From Limnochordales bacterium (lineage in GTDB: Bacteria > Bacillota > Limnochordia > Limnochordales > DUMU01): a stretch of DNA of 64,000 bases. How positions within the stretch are numbered: the stretch's first letter is position 1; the number at the start of each line of letters is the position of its first letter. Where the stretch lies: NCBI GenBank assembly GCA_014896315.1, contig JADBKP010000006.1, forward strand, positions 62,001-126,000, written 5' to 3'. The translations under genes and the position numbers were made by a program. The notes beneath the pieces were generated by a model, which had not been told where the DNA came from, did no database searches, and saw only the letters and a program-made list of their open reading frames with translations. Below, one piece after another: positions 1-64,000 of the stretch.

Positions 1-1
1 C

Positions 2-373
2 ACGTATGCTCCCAAGGTGACCGACGAGGAGGGGCGGCTGGATTTCACCCGTCCCGCCGAGGAGCTGGTCCGGCGTATTCGTGCCTTTACGCCCGACCCG
101 GGTGCTTTCACTTTCCTTGGCAGCCAGCGCTTCAAGATCTGGAAGGCTCACGCCGCGACCGATCTGCTACCCGGCGGCGGGGAGGCGGCCGAACCCGGGC
201 AGGTAGTATCCGTTCACCCCGCGCTGACAATTCGGACCGGCGACGGGTTGCTGGTGGTCGACATGCTGCAGCCGGCGGGTAAACGACCGATGAGCGCTGC
301 GGACTACCTGCGGGGCCATCCCCTGCCCGTGGGGGCGCGCTTTACCAGTTTTCCCGAAGGTGGCACTGACTGA
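2..373 (+). CDS. fmt: Methionyl-tRNA formyltransferase, C-terminal part (partial)
   Basis: The window opens inside this gene. The frame is open from base 2 and stops with TGA at 371-373, so 123 residues are visible. They match the C-terminal OB-fold domain of methionyl-tRNA formyltransferase: TRPAEELVRRIRAF, then PGAF and KIWKA, is the usual entry to that domain. The enzyme formylates initiator Met-tRNA with 10-formyltetrahydrofolate in the cytosol. The catalytic formyl-transfer domain lies upstream of the window and cannot be checked. Its stop overlaps the rsmB start (TGATG), which fits the usual fmt-rsmB operon and implies translational coupling. Confidence 0.9.
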   Translation, partial: TYAPKVTDEEGRLDFTRPAEELVRRIRAFTPDPGAFTFLGSQRFKIWKAHAATDLLPGGGEAAEPGQVVSVHPALTIRTGDGLLVVDMLQPAGKRPMSAADYLRGHPLPVGARFTSFPEGGTD

Positions 374-1731
374 TGGGAGCCCGCGACGTGGCCCTGCGGG
401 TCCTCCTGACTGTGGAGGAAGCCGATGCATTTGCCACCTTAAGCCTGCATGAAGAGTTGAAGCGGGCGCGCCTCAACGTCCGGGAAGCAGCGCTGGCTTC
501 GCAGCTGGTGTACGGCACCCTCCGCTGGCGGGGGCGGCTAGACTGGCAGCTAGAGCTCTTCCTCAAGCGTCCGCTGGAGAAGCTCGACCCGCCGGTTCGC
601 AATGCGCTTCGGCTCGGATTGTATCAGGCTCTCTTCTTGCACAGCATCCCGGTACCGGTAGCAGTTCACGAAAGCGTTGAACTGGTGCGGCGTTCTGGTT
701 GCCGCGGCGCCGCCGGGTTTGTCAACGCAGTGCTGCGAAAGGCGGTACAGGCAAAGGTGCGCCAGTTGCTGCCACCGCTGGCGAAGCACCCCGCAGAGCA
801 CCTTGCCATCCGCTACTCGCACCCGCTCTGGCTGGTGGAACGGTGGATCAACCGCCTCGGTTGCCGCGAGACCGCCCGCCTCTGCCTGGCCAACAACCGC
901 TGGCCGCCTCTGACTTTACGCACCAACCTGCTGCGTATATCCCGGATCGAGCTGATTGCCGCCCTGGCAAGAGAAGGGGTACGGGCTGTTCCCGGGCGCT
1001 ATGCTCCCGAAGCGGTGCTGGTTGAGCATCTGCCAGGCATCGAAAGCTCGGCTGCCTTCCGGGCCGGATTCTTCCAGGTACAGGATGAAAGCTCGATGCT
1101 GGTCGCCCACTTGATGGCACCGGGGCCGGATGATCTCGTCCTCGACCTTTGCAGTGCACCGGGTGGGAAGACGACCCACCTGGCCGAGTATATGGGCGGC
1201 TCGGGCCGGGTGATAGCTTTCGACCCCAAACCCGCCAAACTACGGTTGGTTGCCTCTGCCGCCCGGCGCCTGGGACTCAGCAATATCGAGACCCGGGTCG
1301 CCGACGCCCGGCAGGTCAGCGGATATGAGGCCGACCGTGTGCTGGTCGACGCTCCCTGCAGCGGGCTCGGGGTGCTTCGCCGCCGGCCGGAGCTGCGGTG
1401 GCGCCGGTCGCGCGACGATATACGGCAACTTGTTCAGCTGCAACGGGAGATCCTTGCGGCGGCAGCCAGGCTGGTACGACCGGGCGGAGTACTTGTCTAC
1501 AGCACCTGTACCACCGAACCAGAGGAAAACGAGGAGAATGTCGGCTGGTTTCTGAATACACACTCCAATTTCCGCCTCGACGTAGCCCGGGCGTTTCTGC
1601 CCGTGCCGGCTGACGCCCTGCAGCAAGCTGTCATCCGGCTGCCCGGCTCCGGCGGCGAATGCCTGCAACTGTGGCCGCATCGCCACGGAACCGATGGCTT
1701 TTTTATGGCACGTCTTACCAGATTGGAATAG
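373..1731 (+). CDS. rsmB: 16S rRNA (cytosine-967-C5) methyltransferase RsmB
   Basis: A 452-residue protein of usual family length. It methylates C5 of cytosine 967 of 16S rRNA using SAM. An N-terminal NusB-like RNA-binding domain (about residues 1-140) is followed by a Rossmann methyltransferase domain with the SAM loop LDLCSAPGGKTTHLAE. Both family cysteines are present: Cys329 in DAPCSGLG (motif IV) and Cys379 in YSTCT (motif VI). One is the nucleophile and the other assists product release. The ATG overlaps the fmt stop by one base, so the two genes are almost certainly co-transcribed. A 143-base gap to spo0A follows. Confidence 0.95.
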   Translation: MGARDVALRVLLTVEEADAFATLSLHEELKRARLNVREAALASQLVYGTLRWRGRLDWQLELFLKRPLEKLDPPVRNALRLGLYQALFLHSIPVPVAVHESVELVRRSGCRGAAGFVNAVLRKAVQAKVRQLLPPLAKHPAEHLAIRYSHPLWLVERWINRLGCRETARLCLANNRWPPLTLRTNLLRISRIELIAALAREGVRAVPGRYAPEAVLVEHLPGIESSAAFRAGFFQVQDESSMLVAHLMAPGPDDLVLDLCSAPGGKTTHLAEYMGGSGRVIAFDPKPAKLRLVASAARRLGLSNIETRVADARQVSGYEADRVLVDAPCSGLGVLRRRPELRWRRSRDDIRQLVQLQREILAAAARLVRPGGVLVYSTCTTEPEENEENVGWFLNTHSNFRLDVARAFLPVPADALQQAVIRLPGSGGECLQLWPHRHGTDGFFMARLTRLE

Positions 1732-1802
1732 TCCGACTTAACTACCATTTAGTTACACTAGAGTAAGTATAGATTTTATTGTCGTCCTGTGATATCTCTG
1801 GC

Positions 1803-1828
1803 AGGACCGGCTGCCAGCACAGGCGAAT
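1803..1828 (+). promoter_or_regulatory. Possible sigma-H-type promoter for spo0A
   Basis: AGGA at 1803-1806 and GAAT at 1825-1828 are separated by 18 bases, close to the sigma-H pattern (AGGA, about 17 bases, GAAT) known from other spore formers, where spo0A has a sigma-H promoter. The GAAT lies 47 bases upstream of the chosen GTG start. A TGTCGTC at 1780-1786 resembles a 0A box (TGTCGAA) at 5 of 7 positions and could be an autoregulatory site. Both are short motif matches only. Confidence 0.3.
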
Positions 1829-1874
1829 TTTGTTATTAGCAGTTCATTCTTGCGACGTAGTCGAGGTGACACAA

Positions 1875-2867
1875 GTGGAAAAAATACGAATCCTTCTTGC
1901 TGACAATAATGTGGAACTGTGCCAGTTGCTGGCAGAGTATCTGGCCGACCAGGAAGGGCTAGAAATAGCTGGAGTTGCCTATGACGGCGTACAAGCCCTA
2001 GAGATGATCGAGCTGCTTGACCCAGACGTGGTCTTGCTCGACATAACTATGCCCCAGCTCGACGGTATTGCGGTGATGGAGAGGTTGCCAGCTCTCAATC
2101 TGGCTCGGCTGCCGCATGTCATTGTGGTCACCGCGTTCGGGAGAGAGGACATCCTGCAACGCTTTACTGAGATGGGGGCCGATTACTTCGTTGTCAAGCC
2201 TTTCGATCTGGAACTCCTGGCACGGAGGATTCAGGAATTCGGCCGGCTGCCGCGCCGGGCCAATCCCAATCAGGGGGAGGCTGTGCACGAGGCAGCCAGT
2301 TCCGCCCTGCCGGCGGCTTCACCGACGGTGACGCGCGCTCTTCCCGAGACGGTTGGCGCTCGCTTCGACGGGCAGGCAGGACGAGCCACAGTGGAGGTGG
2401 GGACAGCGGGGACGGCTGGCAGTGCCCGCTCAGCGGCGAACCGGCGGGCCAACGGGAGCGGGGAGCTGAGCCCCGAGGCGCGGCTCACCTTGTTGCTGCA
2501 CCAGATAGGGATTCCGCCGCATTTTAAAGGTTACGCCTGCTTGCGGGATGCGGTACTGATGGTTCTGGAAGACCAGAGTCTGATCGGAGGTGGGCTGACC
2601 AAGGAGCTCTATCCCAAGCTGGGTGAAAAACACCATGCCAGTGCGGGAGCGGTAGAGGCCGCTATTCGCAACGCTATTGTAGCGGCGTGGGACCGGGGCA
2701 ACCGCGAGTTTCTGCAGGAGCTCATCAGCCCCTCGGCCACTGCCCACGGCAACCAGTTCCCTACCAATTCGCTGGTCATTGCCAAGTTGGCGGAGCGTAT
2801 CCGCCTGGGAGACGCCTGGCCGACTCAGAGCAACAGTGAGTCTGCTCGTCGTCAGGCTAAGGCGTAG
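1875..2867 (+). CDS. spo0A: Sporulation master regulator Spo0A (divergent)
   Basis: Response regulator that controls entry into sporulation after phosphorelay phosphorylation. The GTG at 1875 is chosen because GAGGTGA lies just upstream and it aligns the protein residue-for-residue with B. subtilis Spo0A. The receiver (about 1-122) carries the phospho-acceptor Asp56 in LLDITMP, Thr in TAFG and Lys in VKPFD. The C-terminal effector (about 205-320) has the Spo0A-specific helices, for example GIPPHFKGY and FPTNSLVIAKLAERIRL. The protein is 330 residues against about 267 in Bacillus, because of a linker of about 80 residues rich in Ala, Gly and Arg. Two oddities: the acidic pocket reads Asp10-Asn11 where Asp-Asp is normal, and the recognition helix has Ala262 where B. 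subtilis has Arg214. The gene sits between rsmB and rlmN, not beside spoIVB. Confidence 0.9.
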   Translation: MEKIRILLADNNVELCQLLAEYLADQEGLEIAGVAYDGVQALEMIELLDPDVVLLDITMPQLDGIAVMERLPALNLARLPHVIVVTAFGREDILQRFTEMGADYFVVKPFDLELLARRIQEFGRLPRRANPNQGEAVHEAASSALPAASPTVTRALPETVGARFDGQAGRATVEVGTAGTAGSARSAANRRANGSGELSPEARLTLLLHQIGIPPHFKGYACLRDAVLMVLEDQSLIGGGLTKELYPKLGEKHHASAGAVEAAIRNAIVAAWDRGNREFLQELISPSATAHGNQFPTNSLVIAKLAERIRLGDAWPTQSNSESARRQAKA

Positions 2868-2899
2868 CCCTGTCACAACAGGTGAGGAGGATGTTTACG

Positions 2900-2933
2900 G
2901 GCACCCGCCAGGTGGAGGGCGGGTGCCTCCCTT
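2900..2933 (+). terminator. Rho-independent terminator after spo0A
   Basis: A perfect 10-bp inverted repeat (GGCACCCGCC at 2900-2909 with GGCGGGTGCC at 2918-2927) with an 8-base loop is followed by TCCCTTT. It lies 33 bases after the spo0A stop and ahead of the convergent tRNA-Pro gene. The T-run is short, but the stem is very GC-rich. Bases 2934-3017 hold nothing else I recognise. Confidence 0.7.
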
Positions 2934-3017
2934 TACCAGACAGACGGCGAGATAGATCGGATACAGCTCAACGATAGGGCCGGCAGCCGAAGGTGGCTGG
3001 TGCAAGAGAGTGAAAAA

Positions 3018-3095
3018 TGGTCGGGGCGACTGGATTTGAACCAGCGACCTCACGGTCCCGAACCGTGCGCTCTGGCCAAGCTGAGCTACGCCCCG
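3018..3095 (-). tRNA. tRNA-Pro (anticodon CGG)
   Basis: On the - strand the sequence folds as a complete tRNA. The acceptor stem is CGGGGCG with CGCCCCG, the D arm begins TAGCTCAG, the anticodon stem CACGG/CCGTG encloses loop TTCGGGA (anticodon CGG, reading CCG proline codons), and the T arm contains GTTCAAATC. Discriminator A is followed by an encoded CCA end (3018-3020). It is convergent with spo0A and preceded by a perfect promoter at 3116-3145. Confidence 0.96.
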
Positions 3096-3115
3096 ACTAG
3101 ACTTGCTGCCGGCTC

Positions 3116-3145
3116 ATTATAAGCGGACTTGCGCCTGGCTGTCAA
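3116..3145 (-). promoter_or_regulatory. Perfect sigma-A promoter for tRNA-Pro
   Basis: Reading the - strand: TTGACA (3145-3140), an 18-base spacer and TATAAT (3121-3116), both hexamers matching consensus exactly. The predicted transcription start is about 12-15 bases before the mature tRNA 5' end at 3095. The -35 box contains the TGA stop of the small ORF upstream on the same strand. Confidence 0.85.
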
Positions 3146-3429
3146 CGGTGGGGCGGTGAGTCGTTGAAGGTTCCGGTCGGCAGACCGAGCTCGTCGTGGA
3201 CAAAGCGGAGGAACCTGCGTATGGACCGACGCAGCCGTTTCCTGTATTCGGCGTTGTCGGTTGTCTGGCGTAAAAACTCTTCAATGTCTGATTCACGAAC
3301 CCGTGCCAACAGATAGCGGCAGAAGCGGCTGGCATCGCCAACGGCTGCTTCCTCACTGCCTCTACCTCGCTCGAGCAGGTATTCGAGGTAACTCGTCAGG
3401 AAGTAGACTCGCGGGCGCACAGCAGACAT
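3142..3429 (-). CDS. Small protein resembling an isolated tyrosine-recombinase core-binding domain
   Basis: A 95-codon frame preceding tRNA-Pro on the - strand. Its sequence follows the SAM-like core-binding domain found at the N-terminus of XerC/XerD recombinases: YLEYLLERG, then RFCRYLL, DIEEFL, and RRSIRRFLRFVHDELGL. No catalytic domain (R, HxxR, Y) follows, so it cannot cut DNA by itself. GGGGAGG lies directly before the ATG, so the GTG three codons later (spacing about 10) is a likelier start. The stop codon sits inside the tRNA promoter -35 box. It could be a remnant of an integrase at a tRNA locus or a small DNA-binding protein. The family likeness is judged by eye. Confidence 0.55.
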   Translation of the reverse strand: MSAVRPRVYFLTSYLEYLLERGRGSEEAAVGDASRFCRYLLARVRESDIEEFLRQTTDNAEYRKRLRRSIRRFLRFVHDELGLPTGTFNDSPPHR

Positions 3430-3440
3430 CCCTCCCCTTG

Positions 3441-3469
3441 TTGCACGTGGTCCTTGGCATGCGTGTTAT
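3441..3469 (+). promoter_or_regulatory. Probable sigma-A promoter for rlmN and the cell-wall cluster
   Basis: TTGCAC (3441-3446), 17-base spacer, TGTTAT (3464-3469). Each hexamer matches consensus at four positions. It lies about 80 bases upstream of rlmN, in the gap left by the divergent small ORF, which is where a promoter for the following cluster is needed. Confidence 0.45.
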
Positions 3470-3548
3470 CATGACAGTTGAAGGGTGGTGCCTCACCGGC
3501 CTATTCCATACGTGCTCCCTGCCGGGAGCCAGGGAAAGGAGAGCTGTG

Positions 3549-4595
3549 GTGCGTCCACTGCTGGCAGGCATGACACAAGCGGAGATAGAGGAGCTCCTCA
3601 GCAGCTGGGGCGAACCTCGCTATCGCGCCCGCCAGGTGTGGGAATGGATCCATCGTCACCTGGCTTCCGATTGGGAGGAAATGACCAACTTGCCCCGGCA
3701 GCTGCGGGAGCGCTTCGCAGCCGAAACCGAGCTCTACTCACTAGCGGTTGTGGAGCGCCGGGCTGCGAGCGACGGGACGACCAAGTATCTTTTTCGGCTG
3801 CAGGATGGCGAGACCGTAGAGAGTGTCTGGATCCCTGCGGGCAACCGGGGAACGGTCTGTGTATCGACTCAGGTAGGGTGCGCTCTGGGATGTCGGTTCT
3901 GCGCGACGGCCCTATCCGGGCTACGCCGGAATCTTCGGGCCGCCGAAATCGTCGACCAGGTTCGATGGATCTCCCATGACCTGCGGCGTCGGGCGAGCAA
4001 CGTTGTCTTCATGGGTATGGGTGAGCCTCTGGCTAACTTCGTGGAAACGCGCAAGGCCCTCGCCATACTGCATGAACCGACCGGTCTGAACATCGGCTGG
4101 CGACATATCACCATTTCGACAAGCGGGCTTGTGCCGGCCATCCGCAGGCTCGCGGCCGAAGGACTCCCCCTTACCCTGGCAGTCTCGCTGCATGCGGCCG
4201 ACAACAAGACACGGACGTGGCTTATGCCTATCAACCGCCATTACCCGCTGGAAGAGCTCCTGCCGGCCTGCCGGGAGTGGGTGGAGCGGGTGGGCAGACG
4301 TGTAACTTTTGAGTATGTGCTGATCGACGGGGTGAACGACAGTATTTCCGATGCGCGTCGCTTGAGCCGGCTAATCTCCGGGATGCTCGCCCACGTCAAC
4401 CTGATTCCGTTGAATCCAATCCCGGAGATCGGCTGGAGGGCGTCTTCGCCCGCCAAGCAGCAGGCCTTTGCCCGGGTGCTCGAGGACTCCGGGATCCCCG
4501 TCACGCTAAGGCAGGAACGGGGTGCTGAGATCGAGGCTGCGTGCGGGCAACTTCGACGCCGTCGTCTGCTTGAGGTTACGGCAGTGGAGGTATAG
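3549..4595 (+). CDS. rlmN: Dual-specificity 23S rRNA/tRNA adenine-C2 methyltransferase RlmN
   Basis: Radical-SAM enzyme that methylates C2 of A2503 in 23S rRNA and A37 in some tRNAs. The GTG at 3549 is chosen because AAAGGAGA sits 7 bases upstream and it yields 348 residues, the family norm; the frame is open further upstream but without ribosome binding signals. The [4Fe-4S] cysteines are Cys111, Cys115 and Cys118 (CALGCRFC). Cys332 near the C-terminus (EAACGQ) is the residue that forms the covalent RNA intermediate. GMGEPL, the SAM-binding motif, is present. It stands one base ahead of the FHA gene. Confidence 0.95.
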   Translation: MRPLLAGMTQAEIEELLSSWGEPRYRARQVWEWIHRHLASDWEEMTNLPRQLRERFAAETELYSLAVVERRAASDGTTKYLFRLQDGETVESVWIPAGNRGTVCVSTQVGCALGCRFCATALSGLRRNLRAAEIVDQVRWISHDLRRRASNVVFMGMGEPLANFVETRKALAILHEPTGLNIGWRHITISTSGLVPAIRRLAAEGLPLTLAVSLHAADNKTRTWLMPINRHYPLEELLPACREWVERVGRRVTFEYVLIDGVNDSISDARRLSRLISGMLAHVNLIPLNPIPEIGWRASSPAKQQAFARVLEDSGIPVTLRQERGAEIEAACGQLRRRRLLEVTAVEV

Positions 4596-4596
4596 A

Positions 4597-5109
4597 ATGC
4601 CAATTTGGGAATGGGTATGGCATTTCTCATGGCTGGCTGCTGCTTACGTCTTCCTTTGGCAGGTGGTACGGGCTACCCGCAGCTGGACGCAGATACCCGC
4701 GACGCCAGTCCGCTCTGTAGCATCTGAACCAGCGGTGGCGCCGAGTCGAGGATCAGAGGAGCAGACGCAGCAGACCGCCCGGATTCTGGTCCTGCAGGGT
4801 AACCTGAGCGTTCGGGGAGCGGATAACCCGATCGAGGCGGGCGAGGAACTACACCTGCCTTTGGCGGAGAATCAGGTTTACATAGGTCGGGGTCCGGAAA
4901 ACGATGTGCAGGTACATGATGCCTACGTCAGCAGCCGGCATCTTCGCATGTATGCAGAAGCGGGGATGGTCTATGTGCAGGATCTCGGTAGCCGCAACGG
5001 GACTTTTGTCAACAATAAACGGCTGACCGCTCCGGTGGCTCTCGATGCCGGAGACGAGATCAGGCTGGGCGAAACGAGGTTGCGGTGGCTCGGATGCTTC
5101 AACTCCTAG
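4597..5109 (+). CDS. Membrane-anchored FHA-domain protein (FhaB-like)
   Basis: A 170-residue protein with one N-terminal membrane segment (WVWHFSWLAAAYVFLW, about residues 5-23), a polar linker rich in Ala, Ser and Gln (about 25-65), and a C-terminal FHA domain with the phosphothreonine-binding signature GR(x)n SSRH and NGTF. FHA domains bind phosphothreonine peptides, so this is a likely adaptor or substrate of the kinase encoded three genes downstream. Size, topology and position before PP2C resemble actinobacterial FhaB. The ATG at 4597 is one base after the rlmN stop and preceded by GGAGG. The 3' end overlaps the phosphatase gene by 25 bases. Confidence 0.85.
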   Translation: MPIWEWVWHFSWLAAAYVFLWQVVRATRSWTQIPATPVRSVASEPAVAPSRGSEEQTQQTARILVLQGNLSVRGADNPIEAGEELHLPLAENQVYIGRGPENDVQVHDAYVSSRHLRMYAEAGMVYVQDLGSRNGTFVNNKRLTAPVALDAGDEIRLGETRLRWLGCFNS

Positions 5110-5816
5110 CCTGCGGAAGGACGGATAAAGGACATTTCCGTCCTAACAACGAGGACGGCCTGTTGCTACAGCCGCCGCTCTACGCGGTGGCCGATGGGAT
5201 GGGGGGGCATCGCGCGGGGGAGGTTGCCTCGCGCGTGGCGCTGGAAGCGCTGGCTACTCACTTTCCTGATCCGGCCCTCGCACCGCGCAGTCTGGTGGAG
5301 GCGGTGCGCTACGCCAACCAGGAAGTCTACCTCCTCTCTTCTAAACATTCTGAATGGTCCGGCATGGGTACGACATTGACGGCTGCCTTGTGGGATGGGG
5401 AGGCTTTGCACATAGCCCACGTGGGCGACAGCCGCGCCTATCTGTTACCTCGCGAAGCGCCCTTGCGACAGGTGACACGCGACCACTCGGTCATCTGGGA
5501 ACTGGTCGCCAGCGGCCTCGTTCCGCCGGAGCTGGCACGGCTCCATCCGCAGCGCCATGTACTTACCCGAGCTCTGGGTATAACCCCGGAAGTGGAGATC
5601 GACGTGCATGCGGTGCCTCTCTCCCCGGGTGATCGCGTCCTTCTTTGCACTGACGGTCTGTCGGAAGTCATATCGGAAGGGGAGCTGGAGCAGGCGCTCC
5701 GACGCCCGAAAGACCCGGCGCGGCAGGTTGAACTTCTGGTACGTTGGGCTAACCTGCGTGGCGGACCAGATAACATCACGGCGTTGTTGCTGGTCGCCGA
5801 GGTGGTCCAGCGATGA
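5085..5816 (+). CDS. prpC: PP2C-family Ser/Thr protein phosphatase (Stp/PrpC)
   Basis: A 243-residue soluble PPM/PP2C phosphatase that dephosphorylates targets of the partner PASTA kinase. All metal-binding motifs are visible in order: GRTDKGHFRPNNED, ADGMGGHRAGE, AHVGDSRAYL, TDGLSEV and GGPDNITALL. The GTG at 5085 has GAGG about 5 bases upstream; an ATG at 5094 (MLQLLACG) is an alternative. The start is inside the FHA gene and the stop overlaps the next ATG by four bases (ATGA), so the cluster is translationally coupled. Confidence 0.93.
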   Translation: MARMLQLLACGRTDKGHFRPNNEDGLLLQPPLYAVADGMGGHRAGEVASRVALEALATHFPDPALAPRSLVEAVRYANQEVYLLSSKHSEWSGMGTTLTAALWDGEALHIAHVGDSRAYLLPREAPLRQVTRDHSVIWELVASGLVPPELARLHPQRHVLTRALGITPEVEIDVHAVPLSPGDRVLLCTDGLSEVISEGELEQALRRPKDPARQVELLVRWANLRGGPDNITALLLVAEVVQR

Positions 5817-8614
5817 ACCAGGCCAGGCGTACCGAATTGCGACTACTTCTGCTGGGCCTTACTGCCCCCTTGCTTGCCGGGCTCGAGCTTACCCACGCAT
5901 CCGGGGAATGGGACCGGCCACGGCTGCTTATCATGGGCGGGTATGTGGCGTTGTTCATCGCCGTCCATCTGATACAGGCGGTTTTTCGCAGCGACGCCGA
6001 CCCGGTGGTGTTGCCTCTTATGGCCTTTCTAACCGGAATCAGCCTGGTGGCACTGACCCGCCTCAATCCGGAGCTGGCGCAGCGACAGCTACTGTATCTC
6101 GCCCTTGCCCTGGCCGGATTCACGGTCGCCTCACTTTGGCGTGGTTACCCCTTGCTGCGCAGGATATGGCTGCTGGCAGCCCTTGGAGGACTTGTGTTAA
6201 CCGCCCTTACCCTGGTGGACGGCGTACAGATGGGTGGTGCGCGCGCCTGGCTGCGCTGGGGTACGTTTCAGTTTCAACCAGTTGAACCGGTCAAGTTGCT
6301 GTTATTGGTCTCCCTTGCTGCTGCTTTCTCACCTGGTATGCGGGGCACACAAGGCAGCACGAATACGACCAGCACACTACCGGGCCGCTGGACAATAGTG
6401 TATGTCCTTCTTCTTGTCGGTATGATGGCATTGCAACGAGACCTGGGCGGCGCACTCCTGATCATGACTCTGTTCGCTCTGTTAACTCTTACCGTGCCGG
6501 GGGGTGGCCGACTTCTGTTGCCTGTCGGAGCGACCGCCGTTCTCCTGCTCGTCGCGGCCTATTTTAACCTTCCGTACGTGACCGTACGCGTGCGGGCATG
6601 GCTTGCTCCGTGGTCCGATCCCCATGGTGCGGGGTATCAGGTCCTGCAGTCCCTCTATGCCCTGGGAAGCGGGGGGCTCTTCGGCAGCGGTCTCGGTGCC
6701 GGTCTCCCCGATCGGATCCCGGCTGCCAGCACTGACTACGTGCTGGCAGCCTGGGGGGAGGAGGGTGGATTTCTGGGCCTGTTGCCGGTACTGGTCGCTT
6801 TGCTCCTGCTGGCCGTGCGCGGGCTTTCCATCGCAATCCGGCGCAGTCGTGACGATCCCTTTCTCGGCCGGTTGGCGGCGGGGCTAGCCCTGCTTCCGGC
6901 AGCCCAGGGGTTTATCATTGGCGGAGGTATAGTCCGCCTGATCCCGCTGACCGGGCTTCCGTTCCCGCTGGTCAGCTACGGGGGTACATCTCTGGTGGTA
7001 AATGGTGTTGCGCTGGGAGTGCTTCTTGGTCTCAGCCGCACACCCAAAGAAACCCCGGCGGGTGCCGGGGACGAAGGCGAAAACAGCAGCAATAGCGGGA
7101 GCGTCTACCTGGAGCGGCGGGTAGCGGGGCTTGCCCGGGGCGTGGTGGCCGCATATCTTGCCCTGGTTCTCGGCTTCTCCTATTGGCAGGTGATCTGTGG
7201 CCCGCTTCTGGCAGCGCGACCTGAAAACCCGCGCCTTGTGGCCCGCACGCTCAGCCGGCCCCGGGGCGGCATCTATGACCGGTTGGACCAGCCGCTGGCC
7301 GAACCGATAACGAACGCCACCCTGTTGACCGATCACAAGGAGGGAGGCGCTCCCCCGGATCTGGCGGAGAGGCGCGGTATCTACAAGCCGCGTCAATACC
7401 ATGTGGACCCTACATTCGGTCCGCATATTGGCTATGTCGATCCCCGGCTCGGCCTCGGGGGCCTGGAGGCTGCCTACGACAACTGGCTCACCGGCGAGGA
7501 AAGGTCGGTATGGACCACTCTCAGGATTCCGCGCGCCCCGGTCGGAACTCCCGGACATCTCTATCTGACCATAGACAGGGAGCTTCAGTCCCTGGCCGGA
7601 CGTCTCCTGCGCGGACGGAAGGGCGCGGTTGTGGTCATGAATCCTTACACGGGAGCCCTCTATGTACTGGCCAGCAGTCCGGGTTTCGATCCGGGGAGGG
7701 TTGGGGATGAGTGGGAGAAGTTGCGGGATGACCCCGACCAGCCGCTTTTCCCGCGAGCGGTAAAAGGTCGCTACGCTCCGGGCTCCGCCTGGAAACCGTT
7801 GGTTCTGGCAGCCGCTCTCGAAAGCGGGATGATCACCGGTCAGGAAGTCTTCGAAGACGAGGGGGCGGTGATCATTGAGGGTAACCGGATTGCCAATGCC
7901 GGGCAGCAGGCTTTCGGGCGCATCGGCATCGATGCGGCGCTTGCCCGTTCATCCAACGTCGTCTTCGCCCAGATAGGCTCCGCCTTGCCAGAGGATGTTT
8001 GGAAGCGCTACCTGGCGCCAATAGTGACCTGGGAAGGCGTCGACGTAGACAGGCAGCAGCTTCCTGTGACCGCCGGCAACTTACCTACGGAGTGGAGCAG
8101 GGTGGCCCGGGCGGAAATGGGTATCGGCCAGGGTCAACTGGCCCTCAGCCCTCTGGCTCTGGCGATGGGGATTTCTGCTATCGCAAATGGTGGCAATCTT
8201 GTCGTTCCTTACCTCGTCGAAGAAGCGGTCAGTCCCTCGGGAGCCGGGTACCGTGAGCAGCACCCGCCGCCCCGGCGTCTTTTTTCGGTGGAGACTGCGG
8301 AGCGCGTTCGCCAGGCTATGCTGGCGGTGGTCAGGGAAGGAACGGGAAGGCGGGCAGCACTACCCGGGGTCAAAGTAGCGGGCAAAACAGGAACGGCGTA
8401 CGGCCCCGGCGGTCGGGAGGATGCCTGGTTTGTGGGTTTCGCGCCGGCCGAACGGCCCCGGGCCGTCGTGGTCGTCGTGATCGAAGGCGGAGGTGCAGGG
8501 GGCAGCACCGCAGCCCCCATCGCCAGGGAACTGCTGGCCGCGGCGCTGGCGCAGATACCCGCGTCAGCAGCACAGTTTCCACCATCGCCAGAAGAGGTTG
8601 GCATGAATTGGTGA
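5813..8614 (+). CDS. Fused SEDS glycosyltransferase (FtsW/RodA) and class B penicillin-binding protein
   Basis: A single 933-residue frame encodes two proteins that are normally separate. Residues 1 to about 405 form a multi-pass SEDS polymerase with the extracellular motif GSGGLFGSGLGAG, the catalytic Asp308 (STDYVLAAW) and LPFPLVSYGGTS. A hydrophilic linker (about 408-432, KETPAGAGDEGENSSNSG) leads to one more membrane span and a PbpA-type class B PBP: RPRGGIYDR near 485, SxxK with Ser658 (PGSAWKP), SxN at Ser713-Asn715 and KTG at Lys858. Together they would polymerise lipid II and cross-link the strand. I see no stop, frameshift or convincing internal start in the linker. The ATG overlaps the phosphatase stop; SD for pknB follows the TGA. 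Confidence 0.93.
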   Translation: MNQARRTELRLLLLGLTAPLLAGLELTHASGEWDRPRLLIMGGYVALFIAVHLIQAVFRSDADPVVLPLMAFLTGISLVALTRLNPELAQRQLLYLALALAGFTVASLWRGYPLLRRIWLLAALGGLVLTALTLVDGVQMGGARAWLRWGTFQFQPVEPVKLLLLVSLAAAFSPGMRGTQGSTNTTSTLPGRWTIVYVLLLVGMMALQRDLGGALLIMTLFALLTLTVPGGGRLLLPVGATAVLLLVAAYFNLPYVTVRVRAWLAPWSDPHGAGYQVLQSLYALGSGGLFGSGLGAGLPDRIPAASTDYVLAAWGEEGGFLGLLPVLVALLLLAVRGLSIAIRRSRDDPFLGRLAAGLALLPAAQGFIIGGGIVRLIPLTGLPFPLVSYGGTSLVVNGVALGVLLGLSRTPKETPAGAGDEGENSSNSGSVYLERRVAGLARGVVAAYLALVLGFSYWQVICGPLLAARPENPRLVARTLSRPRGGIYDRLDQPLAEPITNATLLTDHKEGGAPPDLAERRGIYKPRQYHVDPTFGPHIGYVDPRLGLGGLEAAYDNWLTGEERSVWTTLRIPRAPVGTPGHLYLTIDRELQSLAGRLLRGRKGAVVVMNPYTGALYVLASSPGFDPGRVGDEWEKLRDDPDQPLFPRAVKGRYAPGSAWKPLVLAAALESGMITGQEVFEDEGAVIIEGNRIANAGQQAFGRIGIDAALARSSNVVFAQIGSALPEDVWKRYLAPIVTWEGVDVDRQQLPVTAGNLPTEWSRVARAEMGIGQGQLALSPLALAMGISAIANGGNLVVPYLVEEAVSPSGAGYREQHPPPRRLFSVETAERVRQAMLAVVREGTGRRAALPGVKVAGKTGTAYGPGGREDAWFVGFAPAERPRAVVVVVIEGGGAGGSTAAPIARELLAAALAQIPASAAQFPPSPEEVGMNW

Positions 8615-8637
8615 TCAGACAGCGTGGGGGTGACCAG

Positions 8638-10443
8638 GTGAACGTTCTGGCGCAAAGGTACCGTTTGGAAGAGAAAATAGGTGCCGGCGGCATGGCGGAA
8701 GTCTACAAGGGTATCGACACCCTGCTCGGTCGCCCGGTGGCGGTCAAGATTCTCCGGGCGCAGTACGCCAGTGACCTCGAATTCGTGCGGCGTTTTCGGC
8801 GTGAAGCGCGAGCGGCAGCCAGCTTGACGCACCCCAATGTGGTAAACGTCTATGATGTCGGCTCGGAGGGCGATACCCATTACATAGTGATGGAGTACGT
8901 AGAGGGGATCACCCTCAAGGAGCTGATCCGCAAGGCGGCGCCCCTGCCGCCGGCCACGGCGGCACTGATCGCCGCGCAGGTGGCCGAAGCTCTGCGCCAT
9001 GCTCACCAGCGCGGTCTGGTGCACAGGGATATCAAGCCGCACAATATTCTGATCACGAGCGATGGGCGTGTGAAGGTGACCGATTTCGGCATTGCCCGGG
9101 CTGCTGCTTCGGTTACCATGACAGAGACGGGGATAGTCCTGGGGTCGGTCCACTACTTCTCCCCTGAGCAGGCTCGCGGTGAACCGGCCACGGCTGTCTC
9201 TGACATATACTCGCTGGGTGTCGTCCTATTCGAGATGCTCACGGGCCATCTTCCCTTCACCGGAGAGAGTCCGGTAGCCGTTGCTCTGCAGCACATTCAG
9301 CAAGAACCACCCTCAGTGCGCTACTGGAATCGGCATGTTCCTCGCCGGCTCGAACAGGTGGTCGAGAGATGTCTTCAGAAAGATCCCACCCGGCGCTACC
9401 AGGATGCCGGCGAACTCCTGGCTGACCTCGAGCCCCTGGCAGCCGGCGCCGAACCGCCTACTGCTCTCGTCCAGAGAGGTAAGGATGAAGAGGAGAGCCA
9501 GCTCCTTGCGGGCCGCAGGGGGGAGGCGGCGGAGGCGACACGCCGTTTCAGCGCGGAGGAGGAATTGGCGGGTCGGGACGAGGCTGGCGGCCCCCCGGGG
9601 CTGCAGGAGACTCTGGAAGCCCCGATACCATCTCGTCGACGTACGTGGTGGTGGGTAGGTGGCCTGCTCGCAGCTCTCTTGCTGGTCGGCGTGGCGGTCT
9701 CCGGCCCGCTGCTCAACTGGTTTTTCCCAGAGATGGTACGGGTTCCCGACGTGGTGGGGCTAACGGTGGAGGATGCCCGGCAACGGTTGCGCGAGCAACG
9801 CTTGCGACTGGGGGAAGAGACCCACGTATTCTCCGATGAGTATCCTGCCGGCGTCATCATATCGCAGGATCCAGTAGCCAATACCCGTACACGGGCCAAT
9901 CGCACCGTATGGGTGAGGATAAGCAAGGGACCGGAACTGATTGAGGTTCCGGACGTGGTCGGACTCACCCGCAGGCAGGCCGAGGCGCTGCTCGCCCAGA
10001 AGGGGCTGCAGGCCCGCGTGAGCGGGTATGAGTTCAGCGAGAGGATCCCGCAGGACTCGGTCATCACGCAGTCTCCGGCCGCCGGCAGCTACGTTGAGCG
10101 GGGCGGAACCGTAGATATAGTACTCAGCCAGGGTGTGCCACCACCGACACAGCTGACCGTCCCGGACGTGCGGGGCATGAGTTTGGTGGATGCCCAGGCT
10201 TTGCTTGAGGCTCAAGGCTTCCAGGTGGGTAACATCTGGTCGGATTTCCGTCCGGAGTTGCCGGATGGTGTGGTCACCGAACAGAGACCGCCGGCCGGCG
10301 AACAACTGGAGGCAGGCTGGGCGGTAGACTTGATCGTAAACCAACTAGGTGAGACTCTACCTTCTGAGGGGACAACGACGTCCCCGCCACAGGAGAGTAC
10401 ACCGGAAGGTAGCTCTGATTTCTTCGGTTTCAGTCTGCCCTGA
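8638..10443 (+). CDS. prkC: PASTA-domain Ser/Thr protein kinase (PrkC/PknB/Stk)
   Basis: A 601-residue membrane kinase. The N-terminal Hanks kinase domain (about 1-275) has GAGGMAEVYKG, the catalytic loop HRDIKPHN, DFGIA and SPEQARG. After an acidic juxtamembrane region there is one membrane span (WWWVGGLLAALLLVGVAV, about 340-360) and three extracellular PASTA repeats, each opening with a VPDV motif (about 368, 437 and 511), which bind muropeptides or lipid II. The GTG at 8638 is chosen because GGGGGTGA lies 6 bases upstream; TTG/GTG codons at 8608-8611 are weaker. It phosphorylates cell-wall, division and translation targets. The phosphatase, the FHA protein and the wall polymerase are encoded just upstream. 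Confidence 0.94.
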   Translation: MNVLAQRYRLEEKIGAGGMAEVYKGIDTLLGRPVAVKILRAQYASDLEFVRRFRREARAAASLTHPNVVNVYDVGSEGDTHYIVMEYVEGITLKELIRKAAPLPPATAALIAAQVAEALRHAHQRGLVHRDIKPHNILITSDGRVKVTDFGIARAAASVTMTETGIVLGSVHYFSPEQARGEPATAVSDIYSLGVVLFEMLTGHLPFTGESPVAVALQHIQQEPPSVRYWNRHVPRRLEQVVERCLQKDPTRRYQDAGELLADLEPLAAGAEPPTALVQRGKDEEESQLLAGRRGEAAEATRRFSAEEELAGRDEAGGPPGLQETLEAPIPSRRRTWWWVGGLLAALLLVGVAVSGPLLNWFFPEMVRVPDVVGLTVEDARQRLREQRLRLGEETHVFSDEYPAGVIISQDPVANTRTRANRTVWVRISKGPELIEVPDVVGLTRRQAEALLAQKGLQARVSGYEFSERIPQDSVITQSPAAGSYVERGGTVDIVLSQGVPPPTQLTVPDVRGMSLVDAQALLEAQGFQVGNIWSDFRPELPDGVVTEQRPPAGEQLEAGWAVDLIVNQLGETLPSEGTTTSPPQESTPEGSSDFFGFSLP

Positions 10444-10514
10444 ATCTAAAGCGATGTCCGGGGAGGTGACACGCGTTTCTGGCCACAAGTGACAATGCCA
10501 TAACGTCCCGTCCC

Positions 10515-11468
10515 GTGCGGGAAGGCGGGTGGACGGGTTTGGTGCTGAATTGCATCGGGGGATTCTCCAGTGTTCTGCTCCCCGATGGAACGGTGGCCTT
10601 GGCCAGATTGAGGGGAAAGCTCAGACGCCAGGGCGAGGTGGTGGCCGGGGACAGGGTATGGGTGGTGCCGGTAGGGCCGTCACTCCGGCCCGAACTGGAG
10701 GGGGGAGAAGCCAGCCAGGCTTTTGCGGCCGGACCGGCTACCCTGGTGATCGAGGAAGTCCTGGCGCGGCGCACGTTCTTACCCCGTCCCCCGGTCGCCA
10801 ACGTGGATCAGGTGCTGGCCGTCATCTCTCTGGCGGACCCCCCTCCTGCCCTGGAATTGCTGGATAGGCTGATCGTGGTGGCGTTGCGGGAGGGCGTCGA
10901 ACCGCTGATCTGTTTCAGCAAGGCAGACCTCGTCGACGCTTCCGCAAGCCGCAGGCTGGTTGAGGGGTATCGCCGTTGCGGGTTGCGGGCGGTGGCTGCC
11001 AGTGCCAGGGACGGGACCGGCCTGGATGAACTGCGTTCTCTGTTGCAAAACCGGGTTTCGATCCTGGCCGGCCCGTCGGGAGCCGGGAAGAGCACCCTGC
11101 TTAATGCTCTAGTTCCGGGGGCAAGCCGGCCAACTGGCGAGATAAGCAGCAAGACGCGCCGGGGGCGTCATACGACGCGTGCAGTAGAACTGCTGCGCTT
11201 GCCGACCGGTGGCGTAGTTGCCGACTCACCCGGGTTCGCACGCCTCGACCTGACAGGAATCGAGCCCCGGAAGCTCCAGCATTACTTCCCCGAGTTCGCA
11301 GAGCTGGCTTCGGGCTGTACCTACCGGAATTGTTTGCACCGGGAGGAGCCTGGTTGCCAGGTTCGGGAGGAGTTGGCAGGGGAGGAAGGCGTTCCCGGGC
11401 TACGGTATCGCCACTATCGCCTGTTCCTGGACGAAGTTGAAAGACTGTACGAAGACCGGTATAGTTAG
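10515..11468 (+). CDS. rsgA: Ribosome small-subunit-dependent GTPase RsgA
   Basis: Circularly permuted GTPase that checks late 30S assembly. The order of motifs is OB-fold N-domain (about 1-70), G4-like FSKADL, then the P-loop GPSGAGKSTLLN (about 187-198), DSPGFA, and the C-terminal zinc site (CTYRNCLH, then GC). The family usually has an NKxD G4 motif; here it is SKAD. The GTG at 10515 gives the usual length of 317 but has no clear ribosome binding site; GGGGAGGTGA at about 10460 is too far and points only at a CTG (10479). A 71-base gap follows prkC, so the genes are probably co-transcribed. Confidence 0.93.
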   Translation: MREGGWTGLVLNCIGGFSSVLLPDGTVALARLRGKLRRQGEVVAGDRVWVVPVGPSLRPELEGGEASQAFAAGPATLVIEEVLARRTFLPRPPVANVDQVLAVISLADPPPALELLDRLIVVALREGVEPLICFSKADLVDASASRRLVEGYRRCGLRAVAASARDGTGLDELRSLLQNRVSILAGPSGAGKSTLLNALVPGASRPTGEISSKTRRGRHTTRAVELLRLPTGGVVADSPGFARLDLTGIEPRKLQHYFPEFAELASGCTYRNCLHREEPGCQVREELAGEEGVPGLRYRHYRLFLDEVERLYEDRYS

Positions 11469-11492
11469 CCGGTGCTAAGGAAGGTGGCAGGA

Positions 11493-12167
11493 GTGCAGAT
11501 AGCTCCGTCCCTGTTGGCGGCCGATTTTGCCTGCCTGCAACGGTCGATCCAGTGCGTGGAAGAGGCGGGAGCCGACCGGCTACATCTGGATGTGATGGAT
11601 GGCCGGTTCGTGCCGAATATCAGTGTCGGTATCCCCGTGGTGGAGGCGGTCCGCAGGATAACCCGGCTTCCGCTGGAAGTTCACCTGATGATCGTTGAAC
11701 CGGAGAAGTACGTGGAGGCCTTCCGCCGTGCCGGCGCCGACACGATCCTGGTCCATGCGGAAGCTACGTTCCACCTGCACAGGGTGTTGGCTCAGATTCG
11801 GGCCAGTGGGGCAAGGGCGGGGGTAGTATACAACCCCGCGACGCCCCTGGCCGGGTTCGAGTACGTGCGGCACCTGGTCGATCAAGTCCTGGTCATGACC
11901 GTCAACCCGGGGTTTGGTGGGCAGAGCTTCCTTGAAGAGATGCTGCCAAAGATTCGGGAGTGCGCCCGCTTGCTCCGGGACGCCCCCCATCCCATTGACC
12001 TGGAAGTCGACGGAGGCATTGATCTCCGGACCGCGCCGATGACCGCTGATGCGGGAGCAAACGTCTTGGTGGCGGGATCGAGCATCTTCGGGTCTGAAGA
12101 TCCTGCTCGGGCTCTGCGCGAACTGCGCCGGGCCGCTACGCGTCCTTCCTTTCCCGGTCTGGCCTAA
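11493..12167 (+). CDS. rpe: Ribulose-phosphate 3-epimerase
   Basis: A 224-residue TIM-barrel enzyme that interconverts ribulose-5-phosphate and xylulose-5-phosphate in the pentose phosphate pathway. Family landmarks run in order: IAPSLLAADFA at the N-terminus, HLDVMDGRFVPN with a metal-binding His and Asp, HLMIVEP, the phosphate-binding VNPGFGGQ, and DGGI near the C-terminus with the second catalytic Asp. The GTG at 11493 is preferred over one at 11472 because AAGGAAGG lies 8 bases upstream and the protein then begins as the family does. rsgA-rpe is the standard Bacillota order. Confidence 0.95.
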   Translation: MQIAPSLLAADFACLQRSIQCVEEAGADRLHLDVMDGRFVPNISVGIPVVEAVRRITRLPLEVHLMIVEPEKYVEAFRRAGADTILVHAEATFHLHRVLAQIRASGARAGVVYNPATPLAGFEYVRHLVDQVLVMTVNPGFGGQSFLEEMLPKIRECARLLRDAPHPIDLEVDGGIDLRTAPMTADAGANVLVAGSSIFGSEDPARALRELRRAATRPSFPGLA

Positions 12168-12233
12168 AAAACCGACCGGTTCGAAACAACTCGACCCAAT
12201 TCGACATGCCATTACCAAATCCTATGCTATACT

Positions 12234-12390
12234 GGCAATGCATCCCACCGGGCACGCCCAGCTTAGAAGCGGGGGGAATGCCTATGGGAATGGGGGCCCA
12301 CCCGCCTCAGGGTAAGGAGCCGGACATATGGTCTGCAGCTGGGGGTGGATGTCACAACCGGCCCGTTCTGGGGTAACGGTGGGCCCAAGT
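12234..12390 (+). ncRNA. Possible structured RNA in the 349-base gap after rpe
   Basis: Bases 12168-12516 hold no convincing gene. A -10-like TATACT lies at 12228-12233. Just downstream CCCACCG (12244-12250) is complementary to CGGTGGG (12377-12383), and CCCAGC (12258-12263) to GCTGGG (12338-12343, approximately), nested as in a structured RNA of about 150 bases. I could not match it to tmRNA, RNase P, SRP RNA, T-box or the common riboswitch cores. A second -10 (TATAAT, 12419-12424) with no good -35 precedes the ATPase gene. It may be a small RNA or a leader of that gene; the pairing is short and could be chance. Confidence 0.3.
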
Positions 12391-12516
12391 CGGCGCAACG
12401 ATATCTGTCGTTTACAATTATAATACTTTCACTACGGAATCCGGTGCGGGTGTCTGTGCGGGAAGGCGGTTGGCGGACGTGCCCGGTGGGCAGATCTAGC
12501 GAGGGGGCCTTGGGAA

Positions 12517-13551
12517 TTGGAAGGGGAACAACGTCGGGGTAAGCTGCTTGCTATCTTCAGTGTCCACGGAGGGGTCGGCAAATCGCTGCTCGCCGCTAAT
12601 ATCGGAGTGATCCTGGCCAGGCAGACGCGGCAGGAGATTGGGCTTGCTGACCTTCACCTGGGAGGCGGTGCAACCCTTGCCCAACAGCTCCGGCTGACGC
12701 ATGAGGTTGGTGTGATCGAGTGGTTCTCGCGAATACGGCAGCACGATAAATGGGCCCAGGAATACTTTGCCTCCCATCCCTCCGGCTTGCGCCTGTTGAC
12801 CGGCACGTATGACGCCGGCCGCGCCCGATGCTTGCGCTGGGAGGTGCTGCAAGCCGGGCTAGGGGCGCTGCAAGACACATTCCCTCTGACCATAATCGAC
12901 CTGCATCCGGTCCTGGACATGCCGGCCCTGTGCGTGTTGAAGAATTCCGATCTGATTCTCTTCGTAGTCCGGATCGACGGCTCAGCATGGGCTGCGACCG
13001 TGCACGCTCTCGCCATGCTGAAGCTCTTGCAGATTCCTGAGCAGAAGGTCAGGCTGGTGGCCAGTCCGGTAGGGTTCAGTCGTTCGGGAGTCAGAACCAT
13101 ATCTCAACGGGTCATGGCAGGGCCCGAGCTGTATCCGGTGCTTGTCTGGGACCCGCAGACTGTTGCTGACGCGCAGGCAAACGGCCAGCTTCCGGCTGAC
13201 CTGCCCGACAGACCGTTAACCCGGGCTCTCCAGGCCATTGCCCGGCGAGTTCAGGAAGAGTTGTTATCCACTGCGAGCTCGGTAGAACCTACCAGCGACG
13301 AAGCCGGTGCGGAATCGCGCGTCGCCGAGCATCGGGCATCCGCAGACGGGTTTGCGGGGGGCGAGGTGTCTGAAGAGCAACCCGCCTGGGAGGGACCACG
13401 CTATCCGGGAGCTAGATTGCACGACCACTGGCGCCGCTGCCGCGAGCTGGCCTACGACCCCGCGTCAGCACGCCGCAAACGGATACTGGGCTCGGTAATC
13501 CTGCAGAGCAAAGTAGCTCACCGACCGGACAGGGATCATCCCAAGCGGTGA
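12517..13551 (+). CDS. MinD/CpaE-like P-loop ATPase with atypical Walker A
   Basis: A 344-residue protein of the ParA/MinD/CpaE fold. The P-loop reads SVHGGVGKSLLAANIG: the signature lysine before GGxGK that marks this family is replaced by His, while the phosphate-binding GKS is intact. Downstream follow DLHLGGG (switch region), a Walker B-like TIIDLHPVLD, and a typical C-terminal half ending in an ANGQLP-type motif (about residue 230). Residues 250-344 are a low-complexity, charged tail of unknown role. The TTG start at 12517 has AGGGGG 9 bases upstream. It stands alone between rpe and the convergent rpmB, so context gives no partner. Localisation or pilus/flagellar positioning roles are possible but unproven. 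Confidence 0.7.
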   Translation: MEGEQRRGKLLAIFSVHGGVGKSLLAANIGVILARQTRQEIGLADLHLGGGATLAQQLRLTHEVGVIEWFSRIRQHDKWAQEYFASHPSGLRLLTGTYDAGRARCLRWEVLQAGLGALQDTFPLTIIDLHPVLDMPALCVLKNSDLILFVVRIDGSAWAATVHALAMLKLLQIPEQKVRLVASPVGFSRSGVRTISQRVMAGPELYPVLVWDPQTVADAQANGQLPADLPDRPLTRALQAIARRVQEELLSTASSVEPTSDEAGAESRVAEHRASADGFAGGEVSEEQPAWEGPRYPGARLHDHWRRCRELAYDPASARRKRILGSVILQSKVAHRPDRDHPKR

Positions 13552-13743
13552 TCAGACCGCGCGTGCGACCCGGCCGGAACGCAGGCAACGGGTACAAACC
13601 CTCATTTTCCGCGCATTGCCGTTCAGCAAAACCCTGACATTTTGGAGGTTTACCAGCCAGCGACGCCGGGTATGCCGGTTGGAGTGGCTCACGTTGTTTC
13701 CGGTTGCTGGACCGCGGCCGCAGATCTCACATGCACGCGCCAT
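13552..13743 (-). CDS. rpmB: 50S ribosomal protein L28
   Basis: A 63-residue ribosomal protein of the large subunit, close to the usual 60-65 residues. It has the N-terminal ARACEICGRGP and NNVSHSNRHTRRRW signatures and two CxxC pairs (CEIC, CTRC), so it is the zinc-binding form. The start is preceded by GGAG on the - strand. As in B. subtilis, it lies opposite the Asp23-fakA operon and is transcribed away from it. It is convergent with the ATPase gene, with the two stop codons adjacent. Confidence 0.97.
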   Translation of the reverse strand: MARACEICGRGPATGNNVSHSNRHTRRRWLVNLQNVRVLLNGNARKMRVCTRCLRSGRVARAV

Positions 13744-13807
13744 CGAATCTCACGTCTCCTCGCCGTTATCTTTGGTGACCAAGAGCGAAAGACGAAATAC
13801 CTGGGCA

Positions 13808-13836
13808 AGTTTAGCACGAGCAAACCGCTACTGCAA
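13808..13836 (-). promoter_or_regulatory. Candidate sigma-A promoter for rpmB
   Basis: On the - strand TTGCAG (13836-13831), 17-base spacer, TAAACT (13813-13808), ending 65 bases before the rpmB start. Hexamer matches are 3/6 and 4/6, so the call rests mainly on spacing and position. The rest of the 248-base divergent gap shows a small hairpin (GGCGAC/GTCGCC near 13942-13958) and no gene. Confidence 0.35.
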
Positions 13837-13991
13837 GAGGGGGGGCGACTGCCTGATCCGGCACTGCAGAGTCGCAAGAAGGAAAGAAAACTAAAGGAAC
13901 GAAATGAATAAACTCGGGTGTCCGGGGAAAGAGCGGAACCTGGCGACTTACCGGTCGCCGCTTTTATTCACCCGACGGGGGGACCAGCAGA

Positions 13992-14384
13992 GTGGAAGAG
14001 ATATCAGCTCAACTGGGCCGCATTCAGATTGCCAATGAGGTGATCGCCCAGATAGCAGGGGCGGCCGCCATGACGGTATACGGCCTGGTAGGTATGGCGG
14101 CCCGCAATGTTCAAGAGGGTCTGAGCGAGCTTTTGGGGCGCGAGCAGATGAGCCGCGGCGTGGAGGTGCGCGGCGGGTCGGATGGTGTTATCCTCGACTT
14201 ACATGTGATTGTAGAATATGGTGTCAAGATCTCTGAGGTAGCTCACAACATCATGGATCAGGTACGCTATCAAGTGGAAAACCTCGTGGGTCTTCCGGTG
14301 CGTCAGGTCAACGTGCACGTGGAAGGGGTTCGGGTTAACAGCCCGGCCCAGCCAGCGTCCGCGGGTCAGCGGGGAGTGCGATAG
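13992..14384 (+). CDS. Asp23/Gls24 family envelope stress protein (YloU-like)
   Basis: A 130-residue member of the Asp23/Gls24 family: opening QIANEVIAQIAGAAAM, GLVGMA and a central DLHVIVEYGVKISEVA are typical. Such proteins are linked to cell-envelope homeostasis and in some species to a membrane anchor. B. subtilis yloU likewise precedes yloV, and here the stop is 2 bases before fakA. The GTG at 13992 is preceded by GGGGGGA. A short Pro/Ala tail follows the domain. Confidence 0.88.
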   Translation: MEEISAQLGRIQIANEVIAQIAGAAAMTVYGLVGMAARNVQEGLSELLGREQMSRGVEVRGGSDGVILDLHVIVEYGVKISEVAHNIMDQVRYQVENLVGLPVRQVNVHVEGVRVNSPAQPASAGQRGVR

Positions 14385-14386
14385 GA

Positions 14387-16216
14387 ATGCGATATTTCAA
14401 GGGTTCTCATTTTCGGGCGGCCCTGGCTGCTGGCTTGAAACGGCTGGAAGCAGAGAAGGAAGTTGTCAACGCACTGAATGTCTTCCCTGTTCCTGACGGA
14501 GACACGGGAACGAACATGTACTTGACGGCTGCGCGTGCCGTGGAGGAAGTTGCACGTGTCCCCGATGAGCGGGTTGACGTTCTGGCCCAGGCCGCGGCGC
14601 GCGGAGCTCTCGTGGGTGCGCGGGGAAACTCAGGGGTCATCCTCTCTCAGTTCTTCCGCGGTTTCGCTCAGGGTGTGGGAAAGCTCGCTGAGCTGTCGGC
14701 ATGGCAACTGGCGCGGGCTTTGCGACAAGCCAGCGAGACCGCCTACAAAGCGGTGATGCGACCGGTGGAGGGTACTATGCTCTCCGTGGGTCGGGCCATT
14801 GCCCAGTCGGCCGAACGGCTGGCCCGCGATGCCAGCGACTGGGAGACTGTCGTCAGGGGAGCACTAAAGAGCGGCCAGCAGGCACTGCTCCAAACCACGC
14901 AGCAGCTTCCCCAGCTACGGCAGGCCGGGGTTGTGGACGCGGGGGCCCAGGGGCTCGTTCTTCTCTTTGAGGGACTCGTGCTGGTGGCCGACGGCAAGGC
15001 CGAGGAAGTAGAAGATAGGCCCGGCGAGCAAGAAGCCTCGGCAGCGCATATTCTGGCTGCTGCCCGGGCGGGGGTAATTGATATACCAGATTCCGCAGAG
15101 ACCGGTCTTGCTCGGCCGCCGACGGGCATAGTTGAGAGCGAGATCACCTACGGATATTGCACGGAGTTTCTCCTGCTCGGGCCCGAATCTCACGCCGCCG
15201 GGTACTTGCGAGAGCAACTGGAGCGTCTGGGAGATTCAATCCTGGTAGTGGAGAGCGACGGGATACTCAAGATCCATGTTCACACCAACCATCCAGGCCG
15301 GATACTGGAGCTCGCGCTGTCGGCAGGTAAGGAACTGCTCGAAGTTCACATTAACAATATGCGAGAACAAAATCGGCAGGCGGCAGCGCGCAACTCACGA
15401 GCGGGGGACAACGGGGTTTTAGCTACGGCAACCCATCTTGACGCGGGGACCAATCATCATCTGCCAGTGCATGCGGGGACAGCACCGGGTACGGTGGCCA
15501 CTCCGACTGCTTCGGCGCCAGCGCCCGCCTTCGGAGGCGAGGAGATCGCGCTCGAAACGGCCAGGACGTCGGTGGTGGCGGTAGCTAACGGCGAAGGGAT
15601 CCGGCAGATCCTCCGAAGTTTGGGGGTGGCCGAGGTCGTCTCTGGGGGGCAGACCATGAACCCTTCAGCTCAGGAGTTGCTCGAGGCTGTAGAACGCGCC
15701 CCCGGGCGGGAGGTTATACTGCTGCCCAACAACAGCAACGTGGTAATGACGGCCAGGCAGGCGGCAGAACTCAGTTCCAAAGTGGTTTACGTCGTTCCTA
15801 CCCGCTCGGTACCCCAGGGTATCGGATCGCTGCTCTCATTCCGGCCGGACCTCCCAGGAGCCGAGAATGAGAAGCTCCTGACTCAGGCAGCTGCAAAGAT
15901 CCGGACGGGCGAGGTAACCTATGCTGTCCGAGATGCAGAGCACGGCCGTCACTCAATCCGTGCCGGTGACTACCTGGCTCTCCGCGATGGTGAGTTGGTC
16001 GGCAACGGTCCGGATCTGGTCAAGACTACTGTGGCCTTGCTGGAGCAGCTGGTGCAGTCACCCGCAGACTGTATCACTCTCTACACGGGTGAAGGCGTCG
16101 ACCGCACTCTGGTCCGACAGGTGGAAGAGGCGGCCCGCGCTCTGGTGCCTGAGGGCGAAGTAGACGTTTACGAAGGCGGTCAGCCTCTTTACTATTTCTT
16201 GATAGCAGTGGAGTGA
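14387..16216 (+). CDS. fakA: Fatty acid kinase catalytic subunit FakA (DAK2 domain, YloV)
   Basis: A 609-residue protein with an N-terminal DAK2 kinase domain (NVFPVPDGDTGTNM for metal and ATP binding, GARGNSGVILSQ) and the C-terminal FakA domain with HIHVHTNHPG-like residues near 300 and a long acidic/Ala-rich insert at about 335-385. FakA transfers phosphate from ATP to fatty acids held by FakB, feeding acyl-phosphate to PlsY/PlsX for membrane lipid synthesis. The next gene, overlapping its stop, encodes a DegV/FakB protein, so the complete kinase is encoded here. A strong SD is not obvious; the ATG lies 2 bases after the Asp23 stop, suggesting coupling. Confidence 0.92.
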   Translation: MRYFKGSHFRAALAAGLKRLEAEKEVVNALNVFPVPDGDTGTNMYLTAARAVEEVARVPDERVDVLAQAAARGALVGARGNSGVILSQFFRGFAQGVGKLAELSAWQLARALRQASETAYKAVMRPVEGTMLSVGRAIAQSAERLARDASDWETVVRGALKSGQQALLQTTQQLPQLRQAGVVDAGAQGLVLLFEGLVLVADGKAEEVEDRPGEQEASAAHILAAARAGVIDIPDSAETGLARPPTGIVESEITYGYCTEFLLLGPESHAAGYLREQLERLGDSILVVESDGILKIHVHTNHPGRILELALSAGKELLEVHINNMREQNRQAAARNSRAGDNGVLATATHLDAGTNHHLPVHAGTAPGTVATPTASAPAPAFGGEEIALETARTSVVAVANGEGIRQILRSLGVAEVVSGGQTMNPSAQELLEAVERAPGREVILLPNNSNVVMTARQAAELSSKVVYVVPTRSVPQGIGSLLSFRPDLPGAENEKLLTQAAAKIRTGEVTYAVRDAEHGRHSIRAGDYLALRDGELVGNGPDLVKTTVALLEQLVQSPADCITLYTGEGVDRTLVRQVEEAARALVPEGEVDVYEGGQPLYYFLIAVE

Positions 16217-16218
16217 TT

Positions 16219-17091
16219 ATGAACAACACAGACAAATCAGCTAATCGCCGTCCCGGGTTTGCAGTGGTGACGGACAGCGGTGCGGACATTCCTGCACCAC
16301 TCCGGGATGAGCTGGGCATAAAAGTGGTGCCTCTCTCTGTACGCCTGGGAGAGCGAGAGTTTCTGGACGGGGTGGATCTTTCGACGGAAGAGTTCTGGGC
16401 GTTGGTTCGCAGAAGCGATGTGATTCCCCAGACGTCGCAGCCCGGACCGGCAGATTTCGAGCGAGTCTACAGAGAGCTGGTAAACAACGGGTATTCCGTC
16501 CTTTCCATCCACCTCTCGGGGGAGCTGAGCGGAACCATTCAGTCAGCCCGACTGGCAGCACAACACTTCTCCCCCGGCGCAATAAGAGTGGTCGACAGCC
16601 GATCAGCTTCGCTTGGCATCGGCTTTCTTGCTATGCGCGCCGCACGCCTGGCCCAACTCGGCCTCACCTGCGACGAGGCGGAGAAGCTTATCCAGGAACT
16701 TATAACCGAAGTGCGAGCTTTCTTCACCGTCGAGTCATTGGAGTGGCTGCGTCGTAACGGGCGTATCGGCCGGGCCAAGGCTTTCCTGGGCACGCTACTC
16801 AACGTTAAGCCGGTCTTGGCCCTCGAGGATGGGGTTGTGTCTCCGGTCGAGCAGGTCAGATCGCGAGAGAGATCCTTGCGTCGCATCGTTGAACTGGCCA
16901 GGACGGCGGCCGCCGGGAGACCGGTCGAGATCGGAATCGTGCATGGCGATACTCCGGCAGAGGCAGAGGCGCTGCTGCAAGAGGCCAGGGCAGCGATGAA
17001 TGTAAGCAGCGCGCTGGTAACGCCGCTTGGCCCGACCATAGGATCTCATACCGGCCCGGGCACTATTGGCCTGCTTCTCATCCCCGCCTGA
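16219..17091 (+). CDS. DegV family fatty-acid-binding protein (FakB)
   Basis: A 290-residue DegV protein. FVVTDSGADIP-type opening (AVVTDSGADIP), TSQPGPADF, HLSGELSGTIQSA and VDSRSASLG match the family, which binds a single fatty acid and presents it to FakA. The RIGRAK segment near 180 is the usual basic loop. The ATG at 16219 is preferred over an overlapping GTG at 16213, since GTGGAG lies just upstream; either way it is coupled to fakA. Which fatty acid it prefers cannot be told from sequence. Confidence 0.92.
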   Translation: MNNTDKSANRRPGFAVVTDSGADIPAPLRDELGIKVVPLSVRLGEREFLDGVDLSTEEFWALVRRSDVIPQTSQPGPADFERVYRELVNNGYSVLSIHLSGELSGTIQSARLAAQHFSPGAIRVVDSRSASLGIGFLAMRAARLAQLGLTCDEAEKLIQELITEVRAFFTVESLEWLRRNGRIGRAKAFLGTLLNVKPVLALEDGVVSPVEQVRSRERSLRRIVELARTAAAGRPVEIGIVHGDTPAEAEALLQEARAAMNVSSALVTPLGPTIGSHTGPGTIGLLLIPA

Positions 17092-17107
17092 AGGGGCAGG
17101 ATGACGG

Positions 17108-17698
17108 GTGCGAGTGATAGCAGGTGAACTGGGCGGACGGGAGCTGGTCACTTCAGCAGGCGGAAGAACGCGTCCCACCACTGCTCGGGTGCGCCGTTCC
17201 CTCTTTGATATGCTGACGCCGGTACTGCCTGGAGCAAGCTGTCTTGACCTCTTTGCCGGAAGTGGGGCACTGGGCATCGAGGCTATCAGCCGGGGGGCGG
17301 AGCACTGCTGGTTCGTGGAGGCGGATCGTGCGGCTCTGCGGGCGCTCCGTACAAACCTGAACAACCTGGGACTGCGTGAGCGCAGCCGCGTCATCCCCGG
17401 CGACGTGCTGAGAATCATATCCCGCCTGAGAGAGCAGCATGGCGCTCCTTTTGATCTTGTCCTGGCCGATCCCCCTTATGAACGGGGACTTGCCCGGCAA
17501 ACCCTCGAACTGGCCGGCGAGCAACGTCTGGTCCGACCCGGCGGCCTGCTGGTGATTCAGCATGCGCCGCAAGAGGAGTTGCTGCCAGGGGCAGCGAACT
17601 TAGTACTGTCTCGTCGGGTTGATTTTGGCGAAACCTGTCTCAGCCTCTACCGGGCGGAGGCCGGCCCGGAGCGTGGCGGGGAGGATCGTCTGGGATGA
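17108..17698 (+). CDS. rsmD: 16S rRNA (guanine-966-N2) methyltransferase RsmD
   Basis: A 196-residue SAM-dependent methyltransferase acting on G966 of 16S rRNA. RVIAGELGGR at the N-terminus, RPTTARVRRSLFDML, the SAM loop LDLFAGSGALGIEA and the catalytic DPPY (about residue 121-124) are all present. The GTG at 17108 starts the protein at the usual point. In most Bacillota coaD follows; here the next frame, overlapping by four bases (ATGA), encodes a coiled-coil protein instead. Confidence 0.95.
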   Translation: MRVIAGELGGRELVTSAGGRTRPTTARVRRSLFDMLTPVLPGASCLDLFAGSGALGIEAISRGAEHCWFVEADRAALRALRTNLNNLGLRERSRVIPGDVLRIISRLREQHGAPFDLVLADPPYERGLARQTLELAGEQRLVRPGGLLVIQHAPQEELLPGAANLVLSRRVDFGETCLSLYRAEAGPERGGEDRLG

Positions 17699-18168
17699 AC
17701 CGGATCAACATTCTGTTGCTGCTCGACCGCCTGGAGGAGTTAATCGAAAGCAGTCCCCGTGTTCCCCTGACGGATAAGGCGCTCGTCAACGTAGAGGAAG
17801 CCGTGACTCTGCTCCAGAAGATTCGGGAGAGCCTACCGGAGGCGATCAAGCAAGCGGAGTGGCTCTCCGCCGAGCAGGAAAGACTCCTGCAACGCAGCCG
17901 CAACGAAGCCGAGAAGGTCGTAAGCCAGGCACAGGAGTACGCCGCCCAGCTGCTCAACGACCACGAGTTGGTCAAGGCAGCCCGTCAGCATGCGCAGAGG
18001 ATCACCGAGGAGGCGGTGGCGCAGGCGGCAGCCGTTCAGAAGGGGGCAGATGAGTACGCCGAGCAGTTGCTCGGGCAGCTGGAGAGTCGCCTGGAACGCC
18101 TGCTGGCCGACATAAACCGGAGCCTGCAACAGGTGCGCAATGGCCGCCAGGAGCTTCGGCGAGGATAG
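17695..18168 (+). CDS. Coiled-coil protein, unknown function (DivIVA/ATP-synthase-b-like helix)
   Basis: A 157-residue, almost wholly helical protein. Residues 1-50 form a short conserved-looking head (INILLLLDRLEELIESSPRVP), then a long heptad-rich Ala/Glu/Gln coiled coil reaches the C-terminus. No membrane span or catalytic motif is seen. The pattern (short head, then EAE/QAQ helix) resembles DivIVA-family and F-type ATPase b-type helices, but such similarity is compositional. It sits where coaD is usually found, overlapping rsmD by four bases and the patatin gene by 29, so it is clearly in the operon. Confidence 0.7.
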   Translation: MNRINILLLLDRLEELIESSPRVPLTDKALVNVEEAVTLLQKIRESLPEAIKQAEWLSAEQERLLQRSRNEAEKVVSQAQEYAAQLLNDHELVKAARQHAQRITEEAVAQAAAVQKGADEYAEQLLGQLESRLERLLADINRSLQQVRNGRQELRRG

Positions 18169-18967
18169 GGGCAGCCATGGTTCTCCGGCCGGGCGTCGCC
18201 GCGTGGCACTCGTGCTGAGCGGAGGCGCCGCGCGCGGACTGGCCCATATAGGTGTATTGCAGGTTCTCACCCGGGAGCGCTTTCCCATCGACCTGGTGGT
18301 GGGCACGAGCATCGGAGCGCTGGTAGGTGCCCTTTACACGGCGGGGCTTGACCTCAACCTGGTAGCCGGATTAGCAGCCCGCCTCAACTGGCGCCATCTG
18401 GTCCGGGTTGCGGTTCCACGGCGGGCTTTATTCGAACCTGTGGGTTTGGAACGGATACTCAAGCTGCTTCTGCGCGATCGTCACTTCTCGCAGCTGTCAC
18501 CGGCACTGGCGGTGACAGCCGTCGATCTGCATACGGGAGCGCCGGTCTTATTACGCGAAGGTCCGTTGGTATCCGCAGTAATGGCGTCGGCGGCTATTCC
18601 TGGAATATTTCCACCGGTGGAACGGGACGGGTATCTGTTGGTAGACGGTGGCGTCTTGCAGCGGCTGCCGGTGCGGGCAGCCCGTTCATTGGGGGCTGAC
18701 TATGTTATCGCGGTGGATGTGAGTGCTGGGATCCACCGGGCGAAGACGGCGAGCATCTGGGATACATTGATGACCGCTTTGGATATAATGGGCCGCGAGA
18801 TGAGCCGAGGCGAGGCGGAGGCGGCGGATTGCCTGATCCGGCCCGATCTCGGGCAGGTGAGCGGTTCGCAACTGAGCTGGGCGGGGTGGCTGATCAGGAG
18901 GGGCCGGGAAGCGGCTGAGGCTGCATTGCCCATCCTGCGCCGCGACCTGGCATCTACCTTTTGTTGA
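18140..18967 (+). CDS. Patatin-like phospholipase (YlbK/RssA-type)
   Basis: A 275-residue serine hydrolase of the patatin family. The oxyanion motif SGGAARGLAHIG is at about residue 30, the nucleophile elbow GTSIG at about 55-59 and the catalytic DGG at about residue 175. No signal peptide or membrane span is evident, so it is likely cytosolic. B. subtilis ylbK has the same place between coaD/ylbJ and the yceD-rpmF pair. The ATG lies 29 bases inside the preceding gene with AGGTG upstream. Its TGA stop is embedded in the -35 box of the next promoter. The natural lipid substrate is unknown. Confidence 0.88.
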   Translation: MAARSFGEDRGSHGSPAGRRRVALVLSGGAARGLAHIGVLQVLTRERFPIDLVVGTSIGALVGALYTAGLDLNLVAGLAARLNWRHLVRVAVPRRALFEPVGLERILKLLLRDRHFSQLSPALAVTAVDLHTGAPVLLREGPLVSAVMASAAIPGIFPPVERDGYLLVDGGVLQRLPVRAARSLGADYVIAVDVSAGIHRAKTASIWDTLMTALDIMGREMSRGEAEAADCLIRPDLGQVSGSQLSWAGWLIRRGREAAEAALPILRRDLASTFC

Positions 18968-18992
18968 CACTGGTTGGAGGCATGACTATAAT
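18964..18992 (+). promoter_or_regulatory. Perfect sigma-A promoter for yceD-rpmF
   Basis: TTGACA (18964-18969), exactly 17 bases, TATAAT (18987-18992): both hexamers are full consensus. The predicted transcription start is about 18999. The -35 overlaps the patatin stop codon and the -10 overlaps the ATG proposed for yceD, so transcripts from here cannot use that ATG. Confidence 0.88.
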
Positions 18993-19575
18993 GGGTGCGG
19001 CTTCACGTCTTCTTGTGGATGTCAGCGGCCTTTCGGAACTCCTCCCGACCACTGCGATCACGGTACGGTTCAATCCACAGGAGGTGATTGAGCCGCCACT
19101 CCAGGTGCGGTGGACGTCTCCTCTCCTGGTCCGTGCCACGGTACAGTATGGCGGAAGGGAGTTCATCGTTTCCGGCAGGGTGAGCGGGGAGGCTGAGCGG
19201 CTCTGCTCCCGGTGCCTCTCCCCTTTCATCTGGAATATCGATGTCCCGTTGAATGCCGAGTACCGCCGGGTGCAGGCGGCGGTAACTGACGCGGCAGAAG
19301 GACCCGCCCCGGAAGTTGTGGTCGGCCCCGAAGGCGAGTATTTGATGACAGGTGACCGACTGGATCTCCTGCCGGTCGTCGAGGAGGCCCTTGTTCTAGC
19401 CAGCCCGATCCAGGCGTACTGTCGGCCTGATTGTGGGGGACTTTGTCCCGTATGCGGCCAGAATCTAAACGAAGGTGCCTGTGGATGTCGGGTTGAAGAA
19501 GGTGATCCGCGTCTTTCGGCGCTGGCCCGTTGGCTGCAGCAGGCAGGCGACGGCAGGCCGGTCGATTCCAGGTGA
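18991..19575 (+). CDS. YceD/DUF177 family protein (YlbN-like) upstream of rpmF
   Basis: A 194-residue DUF177 protein. Its partner rpmF follows in nearly all bacteria, and the family is linked to 23S rRNA accumulation. Two cysteine groups look like a zinc site: CSRC near residue 72, and CRPDCGGLCPVCGQNL followed by CGC near 150-175. The ATG at 18991 is chosen because GGAGG lies 10 bases upstream, but that ATG overlaps the -10 box of a perfect promoter. Transcripts starting near 18999 would have to use the in-frame GTG at 19015 (VDVSGL), where the family's similarity begins. Both starts may be used by different transcripts. Confidence 0.88.
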   Translation: MGAASRLLVDVSGLSELLPTTAITVRFNPQEVIEPPLQVRWTSPLLVRATVQYGGREFIVSGRVSGEAERLCSRCLSPFIWNIDVPLNAEYRRVQAAVTDAAEGPAPEVVVGPEGEYLMTGDRLDLLPVVEEALVLASPIQAYCRPDCGGLCPVCGQNLNEGACGCRVEEGDPRLSALARWLQQAGDGRPVDSR

Positions 19576-19604
19576 CGCCACGCAAGTCAGATGGAGGTGA
19601 CAGA

Positions 19605-19799
19605 ATGGGCAACCCCAAGAAGCGGCACTCCCGGTGGATGCGGGACATGCGACGGGCCAACTGGCGTCTGTCGCTGCCGACGCTGGTTGAGTGCCCGCAA
19701 TGCCATGAGAAGAAACTGGCCCATGTTGCCTGCCCGCACTGCGGCTGGTACAAGGGCAGAGTGGCTGTGGTCGTGCCGCAAAAAGAAGAAGCAGAATAA
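19605..19799 (+). CDS. rpmF: 50S ribosomal protein L32
   Basis: A 64-residue ribosomal protein of the large subunit. The N-terminus GNPKKRHSRWMRDMRRANW varies on the usual PKRK-S-R pattern, and CPQC...CPHC gives a four-cysteine zinc ribbon. The ATG at 19605 has GGAGGTGA 6 bases upstream. It is co-transcribed with yceD and followed by a terminator, so it is separated from the fatty acid operon. Confidence 0.96.
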   Translation: MGNPKKRHSRWMRDMRRANWRLSLPTLVECPQCHEKKLAHVACPHCGWYKGRVAVVVPQKEEAE

Positions 19800-19805
19800 G
19801 GACGT

Positions 19806-19840
19806 GGGGAGTCCGCAGCACGCGGCCATCCCCCTTTTTT
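19806..19840 (+). terminator. Rho-independent terminator after rpmF
   Basis: An interrupted hairpin (GGGGA with TCCCC, and CCGC with GCGG inside, loop AGCA/C) is followed directly by CTTTTTT. It lies 7 bases after the rpmF stop and 10 bases before the FapR operator, marking the boundary between the ribosomal and lipid operons. Confidence 0.8.
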
Positions 19841-19849
19841 GGCCTGCGA

Positions 19850-19866
19850 TTATTACCTGGTGATAA
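19850..19866 (+). promoter_or_regulatory. FapR operator upstream of fapR
   Basis: TTATTACCTGGTGATAA agrees with the published FapR consensus TTAGTACCTRRTACTAA at 14 of 17 positions and is itself a near-perfect palindrome around the central T. It lies 87 bases before the fapR start. Promoter-like boxes overlap it (TAAAAT at 19864-19869 and TTATAG at 19874-19879), so binding should block transcription of the fatty acid operon when malonyl-CoA is low. Confidence 0.8.
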
Positions 19867-19952
19867 AATCAACTTATAGGGTAGGGGCTGAGGAGGGCAG
19901 TGGCCGGGACCCGAACAAGCCTGTCAGGCCGCGGGAGAGGGGAGGATAACGG

Positions 19953-20543
19953 ATGCCAGCACATCTTTCGGCGGAAGAACGCCGCCAGGAACTGCTCCGG
20001 CTGGTCCGGGAGAACCCCCTGCTGACTGATGAAGAGCTGGGCAGGCTGTTGCATGTCAGCGTGCCTACCGTGCGGCTGGATCGCCTGCGCTTGGGCGTAC
20101 CTCCCCAGCAGGAAAGGGCCCGCCAGCTGGCGGGGCTTGCCCTAGGTGAACTGCGCTCCCTGGCCGAGGCCGATGTGGTCGGCGATCTGATCGAGGTAGA
20201 ACGGGGTCGGTACGCCCGTTCCGTGCTTACCACCGCCCCGAGGATGGCTTTCTTAAATCGCGATCTGATTCGCGGCCATTTTCTCTTCGGTCAGGCCAAC
20301 TCTCTGGCCGTGGCGGTTGTGGACGCCGACGATGTTGTGACGGCCAGCGCCCGGGTCCGTTTTCTGCGGCCGGTTCGTGTGGGAGCGGTGGTGGAAGCCA
20401 GGGCCGAGGTACGGCAGGTTGTGCGGGGTAAGCGGGAAAAGTGGTGGGTGGACGTGGTATCTCTGGTGGCGGCGCAACCGGTCTTTCGCGGCAGCTTCAT
20501 CCTGGCAGTTCTCAGACCCGAGGAAGCGGGTAGAAACCGCTGA
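19953..20543 (+). CDS. fapR: Fatty acid and phospholipid biosynthesis regulator FapR
   Basis: A 196-residue repressor of the usual FapR length. An N-terminal HTH (about 1-55: LLTDEELGRLLHVSVPTVRLDRLRL) precedes a hot-dog fold effector domain (about 75-190), which binds malonyl-CoA and then releases DNA; GHFLFGQANSLA and ASARVRFLRPV are family-like. GGAGG lies upstream of the ATG. It heads the operon fapR-plsX-fabH-fabD-fabG-acpP-fabF and has a clear operator in front, so autoregulation and control of the whole cluster is the expected circuit. Confidence 0.94.
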   Translation: MPAHLSAEERRQELLRLVRENPLLTDEELGRLLHVSVPTVRLDRLRLGVPPQQERARQLAGLALGELRSLAEADVVGDLIEVERGRYARSVLTTAPRMAFLNRDLIRGHFLFGQANSLAVAVVDADDVVTASARVRFLRPVRVGAVVEARAEVRQVVRGKREKWWVDVVSLVAAQPVFRGSFILAVLRPEEAGRNR

Positions 20544-20613
20544 CAAGAGCAGTAGAACGACCAGAAGAAACGAAGGGAGGAAGGAGCGCCGAGGAGGCAG
20601 CGGCGCGGCAAAC

Positions 20614-21678
20614 ATGGTGGAAAAAGCAGACGAGGAGATGCCCGTCAGAGTTGCATTGGATACCATGGGCGGGGATCTGGGGCCGGCCGCAGTTGTTGAG
20701 GGAGCGTGGCGGGCGCTGGTGGCCGATACCCGGTTGGAGATCGCACTCGTGGGGCCCACCGACCTGCTGCAGGAGACGCTCGCTACGGTCCTGGCTCGAG
20801 CGGAGACAATAACCGGCGACCTGCCGCGCGAAAGCATCATGTCCCGGCTTTCGTGCGTGGAGGCCCGTGATGTTGTGACCATGGACGATCATCCGGTGGA
20901 AGCGCTCCGTCGCAAACCCCGCTCGACACTGATGGTGACGGTGGAACAGGTGGCGGAGGGTAAGGCTGATGCCTTCGTCTCGGCGGGAAACACAGGAGCG
21001 GTCATGGCGGCCGCGCTGTTTAGACTTGGGCGGTTTCCCGGTATTGACCGCCCGGCCCTCGGAATCAGCCTTCCCAACCAGCGCCGGGGGTACACCTTGC
21101 TGGTAGATGCAGGAGCGAACGTGGACTGCCGGCCCGTTCACCTGCTGCAATTTGCAGTCATGGGATACGCCTATGCGCGCGGGGTAATGGGCATCGCGAA
21201 CCCTCGTATCGGCTTGCTCAGCGTAGGAAGCGAGCCAGCCAAGGGGAGTGAGGCCGTGCGCAAGGCCAACGAGATGCTTGCCGGCAGTCAACTGCCCTTC
21301 ATCGGCAATGTTGAGGGGATGGACGTCTGGAATGGATCGGTCGATGTCGTCGTCTGTGATGGTTTCGTAGGCAATGTGCTGATCAAGTCGGCGGAAGGCC
21401 TGGTAGAAACATTACTGGCCCTGCTGGGGCCGATCCTTGGAAATGCCAGCACCGGTCAGGCCCCGTCGGGACTGCTGGAAGCGCTGAAACCTTTTGACTG
21501 GACGGAACATGGAGCTGCCCCATTGCTCGGGCTCAACGGGATCGGGTTAGTCGCCCACGGTCGTTCCAACGCCCGCGCTATTGAACAGGCTGTGCGCAAG
21601 GCCGTCCTTGCCGTGCGCGGTAGCGTGCTGGAGCAGCTGGAACGGGCTTTGCCTGACCTGCAGCGGGAAAGCTCGTAG
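20614..21678 (+). CDS. plsX: Phosphate acyltransferase PlsX
   Basis: A 354-residue enzyme that makes acyl-phosphate from acyl-ACP for glycerol-phosphate acylation by PlsY. VALDTMGGDLGP at the start, SAGNTGAVMAAAL, LVDAGANVDC and VVCDGFVGNVLIKSAEG are PlsX signatures. The ATG at 20614 is a compromise: GAGGAGG lies 16 bases upstream, while a second ATG at 20638 begins closer to the conserved region but has its GAGGAG directly abutting. The frame is open far upstream inside fapR, without meaning. It acts with FapR and FabD at the hinge between fatty acid and phospholipid synthesis. Confidence 0.94.
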   Translation: MVEKADEEMPVRVALDTMGGDLGPAAVVEGAWRALVADTRLEIALVGPTDLLQETLATVLARAETITGDLPRESIMSRLSCVEARDVVTMDDHPVEALRRKPRSTLMVTVEQVAEGKADAFVSAGNTGAVMAAALFRLGRFPGIDRPALGISLPNQRRGYTLLVDAGANVDCRPVHLLQFAVMGYAYARGVMGIANPRIGLLSVGSEPAKGSEAVRKANEMLAGSQLPFIGNVEGMDVWNGSVDVVVCDGFVGNVLIKSAEGLVETLLALLGPILGNASTGQAPSGLLEALKPFDWTEHGAAPLLGLNGIGLVAHGRSNARAIEQAVRKAVLAVRGSVLEQLERALPDLQRESS

Positions 21679-21699
21679 CAGCCGTAGGAGGTTGCTTGG

Positions 21700-22806
21700 A
21701 TGCTAGATCTTAAACCTACCGGAGCGGGGACGGGTACGGCAGTCGCCGCCCGGGAAGACGGTGTGCAGGTGCGCGCCAATGTCTATCCGGTACAAGTGGC
21801 CGGCGTGGGGATAGCGATTCCCGAAGGTCGCCTTACCAACGCCGATCTCGAAAGAATGGTGGAGACCACTGATGAATGGATCGTTAGCCGGACGGGCATT
21901 CGCGAAAGGCGCATAGCGCCACCAGACGTGGCCACATCCGATCTGGCTCTGGCCGCTGCCAGGGCGGCTTTGAACGATGCCGCCATGGAGCCGGGAGAAA
22001 TCGATCTGATCATCGTCGCGACCATTACACCTGACCATTCGTTCCCGGCTACCGCCTGCCTGGTGCAGGCAGGTCTGGGGATTGCGAACATTCCGGCCTA
22101 TGATCTGTCGGCCGGTTGCTCCGGGCTTGCCTATGCCATCGATCAGGCTTGGCATGCGCTGAGCTCGGGAGCGTACAAGAACGCCCTGGTGATCGGGGCT
22201 GACACCCTCTCCCGCATCGTCGACTTCACCGACCGCCGTACATGCGTCCTGTTTGGGGACGGGGCGGCCGCTCTGGTGTTGAGCCGCCGTGAACCGGGCG
22301 CAACGCCCGGCATCCTGGCTTCTAACCTTGGAGCGGATGGCAGAGGTGGTTCGCTGCTGATACTGCCCGCGGGAGGCTCCCGCCTGCCGGCCAGCCATGC
22401 CACGGTCGCGGCAAGACAACACTACCTCCAGATGAACGGGCAGGAGGTCTTCAAGTTTGCCGTGCGGATACTCGAAGAGAGCACCCGCCGCGTCCTGGCC
22501 AAGGCTGGCCTCACGGTGGATGACCTGGATCTTTTCATTCCCCATCAGGCCAACATCCGTATCATTGAAGCAGCCCGCGAGCGGCTGGGCATCCCGCCGG
22601 AGCGGGTGATCGTCAACGTTGATCACTATGGGAATACATCGGCCGCATCGATCGGCCTGGCGCTGGCGGAGGCGCTTCAGGAGGGGAGGCTGCGCCCGGG
22701 GATGCTTGTGGCAATGACCGGCTTTGGCACAGGTCTAACCTGGGGCTCAATTCTGCTGCGTTGGACCAAAGAGCCAAACGGTACGCCTGCGGTAACCGAA
22801 AGATAG
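21700..22806 (+). CDS. fabH: 3-oxoacyl-[ACP] synthase III FabH
   Basis: A 368-residue condensing enzyme that starts fatty acid synthesis from acyl-CoA and malonyl-ACP. The catalytic triad is complete: Cys140 (SAGCSGLA), His in PHQAN and Asn in HYGNTSAAS. TRRTCVLFGDGAAA-type residues are present. AGGAGG sits 8 bases before the ATG, so the start is well supported, yet it adds about 28 residues (rich in Thr, Gly, Ala and Val) before the point where FabH proteins usually begin (near VQVAGVGIAIPEG). The extension has no recognisable targeting signal. Confidence 0.95.
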   Translation: MLDLKPTGAGTGTAVAAREDGVQVRANVYPVQVAGVGIAIPEGRLTNADLERMVETTDEWIVSRTGIRERRIAPPDVATSDLALAAARAALNDAAMEPGEIDLIIVATITPDHSFPATACLVQAGLGIANIPAYDLSAGCSGLAYAIDQAWHALSSGAYKNALVIGADTLSRIVDFTDRRTCVLFGDGAAALVLSRREPGATPGILASNLGADGRGGSLLILPAGGSRLPASHATVAARQHYLQMNGQEVFKFAVRILEESTRRVLAKAGLTVDDLDLFIPHQANIRIIEAARERLGIPPERVIVNVDHYGNTSAASIGLALAEALQEGRLRPGMLVAMTGFGTGLTWGSILLRWTKEPNGTPAVTER

Positions 22807-22824
22807 CCAATGAGGGGCAGCGCG

Positions 22825-23769
22825 ATGACCGAGTACGTCTTTCTCTTTCCTGGCCAGGGATCCCAAAACCCGGGGATGGGGAGGGCACTGGCAGAACGTT
22901 TCCCGGCAGCCCGGGAGTGGCTGGAGACGGCAGAAGAGATCACCCACCTTCCCTTGCGGAAGTGGATGTGGGAGGAGGGGGAGCAGGCTCTGAATCTCAC
23001 CTCCCGTACCCAGCCGGCCCTGCTCGCGGTTGAGCTGGCCTATCTGCGGGTCCTGAGCGAGCTTGGGATCAGGCCGGCAGCCACTGCCGGACATAGCCTT
23101 GGCGAGTTTGGGGCGCTGGTTGCCGCCGGGGTTCTCGGATCCGAAACAGCCCTTCGCCTTGTGGTCGTCCGCGCCCGGGTGATGGAAGAGGCCTTTCCTC
23201 CGGGTCAGGGCGGGATGGTGGCGGTGATCGGCCTCCCCGAGAACCAGGTGGAAAGCTTGTGCAGGGAGGTTTCGGCAGAGGTTCAACCTTTGGTGGTCGA
23301 GCCGGTGAACTATAATTCTCCTGGGCAACTGGTGGTGGCCGGGCATGCCGCGGCGCTGGCACTTCTAGCTGAGCGGGCCCGGGCTGCCGGAGCGCGTCTG
23401 GTCCGTCCTCTCGCAGTCAGCGGTCCGTTTCATTCCCGGTTGATGAAGCCGGCCGCCGAGCGGTTTGCTGAGGAGCTCAACGCAGTGGAGTTTCGCGATC
23501 CTGCTTGCGTGCTCGTGAGTAGTGTCACCGGAGAGGTTGTGCCAAGTGGCCGGAAGGCGCGTGAGCTGCTTGCCCGGCAGCTGGCGAGCCCTGTCCGGTG
23601 GGTGGAGACGGTGCGGACCTTAAACAAGCTGGGGGGCGGCAAGTATCTGGAGGTTGGTCCCGGAAAGGTGCTGGCCGGCCTGGTGAGGCGCGTCGCTCCG
23701 GGAACAGAGGTGTTGACGGTCGAAGAGTTGGAGGCCGCCGGTTTTGGACAGCTGGTGGCGGGTGACTAG
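22825..23769 (+). CDS. fabD: Malonyl-CoA:ACP transacylase FabD
   Basis: A 314-residue enzyme that loads malonate on [17 protein letters not shown] at the N-terminus, the nucleophile Ser91 in [10 protein letters not shown], an Arg in VVVRARVM and the catalytic His in GPFHSRLM are visible. The ATG at 22825 is chosen over one at 22810 because GAGGGG is 7 bases upstream. It follows fabH closely and its end overlaps the fabG open frame. Confidence 0.95.
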
Positions 23770-23785
23770 AGGGGGGTTGGCTGCT

Positions 23786-24562
23786 GTGCAGGAGACACAG
23801 GGAGGATGGGGGCAACAGGAGCTGGCCGGTCAGGTTGCCATCGTCACCGGGGCAAGCGGGGCGCTCGGGCGCGCCATCGCTCGCCGGCTGGCGGCCGCGG
23901 GCGCGGCGGTGATGCTGACCGGACGCCGGGTGGAGGAGCTGGAGCACTTGCGCCACGAGATTGAGGGCACAGGTGGGAGAGCGGAGTTTTTCCCTGCCGA
24001 TCTCACCCGCCCGGAGCAGGCCGAGAGCCTGGTGGCGGCCACTTTGGAACGGCTTGGGCGTCTTGACATCCTCGTTAACAATGCGGGGGTTAACCGCGAC
24101 AACCTTCTCCTGCGTATGAAGGACGAAGAGTGGCACGAGGTGTTGACGGTCAATCTGACTGCGCCTTTCTGGCTCACCCGCGCGGCGCTGCGTCCCCTGT
24201 TGCGCCAGCGCAGTGGTAGGCTTATCTTTATTTCGTCCGTAGCCGGTCTGCTTGGTAACGCCGGGCAGGCTAACTACGCAGCAACCAAAGCGGGGGTGAT
24301 TGGCTTTGCCCGAAGCCTGGCACGGGAGCTGGCCGGTCGGGGGATCACCGTTAACGTGGTTGCCCCCGGATTTATCAACGCAGGCCTGACGGAGCGCCTG
24401 CCGGCGGACAGGCGGCAGGCGTTGGTGGCCAACATCCCGATGCAGCGGGAAGGTACCCCGGAGGAAGTGGCCCACGCAGTCGGCTTCTTCGCCAGCCCGG
24501 CCAGTTCGTACATCACCGGCCAGGTTCTGGCGGTCGACGGCGGCCTGGCAATCGGTTGTTAG
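23786..24562 (+). CDS. fabG: 3-oxoacyl-[ACP] reductase FabG
   Basis: A 258-residue short-chain dehydrogenase that reduces 3-ketoacyl-ACP with [17 protein letters not shown] binds the cofactor, then NNAG, ISSVAG with the catalytic Ser, YAATK (Tyr and Lys) and APGFI. The GTG at 23786 has AGAGGGGGG 9 bases upstream; the frame also has a TTG at 23777 too near the SD. A 12-residue Gln/Gly-rich segment precedes the fold. No enoyl-ACP reductase gene is present in this cluster. Confidence 0.94.
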
Positions 24563-24618
24563 ACACGGCCAAACGGCTTAACTAGCAGCTTACATTTCAA
24601 TAGAAAGGCGGAAGAGAC

Positions 24619-24855
24619 ATGGACATTGAAGCAAGGGTGAAGAAGATCGTCGCGGAGCAGTTGCAGGTCGAACCGGAGAGAGTCACTCCAGAGGCTTCGT
24701 TCGTCGATGATCTGGGGGCTGACTCCCTGGACATCGTGGAGCTGGTCATGGCGTTCGAAGAAGAGTTTGGTATGGAGATATCCGATGAAGAGGCGGAGAA
24801 GATCCAGACGGTGGGCGACGTGATCCAGTACATTAAGGCGCACACGCAGCAGTAA
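24619..24855 (+). CDS. acpP: Acyl carrier protein
   Basis: A 78-residue acidic four-helix protein that carries growing acyl chains. The phosphopantetheine attachment site is Ser36 in GADSLDIVE, and [15 protein letters not shown] is the usual helix III region. GGAAGAG lies upstream of the ATG. It lies between fabG and fabF as in many bacteria. Confidence 0.98.
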
Positions 24856-24937
24856 GTGATGGTCGCGGCCCTCACAGCAGGGCCAGAGCACGAGAAACGA
24901 GCGGCTTGTCCGTCTCGTGCCGAAAGGAGAAACGCTG

Positions 24938-26182
24938 GTGGGACGCAAGGTGGTGGTAACCGGCCTGGGGGCGATAACGCCCCTGGGTATCGGCATCCAG
25001 CCCCTCTGGCAAGGGCTGATCGAGGGCCGGTCGGGGATAGGCCCGATTACGGCCTTTGACGCCTCTGCTTATCCGGTCCGCATCGCCGGTGAGGTCCGTG
25101 ACTTCGACCCGACCGAGTTCATGGATCGCAAAGAGGCGCGGCGGATGGACCGGTTTGCTCAGTTCGCGGTTGCTGCAGCCCGCATGGCGCTGGCCGATGC
25201 CGGCCTGTCCATCGAAGGAGAGTTAGCCGAGCGAACCGGAGTGTTGATCGGATCCGGCGTAGGCGGCATCAAAACCCTGGAAGACCAGGCCCGGATCTTC
25301 ATAGAGAAAGGGCCAGATCGGATCAGCCCGTTTTTTGTACCGATGATGATTGCGGACATGGCCTCCGGGCAGGTAGCCATACAGGTAGGTGCGAAAGGTT
25401 ACAATGCGGGTTCGGTTTCCGCCTGCGCCAGTGGGGCCCATGCTCTGGGAGAAGCCCTCCGGTTGATACAGCACGGGGATGCGGAAGTGATGATTGCCGG
25501 CGGATCGGAGGCGGGCATAACGCCGCTGGCCCTGGCTGGTTTCTGTGCAGCCCGAGCTCTCTCCACCCGCAACGATGAACCCGAACGGGCCAGCCGCCCG
25601 TTCGACCGGGATCGCGATGGCTTCGTAATGGCGGAGGGAGCGGGCGTGCTAATCCTGGAGTCGGAAGAACACGCACGGTCCAGGGGGGCACGGATTTATG
25701 CCGAGTTTGCCGGGTTTGGTGCAACGGGTGACGCGTACCACATAACCCAGCCCGCGCCCAACGGAGAGGGCGCGGCGCGGGCCATGCGCAGGGCTCTGAA
25801 GGATGCCGGGCTAGATGCGGCCTCCGTCAGCTATATCAATGCGCATGGAACTTCGACGCCGGCTAACGACCGGATTGAAACGCAGGCTATCAAGAGCGTC
25901 TTTGGCGAACTAGCCTACCGAATACCGGTATCGTCGACAAAATCGATGACGGGTCATCTCCTGGGGGCGGCGGGAGCTGTGGAGGCCATCATCTCGGTCC
26001 TGGCCATTGCGCACGGGCAGATCCCGCCCACCATCAACCTGGATAATCCTGACTCCGAATGCGATCTTGATTACGTGCCCTGGAAGGCACGAACGGCTCG
26101 GGTCGAGGTTGTGTTGTCCAATAGTCTTGGTTTTGGCGGCCATAACGCTACGTTGGCCTTTCGTCGGTACCAGCCGTCTTAG
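24938..26182 (+). CDS. fabF: 3-oxoacyl-[ACP] synthase II FabF
   Basis: A 414-residue elongating condensing enzyme. The nucleophile is Cys163 in [10 protein letters not shown], with catalytic His residues in [11 protein letters not shown] and [26 protein letters not shown] begins the protein. The GTG at 24938 is preferred over one at 24917 because AAAGGAG lies 8 bases upstream; numbering then coincides with the family norm. It closes the fatty acid cluster and is followed within 23 bases by rnc, so transcription may continue. Confidence 0.96.
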
Positions 26183-26205
26183 GGTGGGTGAAGGCGAGGC
26201 AAACC

Positions 26206-27033
26206 ATGCAGGACAGGTCGGAAACGGGTAAGCAGAAAGGGGTACTCACGCCCGGACTCCCGCCCGGCCGTCGAGAACGCTTGCTGGAGTGGGGGCGCAC
26301 CGTAGGGCTACCCCCCGGTGTTGATCTTCAATTACTCCACCAGGCCCTCACCCATACCTCTGCCGTTAACGAGGGACTGGCAGAACATGACAATGAGCGA
26401 CTGGAGTTCCTTGGTGATTCCGTAGTCAATCTTCTGGCTGCGGAGTATTACTATCGTCTCCATCCTGATCTCGAAGAAGGATGGCTTGCCCGGCGCCGGG
26501 CGGCAGCGGTGCGCACCGAATCACTGGCAGCGGTCGCCCGACGACTGGGAATCGGACCGCTACTGCTGTTGGGCCACGGTGAGTCTCAGGCTGGCGTGGA
26601 CCGGCTCGATTCCGTACTGGCAAGCGCCTTTGAAGCGGTCGCAGCGGCGGTTTACCTGAGCGTCCCCGCCGAGCAGGCGCGCCGCTTTCTCTGTCGGGTC
26701 CTGACCCCCACCTTTGCGGAGGTTGACGCGGCTTTCTCCCGGGGGCTCGAGGGCAACTTCAAGAGCGAGTTGCAGGAGAAGGTACAAGCGTTGCTGGGGG
26801 AAACCCCTGTGTATCAGCTCGTAGAGGCGAGCGGTCCGCCGCACAACCGTTCTTTCACTGTGGCGGTATTGGTACGGGGGAAAGTGGTCGGTCGCGGCTT
26901 GGGCCGTACCAAGAAAGCAGCAGCACAGGAAGCGGCCCGTGCAGCTCTCAACAGCCAGGAGCTTGCGGAGCTGTTCGGCAGCGTTCTCCCACCCGGCGCG
27001 GATGCTGCGGAGGGGGAATCGGCTACAAGCTAA
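26206..27033 (+). CDS. rnc: Ribonuclease III
   Basis: A 275-residue double-strand-specific RNase that processes rRNA precursors and structured mRNAs. The endonuclease domain has the signature NERLEFLGDSVVNLL; the dsRNA-binding domain is C-terminal (FKSELQEKVQALLGETPVY... GRTKKAAAQEAARAAL). The second metal-binding segment reads LASAFEAV where the family has LADxFEA: Ser140 replaces the conserved metal-binding Asp, while Glu143 is kept. The ATG at 26206 has GAGG 8 bases upstream; a GTG at 26188 is possible. The fabF-rnc-smc neighbourhood is standard in Bacillota. Confidence 0.93.
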   Translation: MQDRSETGKQKGVLTPGLPPGRRERLLEWGRTVGLPPGVDLQLLHQALTHTSAVNEGLAEHDNERLEFLGDSVVNLLAAEYYYRLHPDLEEGWLARRRAAAVRTESLAAVARRLGIGPLLLLGHGESQAGVDRLDSVLASAFEAVAAAVYLSVPAEQARRFLCRVLTPTFAEVDAAFSRGLEGNFKSELQEKVQALLGETPVYQLVEASGPPHNRSFTVAVLVRGKVVGRGLGRTKKAAAQEAARAALNSQELAELFGSVLPPGADAAEGESATS

Positions 27034-27177
27034 CAATGAAAGGAAAAAGGAGTATACGTCTTGTTGGAGAAGAAATCTATTGTGTAGGCTAGAATTACCG
27101 GAGTTGTTCAGACGCAACCTGACCTCCCGCTGTTCCCGGCAATTCGTACTTGCATGCGCTCGAGTGGGGGTGATGAG

Positions 27178-27840
27178 GTGCCGGAGGAGCCTGAGTCGCC
27201 ACCGGTCGACTGGTCGGCCGTGGAAGCCAGCCTTTTGCGGCTGGAATCAGTGGAAGGAGCGCGGGTGGTTCCGGATCCTTCCGGCGGTGTAGCGGAGGTT
27301 CACATCCTTGCCCGCGGGGACCGGCATCCCAAGCAGATATCGCGCGACGTCCAAAGTCTTCTGATCACGCGCTGGGGCATTCGCGTCGATCACCGCAAGA
27401 TCAGCGTTGCCCGCTTCGAGGATGAGGCCGTGGCGGCAACCAGTGCTCCGCGACTGGTTCTGCAGACCTTGCACGTCAGCCTGAATGGCGAACTGGCCAC
27501 GGTGGCAGTGGAATTGGCGGCCAGAGAGACGCTGCTGGTCGGCAAAGCTCGGGGACCTCTCACACCCGAGAACCTCCTGCGGCTTGTGGCCGAGGCTACC
27601 TTGGAGGCCCTCCAGCCCGAACTGGGAAAACAGCGCGTCCGCGCCATTCTGCGGAACGTGGCCACGCAAGTAGTAGCCCGGCGGGAGGCCGTCCTGGTCC
27701 TTGTCAACCTCCTCGGCCCTTACGGGGAGTTGCTGGTGGTCGGCAGCGCCTATGTCCGGCGCAACCAACTTTGGTCCGTCAGTCAAGCGGTTCTGGACGC
27801 GGTAAATCGTCGAATTACTATGGAGACTCTGGCCATATAG
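27178..27840 (+). CDS. Conserved protein of unknown function between rnc and spoVS
   Basis: A 220-residue soluble protein I do not recognise by function. The segment AEVHILARGDRHPKQISRDV followed by WGIRVDHRKISVARF, at about residues 38-80, looks like a conserved signature and recalls proteins annotated only as hypothetical in clostridia. The second half (about 100-218) alternates strands and helices (TLHVSLNGELATVAVEL; VLVLVNLLGPYGELLVVGSA). No membrane span or catalytic motif is obvious. The GTG at 27178 is chosen for GGGGGTGA upstream, the same spacing as used by prkC; an ATG at 27154 is possible. spoVS follows after 15 bases, suggesting a shared transcript and perhaps a sporulation-linked role (inference). 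Confidence 0.75.
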   Translation: MPEEPESPPVDWSAVEASLLRLESVEGARVVPDPSGGVAEVHILARGDRHPKQISRDVQSLLITRWGIRVDHRKISVARFEDEAVAATSAPRLVLQTLHVSLNGELATVAVELAARETLLVGKARGPLTPENLLRLVAEATLEALQPELGKQRVRAILRNVATQVVARREAVLVLVNLLGPYGELLVVGSAYVRRNQLWSVSQAVLDAVNRRITMETLAI

Positions 27841-27855
27841 CGGGGGATGCGCGCC

Positions 27856-28116
27856 GTGGACGTACTCAAGGTATCCGCGAATTCCAAACCCAAGGCCGTA
27901 GCTGGGGCTCTAGCTGCAGTGCTGCGTGAGAAGGGATCGGCTGAGGTACAGGCCGTCGGCGCTGGTGCTGTCAACCAGGCTATCAAGGCGATCGCTATCA
28001 CCAGGGGCTTTGTAGCCCCAAACGGCATTGATCTCATCTGTATTCCGGCTTTTGCAGAGATCAATATCAACGGGGAAGAGCGGACCGCCATCCGCTTTAT
28101 AGTTGAACCCCGCTGA
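27856..28116 (+). CDS. spoVS: Stage V sporulation protein S
   Basis: An 86-residue Alba-like protein, the same length as B. subtilis SpoVS, and near identical in the core: LKVSANSKPKAVAGALA, GAGAVNQAIKAIAI, RGFVAPNGIDLICIPAF and GEERTAIRFIVEPR. SpoVS is needed for spore coat and engulfment-stage completion in Bacillus, by an unclear nucleic-acid-related mechanism. The GTG at 27856 is preferred to an ATG at 27847 because GGGGGATG lies 8 bases upstream and the protein then begins as the family does. A strong hairpin follows. Confidence 0.96.
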   Translation: MDVLKVSANSKPKAVAGALAAVLREKGSAEVQAVGAGAVNQAIKAIAITRGFVAPNGIDLICIPAFAEININGEERTAIRFIVEPR

Positions 28117-28150
28117 AGGCCCCGTCACGTGCTGGGGTCCTAACCCGTGA

Positions 28151-28182
28151 CGCAGCGCGCCGGAAGGCGCGCTGCGCGTTTC
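28151..28182 (+). terminator. Terminator-like hairpin after spoVS
   Basis: CGCAGCGCGCC (28151-28161) pairs perfectly over 11 bp with GGCGCGCTGCG (28166-28176) around a GGAA tetraloop, followed by CGTTTCT. The U-tract is weak, so termination may be partial, letting some transcription run into smc. Confidence 0.6.
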
Positions 28183-28214
28183 TGGACGGTGAGACACTCC
28201 AGGAGGAGTTTTGT

Positions 28215-31200
28215 GTGCCGCTTTATTTGAAACGTTTGGAGATTCAGGGATTTAAGTCTTTCGCAGAAAAGACTGTTCTTATCTTTGATCGCGGCCTGAC
28301 GGCCGTAGTCGGACCGAACGGCAGTGGCAAGAGCAATCTCACCGATGCTCTACGCTGGGTTTTGGGTGAACAGAGCGCCCGCAGCCTCCGGTCCAACCGG
28401 ATGGAAGAGATCATCTTTGCCGGTTCGCAGCTGGAGCGTCCCCTCGGTTTTGCCGAGGTCTCCGTCACCCTGGACAACCAGGATGGCCAGCTACCCATTC
28501 CCGCCAGCGAAGTGGTGATCAGCCGGCGTCTGTATCGGTCCGGTGAATCGGAATACATGCTCAACCGGACAGTCTGCCGCCTGCGCGACATTCAGGAGCT
28601 CTTGCTTGACCAGGGGCTGGCAGGAGGGGCTTTCCTGGTCGGTCAGAGTGAGGTGGCGGCCGTGATTACCGCTCGTCCCGAAGAGCGCCGGCTGATCCTG
28701 GAGGACGTTGCCGGCATCAGCCGCTTCCGCCGGCGAAGAGAGGAGATTCTGGGACGCCTGCAAGAGACGGAGTACTCCCTGACCCGGCTGGCAGACGTGA
28801 TTGCCGCTCTCAAGGATGATCTCGAGCGCCGGTGGCCAGAAGTGGAGCGCCTGCTCGAACTGGACCGGCGCGAGGAGGAGCTCTGCTTGCAAGCGCTCCG
28901 GCTCTACCGCTACCGCTTGGATCGGCTGCAGGCAGCCTACCAGTCGATTACGGAGCGTTCACGGGAGACGGAACAGACGCTGGAGCAGTTGCGCGCCGAG
29001 TACAAACAGGCAGAGACTCTGGTGCAGAGAGTACTACTCGAGGAGGAAGAGACGCAAGAAGAGCTTTCCCGCCGGCGGAACGAGCTTGCGCAGAAGGAGC
29101 AGCAGTTACAAGCCGCCCGGACCCGTCTCGATCAGCTGGAGAAGGAAGCAACTCAGGCGGAACGGGATTGGGAAGAGGTTCAAGCAGCTCTGGCGGAAGC
29201 AATCGCACGGGTTGAAGCAGCCCGGGAGGCCTGCCGCGCCGCCCGTGAAGAGGAGAAGGTTCTGCAACAGGAGAGCCTGCGTGCCGTCGCGGCCCGGGAC
29301 GAGTACGTAGCTCGGGTTGAGAGCGTGCGGGCACGTTGGCGGGCCGAACTGGCGGAAGCGCAGGCGCAGGTGGCAGCTGCCGACCAGAAGCGCCAGGAAG
29401 CGCAGGCTAAGGCGCGAGCGCGTGAGGTTCTGGCAGCTCAGGTGGCCGCCCATCGGGAGAGGGTCGAGCGTGAGCTCCAGCTGCTCGATGAGGCCCGGCT
29501 GGCGGCGCAGGAGGCGGAAGCTGCCGCCGCACGCGCCGCATTGGCGCAACAGGAGCTGGCGGCGGAGGCAGAGCGCCTGACTGCACAGCTGGCTGAGATT
29601 AAGCAAAGAGCGCATGAGGCGCAGGAGACCGAAGCAAGGCTGCGCCAGGAGAGCCACGCGCAAGAGGAACGGTATCGGCAGCTGGCTGCCAGGTTTAAAG
29701 CCATGGCGGAGCTGCAGGAGGAAGGGGCGGGGCTTCCGCCCGCGGTTAGATTGCTGCTCAACCAGCAGCATCGAGGCAAGTGGCAATTGGTGGGAGTGCT
29801 CGCGGACCTGTTGCAGGTTCCCGCCGAGTTAGCGGTGGCTGTTGATGCAGCGCTGGGAGCAACGCAGAACAACGTGGTGGTTCCCACTGCAGACGACGCA
29901 CGACTCGCCATTGCTTTTCTCCGGGAACAGAGAGCCGGCCGCGCCACCTTCCTTCCCTTGTCCGAATTGCGCCCTCGCGGGCCCGGAGAGGAAGATCTGG
30001 ACCAGCTCAACCATTTTCGCAACCGGGGCTACCTTGGCATCCTCTCCGATCTTGTGCAGATCCGTTCCGGCGCTGAGAAAGCCCTCGCTTACACCCTGGG
30101 TCGGACCGCCCTGTTCGAAAGCCTGGAGAGCGCTATCGCATGCGCACGTGGGTTGTCCCCCGGCATCCGCTGCGTGACGCTGGCCGGCGAACTGGTCACT
30201 CCTGGTGGGCCGATCAGCGGCGGCACCGAGCGTGAGGATCGGCAGGCGAGCCGGCTGCGCCGGCAGAGCGAGCTTGCAAAACTCGAGGCGGACCTTGCCC
30301 GCGCCGAGCGAGAATGGCATGAATCCCGAGCGAAAGTGGAGAGCGCCCAAGCCCGGGCAAGGGAGCTATCAGGGGCCGTGCAGTCGGTCGCCTCTGAGCT
30401 CGCTCTTGCCAGGGACCGCCTTGCGCAGGCCCGCCAGCTGGCGGAGGCGGCTCGCCAACGGGCGGAAGCAGCCCTGCAGCGGCAGCGGCAGGCGGAAGAT
30501 AACGTCGACCAGATCCGGCGGGAGCTAGCGGTGCTGGAGGAGAGGTTGTTGCAACTGGCACCGACAACACCAGCTGCCGGCGCGCCCGACCCGGAGGAAG
30601 AAGCGGAGCGGGTCTGGCAGCAGGCGCTCACAGCGGCGGAAAGGGTTCGCCAGCAGGTTCAGGCGGAGGAGAACGAGTATCACGAGACATTGCGGCGGCT
30701 GGAAGTGGCCGTTACTGAGGCCAAAACTCGGCTCAAGCAGGCCAGTGAATGGCGGCAATACATGGAGCAACAATCAGCGGAGGCGGAAGAGAACCTGGCC
30801 CACTTGACCGCCCGGCAAAAGGAGAGGGAGGTAGCGCGGGCGCGTCTTGTAGAGCAGCGGGCAGAGCTGGCTGCCCTGCTGGAGAGAAGCGAGGCCGAAT
30901 TCAGCGGTGCTCAGGCTGCGTTGGAAGAGGCCACCGCCCGCTATCAGCAGGCCAAAAAGGAGCGGCAGCGGCAGGAGAGCCGTTTGCGCCAGATACAGCA
31001 GAGCGTTGAGAGATACGAGCACCTCAACCTGTGCCGCAAACTGGCTCTGGCTCGACTGGAAGGCGAAATCCGAATCACCCGCCAGCTGATCCAGGAGACC
31101 TCCGCCCGCTGGTCGGAGCTGCGGCAACACCGGTTGCGGTCGGGAGAGGTGGCCGAGCCGGATGAGCTTTCCGGCGTCTCCGGTGCGGGTGACCTCTCCG

Positions 31201-31901
31201 GGCTCCCTTACCGCCAGCAACTGGCGCGGATTCAAGCGGAGAAGGAAGCTCTGGCGGCGGAAGGGCCGCGGCCTTCGGGGGTTCTGGAGGAGTTTAAGAG
31301 ACAAAAGGAGCGTCTAGAGCAGCTACAGAGGGAAAGGGACGACGTGGAGGCGGCCCGGCGGGAGCTTTTGGCCTGGCTGGAAAGGGAGGACGCGCAAGCT
31401 CGCAGTCGCCTGCAGGAGTGCTTTGCCAGGGCGCAGGAGGCATTCTCCCGGACCTTTACGCGCCTGTTTGGGGGGGGTCAGGCTCGCCTGGTCTGGCAGG
31501 GGGACGATCCCCTGACGGGCGGGATCGAGATCGAAGCTTCTCCGCCCGGGAAGCGACTTCAGAGTCTCACCCTCCTGTCCGGAGGTGAACGGGCGTTGAC
31601 CGCCCTGGCCTTCCTTCTGGGGATGGCCCAGCTGAAACCTCCGCCCTTCTGCGTTCTGGATGAGGCGGATGGTTCCCTGGACGAGGCCAACCTCAGCCGG
31701 CTTTTGGCGTTGTTGGAGGAGTTCTCCGCCAAGACGCAGCTGCTCCTGATCACCCACCGCCGGCTTACCATGGAGCGAGCCGGCATGCTCTACGGAGTTA
31801 CCATGGATCGGCGCGGGGTCTCGCGGGTGTATGCGTACCGTCTGGATGAGGAGAACCAAGCGTCGGCTCAGCCGGCAGCAGGTGACGGCTGGCGTTCGTG
31901 A
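28215..31901 (+). CDS. smc: Chromosome segregation ATPase SMC
   Basis: A 1228-residue condensin subunit. The N-terminal head has GPNGSGKSNLTDALRW (Walker A, about 32-47). Two long Glu/Ala/Arg-rich coiled-coil arms flank the hinge (about 500-690). The C-terminal head has the ABC signature LSGGERALTALAFL (about 1119) and Walker B VLDEADGSLDEANL, where the D-loop serine replaces the more usual alanine of DAALD. It forms the DNA-entrapping ring for chromosome compaction, normally with ScpA and ScpB, neither of which is encoded here. AGGAGGA lies 7 bases before the GTG. ftsY follows, the usual Bacillota order. Confidence 0.97.
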   Translation: MPLYLKRLEIQGFKSFAEKTVLIFDRGLTAVVGPNGSGKSNLTDALRWVLGEQSARSLRSNRMEEIIFAGSQLERPLGFAEVSVTLDNQDGQLPIPASEVVISRRLYRSGESEYMLNRTVCRLRDIQELLLDQGLAGGAFLVGQSEVAAVITARPEERRLILEDVAGISRFRRRREEILGRLQETEYSLTRLADVIAALKDDLERRWPEVERLLELDRREEELCLQALRLYRYRLDRLQAAYQSITERSRETEQTLEQLRAEYKQAETLVQRVLLEEEETQEELSRRRNELAQKEQQLQAARTRLDQLEKEATQAERDWEEVQAALAEAIARVEAAREACRAAREEEKVLQQESLRAVAARDEYVARVESVRARWRAELAEAQAQVAAADQKRQEAQAKARAREVLAAQVAAHRERVERELQLLDEARLAAQEAEAAAARAALAQQELAAEAERLTAQLAEIKQRAHEAQETEARLRQESHAQEERYRQLAARFKAMAELQEEGAGLPPAVRLLLNQQHRGKWQLVGVLADLLQVPAELAVAVDAALGATQNNVVVPTADDARLAIAFLREQRAGRATFLPLSELRPRGPGEEDLDQLNHFRNRGYLGILSDLVQIRSGAEKALAYTLGRTALFESLESAIACARGLSPGIRCVTLAGELVTPGGPISGGTEREDRQASRLRRQSELAKLEADLARAEREWHESRAKVESAQARARELSGAVQSVASELALARDRLAQARQLAEAARQRAEAALQRQRQAEDNVDQIRRELAVLEERLLQLAPTTPAAGAPDPEEEAERVWQQALTAAERVRQQVQAEENEYHETLRRLEVAVTEAKTRLKQASEWRQYMEQQSAEAEENLAHLTARQKEREVARARLVEQRAELAALLERSEAEFSGAQAALEEATARYQQAKKERQRQESRLRQIQQSVERYEHLNLCRKLALARLEGEIRITRQLIQETSARWSELRQHRLRSGEVAEPDELSGVSGAGDLSGLPYRQQLARIQAEKEALAAEGPRPSGVLEEFKRQKERLEQLQRERDDVEAARRELLAWLEREDAQARSRLQECFARAQEAFSRTFTRLFGGGQARLVWQGDDPLTGGIEIEASPPGKRLQSLTLLSGGERALTALAFLLGMAQLKPPPFCVLDEADGSLDEANLSRLLALLEEFSAKTQLLLITHRRLTMERAGMLYGVTMDRRGVSRVYAYRLDEENQASAQPAAGDGWRS

Positions 31902-31930
31902 GCAGAAAGAGCTGGGGGTGACTCTGGGAG

Positions 31931-32905
31931 ATGGCAACCGCAGAGAGTGGCAAGCGTAACTGGTTTGCCCGTTTGCGCGAAGGACTGGAACGGACCCGGC
32001 AGGCGTTGGTGCAGCCGCTCACCGACCTGGTCAGACGTGGGCGCATCGATGAAAGCGTATTTGACGAGCTGGAAGCCGCCCTGCTGCAAGCTGACGTGGG
32101 CTTGGCAACCACGGAAGCTCTCATCAGCGAGCTGCGGGATACGCTCAGGAAGCAGGGTATTTCAGAGCCGGCAGCGATTCCCGGGCTCTTGCGCGATCTT
32201 ATGCGCGCACGCCTTGAGATACCAGGTGGAAGATTGGTTAGGTCTGAGCAGCCACCCACAGTGTATCTCTTTGTTGGTGTCAACGGGACCGGCAAGACCA
32301 GCAGCATCGGCAAGCTGGCGGTCAACCTGAGAGAAGAAGGATTCAATGTGCTCTTGGGAGCGGCCGACACGTTCCGGGCGGCCGCGAGAGAACAGCTGGC
32401 CGCCTGGGCTGAACGCAGCGGTGCCGATCTTGTGCATCACCAGGAAGGGGGCGATCCGGCTGCCGTAGCCTACGATGCTATTCGGGCCGCCCGCTCTCGC
32501 GGTGCCGACTATGTCTTGATCGACACGGCCGGGCGGCTGCAGACCCGCACCAACCTGATGCAGGAGTTGCAGAAAGTCTACCGGGTGGTGGAGCGCGAGC
32601 TGGGTCGGCCCGCCGATGAGGTGCTGTTGGTCCTGGATGCCACCACGGGGCAGAACGGGCTCTCGCAGGCGCGGGTTTTCCGGGAAGCGGTAGGAGTTAC
32701 CGGTATCGTTCTGACCAAACTCGATGGTACCGCCAAAGGCGGAGTGGTGCTGGCCATTGCGAGCGAGTTGAAGCTTCCGGTAAAACTAGTCGGGGTGGGG
32801 GAGGGGCTCCACGACCTGCGCCCGTTCTCTGCAGAGGCGTTTGTACAGGCTCTCATTCCGGATGAACTGGTAGGCGAGAAGACGGTGTCAATGAACGATC
32901 CTTGA
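31931..32905 (+). CDS. ftsY: Signal recognition particle receptor FtsY
   Basis: A 324-residue SRP GTPase with a short basic N-terminus and no long acidic A-domain. N-domain helices (about 10-95) are followed by the G-domain: GVNGTGKTSSIGKLA, DTFRAAAREQL, DTAGRLQTRTNLM, TKLDGTAKGG and GVGEGLHDLRPF. It docks ribosome-nascent-chain-SRP complexes to the membrane translocon. Its TGA stop is embedded in the -35 box of the next promoter. ffh lies one gene downstream. Confidence 0.96.
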   Translation: MATAESGKRNWFARLREGLERTRQALVQPLTDLVRRGRIDESVFDELEAALLQADVGLATTEALISELRDTLRKQGISEPAAIPGLLRDLMRARLEIPGGRLVRSEQPPTVYLFVGVNGTGKTSSIGKLAVNLREEGFNVLLGAADTFRAAAREQLAAWAERSGADLVHHQEGGDPAAVAYDAIRAARSRGADYVLIDTAGRLQTRTNLMQELQKVYRVVERELGRPADEVLLVLDATTGQNGLSQARVFREAVGVTGIVLTKLDGTAKGGVVLAIASELKLPVKLVGVGEGLHDLRPFSAEAFVQALIPDELVGEKTVSMNDP

Positions 32906-32930
32906 CAGCTTCCTGCACTTCTCGTATAAT
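32902..32930 (+). promoter_or_regulatory. Perfect sigma-A promoter for ylxM-ffh
   Basis: TTGACA (32902-32907), 17-base spacer, TATAAT (32925-32930), full consensus in both hexamers. The predicted start is about 32937, giving an 80-base leader before ylxM. The leader contains GCCGG/CCGGC and GGGG/CCCC inverted segments (about 32970-33000) just before the SD GAGGAGG at 33003. Confidence 0.88.
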
Positions 32931-33017
32931 CACGCTTGGCCCGGGGTGTCAAGGGGTTTTCCTTCACAGCGATCGGGGAGCGCCGGAGCTGCCCCCGGCT
33001 GCGAGGAGGCGAGTTCG

Positions 33018-33407
33018 TTGTCGCATGCCGGCGCGGAACTGGTGGAAGCAGGACTACTCTTTGATTTCTACGGTGAACTCTTGACCCCGAGGCAACAAGA
33101 GGTATTCCGACTCTACTATTACGAAAATCTCTCTCTGGGGGAGATAGCCGACTTGCAGAGCGTGTCGCGGCAAGCAGTTCACTACCTGCTCCGGCGGGCT
33201 CTGGAGGATCTCTCCCGGTTTGAGCGATGCGTAGGCGCGGTGGAACGGTTCCGGCGTTATCAGGCCTGGTCGAAACGGGCGCAGGAGTTCTGGCACCGCC
33301 TGGTAGCCGAGATTCCCGCGCTGCAAAGCCAGGAAGATGCCTGGCAGGCGATGATAAAAGAGCTGGACGGGATACAAAACCCGCCGACTCAGCGGGAGAA
33401 GGATTAG
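33018..33407 (+). CDS. ylxM: YlxM-family helix-turn-helix protein
   Basis: A 129-residue protein of the UPF0122/YlxM family, which resembles region 4 of sigma factors: LLFDFYGELLTPRQQEVFRLYY and LSLGEIADLQSVSRQAVHYLLRR form the HTH (about 15-70). The family is associated with SRP and in streptococci modulates SRP GTPase activity. The TTG at 33018 is chosen because GAGGAGG is 8 bases upstream and no ATG or GTG is suitably placed; the frame is open further upstream, across the promoter region. ffh follows by 2 bases. Confidence 0.9.
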   Translation: MSHAGAELVEAGLLFDFYGELLTPRQQEVFRLYYYENLSLGEIADLQSVSRQAVHYLLRRALEDLSRFERCVGAVERFRRYQAWSKRAQEFWHRLVAEIPALQSQEDAWQAMIKELDGIQNPPTQREKD

Positions 33408-33409
33408 TC

Positions 33410-34756
33410 ATGTTCAACACGCTCAGCGAAAGATTGCAGGCAAGCCTGCGGCGCCTGCGGAGTAAAGGGCGTCTCAGCGAAGCCGACGTGGACCAGGCCT
33501 TGCGGGAAGTCCGGCTGGCGCTGCTGGAAGCCGACGTCAATTTCAAGGTGGTTAAGGAGTTTGTCGCCCGGGTACGCGAGAAGGCGGTTGGTGAAGAGGT
33601 CCTCGGGAGCTTCACGCCTGCACAGCAGGTTGTCAAAATAGTTCATCAAGAATTGGTCCGGTTGCTGGGCAGCGAGCGGGCGGGTTTGCGCCTGTCCGGC
33701 CACCCGGCGGTTATCCTCCTGGTGGGGCTGCAGGGATCCGGCAAGACGACTACCGCCGGCAAGCTGGGCGGGTTGCTGCGGCGGGAGGGCCACCGGCCGC
33801 TTCTTGTGGCCTGCGATATCTACCGACCTGCCGCCCGGGAACAGCTAAAGATTGTGGGCCAAAAGCTGGGTTTGACGGTCTTCACGCTCGAGGGAGCTGC
33901 ACCTGCCGATATAGCAGGGGCGGGGGTGGAGGAGGCGCGGCGGCGCGGCTTTGATGTGGTAATCATTGACACCGCCGGTCGCCTGCACGTCGACGAAGAG
34001 ATGATGGAGGAAGCCCGGACCATCCGCCAGCGGGTATCCCCGGACGAAGTGCTCCTGGTCGTGGATGCGATGACGGGGCAGGACGCGGTCAACGTGGCCC
34101 AGGAGTTTCACCGTTCACTGCAGCTGACGGGGGTTGTCCTCACCAAGCTGGACGGTGACGCCAGGGGTGGGGCGGCTCTCTCGGTGCGCGAGGTTACCGG
34201 TGTGCCCATAAAGTTTGTCGGAGTCGGCGAGAAGCTGGACGACTTGGAGCCGTTCTTCCCGGAAAGGATGGCTTCCCGAATCCTGGGAATGGGTGACGTA
34301 CTTACCCTGATCGAGAAGGCCCAGCGCCAGATCGACCAGGATGAAGCCCGGCGGCTCACCGAGAAGATGCTGCGCCGGGAGTTTACGCTGGATGACTTCC
34401 TGGAACAGATCCAGCAAGTGCGCAAGCTCGGCCCGCTTGATCAGCTGCTCGGCATGCTTCCGGGATTCAACCGGCTAACCCTTCCGCAGACAGCCGCCGC
34501 GGAGAGCGAGAAACAGCTGAAGCGGGTTGAAGCGATGATCCGCTCCATGACACCGCAGGAGCGGCGGCATCCGGAGATCATCGACGCCAGCCGTCGGCGG
34601 CGGATAGCCCAGGGAAGCGGTACGACGGTCCAGGATGTAAACCGTCTCCTGAAAGAGTTTGAACAGGTTCGCCAGCTCATGAAAGGGCTGAGCGGGCCTG
34701 GCAAAGCTGGCAAGGGACGTTCGGGTGGGCGCCTGCGCCTACCCTTCCCTCGCTAG
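33410..34756 (+). CDS. ffh: Signal recognition particle protein Ffh
   Basis: A 448-residue SRP54 homologue. The N-domain (about 1-90) precedes the G-domain with [48 protein letters not shown] and [12 protein letters not shown]. The M-domain (about 300-448) carries signal-peptide-binding helices and [11 protein letters not shown] near the C-terminus. It binds 4.5S RNA and signal sequences on ribosomes. The ATG at 33410 matches the family start (MFNTLSERL); the frame is open for 61 codons upstream inside ylxM without significance. Confidence 0.97.
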
Positions 34757-34773
34757 AGAAAGGAGGTGTGCTG

Positions 34774-35121
34774 TTGGCAGTACGTATCCGTTTGAAGCGC
34801 TTTGGTGCCAAGAAACAGCCGAGTTACCGGTTGGTGGTAGCCGACTCCCGGGAGGCCCGCACGGGCAAGTTCATCGAGGCGGTGGGTTACTATAACCCAC
34901 TGACCGAACCGGCGACCATAGTGGTCGATGCTGCCAAGATCCGCGAATGGATCCGAAAGGGCGCACAACCGACCGATTCCGTTCGGATGCTGCTGGTTCG
35001 GGCCGGAGTGTGGGATCAGGTTAAGCAGGTTAAGGATGGAAGCACCCCCGCCGCCGGCGGGCAGGCAGGGGCTGGGGGAGCGGAGAAACCAGCTGCTCCC
35101 AGTGAGGGGGCGACGGCATGA
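34774..35121 (+). CDS. rpsP: 30S ribosomal protein S16
   Basis: A 115-residue protein. [25 protein letters not shown] and YYNPLT are S16 signatures. The TTG at 34774 is chosen because AAAGGAGG lies 7 bases upstream and the protein then starts like the family (xAVRIRLKR); the GTG at 34768 sits too close to the SD. The last 30 or so residues are a Gly/Ala-rich tail beyond the usual 80-90 residue S16. The stop overlaps khpA by four bases. Confidence 0.96.
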
Positions 35122-35654
35122 AGGAGTTGCTGGAGTTGATCGCCCGTTCGCTGGTCACCCAGCCGGAGGCGGTGCGGGTGCAGGAGGACCGGCGCGACCG
35201 GCAGTGCCGACTCCGGCTGCAAGTCGCTCCGGAAGACATGGGTAAGGTAATTGGCAGGGGCGGGCAGATAGCCCGGGCCATCCGGTTGGTGATGCGGGCG
35301 GCAGCGGTTCATGAAGGAGTGAGCCTGCGGGTCGATATCGGCGATGCGCCCGGTGAGGAGGAGCAAGCCGAGGGTGACGTCGGAACCGAGCAGGTGCAGG
35401 CCGCGGTAGCGGCCGGACGAGCCGACGCGACAGAGCCGGTTTCGACGGGAGCGACTCCGGTTGCGTCCTCGGCCGGTACGCTGCGCCCGGCCTGGGCCCG
35501 CCGTCGCCGCCCGCGCCGCAGGGCCCGCCGGGGCCGCTTTGCCCGGCCGCGTTCAGCACCAGGCGGGTCGGCAACAGTACCTGACTCTTCGCCCTCTATT
35601 GATAACGGGGAGGGAAGCGAGCAGGGGGGCGGTTCCGGAGGAGGACGGCAGTAG
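35118..35654 (+). CDS. khpA: KH-domain RNA-binding protein KhpA with long basic C-terminal tail
   Basis: Residues 1-75 are the complete small KH protein KhpA (YlqC), with the RNA-binding loop GRGG at 46-49 ([14 protein letters not shown]). KhpA pairs with KhpB/Jag and influences cell elongation and sRNA-mediated control. The family is usually 75-85 residues; here about 100 more follow: an acidic Ala/Glu stretch, then an Arg cluster (about 127-148, [14 protein letters not shown]) and a Gly/Ser tail. Base composition does not change and the frame is uninterrupted. The tail is likely disordered and could add RNA affinity. The ATG overlaps the rpsP stop. Confidence 0.9.
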
Positions 35655-35658
35655 GCAG

Positions 35659-36198
35659 GTGAACTGCGAGGTGCCGGCGACCGGTCTGCCCGAATGGATC
35701 GATGTTGCGGTAATCACCGCCCCACACGGAGTCCACGGCGAGGTCAAGGTCAGGCTCTTGACCGACTTCCCCTCCCGGCTGACCGAAAGGCAGGAAGTTC
35801 GGCTGGTGGGGCCTGGGGAGAAGGTCCGCGAGGTCACGGTCTGGCTTGACTCCTACCTTGGTGAGAGAGGCATCCTGCGGATCGATGGCCTCACTGATCG
35901 CTCCGGGGCGGAGAAGCTCCGGGGGTGGCGGGTGCAGATACCGCGTGGTCGCTGCCAACCGTTACCCCCCGGTCAGTACTATGTATTTGAACTGGTAGGA
36001 ATGCAGGTCTTCGCCCAGGGCGGCGAATACCTGGGTGAGCTTGAGGATGTCCTGCGCCTGCCGGCCAACGACGTCTACGTTGTCCGCCAGCCGGACGGAA
36101 AGACTCTCCTGCTTCCCGCCCTGCGCAGTGTGGTTCGGGAAGTAGATGTTCCCGGCCGCCGCTTGAGCGTGGAGCTTCCTCCGGGGTTGACGGATTAA
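35659..36198 (+). CDS. rimM: 16S rRNA processing protein RimM
   Basis: A 179-residue ribosome-maturation factor. The N-terminal RimM domain opens VITAPHGVHGEVKVRLLTDFP; the PRC-barrel domain follows (YYVFELVGMQVFAQGGEYLGEL, then PANDVYVVR and LLLPA). It binds S19 and helps assemble the 30S head. Either GTG 35659 or GTG 35671 could be the start: the second has AGGTGA at 8 bases, the first a GGAGGAGG further away. The gene follows khpA by 4 bases and precedes trmD, the standard order. Confidence 0.94.
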   Translation: MNCEVPATGLPEWIDVAVITAPHGVHGEVKVRLLTDFPSRLTERQEVRLVGPGEKVREVTVWLDSYLGERGILRIDGLTDRSGAEKLRGWRVQIPRGRCQPLPPGQYYVFELVGMQVFAQGGEYLGELEDVLRLPANDVYVVRQPDGKTLLLPALRSVVREVDVPGRRLSVELPPGLTD

Positions 36199-36220
36199 AG
36201 TCGAGGAGGCTCGTCCGCAG

Positions 36221-37003
36221 ATGCCGTTACGGGTGGACGTAGTTACCCTCTTCCCACAGATGCTGGCCGCGGGAGTACAGACCAGCATTGTGGGGCGGGC
36301 GTTGCAGGCGGGGCATCTTACCTGCCGGCTTTGGAACCTGCGGGAGTTTGGGGTAGGGAAGCACCGCCTGACCGATGACGTCTGTTATGGGGGCGGGGTT
36401 GGCATGGTGATGCGGCCCGAGCCCTTCTTTCGTGCCGTGGAAGCGATCCGCCGGGACGCGGGGCCGGGTGCGGGTGAAGAACGGGTGGTCCTTTTCGGTC
36501 CGGCAGGCCGGAGGCTGACCCAGGAGGTCGTGGAGGAGTTCGCCCGGGTTGAGCATCTCATCCTGCTCTGCGGCCACTACGAAGGCGTGGATGAGAGGGT
36601 ACGGCAGCTCCTTGCCACCGACGAGATCTCCCTGGGGGATTTCGTGCTTACTGGCGGTGAGATCCCGGCGCTGGCCTTGATTGACGCCGTAACCCGGTTG
36701 CTTCCCGGGGTATTGCCGGAGGGTGCGACAGAGGAAGAGTCGTTTAGCTGGGGGATTCTCGAGTATCCCCAGTATACCCGTCCGCCCGTTTACCATGGTG
36801 TCGAGGTCCCCACGGTTCTCCGCCAGGGTAACCGGGAGCAGATCCGCCGCTGGCGCCGGCAGGAGGCCTTGCGCCGCACCTGGCGGCACCGTCCTGACCT
36901 GTTGCAACGGTTCCGCCAGAGCCGTGTCTGGAAAGACGACCCGCAATGGGAAATGCTGCTGGAACAGGTTAGACGGGATGAAGAAGAGGCCACTACCGAA
37001 TAG
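36221..37003 (+). CDS. trmD: tRNA (guanine-37-N1) methyltransferase TrmD
   Basis: A 260-residue SPOUT methyltransferase that makes m1G37 and prevents frameshifting. VVTLFPQML, GHYEGVDERV and SLGDFVLTGGEIPAL (the trefoil-knot SAM pocket) are present, and the C-terminal tRNA-binding domain is complete. The normally invariant P-Y-G-G-G before GMVM reads C-Y-G-G-G here (DDVCYGGGVGMVM), a change in a loop near the active site. GAGGAGG precedes the ATG. Confidence 0.95.
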   Translation: MPLRVDVVTLFPQMLAAGVQTSIVGRALQAGHLTCRLWNLREFGVGKHRLTDDVCYGGGVGMVMRPEPFFRAVEAIRRDAGPGAGEERVVLFGPAGRRLTQEVVEEFARVEHLILLCGHYEGVDERVRQLLATDEISLGDFVLTGGEIPALALIDAVTRLLPGVLPEGATEEESFSWGILEYPQYTRPPVYHGVEVPTVLRQGNREQIRRWRRQEALRRTWRHRPDLLQRFRQSRVWKDDPQWEMLLEQVRRDEEEATTE

Positions 37004-37038
37004 CCGATTGAAGGATATGCGGAAGAGAGGTGAGAACT

Positions 37039-37386
37039 GTGGATGTGATCCGCACGGTGGAGACGGCGCAACTTCGCCCCGATCGGGTTGAGTTTCGCCC
37101 GGGCGATACGGTCCGGGTTCACCTGCAGGTCAAGGAGGGCGGACGCCAGCGCGTGCAGGTCTTTGAAGGTACCGTGATCGCGCGTAACGGGACTGGTGTT
37201 CGCGAAACCTTCACGGTACGGAAGATCTCCCAGGGGGTTGGCGTCGAAAGAGTCTTCCCTCTGCATGCTCCTACTATCGAGAAGATAGAGGTAGTGCGTC
37301 CGGGGAAGGTGCGCCGCGCCAAGCTCTACTACTTGCGCAAACTCGTAGGGAAGGCGGCGCGTGTTGCCGAACGTCATAACGGCTGA
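37039..37386 (+). CDS. rplS: 50S ribosomal protein L19
   Basis: A 115-residue large-subunit protein of exactly usual length. [49 protein letters not shown] and RRAKLYYLR are L19 signatures. The GTG at 37039 has GAGAGGTGA about 6 bases upstream; GTG 37030 would overlap that SD. The TGA overlaps an ATG at 37386, a possible upstream start for lepB. Confidence 0.96.
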
Positions 37387-37487
37387 TGAACGCACGCAGG
37401 CCGAAGGGGAAGCAAAGGGGGCGGACGCAGGAGAGCTGCGGCCGCTCCCCGGTCCCCGCCTGGCTGCGGGGAAGGAAGGTGGCTCAG

Positions 37488-38030
37488 ATGAGTCGCTCCG
37501 AGTTGGCCGAATACGTCCAGGCACTGGTCATTGCGGTCGGCCTGGCTTTGGTAATAATCGTGTTTGTGGCTCAGGCTTTCGTGGTGCAGGGCAGTTCCAT
37601 GGAACCTACGTTGCATGACGGTGAACGTCTCCTTGTCGACAAGCTGACATACCGCTTTCGTGAACCGCAGCGAGGAGAGATAGTAGTCTTCAAGTACCCG
37701 GCCGATCCGTCCCACCGCTATATCAAGAGAATTATCGGGATTCCCGGAGATACGATACGCATTGATAATGGCATTGTCTACGTCAACGGCATACCAATCA
37801 AGGAAGATTACACTCTGGAGCCCGCACTTGCTGATTTTGAAGAAGTTGTGGTGCCCGCAGGTCGGTATTTCGTGTTGGGCGATAACCGCAACAACAGTGA
37901 GGATAGCCGCTACCCCGATGTCGGCTTTGTCCCGCGCAATCTGATCGTCGGTCGGGCGGTCTTCGTTTTCTGGCCTCTTGGGCGCCTGGGTCTTGTAAGG
38001 GCTCCGAGCCTGGCCGCACAGTTACACTGA
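37488..38030 (+). CDS. lepB: Signal peptidase I
   Basis: A 180-residue type I signal peptidase, near the length of Bacillus SipS. One N-terminal membrane span (about 8-30) is followed by the catalytic Ser37 (GSSMEPTL) and Lys80 (YIKRIIGIPGD); GDNRNNSEDSR is the conserved box E. It removes signal peptides outside the membrane. The ATG at 37488 has GGAAGGTGG 5 bases upstream. An in-frame ATG at 37386, overlapping the rplS stop, would add 34 mostly basic residues and cannot be excluded. Confidence 0.94.
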   Translation: MSRSELAEYVQALVIAVGLALVIIVFVAQAFVVQGSSMEPTLHDGERLLVDKLTYRFREPQRGEIVVFKYPADPSHRYIKRIIGIPGDTIRIDNGIVYVNGIPIKEDYTLEPALADFEEVVVPAGRYFVLGDNRNNSEDSRYPDVGFVPRNLIVGRAVFVFWPLGRLGLVRAPSLAAQLH

Positions 38031-38839
38031 TGGGAAGCGGAATCACCTCTTTCGAACGGTGGCTGGGGAAGGCCGACCTCGTAGTGGAGGTGGCCGACGC
38101 CCGGCTGCCGTTCACCTCCCGCCATCGCCTCCTGTGTCAGTTGGTTCACACCGGCCGACTCCTGGTGTTAAGCCGGGCTGACCTGGCCGACCCTACCCTG
38201 ACCGCTACCTGGGTTTCATTCTGGCGTCAACAAGGAGAGAAGGCCTTTGCCGCTGCTCTCGTACGGCGGGGCGAGGCTTTGCGCGTGCTCCGTGCCGTTA
38301 TGCAAATGGCCGGTAGAGCTCCCCTCACACGGGTGGTGGTTGCCGGGCTCCCGAATGTGGGCAAGAGTTTCCTTATCAACCAGTGGATCGGCAGCAGCCG
38401 GTTGCGCACGGGAAATCGTCCAGGAGTGACGACCGGACCGCAGTGGGTCAGGGTGGCTGACGGATTGACAGTGCTGGATACCCCGGGCGTGCTTGAACCA
38501 GTCGCCCGCGAACCGGAAGAACGGCTGGCACTGGCATGCCTGGGGTTGCTGGCGGCCGACAAGTACGATCCGCAGGAGGCCGCTGCCTGGCTGGTAAAGC
38601 GCCTTGCGCAGAGTCCTGCCGCTCTCGCTACCCTTGCCAGACGCTGGTTCTGGCAACCGGCTGGAGAGATTCCTGAAGCTGCGCAGCTCCTCGAGGAACT
38701 GGCGCTTGCCCGGTCCTACCTCCTTCCGGGGGGTGTTGCCGACGCTCACCGGGCTGCACTGCAACTGTTGACCGAGTTCCGGCAGGGCCGTTTGGGTCGA
38801 ATCACACTGGAGGTACCACCAGCTTCGACAATAGTTTAG
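38030..38839 (+). CDS. RbgA/YlqF-like circularly permuted GTPase, atypical motifs
   Basis: A 269-residue GTPase in the place of rbgA (ylqF), which in Bacillus drives late 50S assembly. The permuted order is seen: G4-like LSRADLA (about 48-54), P-loop GLPNVGKSFLIN (about 106-117), RPGVTTG, and DTPGVLEP. Two departures matter. The N-terminal WFPGHMxK motif with the catalytic His of RbgA is missing: the protein begins MGSGITSFERWLGKADLVVE. And the G4 box is SRAD, not NKxD, which sets guanine specificity. The C-terminal domain (about 175-265) is present. It may be a degenerate or specialised paralogue. The ATG overlaps the lepB stop by one base. Confidence 0.85.
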   Translation: MGSGITSFERWLGKADLVVEVADARLPFTSRHRLLCQLVHTGRLLVLSRADLADPTLTATWVSFWRQQGEKAFAAALVRRGEALRVLRAVMQMAGRAPLTRVVVAGLPNVGKSFLINQWIGSSRLRTGNRPGVTTGPQWVRVADGLTVLDTPGVLEPVAREPEERLALACLGLLAADKYDPQEAAAWLVKRLAQSPAALATLARRWFWQPAGEIPEAAQLLEELALARSYLLPGGVADAHRAALQLLTEFRQGRLGRITLEVPPASTIV

Positions 38840-38949
38840 ATTCGATTTCCTATTATGGCAATTAAAGGGATCAGCACCTCCCTGCAGAAGTGAAAACGTG
38901 TGGTCGGGTCGCCGGCGCCACACAACCAGCCACGAGAGGGGATGTACGG

Positions 38950-39762
38950 TTGTTCAAAGATTGGGAATTGGCCGAGATCAAGCGCTGGGTTGAGACCGCG
39001 GGAGCGAGCACCGGTGAGCTCGAGGAGCTGCTGGGGGACCCTCGTGCGGAGGTGCGCCAGCTGGGTGAGATGGTCCTGGAGCACTACGAAGAGATTTGCC
39101 GGGAGGAAGAAAGGCTGCGGAACCTGTGTCGGCGGGAAAGGGAGTTACAGAGTGAGGGTTACAGGGTGATCGCCGGCGTCGACGAAGCGGGCAGAGGACC
39201 CCTGGCAGGGCCGGTCGTGGCCGCCGCGGTCATATTCCCTCCCGGGGTCATGCTTCCCGGAATCCGTGATTCCAAGACACTAACCCCGGCCCGCCGAAAA
39301 CAGCTTTATGATCTGATCTGCCGGAAGGCGCTGGCTTGCGCGGTAGGTGTTGTTTCGAACGAGATCATCGATGAGTGCAACATCCTGCAGGCTACCATGC
39401 TTGCCATGCGCCAGGCCGTAGAAGCGTTGCCGGTGGTGCCCGACTTCTGCCTGGTCGATGGAAACCGCCTGCCCGAGCTCCCCTGTCCGGGCGAGGCGGT
39501 GGTAGACGCTGATGCCACTTGCTTTGTCGTTGCCTGCGCTGGAATCGTGGCCAAGGTCTATCGGGACCGGCTCATGGAAGAGCTGGATCGCCGCTACCCT
39601 GGCTACGGTCTGGCCAGCCACAAGGGATACGCGACGGCAGCCCACCTGGAGGCCATCCGGCAACTCGGCCCCTCACCGGTTCACCGGATCAGCTTCAAGG
39701 GAGTGAGAGAGGTTGCCGAGCAGAGTTCCCTACCCAGCAAGCGACAGGAGAGCTCCGTGTGA
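38950..39762 (+). CDS. rnhB: Ribonuclease HII
   Basis: A 270-residue enzyme that cuts RNA in RNA-DNA hybrids and removes misincorporated ribonucleotides. The catalytic DEDD set is visible: Asp and Glu in GVDEAGRGPLAGPVV, Asp in LVDGN, and a final Asp in DADATCFVVA. HKGYATAAHLEAIRQLGPSPVHR is the C-terminal signature. An N-terminal helical extension of about 70 residues matches the long Bacillus-type RNase HII. The TTG at 38950 is chosen for GAGAGGGG 8 bases upstream. TCGACA and TATTAT at 38826-38856 with a 19-20 base spacer could be a weak promoter. Confidence 0.94.
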   Translation: MFKDWELAEIKRWVETAGASTGELEELLGDPRAEVRQLGEMVLEHYEEICREEERLRNLCRRERELQSEGYRVIAGVDEAGRGPLAGPVVAAAVIFPPGVMLPGIRDSKTLTPARRKQLYDLICRKALACAVGVVSNEIIDECNILQATMLAMRQAVEALPVVPDFCLVDGNRLPELPCPGEAVVDADATCFVVACAGIVAKVYRDRLMEELDRRYPGYGLASHKGYATAAHLEAIRQLGPSPVHRISFKGVREVAEQSSLPSKRQESSV

Positions 39763-39814
39763 GGCCGGGCGTGCGGCCGGCTCAGGCACGAGGAAAGGCA
39801 AGAGGGCACAGTGG

Positions 39815-40183
39815 TTGGGCCGAACGGCGGAGGATCTGGCAGCGGCAGAAGCTGCCCGGCTCAGGATGGTGATTCTTGACCGTAACTGGCGGACCCGCTG
39901 GGGCGAACTCGATCTTGTGGGATTGGACGGAGACCAGCTGGTCGTCGTGGAAGTCAAGTGTCGCAGTACACCCCTCCAAGAGCTCGGCCCGGCCCTGGCC
40001 CTCACCGGGGCCAAGCAGCGCCGACTGGCGCGTCTGGCCGGCCTCTATCTGCAGCGACGGGCGGCCGACCACGGACTCTCCCCTACCAGACTGGCGGTTC
40101 GCTTCGATGTTTGCCTGGTGGTCTGGGCAACCGACAAGCAGGAGGTCACCTGGCTCAAAGATGCCTTCCGGCTACGCCGATAG
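39815..40183 (+). CDS. yraN: YraN/UPF0102 family nuclease-like protein
   Basis: A 122-residue protein of the YraN family with the endonuclease-like core: GRTAEDLAAAEAARL, LDRNWRTRWGELDLVGLDGDQLVVVEVKCRS. The E..D..E-K pattern matches a PD-(D/E)XK-type fold. Its biological role is unsettled, though it often neighbours rnhB, comM and dprA as here. The TTG at 39815 is preferred because AAGAGGG lies 8 bases upstream and family similarity starts there; the frame is open back into rnhB. Confidence 0.9.
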   Translation: MGRTAEDLAAAEAARLRMVILDRNWRTRWGELDLVGLDGDQLVVVEVKCRSTPLQELGPALALTGAKQRRLARLAGLYLQRRAADHGLSPTRLAVRFDVCLVVWATDKQEVTWLKDAFRLRR

Positions 40184-40260
40184 CTGCCTGCTAACCTGCC
40201 GCGGACCGGTAACACAGACACAGATCCGATGGCAGCCCGTCGTTTGCCCGGGAGGCGAGC

Positions 40261-41856
40261 TTACCGTGTGAACGGAACCGGTGGTCGCCAGCCCCGGCAG
40301 AGCTGGATGGCCTCCGCAGCATCGGACTTTTGGATGCGGTCGTGGCCGGCCAGGTCCGCGATGGTTCGCGCCACGGTCAGCCGACGGAAATGGGCACGTC
40401 GGGAGAGCCCGAGCTTGCGTATGGCTGCCTCCATCAGTTCGAGCGCCTCCGGGGTGCAGTCAAGCAGGCGCTGAGCTTCGGACGGCCGGATTTGACGATT
40501 CAGCCTCTCGTCGCCAAATCGGTGTCGCTGGCGCGCTCGCGCCTCGAGAACTTCTGCAAACAGGCGAGCGCTCTCTCCCTCATGCCCCGGTTTCACCGAG
40601 CGATCACTCTCTCCCCGCCCTGTCTCCATCTCCACCCACATATCAATCCGGTCGAGCAGGGGACCCGAAAGGTGGGCCAGGTACTGGCGTATTTGCCTTT
40701 CGCGGCAGCGGCAGGGGTTGTGGGGGTGGCCGAAATAGCCACATGGACAGGGGTTCATCGCTGCAATCAGGATGAACCGGGCCGGGAGTGTGACGAATCC
40801 GGCCGCGCTGGCAAGGCGGGTGACCCCCTCCTCGAGAGGAAGCCGCAGCGCCTCCAGCACCTCGCTACGGAAGTGAGGGAACTCATCGAGAAAGAGCACG
40901 CCCCGGTGTGCCATGGTCACTTCGCCGGGACGCAGAGGAATACCACCGCCGATCATCCCGGCCAGGGTGCAGGCCGGATGGGGGGCGCGCACGGGGCGAT
41001 TTCGCATCAAGGACAGATCGGCTTCACCGGCGGCACTGCGAATCTTGGATACCTCCAGAGCTTCCGCCTCGGACATGGGTGGCAACAGAGATGCCACCCT
41101 CTGTACTAGCATGGTCTTGCCACTGCCAGGCGGACCCACAATGAGGAGATGGTGGCCTCCGGCCACCGCCACCTGCAGAGCCCGTTTTGCCTCCCACGCT
41201 CCCTCGATCTCACCCAGATCGCCCGCCGAACAGTCCGGCCAGGCCAAAGCTTCATCGGTCAACGCCGGTTGGGGAGGAACGCCGTTCGTCGCAGAAGCTG
41301 GGGTACCCTGCTTGGCACCGACGAGCGATTCTACGGGGCGAAATGGCCCTCCCTCGTTAAGCCGTAGCACCACTTCTCGCAAGGAGCGAGCGGGGAGCAC
41401 TCGCAACCCTCTGGCAAGGGCGACTTGTGGCAACCCGTCGGCGGGCAGGATGAGCGGCAGGCCGCTGGCTCGGGCGGTAAGGGCAAAGGAGAGTAGACCC
41501 GGCACCGGGCGCAACCGGCCGTCGAGCCCGAGCTCGCCTACGGCAACGGCTCGTTCGGGGACGGACAGTTGCAGCAGCCCGGCTGCTCGCAAGATGCCCA
41601 GAGCTATCGGTAGATCGAGTGTCGCTCCGGCCTTGGGCATGCGTGCCGGTGCAAGATTGACCGTGATGCGCCGGAGCGGAAAATCGAAACCGCTATTCTG
41701 TATTGCTGACCTTACCCGATCACGGCTTTCCCGTACGGCCATGTCCGGCAATCCCACCACGGTAAAGGTAGGAAGGCCCGGTCCCACGTCAACTTCCACG
41801 GAAACAAGCTGGCCCTCGACTCCCAAGAGCATGCAACCAAGAGCCCGCGCGATCAT
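40261..41856 (-). CDS. comM: ComM/YifB family Mg-chelatase-like AAA+ helicase
   Basis: A 531-residue AAA+ protein, the only long gene on the - strand here. The N-terminal Lon-like ChlI domain (LGVEGQLVSVEVDVGPGLPTFTVVGLPD) is followed by GPPGSGKTMLVQR (Walker A), LFLDEFPHF (Walker B) and the family's AAMNPCPCGYFG with CRCRERQIRQYLAHLSGPLLDRIDM. In naturally competent bacteria ComM extends DNA heteroduplexes during transformation. dprA, another transformation gene, is encoded nearby on the other strand. The first codon (ATG, 41856) lies about 65 bases from the shared promoter region at 41898-41932. Confidence 0.95.
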   Translation of the reverse strand: MIARALGCMLLGVEGQLVSVEVDVGPGLPTFTVVGLPDMAVRESRDRVRSAIQNSGFDFPLRRITVNLAPARMPKAGATLDLPIALGILRAAGLLQLSVPERAVAVGELGLDGRLRPVPGLLSFALTARASGLPLILPADGLPQVALARGLRVLPARSLREVVLRLNEGGPFRPVESLVGAKQGTPASATNGVPPQPALTDEALAWPDCSAGDLGEIEGAWEAKRALQVAVAGGHHLLIVGPPGSGKTMLVQRVASLLPPMSEAEALEVSKIRSAAGEADLSLMRNRPVRAPHPACTLAGMIGGGIPLRPGEVTMAHRGVLFLDEFPHFRSEVLEALRLPLEEGVTRLASAAGFVTLPARFILIAAMNPCPCGYFGHPHNPCRCRERQIRQYLAHLSGPLLDRIDMWVEMETGRGESDRSVKPGHEGESARLFAEVLEARARQRHRFGDERLNRQIRPSEAQRLLDCTPEALELMEAAIRKLGLSRRAHFRRLTVARTIADLAGHDRIQKSDAAEAIQLCRGWRPPVPFTR

Positions 41857-41897
41857 CTGGGAACCCCCCGACGCCTATTTCCATTCTCGTGCCCGGC

Positions 41898-41926
41898 TCG
41901 ACATCCGGGGTGTGCTGTGGTATATT
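41898..41926 (+). promoter_or_regulatory. Sigma-A promoter for the zinc-ribbon gene and dprA
   Basis: TCGACA (41898-41903), 17-base spacer, TATATT (41921-41926), each 5/6 to consensus. The predicted start is about 41933, leaving a 100-base leader. On the - strand TATAAT (41928-41923) overlaps the same bases and could be the comM -10, though its -35 is poor. Confidence 0.65.
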
Positions 41927-41932
41927 ATACCA
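41918..41932. promoter_or_regulatory. Palindrome over the comM/zinc-ribbon divergent promoter
   Basis: TGGTATATTATACCA is a perfect 15-base palindrome around a central T that covers the -10 boxes on both strands. It could be a repressor site that controls both directions, or simply two face-to-face -10 elements. It does not match LexA or CIRCE motifs. Confidence 0.45.
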
Positions 41933-42033
41933 TGAATGGTACAACTTGGTGATTCTGACCAAAGCGCAGCATAAGGCCGCCCTGCCCCGGGAGAAGCTAC
42001 ACCTGAAGTCGCGGGCAGAGAGAGGGGCCGACA

Positions 42034-42288
42034 ATGGAGATACGGGATGGCACCCGCATGTTTAGCTGTCCATTCTGCCAGGCCGATACGCCGCATACGG
42101 TGCGGGCGCAGAAGGATAACATGTACGCCGTTGTCTGCAATCAATGTCGCATGGGCTCTCTGGTGACGGGGGAGGCTCTGCGGCTTCATCATCTGCAATG
42201 GGAGAAGGAACTGCGGCAAATCCTAAGCAGCCTGAGCGATTGGTCAGGACCGGGGGGTGGTGGTGACAGCCACAACTCTCCCGTCTGA
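42034..42288 (+). CDS. Small zinc-ribbon-like protein of unknown function
   Basis: An 84-residue protein with two cysteine pairs, CPFC at about 12-15 and CNQC at about 35-38, spaced like a zinc ribbon, then a helical region (LHHLQWEKELRQILSSL) and a Gly-rich end. GAGAGAGGGG lies upstream of the ATG. It stands between comM and dprA with its own promoter and is followed by dprA after 68 bases, so the two are probably co-transcribed. I do not recognise the family. Confidence 0.7.
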   Translation: MEIRDGTRMFSCPFCQADTPHTVRAQKDNMYAVVCNQCRMGSLVTGEALRLHHLQWEKELRQILSSLSDWSGPGGGGDSHNSPV

Positions 42289-42356
42289 GTGGCGTTCGGC
42301 TTGCTTGACCCGCGGGGCGGGCGGCTCTTAGCTGTACAGGCGGGGGGCTGGCAGGA

Positions 42357-43550
42357 GTGAGTCTGGCGGAAAAGGGGTTTTGGGCTGCCTGGAACCGTAT
42401 ACCGGGGTTGGGAGCGCGCCGTTTTCAGCAGCTTTTAAGATCCTTTGGTACCGCCCAAGCTGCCTGGCGGGCCAGCACCGCTGAATTGCGGTTGGTCCTG
42501 GGCGAAAGTCTGGCAGAGGTCTGTGACCACTGGCGTCGCCGGATAACCCCCGAGCGGGAGATAGAGATCACGGCGCGGCTCGGGGTGGAGATGCTAACCT
42601 GGCTTGATCCGGGCTATCCGCTGCTTCTGAAGGAGATACCCGACCCGCCGCCCGTGCTCTACTTACGGGGCCGTCTGGAACCACGGGACCTGCTGGCGGT
42701 GGCCGTAGTAGGAACCCGCAAAGCAAGCCGCAGCGGCCTGGCTTACGCCGAAAGCATCAGCCGGGGGTTGGCCGAAGCGGGGGTAACAGTGGTCAGCGGG
42801 CTGGCGCTTGGCATCGATGCTGCTGCACACACAGGCGCACTGCGGGCGAAGGGCCGCACCCTTGCGGTGCTCGGGTGCGGTATCGATCGTGTCTATCCGC
42901 CGGAACATGCGAGCCTGGCCCGACAGATTCTGGATTCCGGTGCTGTACTATCGCCGTTTGCTCCCGGAACGCCTCCTTACTCCGCTAACTTCCCGGCCCG
43001 CAACCGGGTGATCGCCGGGCTTGCCTGGGGAACTGTGGTCATTGAAGCGGGGCGCAGCAGCGGCGCCCTGGTGACGGCGGCCTTTGCCTGCCAGCAAAAC
43101 CGGGACGTCTGCGCCGTGCCGGGAGACCAGGGCACGAGCGAAGGCTGCTTGCGGCTCATATCTGAGGGAGCGGCTCCGGTACTCTCCGCCCGTGACGTAC
43201 TCAGACATATCAACCTGGGTCGCCTGCTGCCTCCTCAATACCGAGAGCCAGCCTCCGAGCATGTCGCCGCCAATAAGCGTATTGATCCCAGGACCGGTCA
43301 CCATTCCCAGACTTCGCTCTCCTTTGGGGGTACCGGCACACGTTCCCCGTCACTGAGGGCGGGATCGGGAGGCCAGGCGGCAGAGCAGCAGCTCCTGGAC
43401 GAGCTCGAACGGGGCCCTGCTACTTTCGACGAACTGCTGGCTGCAACCGGTCTTCCGCCCAGCACGTTGCAGCAGCTGTTACTCTCCCTGGAGATGGATG
43501 ATAAAGTTCAACGGATCGAAGCAGGGCGGTACCGGCGTCTGGGTGGGTAG
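42357..43550 (+). CDS. dprA: DNA-processing protein DprA (Smf)
   Basis: A 397-residue protein that loads RecA on incoming single-stranded DNA during transformation. A SAM-like N-terminal domain (IPGLGARRFQQLL) is followed by the Rossmann core: VVGTRKASRSG, SGLALGIDAAAHTGAL, GCGIDRVYPPEH and NFPARNRVIAGLAWG. A low-complexity linker leads to a C-terminal winged-helix domain (TFDELLAATGLPPSTLQQLLLSLE). The usual SE at the start of SEYPPGTPP is SPFAPGTPP here. The GTG start has only a modest SD. Confidence 0.94.
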   Translation: MSLAEKGFWAAWNRIPGLGARRFQQLLRSFGTAQAAWRASTAELRLVLGESLAEVCDHWRRRITPEREIEITARLGVEMLTWLDPGYPLLLKEIPDPPPVLYLRGRLEPRDLLAVAVVGTRKASRSGLAYAESISRGLAEAGVTVVSGLALGIDAAAHTGALRAKGRTLAVLGCGIDRVYPPEHASLARQILDSGAVLSPFAPGTPPYSANFPARNRVIAGLAWGTVVIEAGRSSGALVTAAFACQQNRDVCAVPGDQGTSEGCLRLISEGAAPVLSARDVLRHINLGRLLPPQYREPASEHVAANKRIDPRTGHHSQTSLSFGGTGTRSPSLRAGSGGQAAEQQLLDELERGPATFDELLAATGLPPSTLQQLLLSLEMDDKVQRIEAGRYRRLGG

Positions 43551-43553
43551 GAT

Positions 43554-43582
43554 TTACACCGGCAGATAGCAACCCATATAAT
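43554..43582 (+). promoter_or_regulatory. Sigma-A promoter for topA
   Basis: TTACAC (43554-43559), 17-base spacer, perfect TATAAT (43577-43582). It begins 4 bases after the dprA stop and ends 38 bases before the topA ATG, which has GGAGAGGGTG as ribosome binding site. Confidence 0.7.
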
Positions 43583-43620
43583 TGAGCGGATTGCCGGGCG
43601 TGTGCGGAGAGGGTGTCAGC

Positions 43621-45864
43621 ATGCCTAAACTGATCATCGTCGAATCGCCAGCTAAAGCCAAGACCATCAGCAAGGTCCTCGGTCGAGGCTATCGGGTGAA
43701 GGCCTCTCTTGGTCACGTGCGCGACCTGCCCAAGAGCCAGTTTGGTGTAGACATTGAGCATGGGTTCCAACCCAAGTACATCACTATCCGTGGCAAAGGG
43801 CCGGTGCTGGAGGAGCTGCGTCAGGCGGCCCGGGAAGCGGATCGCGTCTACCTTGCCACTGACCCCGACCGGGAAGGTGAAGCGATCTCATGGCATTTGG
43901 CCCAGGTACTCAACCTTTCCCCGGACCAAGCGGCACGCATCGAGTTTCACGAGATAACCGAGCGAGCGATCAAGGCAGCACTCCAGAACCCGCGACCCCT
44001 GGATATGAATCGGGTCGACGCGCAGCAGGCTCGCCGGATTCTCGACCGCCTGGTGGGCTACAAGCTGAGCCCGCTTCTGTGGGAGAAGGTGAAACCGGGC
44101 CTGAGTGCAGGTCGCGTGCAGTCCGTCGCCTTGCGACTCATCGTGGATAGGGAACGGGAAATAGAGGCGTTTCGCCCGCAGGAATACTGGACTATCCAGG
44201 TCGACCTCTCCACCGCCGCCGGGCAGAGTTTTGTTGCTGAAGTGATTCGCCATGCCGGGCAGAAGCTGGCGCTGGGCAGGAAAGAAGATGTGGTCCCGGT
44301 CGTGGCGGAACTTGAGAAGGCCGAGTACACCGTTACCCGGGTTGAAGAGCGGGAACGGCGCCGCTACCCGGCCCCTCCTTTCACTACGAGTACGCTGCAG
44401 CAGGAGGCCTCCCGCCGCCTTGGCTTCTCTGCCCGCAGGACTATGGACATTGCTCAGCAACTTTATGAAGGGCTCGAGCTGGGAGAGGAGGGAGCGGTCG
44501 GGCTCATCACCTACATGCGGACCGACTCGGTCCGTATCGCCCGGGAAGCGCAGGAGGAGGCGGCACGCTACATTCGGGAGCGGTTGGGTGATGATTATGC
44601 TCCCGCCCAGCCACCGCAGTACCGCAACCGTCCTGGCGCTCAGGCAGCGCACGAGGCAATTCGGCCCACCTCGGTTTTCCGTACGCCCGACAGCGTCAAG
44701 CCTTATCTCAAACGAGACCAGTACCGGCTTTACCGGCTGATCTGGGAGCGATTCGTGGCCAGCCAGATGGCACCGGCCGTCTACGATCAGGTGGTAGCGG
44801 AGATCACCGCCGGTACGTTCACCTTGCGGGCATCCGGTATGGTTATGAAGTTTCCGGGATTCACCGCTATCTATCAGGAGAGTCGCGCCAAAGAGGAGGC
44901 AGATGAGATAGGAGGAGACGGGAAGGCCGACTCTGACGGCGCGACTGAGTCTGGCCCTGCGCCGAACGGTGCGGCAGAGGCTGAGTCTCGCAACGGGCGG
45001 CTGAGTGATAGTGAGCTCCCCGCTGAAGGGGAACAGCTTCCGCCGCTGAAAGAGGGCGAGAAACTGATTCTCCTTGCCGTCCGCCCTGAACAGCACTTTA
45101 CGCAACCGCCCCCGCGCTACACAGAAGCGACTTTGATCAAAACTCTGGAGGAAAAGGGAATTGGCCGTCCCAGTACGTACGCGCCGATTCTGGAAACCAT
45201 CCGGCAGCGGGATTATGTTGAGATGGTGGATCGCCGCTTCCGTCCCACGCAGCTTGGAATTGTTGTGGTAGACCTGTTGCGGGAGTACTTCCCCGACATC
45301 GTCGACGTTGGCTTTACGGCCCAGATGGAGAGTGAGCTCGATCAGATCGAGGAGGGGAAAGAGTCCTGGCAGGCGGTGGTCGAGCGCTTTTATCGTCCTT
45401 TCGCTGCTAACCTGGCCAGAGCGCAGAGCCTGATGCAGCATGTCAGCCTGCCCGAAGAGGCGACGGATGTGCTGTGTGATGTCTGTCGCCGTCCGATGGT
45501 GGTCCGGAGGGGACGGTACGGCAAGTTCCTGGCGTGTACCGGTTTTCCGGAGTGTCGGCACACAAAACCGCTCCTCAAAGAGGTGGGAACGCCATGTCCT
45601 CGCTGCGGGCGGCCGCTGGTTGAACGTCATTCCCGCAAGGGAAGGGTTTTCTATGGTTGTTCCGGCTACCCGGAATGCGACTTTACATCCTGGAATCGGC
45701 CGGCCGGTCTCTGTCCGCGGTGCGGTGGATTGATGGTTGTGCGCGGCAGGCAGGCAGCGGCCATCTGCAGTAACGAAACCTGTGGCTACAGCGGGAAACC
45801 CGCCGACACCACTGTACAACTGGCAGTCGACTCGCAACCGGCTACTCCGGGTCCGGGGCAGTAG
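43621..45864 (+). CDS. topA: DNA topoisomerase I
   Basis: A 747-residue type IA topoisomerase that relaxes negative supercoils. The TOPRIM domain opens the protein (IVESPAKAKTI, then LATDPDREGEAISWHL). The active-site Tyr298 is in GLITYMRTDSVRI. A Gly/Asp/Ser/Glu-rich insert occurs at about 430-490. Three C-terminal four-cysteine zinc ribbons follow (CDVC...CTGFPEC, CPRC...CSGYPEC, CPRC...CSNETC), helping strand passage. The order dprA-topA-xerC-hslV-hslU is the common Bacillota block. Confidence 0.97.
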   Translation: MPKLIIVESPAKAKTISKVLGRGYRVKASLGHVRDLPKSQFGVDIEHGFQPKYITIRGKGPVLEELRQAAREADRVYLATDPDREGEAISWHLAQVLNLSPDQAARIEFHEITERAIKAALQNPRPLDMNRVDAQQARRILDRLVGYKLSPLLWEKVKPGLSAGRVQSVALRLIVDREREIEAFRPQEYWTIQVDLSTAAGQSFVAEVIRHAGQKLALGRKEDVVPVVAELEKAEYTVTRVEERERRRYPAPPFTTSTLQQEASRRLGFSARRTMDIAQQLYEGLELGEEGAVGLITYMRTDSVRIAREAQEEAARYIRERLGDDYAPAQPPQYRNRPGAQAAHEAIRPTSVFRTPDSVKPYLKRDQYRLYRLIWERFVASQMAPAVYDQVVAEITAGTFTLRASGMVMKFPGFTAIYQESRAKEEADEIGGDGKADSDGATESGPAPNGAAEAESRNGRLSDSELPAEGEQLPPLKEGEKLILLAVRPEQHFTQPPPRYTEATLIKTLEEKGIGRPSTYAPILETIRQRDYVEMVDRRFRPTQLGIVVVDLLREYFPDIVDVGFTAQMESELDQIEEGKESWQAVVERFYRPFAANLARAQSLMQHVSLPEEATDVLCDVCRRPMVVRRGRYGKFLACTGFPECRHTKPLLKEVGTPCPRCGRPLVERHSRKGRVFYGCSGYPECDFTSWNRPAGLCPRCGGLMVVRGRQAAAICSNETCGYSGKPADTTVQLAVDSQPATPGPGQ

Positions 45865-45887
45865 CACGGCAGGGGTGGGTACGACTG

Positions 45888-46919
45888 ATGCACAAGGAGA
45901 AGGAAGTAGAGAGCACGCAAACCCGTGCCGACAGGGACAGGGCGGCACCCGCTCCGGCAGACCAGCTTGGGTCACGAGACTTCTGGAGAGAGCAGCTCGC
46001 ACTTTTTCTCAGGAGTCTGGCCGCCCGGCACTACGCGGCAGGTACCGTTGCGGGCTATCAGAGAGATATTGCGAGTTATCTGGACTTTGTCAGGGATCTC
46101 CCCGGAGCACCATCACCGGCGGCAAGCGATCCCTTGCGACGGTTCCTGGCCGAGCTTTACCAGCGCGGGCTTTCCCCTGCTACCTGCGCTCGCAAGCTGG
46201 CGGCCATCCGCAGCTTCCTGGCGTTTGTAGAAAGGCAGGGAGCGGTGGAGGCAGCCCCCGCCCGGGAGATCCCCAACCCAAAACAAGCACGGCGCTTGCC
46301 CCGGGTTTTATCAGCAACAGCCGCGAAGAATCTGCTGGACCGGGTGGCAGCAGCCGCTGACTCTCCCGAGCGCATCCGGGACTACGCGCTGCTGGAACTG
46401 GCCTACAGCTCGGGGTTGAGGGTGAGCGAGCTCGTCCGACTCCGCAGCAGTGATGTAGATTGGGAGCAGAAGCTCGTGCGCGTTCTGGGCAAGGGGCGGA
46501 AGGTCCGCCTGGTGCCCGTGGGTGAACCGGCACTGGCGGCGCTGCGAACCTACCTGGAACGAGCCCGTCCCCTGCTGGTCCGCGAAGCTGGCGACGATTC
46601 CGGCGATCTGACCCTCTTTCTCAACCGTCACGGCCGCCCGCTCACAACCCGGCGCGTGCAACAGATCGTGTCGCAGTGGGCCGGGCCGGGGGTGAGCCCG
46701 CACGTGCTCAGACACTCCTTTGCGACCCACCTGCTGGACGGGGGAGCCGACCTGCGGGCGGTTCAGGAGATGCTGGGGCATGCCAGCTTGTCAACCACCC
46801 AGGTTTACACCCACGTGTCGCGGGCGAGGTTGGTCGAAGTGTACCGCCGAGCCCACCCCCGGGCGGCGCCTCCGGCAGATAAGAGCAGGGAAAGCGAGGT
46901 TGACGCCGGTGAGAGCTGA
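45888..46919 (+). CDS. xerC: Tyrosine recombinase XerC (CodV-like)
   Basis: A 343-residue site-specific recombinase that resolves chromosome dimers. An N-terminal extension of about 30 polar residues precedes the core-binding domain (about 35-125). The catalytic set is complete: Arg in SGLRVSEL, Lys in [18 protein letters not shown] (His, Arg), His in [10 protein letters not shown] and the nucleophile Tyr307 (QVYTHV). It is at the head of the xerC-hslV-hslU group (codV-clpQ-clpY in Bacillus). Its 3' end overlaps hslV by 11 bases. Confidence 0.94.
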
Positions 46920-47457
46920 GAGGGAAGTCTGGCGGGGAACTACCATTGTCGCCGTTCACCGTGCCGGCCGGGGAGCAATGGCCGGTGACGGGCAGGTAAC
47001 CCAGAATGAACAGATCATCATAAAGAGTTCGGCCCGAAAAGTACGCCGAATCTACCAGGGACAGGTGGTTGTAGGCTTTGCCGGCGCTGTAGCCGACGCC
47101 TTCGCCTTACTGGAAAGGTTGGAGGACCGGCTAAATCAGTACCACGGGCAGCTGGACCGGGCCGCGGTCGAGCTGGCCAAAGAATGGCGTACCGATCGGG
47201 CCTTGCGCCGCCTGGAGGCTTTGCTGCTCGCCATGGATCGCCACCGCCTGCTTTTGATCTCGGGCACGGGGGAGATCATCGAGCCTGACGATGGTGTTCT
47301 TGCCATAGGTTCGGGTGGAGCCTATGCTCTGGCAGCGGCGCGGGCCTTGCTGGCCCATACTACCCTGTCACCGCGCCAGATAGCGGAAGAGGCGTTGCGC
47401 ATAGCCGCTGACATCTGCGTTTTTACCAACCACCAGATAACGGTGGAAGAAGTTTGA
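46909..47457 (+). CDS. hslV: ATP-dependent protease proteolytic subunit HslV (ClpQ)
   Basis: A 182-residue threonine protease. The nucleophile is Thr11 in [11 protein letters not shown], exposed after removal of a ten-residue propeptide ([10 protein letters not shown]). [21 protein letters not shown] and [16 protein letters not shown] are family signatures. It forms double hexamers capped by HslU. The GTG at 46909, inside the end of xerC, gives family length and has GAGG 10 bases upstream. Confidence 0.95.
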
Positions 47458-47470
47458 AGGGGGCTGGCGT

Positions 47471-48907
47471 ATGGTCACCCGGATGGAAGATGATATCCTC
47501 ATGACTCCCTCGAGGATCGTGGCAGAACTGGACCGGTACATCGTGGGGCAGGAGGAGGCTAAACGGGCGGTTGCCATCGCGCTGCGTAACCGAACGCGCC
47601 GCCAGAGGTTGCCCGAAGCGCTGCGGGAAGAGGTAATGCCCAAGAACATTCTGATGATCGGTCCCACCGGGGTTGGGAAGACGGAGATCGCCCGCCGCCT
47701 TGCCAAGCTGGCCAATGCCCCTTTTATCAAGGTGGAAGCCACCAAGTTCACCGAGGTGGGTTACGTAGGACGGGACGTTGACTCCATCATCCGTGACCTT
47801 GTCGAACGGGCCGTACAGGATGTCAGGCAGGAACGGATAGCACAGGTTACGGACCGTACCACCGAGGCGGTGGAGGAGCGTTTGCTTGAGGCGCTTGCTC
47901 CCCGACGCAGCCGCGAGCAACAGTTCCATCCCTTCAGAGCACTCTTCGGGCTAGGGACCCCGGGCTCTGAGGGCCGGGAGGAAAGAGAAGCGGGGTCGTC
48001 TTCCGATCTCTCCGAGGCTGCCGAAGAGCAACGCCGGGAAGAGCTGCGACGAGAGTTGCGGGCCGGGAAACTCGAAGACCGGATGATCGAGATTGAGGTC
48101 GCGGATAGCTCCTCCCTTCCTTTTCTGCAGTTCTTTGCTGGTGCGGGGCTGGAAGAGGTGGGGATGAACCTGCAGGACATGTTTGCAGGATTGCTGCCGC
48201 CCCGCCGGCGCCGTCGGCGGCTAACAGTAAGCCAGGCTCGCAAGCTTTTGACCCAGGAAGAGGCGGAGAAACTGATCAACGCCGAGGAAGTGGCGGCAGA
48301 AGCCATCCGACGGGTGGAGCAATCCGGGATAGTCTTCCTGGATGAGATTGACAAGATTGCCGGACGCGAGGCGACCCACGGCCCGGATGTCTCACGGGAG
48401 GGGGTACAGCGCGACCTGCTTCCCATTGTCGAGGGGACGACGGTCATGACCAAGTACGGGCCGGTACGGACCGACCACATACTCTTTATCGGTGCCGGCG
48501 CCTTCCACGTCTCCAAACCGTCGGATCTCATACCGGAGTTGCAGGGGCGCTTTCCTATCCGCGTGGAGTTGAAGGCGCTCGACCGGGATGATTTCCGGCG
48601 CATTCTTACCGAGCCGGAGAACTCGCTCATCCGCCAGTATCAAGCGCTGCTTGCTGTTGACGGGGTGGAGCTTGAGTTCACCGAGGATGGTATTGAGGCG
48701 ATCGCCGACGTAGCCTACCAGGCTAACCAGCAGATGGAGAACATCGGAGCCCGGCGTCTATACACGGTGATGGAGAAGCTGCTTGAGGCGCCCTCCTTCC
48801 TCGCCCCCGATCACCTCCGGGGCAAGCTGGTCGTGAACGCCGACTACGTCCGTTCACATGTGGGATCGTTGCTCTCCAACCGCGATCTGGCCCGCTATAT
48901 ACTCTGA
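47471..48907 (+). CDS. hslU: ATP-dependent protease ATPase subunit HslU (ClpY)
   Basis: A 478-residue AAA+ unfoldase. [18 protein letters not shown], Walker [16 protein letters not shown], the pore loop [12 protein letters not shown], Walker [10 protein letters not shown] and the C-terminal RYIL that docks HslV are present. The intermediate I-domain spans about 110-240 and is acidic and Arg/Glu-rich. The ATG at 47471 follows an AAGGGGG. In Bacillus codY comes next; here a gene-free leader with a c-di-GMP riboswitch follows. Confidence 0.97.
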
Positions 48908-49035
48908 TCTTTCCCGTCCCCAATTTTCCTGGGTACCTCTGCAAGGCCAAGAGGGATTTGCCGAATTATGTAGAATAAGGTCGGCGGCGGTATCACCGCC
49001 AGGGTAAAGAGATCGAGGAAAAACCGAATAGGGTC
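48908..49035 (+). other. Gene-free leader between hslU and the riboswitch
   Basis: No coding region is seen. CCTCT/AGAGG (about 48937-48955) is a weak hairpin after hslU. TAGAAT at 48971-48976 is a candidate -10 for the flagellar operon, but I find no good -35 at normal spacing. GGCGG/CCGCC (about 48986-49002) forms a small stem before the aptamer. No codY is present at this position. Confidence 0.4.
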
Positions 49036-49154
49036 GGCTCTTGTCAAGGGCAAATCTGTCGAAAGGCAGAGACGCAAAGCCACGGGCCTAAGGCCGGAGA
49101 TCTCTTCCATAGAAAAGGAGTCACGGCTATGGCAGCCGGGTTGCCAGAGTCGAC
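49033..49154 (+). promoter_or_regulatory. c-di-GMP-I (GEMM-I) riboswitch aptamer
   Basis: The conserved GEMM-I core is plain: GGGCAAA (49048-49054), a GAAA tetraloop hairpin (TCTGTC/GGCAGA around 49055-49070), GACGCAAAGCC (49071-49081), and CTATGGCAGCCGGGTTGCC (49127-49145) with the tetraloop-receptor helix. The closing helix P1 is nine pairs, GTCGGCTCT (49033-49041) with AGAGTCGAC (49146-49154), including one G-U. It senses the second messenger that governs the motile-to-sessile switch and stands in front of the complete flagellar operon. Confidence 0.96.
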
Positions 49155-49161
49155 GCTTTCG

Positions 49162-49196
49162 CACCCGGGCGACGGCGTCGGCTCGGGTGTTTTGTT
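49162..49196 (+). terminator. Riboswitch-controlled terminator before flgB
   Basis: CACCCG (49162-49167) pairs with CGGGTG (49184-49189), with CGAC/GTCG stacked inside, followed by TTTTGTT. An antiterminator is possible: GAGTCGACGC (49147-49156) pairs over ten bases with GCGTCGGCTC (49175-49184) and blocks this stem, but it also uses the 3' strand of P1. Ligand binding should therefore favour termination. Bases 49197-49323 to flgB show no further element. Confidence 0.8.
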
Positions 49197-49323
49197 CCCG
49201 CACACCCACCGGATACCCTATTCGTCGCGGTATCCCGGCCTGTCCGTCCCTTTACCGCTCGTGCCTGCCCTCCCCGACAGACGCCGACCTCCGATTCCAC
49301 TTATGGGAAGGGAGGTGCGGTAG

Positions 49324-49746
49324 GTGCCTAGCCTCTTCGAACTGGTTAACCGTGGTCTGGCCAATACCCTGGGCCATCTGTGGACGCGCCAGGCGCTTCT
49401 TGCCCATAACCTCGCCAATGCCGAAACCCCCAACTACAAACGCCTTGACCTTGCCTGGACCCCAGGCGATATCAGTGACTCTACCTTTGCTAGACGCCTG
49501 CAACTGGCCCGGACTCACCCCCGACATCTCTCGGCCGAACGCGATTCCGCGTCGGGGGGAACAAGGGGTGCTGGGACCCGTATTGTCCGAGACTCGACTA
49601 CCTCGGCGCGCAACGACGGCAACAATGTCGATCTTGAAAGGGAGCTGGTGCTGCTCACCGAGACCAGCCTGTGGTATCAAGCTGCCAATGCCCTTCTGGG
49701 GAAGCGGTACTCGGTACTGCGGAACGTGATCAGGGAAGGGAGGTGA
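49324..49746 (+). CDS. flgB: Flagellar basal body rod protein FlgB
   Basis: A 140-residue proximal rod protein. The N-terminal rod motif LLAHNLANAETPNYKR and a C-terminal amphipathic helix (LVLLTETSLWYQAANALLGKRYSVLR) pack together in the rod. GGGAGGTG precedes the GTG. It is the first gene of the long flagellar operon controlled by the c-di-GMP riboswitch. Confidence 0.95.
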   Translation: MPSLFELVNRGLANTLGHLWTRQALLAHNLANAETPNYKRLDLAWTPGDISDSTFARRLQLARTHPRHLSAERDSASGGTRGAGTRIVRDSTTSARNDGNNVDLERELVLLTETSLWYQAANALLGKRYSVLRNVIREGR

Positions 49747-49750
49747 CAAG

Positions 49751-50176
49751 ATGGGTCTTTTCGACGCGCTGGCCATCAGCGGTTCGGGCCTCACAGCCCA
49801 GCGGTTGCGCATGGATGTGATCGCTGACAACCTAGCCAACGCGCAGACGACGCGCAGCGAAAACGGCGGTCCTTACCAGCGACGCATCGTGGTCTTCCAG
49901 GAGAGAAACTTTGCTCACCTTCTTGCCAACCGGCTCACCCCTGGCGGAGGGGTGCGCGTGGCCGCCGTCACAACGGACTCGGCACCCCCGAGGCTGGTTT
50001 ACGATCCGGGTCATCCTGATGCCGGACCCGACGGATACGTGCGCTATCCAAATATCAACCCGGTCACTGAGATGGTGGACATGCTGGTTGCGAGCCGGGT
50101 TTATGAGGCGAACGTGGTAGCTATGGAGACCACGCGACAACTGGCCCTGCGCACCCTCGAACTGTTGCGCGGCTGA
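49751..50176 (+). CDS. flgC: Flagellar basal body rod protein FlgC
   Basis: A 141-residue rod protein. It starts LFDALAISGSGLTAQRLRMDVIADNLANAQTT and ends with the rod helix PVTEMVDMLVASRVYEANV. GGGAGGTGA precedes the ATG, four bases after flgB. Confidence 0.95.
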   Translation: MGLFDALAISGSGLTAQRLRMDVIADNLANAQTTRSENGGPYQRRIVVFQERNFAHLLANRLTPGGGVRVAAVTTDSAPPRLVYDPGHPDAGPDGYVRYPNINPVTEMVDMLVASRVYEANVVAMETTRQLALRTLELLRG

Positions 50177-50213
50177 GCGGCCAGTCTGTCCGAGAGGGAA
50201 GGCGGGGATCTGT

Positions 50214-50570
50214 GTGGCTACATCCGTGCTGACCGATGAGATTGTCCGCTCTTATCTGGGATATTCACCCAAACTCGCGCAGGTCGCCAACGAAAGGGGG
50301 GCCGCCGGGGCCGGGCTGGCCACCGGCTTGAACGAGGCAACCGGTCCCAGTTTTGGTGAACTGCTGAAAAACGCTATCGACCAGGTGGAAGCGCTCCAGC
50401 AGGCAGCGGATCAAGCTGCCTGGGCGGTAGCTACCGGAGACCCAGCAGGGCCCAACCTGGCACAGGTGGTTCAGCTTACTGAAGAAGCGGCGCTTGCGGT
50501 CTCGCTGGTGGTGGCGGTGCGCAATCGTGCGCTGGAAGCCTATCAAGAGATCATGCGCATGCAGGTTTAG
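50214..50570 (+). CDS. fliE: Flagellar hook-basal body protein FliE
   Basis: A 118-residue junction protein linking the MS ring and the rod. FGELLKNAIDQVEALQQAAD and a C-terminal LAVSLVVAVRNRALEAYQEIMRMQV match the family. The GTG at 50214 has GGAAGGCGGGG upstream. It stands between flgC and fliF, the standard order. Confidence 0.93.
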   Translation: MATSVLTDEIVRSYLGYSPKLAQVANERGAAGAGLATGLNEATGPSFGELLKNAIDQVEALQQAADQAAWAVATGDPAGPNLAQVVQLTEEAALAVSLVVAVRNRALEAYQEIMRMQV

Positions 50571-50632
50571 AATGCGGTGGTTGCCAGTGGTTCGGATGAG
50601 CCGGGGGAGAAAAGCTCGGGGAGGTAGAGCAG

Positions 50633-52351
50633 GTGGCCGAGAAGTGGCAGCACTTCCGTGAGCAGCTGCGGAGCTTTTGGGAGAAGCTGCCCCGGGCTGC
50701 TCGCATCGCCATCCCTTGCGTGTCGGCAGTTGTTTTCGCCGCACTTCTGGTGCTGCCGCGCCTTTTTGCTCCCCGGATGGTCCCGCTCTTTACCGGTATG
50801 TCTCCGGAAGAGGCGGCTCAGGTGGTGGACCTGTTGCAAGAGAAACAGGTCAGGTATGAGCTGGCTGCGGGCGGGACTGCTATTCTCGTTCCCGCAGACC
50901 AGGTCTATGAACTGCGCCTGGAGGTGGCGGGGGCGGGGCTTCCCGGCGACAGTGTGGTAGGGTTCGAACTTCTCAACCAGACGAACCTGGGCCTCACCGA
51001 CTTCGAACGACGGGCCCGCTACAACTGGGCGCTCCAGGGGGAGCTAACCCGCACGATCGAAAAGATGGAAGGAGTGGACGAAGCTCGCGTTCACCTGGTA
51101 ATCCCGGAATCTTCGGTTTTTGTACGGGAAGAAGAGCCGCCTTCGGCTTCGGTCTTCTTGAAGCTGAAGCCGGGATATTCGCTCAGCCCCGTACAGGTGC
51201 GGGCCATTATCACCCTGGTCTCTCGCAGTGTGCCTGGTCTCAAAGAGAAGGATGTGGCCGTGGTTGACCAGAACGGCAGGCTGCTCTCGGCCGGTCTGGA
51301 GAATCCATCCTCCCCGGCCTCCGGTTTATCCACCGCCGCCGCCAGCGAGCGGCTCGCCTTGACCCGGCAGTTTGAACGGGAGACAGAAGAACGGATCCGG
51401 TCCATGCTGGAACAGGTCTTCGGTCTGGGTCAGGCTGTGGTTCGGGTCAGCGCCGTCCTCGACTTCGATCTGCGGGAAGAACGGCAGGAGCAGTTCAGCC
51501 CGGCTCCCGGTAGCGACCGCGGCCTTCTCCGCAGCGAACAGGTGGAACTGGAGACGTCGACTTCATCTCTGGAGGCGGGCGCGGCCGGCGTACCCGGGAT
51601 CAGCAGCAACGTGCCGGGATATCTCACGGTAGACGCAGCGGCCAGCCCCCAGGCTTCCGGGGAGAAGAGCCTGACGATACGCAACTACGAGCTCAACCGG
51701 ATCGAATCGTACTACGTTCCCGCCCCTGGTCGTGTGAACCGCCTCTCCGTGGCGGTGATTCTCAACCGGCGCCTGGAACCGGCGGAGCAGGCTCAAGTGG
51801 AGGCGGCCGTCGCTTCTGCGGCCGGTATTGTGCGTGAGCGGGGAGATCAGTTGACGATCGCCACGGTACCGTTCAGTACCACTGCGAGCAGTCCGCAGAG
51901 CGGATCAGAAGAAGGCCGTCAACCCCTACCGACCGGCCTGGTTCTTGGCGCCCTGGCACTGGCCCTGCTCATAACCGCAGGCGCGCTCGGCTTGCTCTAC
52001 AGGGGCAAGCGGGCAAAGGAACTGCGTGCTCGGCCCAGTTTTGCCGAGACGTTAAACGGCATCGCAGCCGAAGGCTCAACAGGCGAAGAGGCGGTCGGAG
52101 TGGCGACGCCTGCAGCCGGTGGCAGAGGGGAGGGCGGGCCCGGTCCGGGCAGGACCGGGCAGGCTCTTGCGGGTATAGACCTGCTACCCGGAAGGGCGGA
52201 GGCCGCGAACGAAGAGGACAGGCTGCGCCAGCAACTTCAGGAACAGGTGGCTCGGCTGGCTCGCGAGGATCCGGAGGGCTTTCTCCGTACCTTGCGGGGC
52301 TGGCTTGTATCTGACGTAACCAGACGCGGGCGCCGTGTTGGAGGTAGATAG
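50633..52351 (+). CDS. fliF: Flagellar MS-ring protein FliF
   Basis: A 572-residue membrane ring protein. It has an N-terminal membrane span (about 23-45), the periplasmic-type ring-building domains (GMSPEEAAQVVDLLQEKQVRYELA; FERRARYNWALQGELTRTIE; VHLVIPESSVF), a second span at about 430-452 and a cytosolic C-tail ending in the FliG-binding helix (about 525-565). The segment between the spans near 330-350 carries the NYELN-type motif. GGGGAGGTAGAG precedes the GTG. Confidence 0.95.
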   Translation: MAEKWQHFREQLRSFWEKLPRAARIAIPCVSAVVFAALLVLPRLFAPRMVPLFTGMSPEEAAQVVDLLQEKQVRYELAAGGTAILVPADQVYELRLEVAGAGLPGDSVVGFELLNQTNLGLTDFERRARYNWALQGELTRTIEKMEGVDEARVHLVIPESSVFVREEEPPSASVFLKLKPGYSLSPVQVRAIITLVSRSVPGLKEKDVAVVDQNGRLLSAGLENPSSPASGLSTAAASERLALTRQFERETEERIRSMLEQVFGLGQAVVRVSAVLDFDLREERQEQFSPAPGSDRGLLRSEQVELETSTSSLEAGAAGVPGISSNVPGYLTVDAAASPQASGEKSLTIRNYELNRIESYYVPAPGRVNRLSVAVILNRRLEPAEQAQVEAAVASAAGIVRERGDQLTIATVPFSTTASSPQSGSEEGRQPLPTGLVLGALALALLITAGALGLLYRGKRAKELRARPSFAETLNGIAAEGSTGEEAVGVATPAAGGRGEGGPGPGRTGQALAGIDLLPGRAEAANEEDRLRQQLQEQVARLAREDPEGFLRTLRGWLVSDVTRRGRRVGGR

Positions 52352-52353
52352 GA

Positions 52354-53388
52354 GTGGCAGACAGCCGCACTTCCTACGCTCGAACCGCCCTTGGCAATAC
52401 GCCCCGCCGCAAAGCGGCCATCTTGCTCCTCAGCCTTGGTCCGGAGATCTCCCGCCAGGTGCTTCAGCGTCTGCCCGAAGAGGAGATGGAGCAGCTGGGG
52501 AGAGAGATTGCCGTCCTGGGAGAGGTGAGCCCTGAGGAGATCCTGCAGGTGCTGCAGGAGTTTCTCGAGCTTTACGAGATCCGCAGCCGCATCCTGGAGG
52601 GTGGCCTCTCCTCGGTACAGCGCCTTATCGAGCAGGCCTTTGGTCCGGAACGGGCAGCAGCTCTGCTGCAGCGGGTTACGGGAGCTGCCGGGAGCCGGCC
52701 CTTCGCCTTCATGTGGCAGGCCGATCCGGAGCAACTGGCAGGGTACTTCCAGCACGAGCACCCCCAGACGATCGCCCTCGTTCTCGCGTACCTGGTCCCG
52801 GACCAGGCTGCGGCGGTGTTGGCCGCGTTACCTGCCGAACTCCAGGCCGAAGTGGTGATGAGGCTGGCCAGTCTCGACCGGACCTCTCCTGAGGTGCTGG
52901 CGGAGGTAGAGGACGCACTCAGGCTTCGTTTCCGCGAGGTAGAGACTCCCGATTTCCAGGTCGCCGGAGGCGTTGAAGCTGCGGCTGCAATCCTCAACCG
53001 CGTCGATGGAAGTACGGAGAAGAGTATCATGGATGCTCTTGAACGGACCGATCCTGCCCTGGCCGAGGAGATTAAGCGTCGTCTCTTCGTCTTCGACGAC
53101 CTGGTGAACCTGGACGACCGGAGCATCCAGCGGGTCATCCGGGAGGTCGATCTGAAGGATCTGGCGCTGGCGTTGAAGGGAGCGTCCGAGACCGTCAAGG
53201 CTGCTATCTTCCGCAACATGTCCCAGCGTGCTGCAGCCATGGTCAAAGAAGAGATCGAGTACATGGGTCCTGTCCGGCTGCGCGATGTCGAAAACGCACA
53301 GGCCCAGGTCGTTGCCGTAGTCAGACGACTGGAAGAGGCTGGCGAGATCATCGTCAGCACTGGCAGAGGGGATGAGATAGTTGTCTGA
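52354..53388 (+). CDS. fliG: Flagellar motor switch protein FliG
   Basis: A 344-residue rotor protein. N-, middle and C-domains are present: KAAILLLSLGPEISRQVLQ, EHPQTIALVLAYL (middle domain EHPQ motif), and the C-terminal torque helix region with LVNLDDRSIQRVIREVDLKD and its charged residues. GGAGGTAG overlaps the fliF stop, so translation is coupled. It interacts with MotA, encoded downstream. Confidence 0.96.
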   Translation: MADSRTSYARTALGNTPRRKAAILLLSLGPEISRQVLQRLPEEEMEQLGREIAVLGEVSPEEILQVLQEFLELYEIRSRILEGGLSSVQRLIEQAFGPERAAALLQRVTGAAGSRPFAFMWQADPEQLAGYFQHEHPQTIALVLAYLVPDQAAAVLAALPAELQAEVVMRLASLDRTSPEVLAEVEDALRLRFREVETPDFQVAGGVEAAAAILNRVDGSTEKSIMDALERTDPALAEEIKRRLFVFDDLVNLDDRSIQRVIREVDLKDLALALKGASETVKAAIFRNMSQRAAAMVKEEIEYMGPVRLRDVENAQAQVVAVVRRLEEAGEIIVSTGRGDEIVV

Positions 53389-54259
53389 AGCCATGCCCGC
53401 TCCTGCCCGTGTTCTCAAGTCACCCGTTCTTGCTGTCGGTGGCATCACCCCGCCTCCGCCGTCCCCAGAGGGCCAGAGTCGCCCGGCGGCGTCGATTTCG
53501 GGAAGCAGCCATGCTCTGCTACGGGCAGCCTCCCTCCTGCATGCAGCCCAGCAAGAGGCGGAGGAGATCCGGGAGGACGCACGCCGGGAGAGAGAGGTTT
53601 TGCTGGCAGCCGCCCGGCAGGAGGCCGAGGCTATTCGCCGGCAGGCATACGAAGAAGGTTTCGCTGCCGGCCGCCGCGAGGGCGAAGAGGCGGCCCGGGC
53701 AGAACTGGAAGCGCTCTTCGCTCACGCCCACCGGGTTGTCCAGGCCGCGCTTGCCTTTCAAGAGCAGATAATCAGCGAGACCCGCCAGGAGCTGCTCCGC
53801 CTGGCCCTGGCCATCGCCGGAAAGATCATTGGCGAAAGGCTCGAGAAGCCCGGTGCCGTGGCGACACGTGCTTTGCGGGAGGCGCTCTTACGTTACCGTC
53901 CGTCCGGTCAGGTAATCACGGTCCGGGTCAACCTGCAGGACCTGGCGGCCGTTGAGGCCAGAAAAGAAGAGTTCATCCGCCTCTGCCAGGGAACGCGGGA
54001 ATGGAGAGTGGTCGCCGACGATCAGGTTGGTCCGGGTGGCTGCCTCATCGAGACTGAACAGGGCATTATTGACGGCCGGGTTGAATCCCGTTTCACGGCG
54101 ATCCAGAACGCTCTGCAGGAGCTGATACGCGAGGAGTCGGCCAGCGAGCAGCTCCAGATGGGAGCAACCGTGGAGGCCCGCACAACTGCACCCACTGCCG
54201 GTGTCGCTACCAACGCTTCTGGTGCTCTCGCTGAGGTCGCAAGGGGTGAGGCGGTGTGA
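53381..54259 (+). CDS. fliH: Flagellar assembly protein FliH
   Basis: A 292-residue regulator of the export ATPase. A Pro-rich N-terminal part, an Ala/Glu/Arg coiled coil (about 50-115) and the C-terminal FliH domain ([28 protein letters not shown], then [21 protein letters not shown]) match the family. The last 45 residues are Ala/Thr-rich. The TTG at 53381 overlaps the fliG stop by eight bases with GGGGATGAG before it; ATG 53393 is an alternative. Confidence 0.92.
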
Positions 54260-55638
54260 AGAAGGTGGCGCTATCCCAGCGGATGCAGACGGGACGTCCG
54301 AGCAACGACGTCAGCACCAGCCAGATCTTGCCATGGGCACGCCTGCTCGAAGCGGTTCACAAGGTTGAGGATTTCTCGCTGCAGGGTTCGGTCGTGCAGA
54401 TGGTAGGGCTGACCATCGAGTCCGAAGGCCCTAGCGTGACGCTGGGAGAGGTGTGCGCGATTCACAGGCTCGGGCGGCCCCCCGTTCTGGCTGAGGTTGT
54501 GGGCTTTCGCCAGCGCCGGGTCCTCATGATGCCGCTCGGCGAGCCGGATGGCATCGGTCCCGGAAGCCTGGTGACGGCCTATCGCCGCCCGCTCACCGTG
54601 CCGGTCGGACCTGCCCTGCTCGGCAGGGTACTCAACGGCCTGGGGGAGCCCATAGATGGGCGTGAACCCATCCGACCGGTGGCCCGCTACCCGCTGATGA
54701 GCACCCCGCCCGATCCCCTGCGGCGGCCACGTATCCAGGCGCCGCTGGCGGTGGGGGTGCGTGCCATCGACGGACTCCTCACCATCGGGCGCGGCCAGCG
54801 GATCGGTATCTTTGCCGGCAGCGGGGTCGGCAAGTCCACGCTTCTTGGCATGATGGCCCGGCAGACGGAGGCCGACGTCTGCTGCATCGCTCTCATTGGC
54901 GAACGGGGACGCGAGGTGCGCGAGTTCCTGGAAAAGGACCTCGGACCCGAAGGGCTTGCCCGGTCGGTGGTGGTGGTGGCCACCTCCGATCAGCCCGCCC
55001 TGGTGCGTTTGAAAGGTGCATTCGTAGCCACCGCCATTGCGGAGTATTTCCGCGACCGGGGGGCGCACGTGTTGCTGATGATGGACTCGGTCACCAGGTT
55101 TGCCATGGCGCAGCGGGAGATCGGTCTTGCTGCCGGTGAACCTCCTGCCACCCGCGGCTATCCCCCGTCGGTTTTCGCACTGCTCCCGCGACTTCTTGAG
55201 CGGGCCGGGATGTCAGCTTCCGGTTCAATAACGGGCATCTATACGGTACTGGTTGACGGTGACGACTTCAACGAACCGATCGCCGATGCAGCCCGCAGCA
55301 TTCTGGATGGGCATATTGTTCTCTCCCGCACTCTTGCCCAGCGAGGTCACTATCCCGCGATCGACGTTTTGAGCAGCGTGTCGCGGGTGATGGGAGATAT
55401 CGTGGACGGAGCGCAGCTTCAGGCAGCAGCCCGTTTCAAGCGGTGGCTCGCCACCTACCAGGAGGTTCAGGATCTGATCGAAATCGGAGCGTATGCGGCC
55501 GGCAGCAATCCGGAAGTCGATGAAGCCATCGCCCGCCGGCCCGAGCTGCTGCGTTTCTTGCGGCAGGATGTCAACGAGTTGTCCGATTGGAGCTCGACGC
55601 GCGCCTGGCTGATCGAACTGGCAGGGGAACAGAAATGA
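54256..55638 (+). CDS. fliI: Flagellum-specific ATP synthase FliI
   Basis: A 460-residue export ATPase of the F1-beta type. The Walker A is [13 protein letters not shown] (about 192-204), Walker [13 protein letters not shown]-like ([21 protein letters not shown]), and [15 protein letters not shown] is the export ATPase signature. It powers export of rod, hook and filament proteins with FliH and FliJ. The GTG overlaps the fliH stop, and the ATG of fliJ overlaps its own stop. Confidence 0.96.
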
Positions 55639-56108
55639 GGAAGTTCGCATTCAGGCTGGAGCGAGTGCTGCAACTCCGAAAACACGAGGAGGAGCGGGAG
55701 AAGCAACGCCTGGCGGTACTTCTGGCGGAACTGCAAACGGCGCGGCGCCGTCAGGCGGCCTGCGAAAGGGAGCTCGCCGAGCTGGAAGCCCGTTTTGGTC
55801 GGGCCCTTGCTCGCTCTTCTGGCGACGGCGAACTTGCCGTATACGAGCTGCAGCTCTACCGGGGACGCCAGGAGTTGCTGCGGCAGAATCTTACCCGTGC
55901 CATCGCAAAGGTAGCAGAGATGCAACAGCGGGTTGATCAGCAACGCGCCCTTCTTCTGGCTGCAGCGCGCCGGCGAGAAGTACTGGTAAGGCTGAGGAAG
56001 CGGAAGTGGGAAGAGTTCCAGAGAGAGGTCTTGCGGGAAGAGCAGAAGCTTCTCGATGAGGTGGCCAGTGTATGGCATTACCGGCAGACAGGGTTGCAGG
56101 ACGCGTGA
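55635..56108 (+). CDS. fliJ: Flagellar export chaperone FliJ
   Basis: A 157-residue coiled-coil protein, of usual size. It opens [21 protein letters not shown] and remains an antiparallel helix pair rich in Arg, Gln and Glu. FliJ acts as the central stalk of the FliI ring. The ATG at 55635 overlaps the fliI stop (ATGA); the frame is open slightly upstream in fliI. Confidence 0.9.
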
Positions 56109-56794
56109 ACGAGCCGAGAATACCACGGGGGCAGCCGGGCAGAAAGGCTACCATGGCCAACGTCCCTCAAGGTCGCCGGTGGCGGCGCAGCCGGTTCCTT
56201 GTATCCGGGGTGCTGCTGATGTTGATTTCGCTATTGCTGGGAGCGGTCACCGGCGGTGTCTATCTCCTCGGTTGGGATCCCCTGGAATGGGCGGGCTCGT
56301 TGCCCGGCATCGGCCCGGTCGTCAGCACCTACCGTATGGGACTACAGATCCAGGCAGAGTTGGCCGAAGCCAAAAAGGGGATAGCTGCCGAGATGACCCG
56401 GCTGGAGCAGATCCGCCAGGAGCTGGCGAAGGAGCAGGAACGCCTGCAGGGCGAGGCGTTCTCCCTCGAGCGGGAGCGGGCCGAGCTGGCCCAGGAAAGA
56501 GCTGAGCTGGCCCGAGAGAGGGCGGAACTCGTAAAGTTGCAGGATGAGCTGGAGCTGCAGCGCAGGATCGCCAGAATCTACCAGTACATGCGGCCGGCAG
56601 AGATTGCGGAGATCCTGGCGGTTCGACCCGTGGAAGAAGCCGCACAAGTGCTCCTGGCCCTGCCGGAGGAGACGGCCGGAGCGGTCCTGGCCGCCCTGAA
56701 TCCTCTGCGGGCAGCAATGGTGCTAGAGGTCATGCGGTCTTCGGCCGCGAAAGCAGATGTGAGCGAGGTCGGAGACGAAGCAGACGCTTTTTGA
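56105..56794 (+). CDS. MotE/YlxF-like flagellar membrane coiled-coil protein
   Basis: A 229-residue protein with one N-terminal membrane span (about 30-55: FLVSGVLLMLISLLLGAV), an extracytoplasmic coiled coil with ERAELAQERAELARERAEL heptads (about 95-160) and a C-terminal MgtE-N/MotE-like helical domain (MRPAEIAEILAVRPVEEAAQVLLAL). B. subtilis ylxF lies at the same place between fliJ and fliK. MotE proteins stabilise motor stator or basal body components. The GTG at 56105 overlaps the fliJ stop; an ATG at 56153 with GAAAGGC is also possible. Confidence 0.82.
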   Translation: MNEPRIPRGQPGRKATMANVPQGRRWRRSRFLVSGVLLMLISLLLGAVTGGVYLLGWDPLEWAGSLPGIGPVVSTYRMGLQIQAELAEAKKGIAAEMTRLEQIRQELAKEQERLQGEAFSLERERAELAQERAELARERAELVKLQDELELQRRIARIYQYMRPAEIAEILAVRPVEEAAQVLLALPEETAGAVLAALNPLRAAMVLEVMRSSAAKADVSEVGDEADAF

Positions 56795-56834
56795 GCCGGG
56801 GCGGCAGCAAGTGAAGGAAAGGAGGTGAGAGAGG

Positions 56835-59114
56835 ATGCAGATCATCTCGCTCCCTACCACGCCGGAGATGGCCGGTACGCAAAGGGCTATAGAAACGGAC
56901 GCGGCCACCCGGAATACCAGTGCTGCCCTGGGGGTCAGCTGGGCGGCGATCCTGGCCCTTTTGGCGGGAGGCGCTGAAGCTGCGTCTCGCGCAGGGGGCC
57001 CGCCCCGGACGGGGACGAACCATGCCCAGGAGAAGGCGGCACTCAAGCAGGCGACGCCGGCAACCACGAGCAACCCTGCCCCGGCCGCAAGCCTCGAGGA
57101 ACCTGTAAAGGACGAGAGATCGACGACGGAGAGAAGAGAAACGGGCGAGGCGCAGGGGTCGGTGGATGCGGTAGTGCAAGACCCGGGAGGAGGCCATTTT
57201 CCGGCCGGATTCATGCCTGTGCTTCTACTCCCATCTGGCCGGCAGCTTGCCGAACGTTGCAGTTCTGCTTCTGCGACCGGGATGCGGGCGACAGCCCCGC
57301 CAGCCGCCCGGCCGGTAGCCGCCGCTCCTTCACAAGCAGCTAATCCGGCAGGGTCGCCAGAGGCATCAACCAGAGCCTTGCCCTTCCCGCAGCAACTGTC
57401 TACCTCACCGCCACCGGTGCCGGTCACGGCGGCAATGTCGAGCGTGCGGCCGGCAGGCTTGCTGGCAAAGCCGCCGGGCAGCAGTGCTGTGGGCGGAGCA
57501 TCAACCGATAGCCCTGCGAACTCCGTGCCTCCGTCGCCGCCGTCGCCGCCGTCGCTGCCGTTGCGGGAGTCGTCGCCGTCGGCTTTCTCGTCGTCACCGC
57601 CTTCATCGCCGCAGTTGCCACCCCCGGCACCGTCGTTGCGCCCGGCCGTCTCAGGACCAGCCGCAGGACCGAGCTACCGGGAAACCCCGTTAGAGGTCCT
57701 ATCGCGGCTTCCGGCGGTCCCGGGACCGGTGCGGCTGATGTCGGTTGAAAGCGGCGGGGAGGCAGTCCGGTCGCAGCTCCTGTTGGGCCGAGAGATGCTT
57801 CCTGCCGGTCTGCTTCGGGTCGATGCGGGCGGCAAAGACCAGAGCCTGTCCCCTGAATCCTATCGGGCCGCAGCTCCTTCGGCCGGCAGCCGGATAGCTG
57901 CCACCGAGAGCACCGCTCCGCTCCTTCAGATCGTTGAAGCTACTGCGGTGCCTGTCGAAGCAGGAAGAAGCGAAGAGCCAGCGGCGGAGAAGGGCCTGGC
58001 AGGATGGGTCAGGCCTGAGCCCGTGGAGGAGGAAAGCCCGGCGGTAAGGGTACTGGCCAGACCAGCGCCCGCAGAGGAACAAGCAGCGGACCGGCCAGCC
58101 ACCTCCCTTCCCAGCGAGCACCAGTCAGGGGCGGTGGCGCAGGACCCTGGTCGGCCTCTGCCGCCGGATGACACAGACCGCGGGAAGCTGGCCGAAAGAT
58201 GGATACCTGACTATCGAGTGGAGCGCGCGACGGGAAAGGTCGCGTTCTCCCCGACTTCCGACCAGAGTGTCGAACCGAGCAGCCTTCCCTTGCACTTGAC
58301 GCAGACCGACGGGGAAAGAGCCGGCAACTCCTCGCGGCAGGAGTACCGGGAGTACACGGCAGGGAGTCGCCAGTTTCAGGGCGAGCTGGACGCAAAGGCC
58401 GCGGAGGGAGTTCGGCGCGCAAGCGACCTTCCGGCCGGTCCGACCAGCCCAGATCGGCAGGAGCTCAATCCCCGAGAGCAGGTACTGAGCCGAGAGCTTT
58501 GGGAGAGTGGCGCCGTCACCGGAACGCGGGGAGACCCCTCAGATCCGTCCCCGAACCGGCCCGTGGCTTTAGCCGGTGCGAGCTTCTCCCACCGCCTGCT
58601 CGATGAGGTGGAAAGGTTGCAGCAACTGCGGGAGGAAAGGCAGCTGAGCAGTCCGGTTCACCGGATCAGCATGCTGCTTGAGCCACCCGAACTGGGGATG
58701 GTCGAGGCTACCGTTGATCTGCGGCACGGGGAGGTTCGGATCCGCATGACGGCCCACACCGCCGCGGGTGAGGCGGTACTCTCCGGGCAGCTCGACTCGC
58801 TGAGAGCGGCCATTACGGAACGGGGACTCGCCGTGGGTGAACTGCGGGTTGTCCCTGCCGGTTCGACCGGCGGAGCTCCATGGCTCGAGCAAGCAGCGAG
58901 CGGGTTCTTCGCCGGCCAGGGGTTCCAGGGCGACCTGCGCCGAGGATGGTACAGGCCCGGTGAGGACGAGTTGCCTCCGGTGCGAGCTGCTGCAAGCAGA
59001 CGGCGGTCGACCGGCCGCAGCGTGATGGAGACGACCGATGGCGCAGATACTGCCCTGCCCCCGTCGGGGCGACCTTGGGGAATCGCTGCCGGAGGGTTGG
59101 ACGTAACGGCCTAG
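56835..59114 (+). CDS. fliK: Flagellar hook-length control protein FliK
   Basis: A 759-residue protein, longer than most FliK. The first 600 residues are low in complexity, rich in Pro, Ala, Ser and Gly, with a PPSPPSPPSLP run at about 233-243, as expected for a molecular ruler. The C-terminal hook-length control domain (about 605-680: LLEPPELGMVEATVDLRHGE, then LRAAITERGLAVGELRV) switches export from hook to filament. AAAGGAGGTGA precedes the ATG. Confidence 0.9.
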   Translation: MQIISLPTTPEMAGTQRAIETDAATRNTSAALGVSWAAILALLAGGAEAASRAGGPPRTGTNHAQEKAALKQATPATTSNPAPAASLEEPVKDERSTTERRETGEAQGSVDAVVQDPGGGHFPAGFMPVLLLPSGRQLAERCSSASATGMRATAPPAARPVAAAPSQAANPAGSPEASTRALPFPQQLSTSPPPVPVTAAMSSVRPAGLLAKPPGSSAVGGASTDSPANSVPPSPPSPPSLPLRESSPSAFSSSPPSSPQLPPPAPSLRPAVSGPAAGPSYRETPLEVLSRLPAVPGPVRLMSVESGGEAVRSQLLLGREMLPAGLLRVDAGGKDQSLSPESYRAAAPSAGSRIAATESTAPLLQIVEATAVPVEAGRSEEPAAEKGLAGWVRPEPVEEESPAVRVLARPAPAEEQAADRPATSLPSEHQSGAVAQDPGRPLPPDDTDRGKLAERWIPDYRVERATGKVAFSPTSDQSVEPSSLPLHLTQTDGERAGNSSRQEYREYTAGSRQFQGELDAKAAEGVRRASDLPAGPTSPDRQELNPREQVLSRELWESGAVTGTRGDPSDPSPNRPVALAGASFSHRLLDEVERLQQLREERQLSSPVHRISMLLEPPELGMVEATVDLRHGEVRIRMTAHTAAGEAVLSGQLDSLRAAITERGLAVGELRVVPAGSTGGAPWLEQAASGFFAGQGFQGDLRRGWYRPGEDELPPVRAAASRRRSTGRSVMETTDGADTALPPSGRPWGIAAGGLDVTA
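57531..57557 (+). repeat. Short tandem 9-bp repeat in fliK
   Basis: Three direct copies of CCGTCGCCG (the third with one change) encode part of the Pro/Ser ruler segment. A multiple-of-three unit would change ruler length by slippage without breaking the frame. Confidence 0.7.
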
Positions 59115-59133
59115 ACGAAAAGGGGGTGACTAC

Positions 59134-59730
59134 ATGCCAGGATGGGGAAGTGTTACGGGTGTAGGCGGAACAAGTCTTCTGGGCTCGCTCGGTCTGGGGC
59201 CCGGTCTGCTGGAACGGCTCTTGCAGGCGGGCGTCACCGGCCCGGCGGGCGGCCACCCGGGAGCTGTTCGTCCGGCGACGGTGGCCACCCGTGCTTCCGC
59301 CATGACCCAGAAAGCTGCCAAAAGTCAGGAGACGGACGCCGGGAGTTCCGCAGGAGGCGGACAGCCGGACCGGGCCATGCTGGCCAAGGATGACTTTCTG
59401 CGGCTGCTCCTCACGGAGCTGCGCATGCAGGATCCGATAAACCCGGTAAGCGACCGGGAATTTCTGGCCCAGCTGGCTCAGTTCTCAACTCTGGAGCAGA
59501 TGACAAATCTGGCGTCAGCCGTTGAGAAGCTGGCCGCAGCGGAAGAGCGATTCGGCCAACAGCAGCAGGCTCTGGCGCTGCTCGGGCGTCAGGTGGAGGT
59601 GGGCGCTGGTGACGAAACCATCCGGGGACGGGTGGACGCAGTTGTCTGGAATGTGAACGGTGCTCCGCTTCTCAGGATTGGCGAGAAGGAGTACCCGCTG
59701 GACTCCGTCCGGCGAGTGCTACCGGAGTGA
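59134..59730 (+). CDS. flgD: Flagellar hook assembly (capping) protein FlgD
   Basis: A 198-residue scaffold for hook polymerisation. The conserved block DDFLRLLLTELRMQDPINPV, followed by EFLAQLAQFSTLEQM, is at about residues 88-130. It is preceded by about 85 Gly/Ala-rich residues, longer than usual, and followed by a short C-terminal domain (GRVDAVVWNVNGAPLLRIGEKEYPLDSV). GGGGGTGA precedes the ATG. Confidence 0.94.
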   Translation: MPGWGSVTGVGGTSLLGSLGLGPGLLERLLQAGVTGPAGGHPGAVRPATVATRASAMTQKAAKSQETDAGSSAGGGQPDRAMLAKDDFLRLLLTELRMQDPINPVSDREFLAQLAQFSTLEQMTNLASAVEKLAAAEERFGQQQQALALLGRQVEVGAGDETIRGRVDAVVWNVNGAPLLRIGEKEYPLDSVRRVLPE

Positions 59731-59763
59731 AAGCGAGACTGCAGGCAACGGAGAGGACGGGCT

Positions 59764-60222
59764 ATGGAGACGCTGAGGAATTCACTGCCGGTTGCCGCGG
59801 GCTCGGCCAGCGCAAGCAGGCCCCTTCAAGGTGAAGGAGTTGCTCCGGCGGCGACGGGTAATACGGCCGGGGAAGTTCCGAGTTTTCAGCAACTGCTCGA
59901 GCAGGAGCTGGCCCTGCGAGCTGTTGCCGAAACGGCGAAAGAGAACACCAGGGCGCCCTCAGGAGCAAGGCTGAGGCTCTCTGCCCACGCCGAGCAACGC
60001 CTGCGTTCCGGAGGCGTTAGGTGGGGTCCCAGCGAAGAGGCCCGGCTTGCCGCAGCCATTGACAAGGTGGCCAGCAAAGGCGGCAAGCAGGCGCTGGTGC
60101 TCATGGGGGATCTGGCGTTGATTGTCAGCATCACCAATAGGACGGTTATCACCGCGATTCCGGGTGAAAGGCGGCAGGAGAATGTCTTCACCCAGATTGA
60201 TTCGGCGGTGATCACTTCCTGA
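59764..60222 (+). CDS. Conserved flagellar-operon protein (TIGR02530 type)
   Basis: A 152-residue protein. The second half (about 70-152) matches the small flagellar-operon family found between flgD and flgE in Bacillota: LSAHAEQRLRSGGV, EARLAAAIDKVASKGGKQALVLMGDLALIVSI-like and NRTVITAIPGERRQENVFT. Function is not established. The first half is Ala/Ser/Gly-rich. The gap that follows (60223-60404) holds no gene or clear signal beyond the flgE ribosome binding site. Confidence 0.85.
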   Translation: METLRNSLPVAAGSASASRPLQGEGVAPAATGNTAGEVPSFQQLLEQELALRAVAETAKENTRAPSGARLRLSAHAEQRLRSGGVRWGPSEEARLAAAIDKVASKGGKQALVLMGDLALIVSITNRTVITAIPGERRQENVFTQIDSAVITS

Positions 60223-60404
60223 CCGTAGCAGACGGGAAGCAGGCTGCGGGGGATTGGCCGGACCGGTTATCGCCCAGGTCTCCTCCGGCGACCGGGGGTC
60301 AGGACGTTGGATCGAAGGAAGACGTCCCAAGCGGCCGCTTCCCCTGAAACCAGGGATCGAAAGGTCTAGACCGAACACGTGAGCCTGGCAAAGGAGGAAG
60401 AACG

Positions 60405-61628
60405 ATGTTGAGGTCGTTGTACTCCGGAATCTCGGGGCTGAAGAGCCACCAGGTAGACCTGGACGTGATTGCCCAGAACATAGCCAATGTCAATACCCCC
60501 GGGTACAAGGCCGGAAGGGTGCTATTTGCCGATCTACTCTATCAGACGTTGAAAGATGCGCAAGCGCCGAGCGCAAGCCGGGGCGGCACCAATCCGGTGC
60601 AGGCAGGGATGGGTGTAGGCGTGGCGGCGATCGACATGTTGATGGGGCAGGGGATCCTCCAGCCCACCGGTATCGCTTCGGATCTGGCAATAGATGGCGA
60701 AGGTTTCTTTGCGGTGCAGGATTCGGCCGGCGCCACTCTGCTTACCCGCGCCGGTGCGTTCCGGCTCGATACCGACGGCTATCTCGTCCATGCTCCGTCC
60801 GGTTCGCGACTTCTGGGTTGGAACGCGCAGAATGGCCAGGTCAACACCAACAGTACGCCGGAAGTTCTCAAGCTCGACCTGGGACTCTTCCCGCCCCGGG
60901 CCACCACCACCGTCCATTTCGCAGGGAATCTGGACGCGCGTACGGCATCGGGCAGTCCAGGTACAATCCGGCCAAACGTGCTGGTATACGACTCGCTGGG
61001 CAACTCACGAGAGCTGGCCCTCCAGTTCAGACGAGGTTCGGGTAATAGTTGGACCGTTGACGTGCTGCTCGACGGAACGCAGGTTTCCCAGGTTACGCTG
61101 TCTTTTGACAGCAACGGCAATGTCACCACAGGCGACGCGCAACAGTCGGTGACTGTCGACCTGGACGGCGACGGGACAGCCGGCGAGACCATCACGCTGG
61201 ACTTCACCGGCATAACCCAGTACGCACTGCCGGACGATGTGTATGCCGCTCGACAGGATGGCACCGCCGGCGGCGAACTGGAAGAGATCACGGTGGATGC
61301 CAGCGGACAGATAATCGGGCGCTTCAGCAACAACGAGATGCAGCTCTTGGGGCAAATTGCCCTGGCAACGGTAACCAACCCGGCCGGGCTGGCCAAGGAG
61401 GGCAGCTCCCTCTTGCGGACCACCGCCAACTCGGGGGCGATACGCTGGGGCACTGCGGCGAGCGGCAGCCGTGGGAAGATCGAGTCCGGGAGGCTTGAGA
61501 TGTCCAACGTCGATCTGGCGGAGGAGTTCGCCAATATGATCGTAGCCCAGCGGGGATTTCAGGCTAACACCCGCGTAATCACGGCAACCGACGAGATTCT
61601 GCAGGAAGTAATCAACCTGCGACGTTAG
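60405..61628 (+). CDS. flgE: Flagellar hook protein FlgE
   Basis: A 407-residue hook subunit. The N-terminal rod motif SLYSGISGLKSHQVDLDVIAQNIANVNTPGYK and the C-terminal EEFANMIVAQRGFQANTRVITATDEILQEVINL form the hook core; the middle carries the D1/D2 surface domains with DSLGNSRELALQF and DLDGDGTAGETI. AAAGGAGG precedes the ATG by 7 bases. A hydrophilic sequence without signal peptide fits export by the flagellar apparatus. Confidence 0.96.
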   Translation: MLRSLYSGISGLKSHQVDLDVIAQNIANVNTPGYKAGRVLFADLLYQTLKDAQAPSASRGGTNPVQAGMGVGVAAIDMLMGQGILQPTGIASDLAIDGEGFFAVQDSAGATLLTRAGAFRLDTDGYLVHAPSGSRLLGWNAQNGQVNTNSTPEVLKLDLGLFPPRATTTVHFAGNLDARTASGSPGTIRPNVLVYDSLGNSRELALQFRRGSGNSWTVDVLLDGTQVSQVTLSFDSNGNVTTGDAQQSVTVDLDGDGTAGETITLDFTGITQYALPDDVYAARQDGTAGGELEEITVDASGQIIGRFSNNEMQLLGQIALATVTNPAGLAKEGSSLLRTTANSGAIRWGTAASGSRGKIESGRLEMSNVDLAEEFANMIVAQRGFQANTRVITATDEILQEVINLRR

Positions 61629-61700
61629 TATGGCGTAAAGTCGAACAAGGTCTGGTCCGGTCCGCAGATCTGAGGAGAACAGGCAGAGGGCGGGTTTAGG

Positions 61701-61961
61701 GTGATAGAAGCAACTCGACTCGACGGAACTTCGGTGGTCGTGAACGCCGACCTGATCGAAACGGTGGAAGCGGTTCCTGACACGGTGATCACTCTTACCA
61801 CCGGCCGCAAGCTGGTGGTGAGGGAGCCCGTCACCGAGGTGGTGGCACGGGTAGTCGCATACAAACAACGGATTCAGGGGGGCTTCCGCCCAAACCCGCC
61901 ATCCTTTGCTCCGCCGGAGAGTGGCGGGCGGGGAGAGGAGGTGAGAGAGGAGTCGGAGTAA
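61701..61961 (+). CDS. flbD: FlbD/SwrD family flagellar protein
   Basis: An 86-residue protein. IEATRLDGTSVVVNADLIETVEAVPDTVITLTTGRKLVVRE matches FlbD (SwrD in B. subtilis), which follows flgE and promotes motor power. A Pro/Glu-rich tail of about 25 residues follows. The GTG at 61701 has only a modest SD. An in-frame stop lies just upstream. Confidence 0.9.
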   Translation: MIEATRLDGTSVVVNADLIETVEAVPDTVITLTTGRKLVVREPVTEVVARVVAYKQRIQGGFRPNPPSFAPPESGGRGEEVREESE

Positions 61962-62039
61962 AGCGGTCGGAGGGATCGGCGGCGGGAGAGCTTAGGCCGA
62001 GGGCCGGAGCGGAGCAGGGCAGGACGTGGAGGTACCATC

Positions 62040-62876
62040 ATGCAGTGGAGTGCCATTGTTGGATTCGTACTGGGATCGGCCATGCTACTGGTATCGATGG
62101 GCATCGGCCCCGAGTTGAAGGGCTTTTGGGACTGGCCGTCGTTGCTGCTGGTCATGGGCGGCGCCCTGGCCGGTACCTCGATCAACTATCCGTTTGCTGA
62201 ATTACGCAAACTACCTCGTCTGATCTGGCTTGCTTTGCACAAGAGCGACGTTGATCCGGAAGCGATAGAGGAGCGTATCGTCAGGCTGGCAGAGAAAGCC
62301 CGTCGGGATGGCCTGCTCAGTCTCGAGGATGAACTCGAGGATGAGCCCGACCCCTTCCTGCGTAAGGCAATCCAGCTCGTGGTCGATGGGGTCGAGCCGG
62401 AGCAGGTGGCAGCCATCCTCGAGAATGACATCGCCCAGATTCAGTACCGGCATCAGACGAGCCGCGGGGTGCTCGAGACCATAGCCCGCCTGCTTCCCGC
62501 CTTCGGCATGATCGGTACACTTGTCGGTCTGGTCCAGATGCTGTCCAAACTCTCTGATCCGAGCACCATCGGTCCAGCAATGGCGCTGGCACTGCTTACC
62601 ACTTTTTATGGTGCAGTACTGGCCTACCTGATCTTCCTGCCGCTCGCCGGCAGCCTGCGTCTGCGCACCGAGCAGGAAGTTCGCTACCGGCAGGCAGTGG
62701 TCGAAGGGATGCTGGCGCTGCAGGCAGGGGAGAACCCGATGCTGATCGCGGAGCGCCTGCGCGGATTCAGACCCTCGCAGCGAGCCACTGAAAAGGGTAC
62801 TGACCAGGTACGAGAAGCCATGGCGAGAAGTCGAAGCAGGCACCGTCAGGAGGCGGCCGTCCAGGCCCGCAGCTGA
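62040..62876 (+). CDS. motA: Flagellar motor stator protein MotA
   Basis: A 278-residue stator subunit with four membrane spans: two at the N-terminus (about 3-22, 30-48) and two near 148-205 (LLPAFGMIGTLVGLVQML, ALLTTFYGAVLAYLIFLPLAG). The cytosolic loop (about 60-145) carries conserved charged residues facing FliG. GGAGGTACC precedes the ATG. motB follows 14 bases later, forming a proton- or sodium-driven channel pair. Confidence 0.95.
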   Translation: MQWSAIVGFVLGSAMLLVSMGIGPELKGFWDWPSLLLVMGGALAGTSINYPFAELRKLPRLIWLALHKSDVDPEAIEERIVRLAEKARRDGLLSLEDELEDEPDPFLRKAIQLVVDGVEPEQVAAILENDIAQIQYRHQTSRGVLETIARLLPAFGMIGTLVGLVQMLSKLSDPSTIGPAMALALLTTFYGAVLAYLIFLPLAGSLRLRTEQEVRYRQAVVEGMLALQAGENPMLIAERLRGFRPSQRATEKGTDQVREAMARSRSRHRQEAAVQARS

Positions 62877-62890
62877 GGAGGGGGGCAAGC

Positions 62891-63658
62891 GTGGCAAGAA
62901 CCAATGCGAAGGACGAGAAAACAGGAGCCACGGGGAGCAGGCGGCGGGGCGTTACGCTGCTTTCGGCTCCGGCCCCGGACGAGCCATGGATGACCACTTA
63001 CTCAGACTTGATCACCCTCCTGCTCACCTTTTTCGTGGCGCTATACGCCTTCTCTCGTATCGACGTGGCCAGGTTCCGGCAGGTGGCCACCTCTCTTCGT
63101 AGCTCGCTGGGCGTCAACCTCGACCGGCTGGGCGGACTGCCCGATCTCACTGAATCTCCCTGGTTGTTGAAAGAGGCCAGGGAACGTGAGCAGCTGGAGC
63201 AGGTACTGCAGCGCTTGCGGCAAACCCTGCCCCAGGAGGGGAGCGGTATCTCGCTCGTAGAAGAAGAGCGGGGCCTCGTAGTCCGCTTTGCAGATCAAGT
63301 GCTTTTCGATACCGGTAAAGCGGATATCCGCCCCGAGGCAGAACCCGTGCTCCGGCGACTGGCGGAGATTTTGCGTCCGCTGGAAAACCCGTTGCGGGTG
63401 GAAGGGCATACGGACAGTCTGCCCATCAACACCCTGCAATTCCCCTCCAACTGGGAGTTGTCCACCGCACGGGCCTCTCGCGTGGTTCGCTTCTTCATTG
63501 AACAGGGCATACCGTCCGAGCGTCTCTCGGCGGCCGGATATGCCGATCAGCGTCCGGTCGCATCCAACAGTACTGCGGCCGGCAGGGCTAAGAACCGCCG
63601 CGTGGATGTGGTGGTCCTCAGCCTGTCCGAACTCAGCAAGGAACCGCCGCTTCCCTGA
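62891..63658 (+). CDS. motB: Flagellar motor stator protein MotB
   Basis: A 255-residue stator subunit. One membrane span (about 40-60) begins with the ion-binding Asp39 in TTYSDLITLLLTFFVALYAF. After a plug/linker region, the OmpA-like peptidoglycan-binding domain (about 120-245) has VRFADQVLFDTGKADI, VEGHTDSLPIN, ELSTARASRVVRF and AGYADQRPVASN. GAGGAGGGGG precedes the GTG. fliL, common after motB, is not seen here. Confidence 0.95.
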   Translation: MARTNAKDEKTGATGSRRRGVTLLSAPAPDEPWMTTYSDLITLLLTFFVALYAFSRIDVARFRQVATSLRSSLGVNLDRLGGLPDLTESPWLLKEAREREQLEQVLQRLRQTLPQEGSGISLVEEERGLVVRFADQVLFDTGKADIRPEAEPVLRRLAEILRPLENPLRVEGHTDSLPINTLQFPSNWELSTARASRVVRFFIEQGIPSERLSAAGYADQRPVASNSTAAGRAKNRRVDVVVLSLSELSKEPPLP

Positions 63659-63678
63659 GACCGGAAAGGAGAAGGCCT

Positions 63679-64000
63679 ATGGCAGTGGCACGGGAGCCTG
63701 CGGAGCTACCAATAGCGTGGCGAAGATACCATCACCTCTTAGCCAGGAGACTGGCGACAATCATCAGCGAGCAGGCGGGACTTCTCTGCCGGGTGGAGGC
63801 GACAGAGCAAGGAGTTTATGGCGGGTGGCAATTGATGGGGATGTTTCCACCACTTGCTCTGGCGGCGCGGTGGTGGGTAAGTTTGCGAGTTCCTTCGAGC
63901 AGACGCCGTCTGCCGGCGCTCTTCTGCTTCCAGTCAGAGCTTGCTCAGGTTCTGGTGGACCGGCTGCTTGGCGGACGCGGCCGCTGGCCGGAAGGAGCAC
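63679..64000 (+). CDS. FliM/FliY-like motor switch protein, N-terminal part (partial)
   Basis: The frame is open from an ATG at 63679 (AAAGGAG 8 bases upstream) to the end of the window, 107 codons without a stop. Residues 20-60 (LARRLATIISEQAGLLCRVEA, then GVYGGWQLMGMFPP) and 85-105 (LPALFCFQSELAQVLVDRLLGGRG) follow the FliM middle domain, where LLEIDPSLAFALIDRLLGG-type sequence is typical. The N-terminal EIDALL peptide that binds CheY-P in canonical FliM is absent. It directly follows motB, as fliM does in many flagellar operons. The family call is by eye and the C-terminal half is outside the window. Confidence 0.6.
   Translation, partial: MAVAREPAELPIAWRRYHHLLARRLATIISEQAGLLCRVEATEQGVYGGWQLMGMFPPLALAARWWVSLRVPSSRRRLPALFCFQSELAQVLVDRLLGGRGRWPEGA

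Follow-up and report, generated by a model that had tools for sequence, protein, structure and literature searches.

A predicted c-di-GMP-I OFF riboswitch with a copied P1 strand in the leader of the flgB flagellar operon of a Limnochordales bacterium

Introduction

The closest described system is the Cd1/Cdi1_3 riboswitch located before flgB in Clostridioides difficile, where a terminated leader of about 160 nt is produced and c-di-GMP increases termination and decreases flgB expression and motility (PMC3649979, PMC6366702). In Cd1, C87 is the partner of the ligand, the antiterminator takes this pocket base together with G86, and NMR gave no sign of a P1 helix (PMC9262584). The pilM c-GAMP riboswitch of Geobacter metallireducens, which has the GEMM-I fold, is nearly identical in aptamer fold to the RNA described here and also controls termination, but its ligand is cGAMP and its logic is ON.

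The window analyzed in this work is a stretch of 64,000 nt from a Limnochordales bacterium (Bacillota; GenBank assembly GCA_014896315.1, contig JADBKP010000006.1, positions 62,001 to 126,000). An initial annotation of this window had proposed a c-di-GMP OFF switch before a flagellar operon, in which two copies of an octamer compete for one strand. We consider it very likely (probability about 0.88) that the element belongs to the c-di-GMP-I class and controls the flgB flagellar operon as a transcriptional OFF riboswitch. As such it adds a new, well-built case to a type of switch previously described before C. difficile flgB.

Results

The aptamer was identified by cmscan as a match to the full RF01051 model (c-di-GMP-I, GEMM-I; model positions 1-87) at 49039-49148 on the + strand, scoring 84.2 bits (E = 3.8e-15) against a curated gathering cutoff of 35 bits. 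According to the RF01051 alignment, P2 is capped by a GAAA (GNRA-type) tetraloop and the conserved core GGCAAA / GACGCAAAG / GCCGGG-UGCC is present; the P3 stem exceeds the Rfam consensus in length. The pocket bases were placed by alignment to the RF01051 model and by Vc2 numbering, giving G49049 as the equivalent of G20, A49076 as that of A47, and C49144 as the ligand-pairing C. The score and the pocket bases support the c-di-GMP riboswitch identity first proposed.

The aptamer is followed after 175 nt, in the same direction, by flgB (49324-49746, + strand; TIGR01396, 75.8 bits against a cutoff of 59), whose product is 58% identical to the FlgB of locus L032. Next comes flgC (49751-50176, + strand; Flg_bb_rod and Flg_bbr_C), relatives of which also come after the riboswitch in related genomes, and the remaining operon in the window (50214-61628, + strand) consists of fliE, fliF, fliG, fliH, fliI, fliJ, an unnamed coiled-coil gene, a fliK-like gene named by position only, flgD, a TIGR02530 gene and flgE. 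Because flgB through flgE are co-oriented downstream, the riboswitch lies in the leader of a long flagellar operon. The upstream genes are topA, a xer-type recombinase gene, hslV and hslU. The minus strand between hslU and the riboswitch carries a terminator-like hairpin and T-run at 48982-49001, with no obvious minus-strand gene to which it would belong. A sigma-70 scan of 48850-49400 returned no promoter, and a sigma-28-like candidate (TAAA-N14-ACCGAATA, 49005-49030) was rejected, as 18% of shuffles match equally well and it is absent at the same place in the nearest relatives. Judged from the sequence, no promoter at the locus is convincing.

Three helices can form around one shared strand. 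The octamer GTCGGCTC occurs at 49033-49040 and again at 49177-49184, and in folding both copies are able to pair with GAGTCGAC at 49147-49154, in agreement with the initial annotation. The first copy lies in the 5' strand of P1 (P strand, 49033-49041, +), which forms nine pairs, one of them G-U, with 49146-49154. The 3' strand of P1 (A strand, 49146-49156, +), delimited from folds and shuffles, is common to the antiterminator, in which 49147-49156 forms ten pairs, one of them U-G, with 49175-49184. Folding adds to the antiterminator one more inward pair and a UCGC/GCGA inner stem, as well as an outward extension in which GCC 49143-49145 pairs with GGU 49186-49188 across an A-G mismatch, so that these pocket bases enter the antiterminator pairing. 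The intrinsic terminator was located where previously placed, as a hairpin with a 13-pair stem of about -20 kcal/mol within 49161-49190 (+), followed by the U-tract UUUUGUU (49190-49196, +), whose first U can also close the hairpin. It was found by direct folding and is not listed by a generic terminator scan. The second octamer had been assigned to the terminator loop; this assignment was incorrect, as seven of its eight bases are paired on the 3' side of the terminator stem, within the H strand (49174-49188, +) that is the antiterminator partner of the A strand. In constrained folds, the terminator folds freely beside a forced P1 and cannot fold when the antiterminator is forced, so that P1 and terminator are mutually compatible and both are exclusive with the antiterminator. 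The proposed competition is thus physically sound in the folds, and it is kept in relatives.

Two further elements were noted downstream. ACACCC at 49201-49206, just past the U-tract, can pair with GGGUGU at 49185-49190 in the read-through form, and a comparable GGGUG-UUUUU-CACCC is present in G001, a genome of the same genus. An inverted repeat, GGATACC ... GGTATCC, lies at 49210-49236 between the terminator and flgB; it has no U-tract and by eye is not kept in G001.

The repeated octamer was rejected as stand-alone proof and is weak evidence by itself, since an exact 8-mer repeat of some kind appears in 20% of cases when the 171-nt leader is dinucleotide-shuffled; the window contains four copies of GTCGGCTC on its + strand. 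The pairing itself gave a different result: an 11-pair run joining the A strand to sequence downstream arose in 0.6% of shuffles, and none of 1000 shuffles gave a duplex energy as strong as that between the A strand and the terminator hairpin. Chance does not account for this pairing of the P1 3' strand. For distant relatives, the per-sequence shuffle tests of A strand against terminator were mostly not significant and for this reason are not used as proof.

Folding energies were followed along the growing transcript. The P1 state is favored up to transcript end 49178 (-61.2 against -59.7 kcal/mol for the antiterminator), the antiterminator ensemble is ahead of P1 by 7.8 kcal/mol at transcript end 49184, and once the end reaches 49190 or beyond, P1 plus terminator and the antiterminator are nearly level (-75.3 against -74.7 kcal/mol). 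The same order was obtained for G001 (-5.6, then +3.5) and, more weakly, for G002, a genome of the same family (-2.3, then +3.4). In all three sequences, the antiterminator thus has a brief lead just before the terminator arm is complete, after which the terminator matches or beats it. Nanomolar ligand binding at micromolar levels contributes, by our own estimate, roughly 4 kcal/mol. As the antiterminator lead at 49184 (about 8 kcal/mol) exceeds this contribution, switching must be kinetic and not purely thermodynamic, and the modeled energy order in the three genomes is that expected of a kinetic OFF switch.

In the two nearest relatives, G001 (locus L113) and G002 (locus L116), the RNA also precedes flgB. 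Across these two genomes and the present one, 92% of cells are paired in P1 (four two-sided changes), 97% in the terminator (two two-sided changes) and 87% in the antiterminator (two two-sided changes), against at most 54% in slid-partner controls. The antiterminator covariation comes from three sequences and is reached by 122 of 500 column shuffles, and it is therefore taken as supportive and suggestive only. In G001, U178 is replaced by C, and A-to-G changes compensate for it at 153 in the A strand (antiterminator) and at 172 in the 5' arm of the terminator, one in each of the two exclusive helices. The A-strand pairing in G002 requires two bulges.

More widely, RF01051 was found in 49 of the 61 genomes of the relatives search, this one included, and flgB lies just downstream of it in at least 17 related genomes besides the window, a lower bound that covers the retrieved loci only. 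A c-di-GMP-I type RNA is located upstream in 6 of 40 scanned flgB loci. The riboswitches of related Bacillota (L113, L116, L119, L122, L155, L172 and others) resemble the present one in matching RF01051 and in being followed directly by flgB and flgC, and most related flgB leaders have a plausible terminator after the aptamer. Among these leaders, however, a copy of the P strand in the terminator 3' arm is common to L113 and L116 only, and the A strand of several more distant leaders apparently pairs with the terminator 5' arm and not with the 3' arm as here. In a Syntrophomonadaceae genome, tandem c-di-GMP-I aptamers stand before flgB (L053:2291-2374 and 2599-2682). The flgB leaders of L032, L056 and L070 match the variant model RF03167 (c-di-GMP-I-GGC) better than any other in Rfam, RF01051 included; L032 and L113 are apparently one locus, and L113 also passes RF01051 with 81.6 bits.

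Discussion

Considering these results, we propose the following model. As the aptamer leaves RNA polymerase, the P strand would pair with the A strand. With c-di-GMP bound, P1 would be held until the terminator and U-tract fold, so that transcription would end near 49195. In the ligand-free RNA, the copy of the P sequence in the terminator 3' arm (49175-49184) would take the A strand first, which would also unpick the pocket bases GCC 49143-49145, block the terminator and allow the flagellar operon to be read. The antiterminator would thus have only a short time to form, until the terminator arm is complete, and P1 would have to hold through this time when ligand is present. The computed aptamer, pocket bases and helices, with the conservation and energy order of the helices, support the OFF-switch reading well, and from them we infer that c-di-GMP binds, which way the RNA responds and what this does to flagella. 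The predicted logic, in which high c-di-GMP turns flagella off, had been likened to the C. difficile flgB riboswitch, and the comparison is apt, as Cd1/Cdi1_3 is a demonstrated OFF switch acting via termination (PMC6366702, PMC3649979, PMC9262584).

The two systems share the RNA family, the target operon and a downstream intrinsic terminator, which ligand favors in Cd1. The Cd1 antiterminator takes strand A and the pocket C, and the same is predicted here. In contrast to Cd1, the present RNA has a strong predicted P1 of nine pairs, whose 5' strand is copied in the antiterminator strand; because P1 was not detected in Cd1, the strand exchange here differs in detail. The spacing is also different, with the flgB start about 130 nt past the terminator here and the Cd1 promoter 496 bp from the start codon.

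Several other readings were weighed. The RNA might be intact but uncoupled from its signal, with c-di-GMP scarce and the operon in effect always on, since the only GGDEF gene found seems broken. Domain matches in the genome comprise one GGDEF, four HD-GYP and one PilZ, and no EAL domain was found. The GGDEF gene encodes an HD-GYP plus GGDEF protein (L211:1185-2879; G000:C16 about 116684-118378), and its frame runs into a TAA while still within the GGDEF domain, of which profile positions 2-123 of 161 are covered, the remainder being readable in another frame. However, the frameshift lies near the gene end, after the YGGDEF motif, and perhaps represents an assembly error; in a draft of 20 contigs and 96.8% completeness, a base may be wrong or a gene missing. 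Intact GGDEF genes are present in G001 and G002, the HD-GYP and PilZ domains remain in this genome, and the riboswitch pairing has not decayed. We therefore regard an uncoupled or degenerate switch as unlikely.

A second c-di-GMP-I riboswitch was observed in the same genome (L112:601-733; G000:C14:110635-110767), before a gene for a 205-aa secreted-looking protein. Its P1 3' strand (AGGGTG) lies 8 nt ahead of the GTG start of this gene and probably serves as its ribosome-binding site as well, and this arrangement suggests a translational OFF switch; similar arrangements were seen by eye in L114, L115, L120 and L121.

Less probable than the uncoupled switch is a constitutive attenuator with little switching at the flgB locus, in which the aptamer binds c-di-GMP but the hairpins terminate in both states and the extended antiterminator is itself a terminator. 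The extended antiterminator is a strong GC-rich stem (-31.2 kcal/mol, against -25.9 for the core) that ends at 49188, one base short of the U-tract from 49190. Yet the strong core of 10-11 pairs does not go past 49184, five bases short of the base of the terminator stem, the three outermost pairs lie beyond a mismatch and include a G-U, and the G002 antiterminator, aligned by eye, seemingly cannot extend in this way. The Cd1 antiterminator also takes pocket bases and nevertheless reads through (PMC9262584). An ON switch, in which ligand would favor expression, or translational control at the flgB start is a very improbable reading of this locus: other c-di-GMP-I riboswitches are indeed ON or work without termination control (PMC6366702), but here aptamer P1 and terminator exclude the antiterminator together, and the distance from terminator to flgB start argues against translational control. 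That the ligand is 3',3'-cGAMP is hardly credible, for although cGAMP riboswitches share the fold and were originally annotated as c-di-GMP-I (PMC9262584), position 20 is G where the cGAMP-selective change is A (PMC6274999), A47 is A, both bases being described ligand contacts (PMC9049102), and cGAMP specificity was rejected on the G, the pocket bases indicating c-di-GMP as the predicted ligand; the pilM riboswitch differs from this RNA in the same respect, and here the terminator is compatible with the aptamer.

Returning to the c-di-GMP OFF switch, we suggest only tentatively, as a rather doubtful proposal, that it represents a P1-copy variant of the flgB switch, in which one A strand is contested by two like strands, unlike Cd1, and which is confined to this bacterial family and kept in a strain whose only recognized c-di-GMP synthase gene may be broken. 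Its three strands would form a compact platform that is easy to test. The OFF-switch reading would extend RNA-switch control of a whole flagellar operon by c-di-GMP from C. difficile to a deep-branching, largely uncultured lineage of Bacillota. The same riboswitch class stands before flgB in at least 18 genomes of this lineage, this one included, which suggests an old and general way to stop flagella production.
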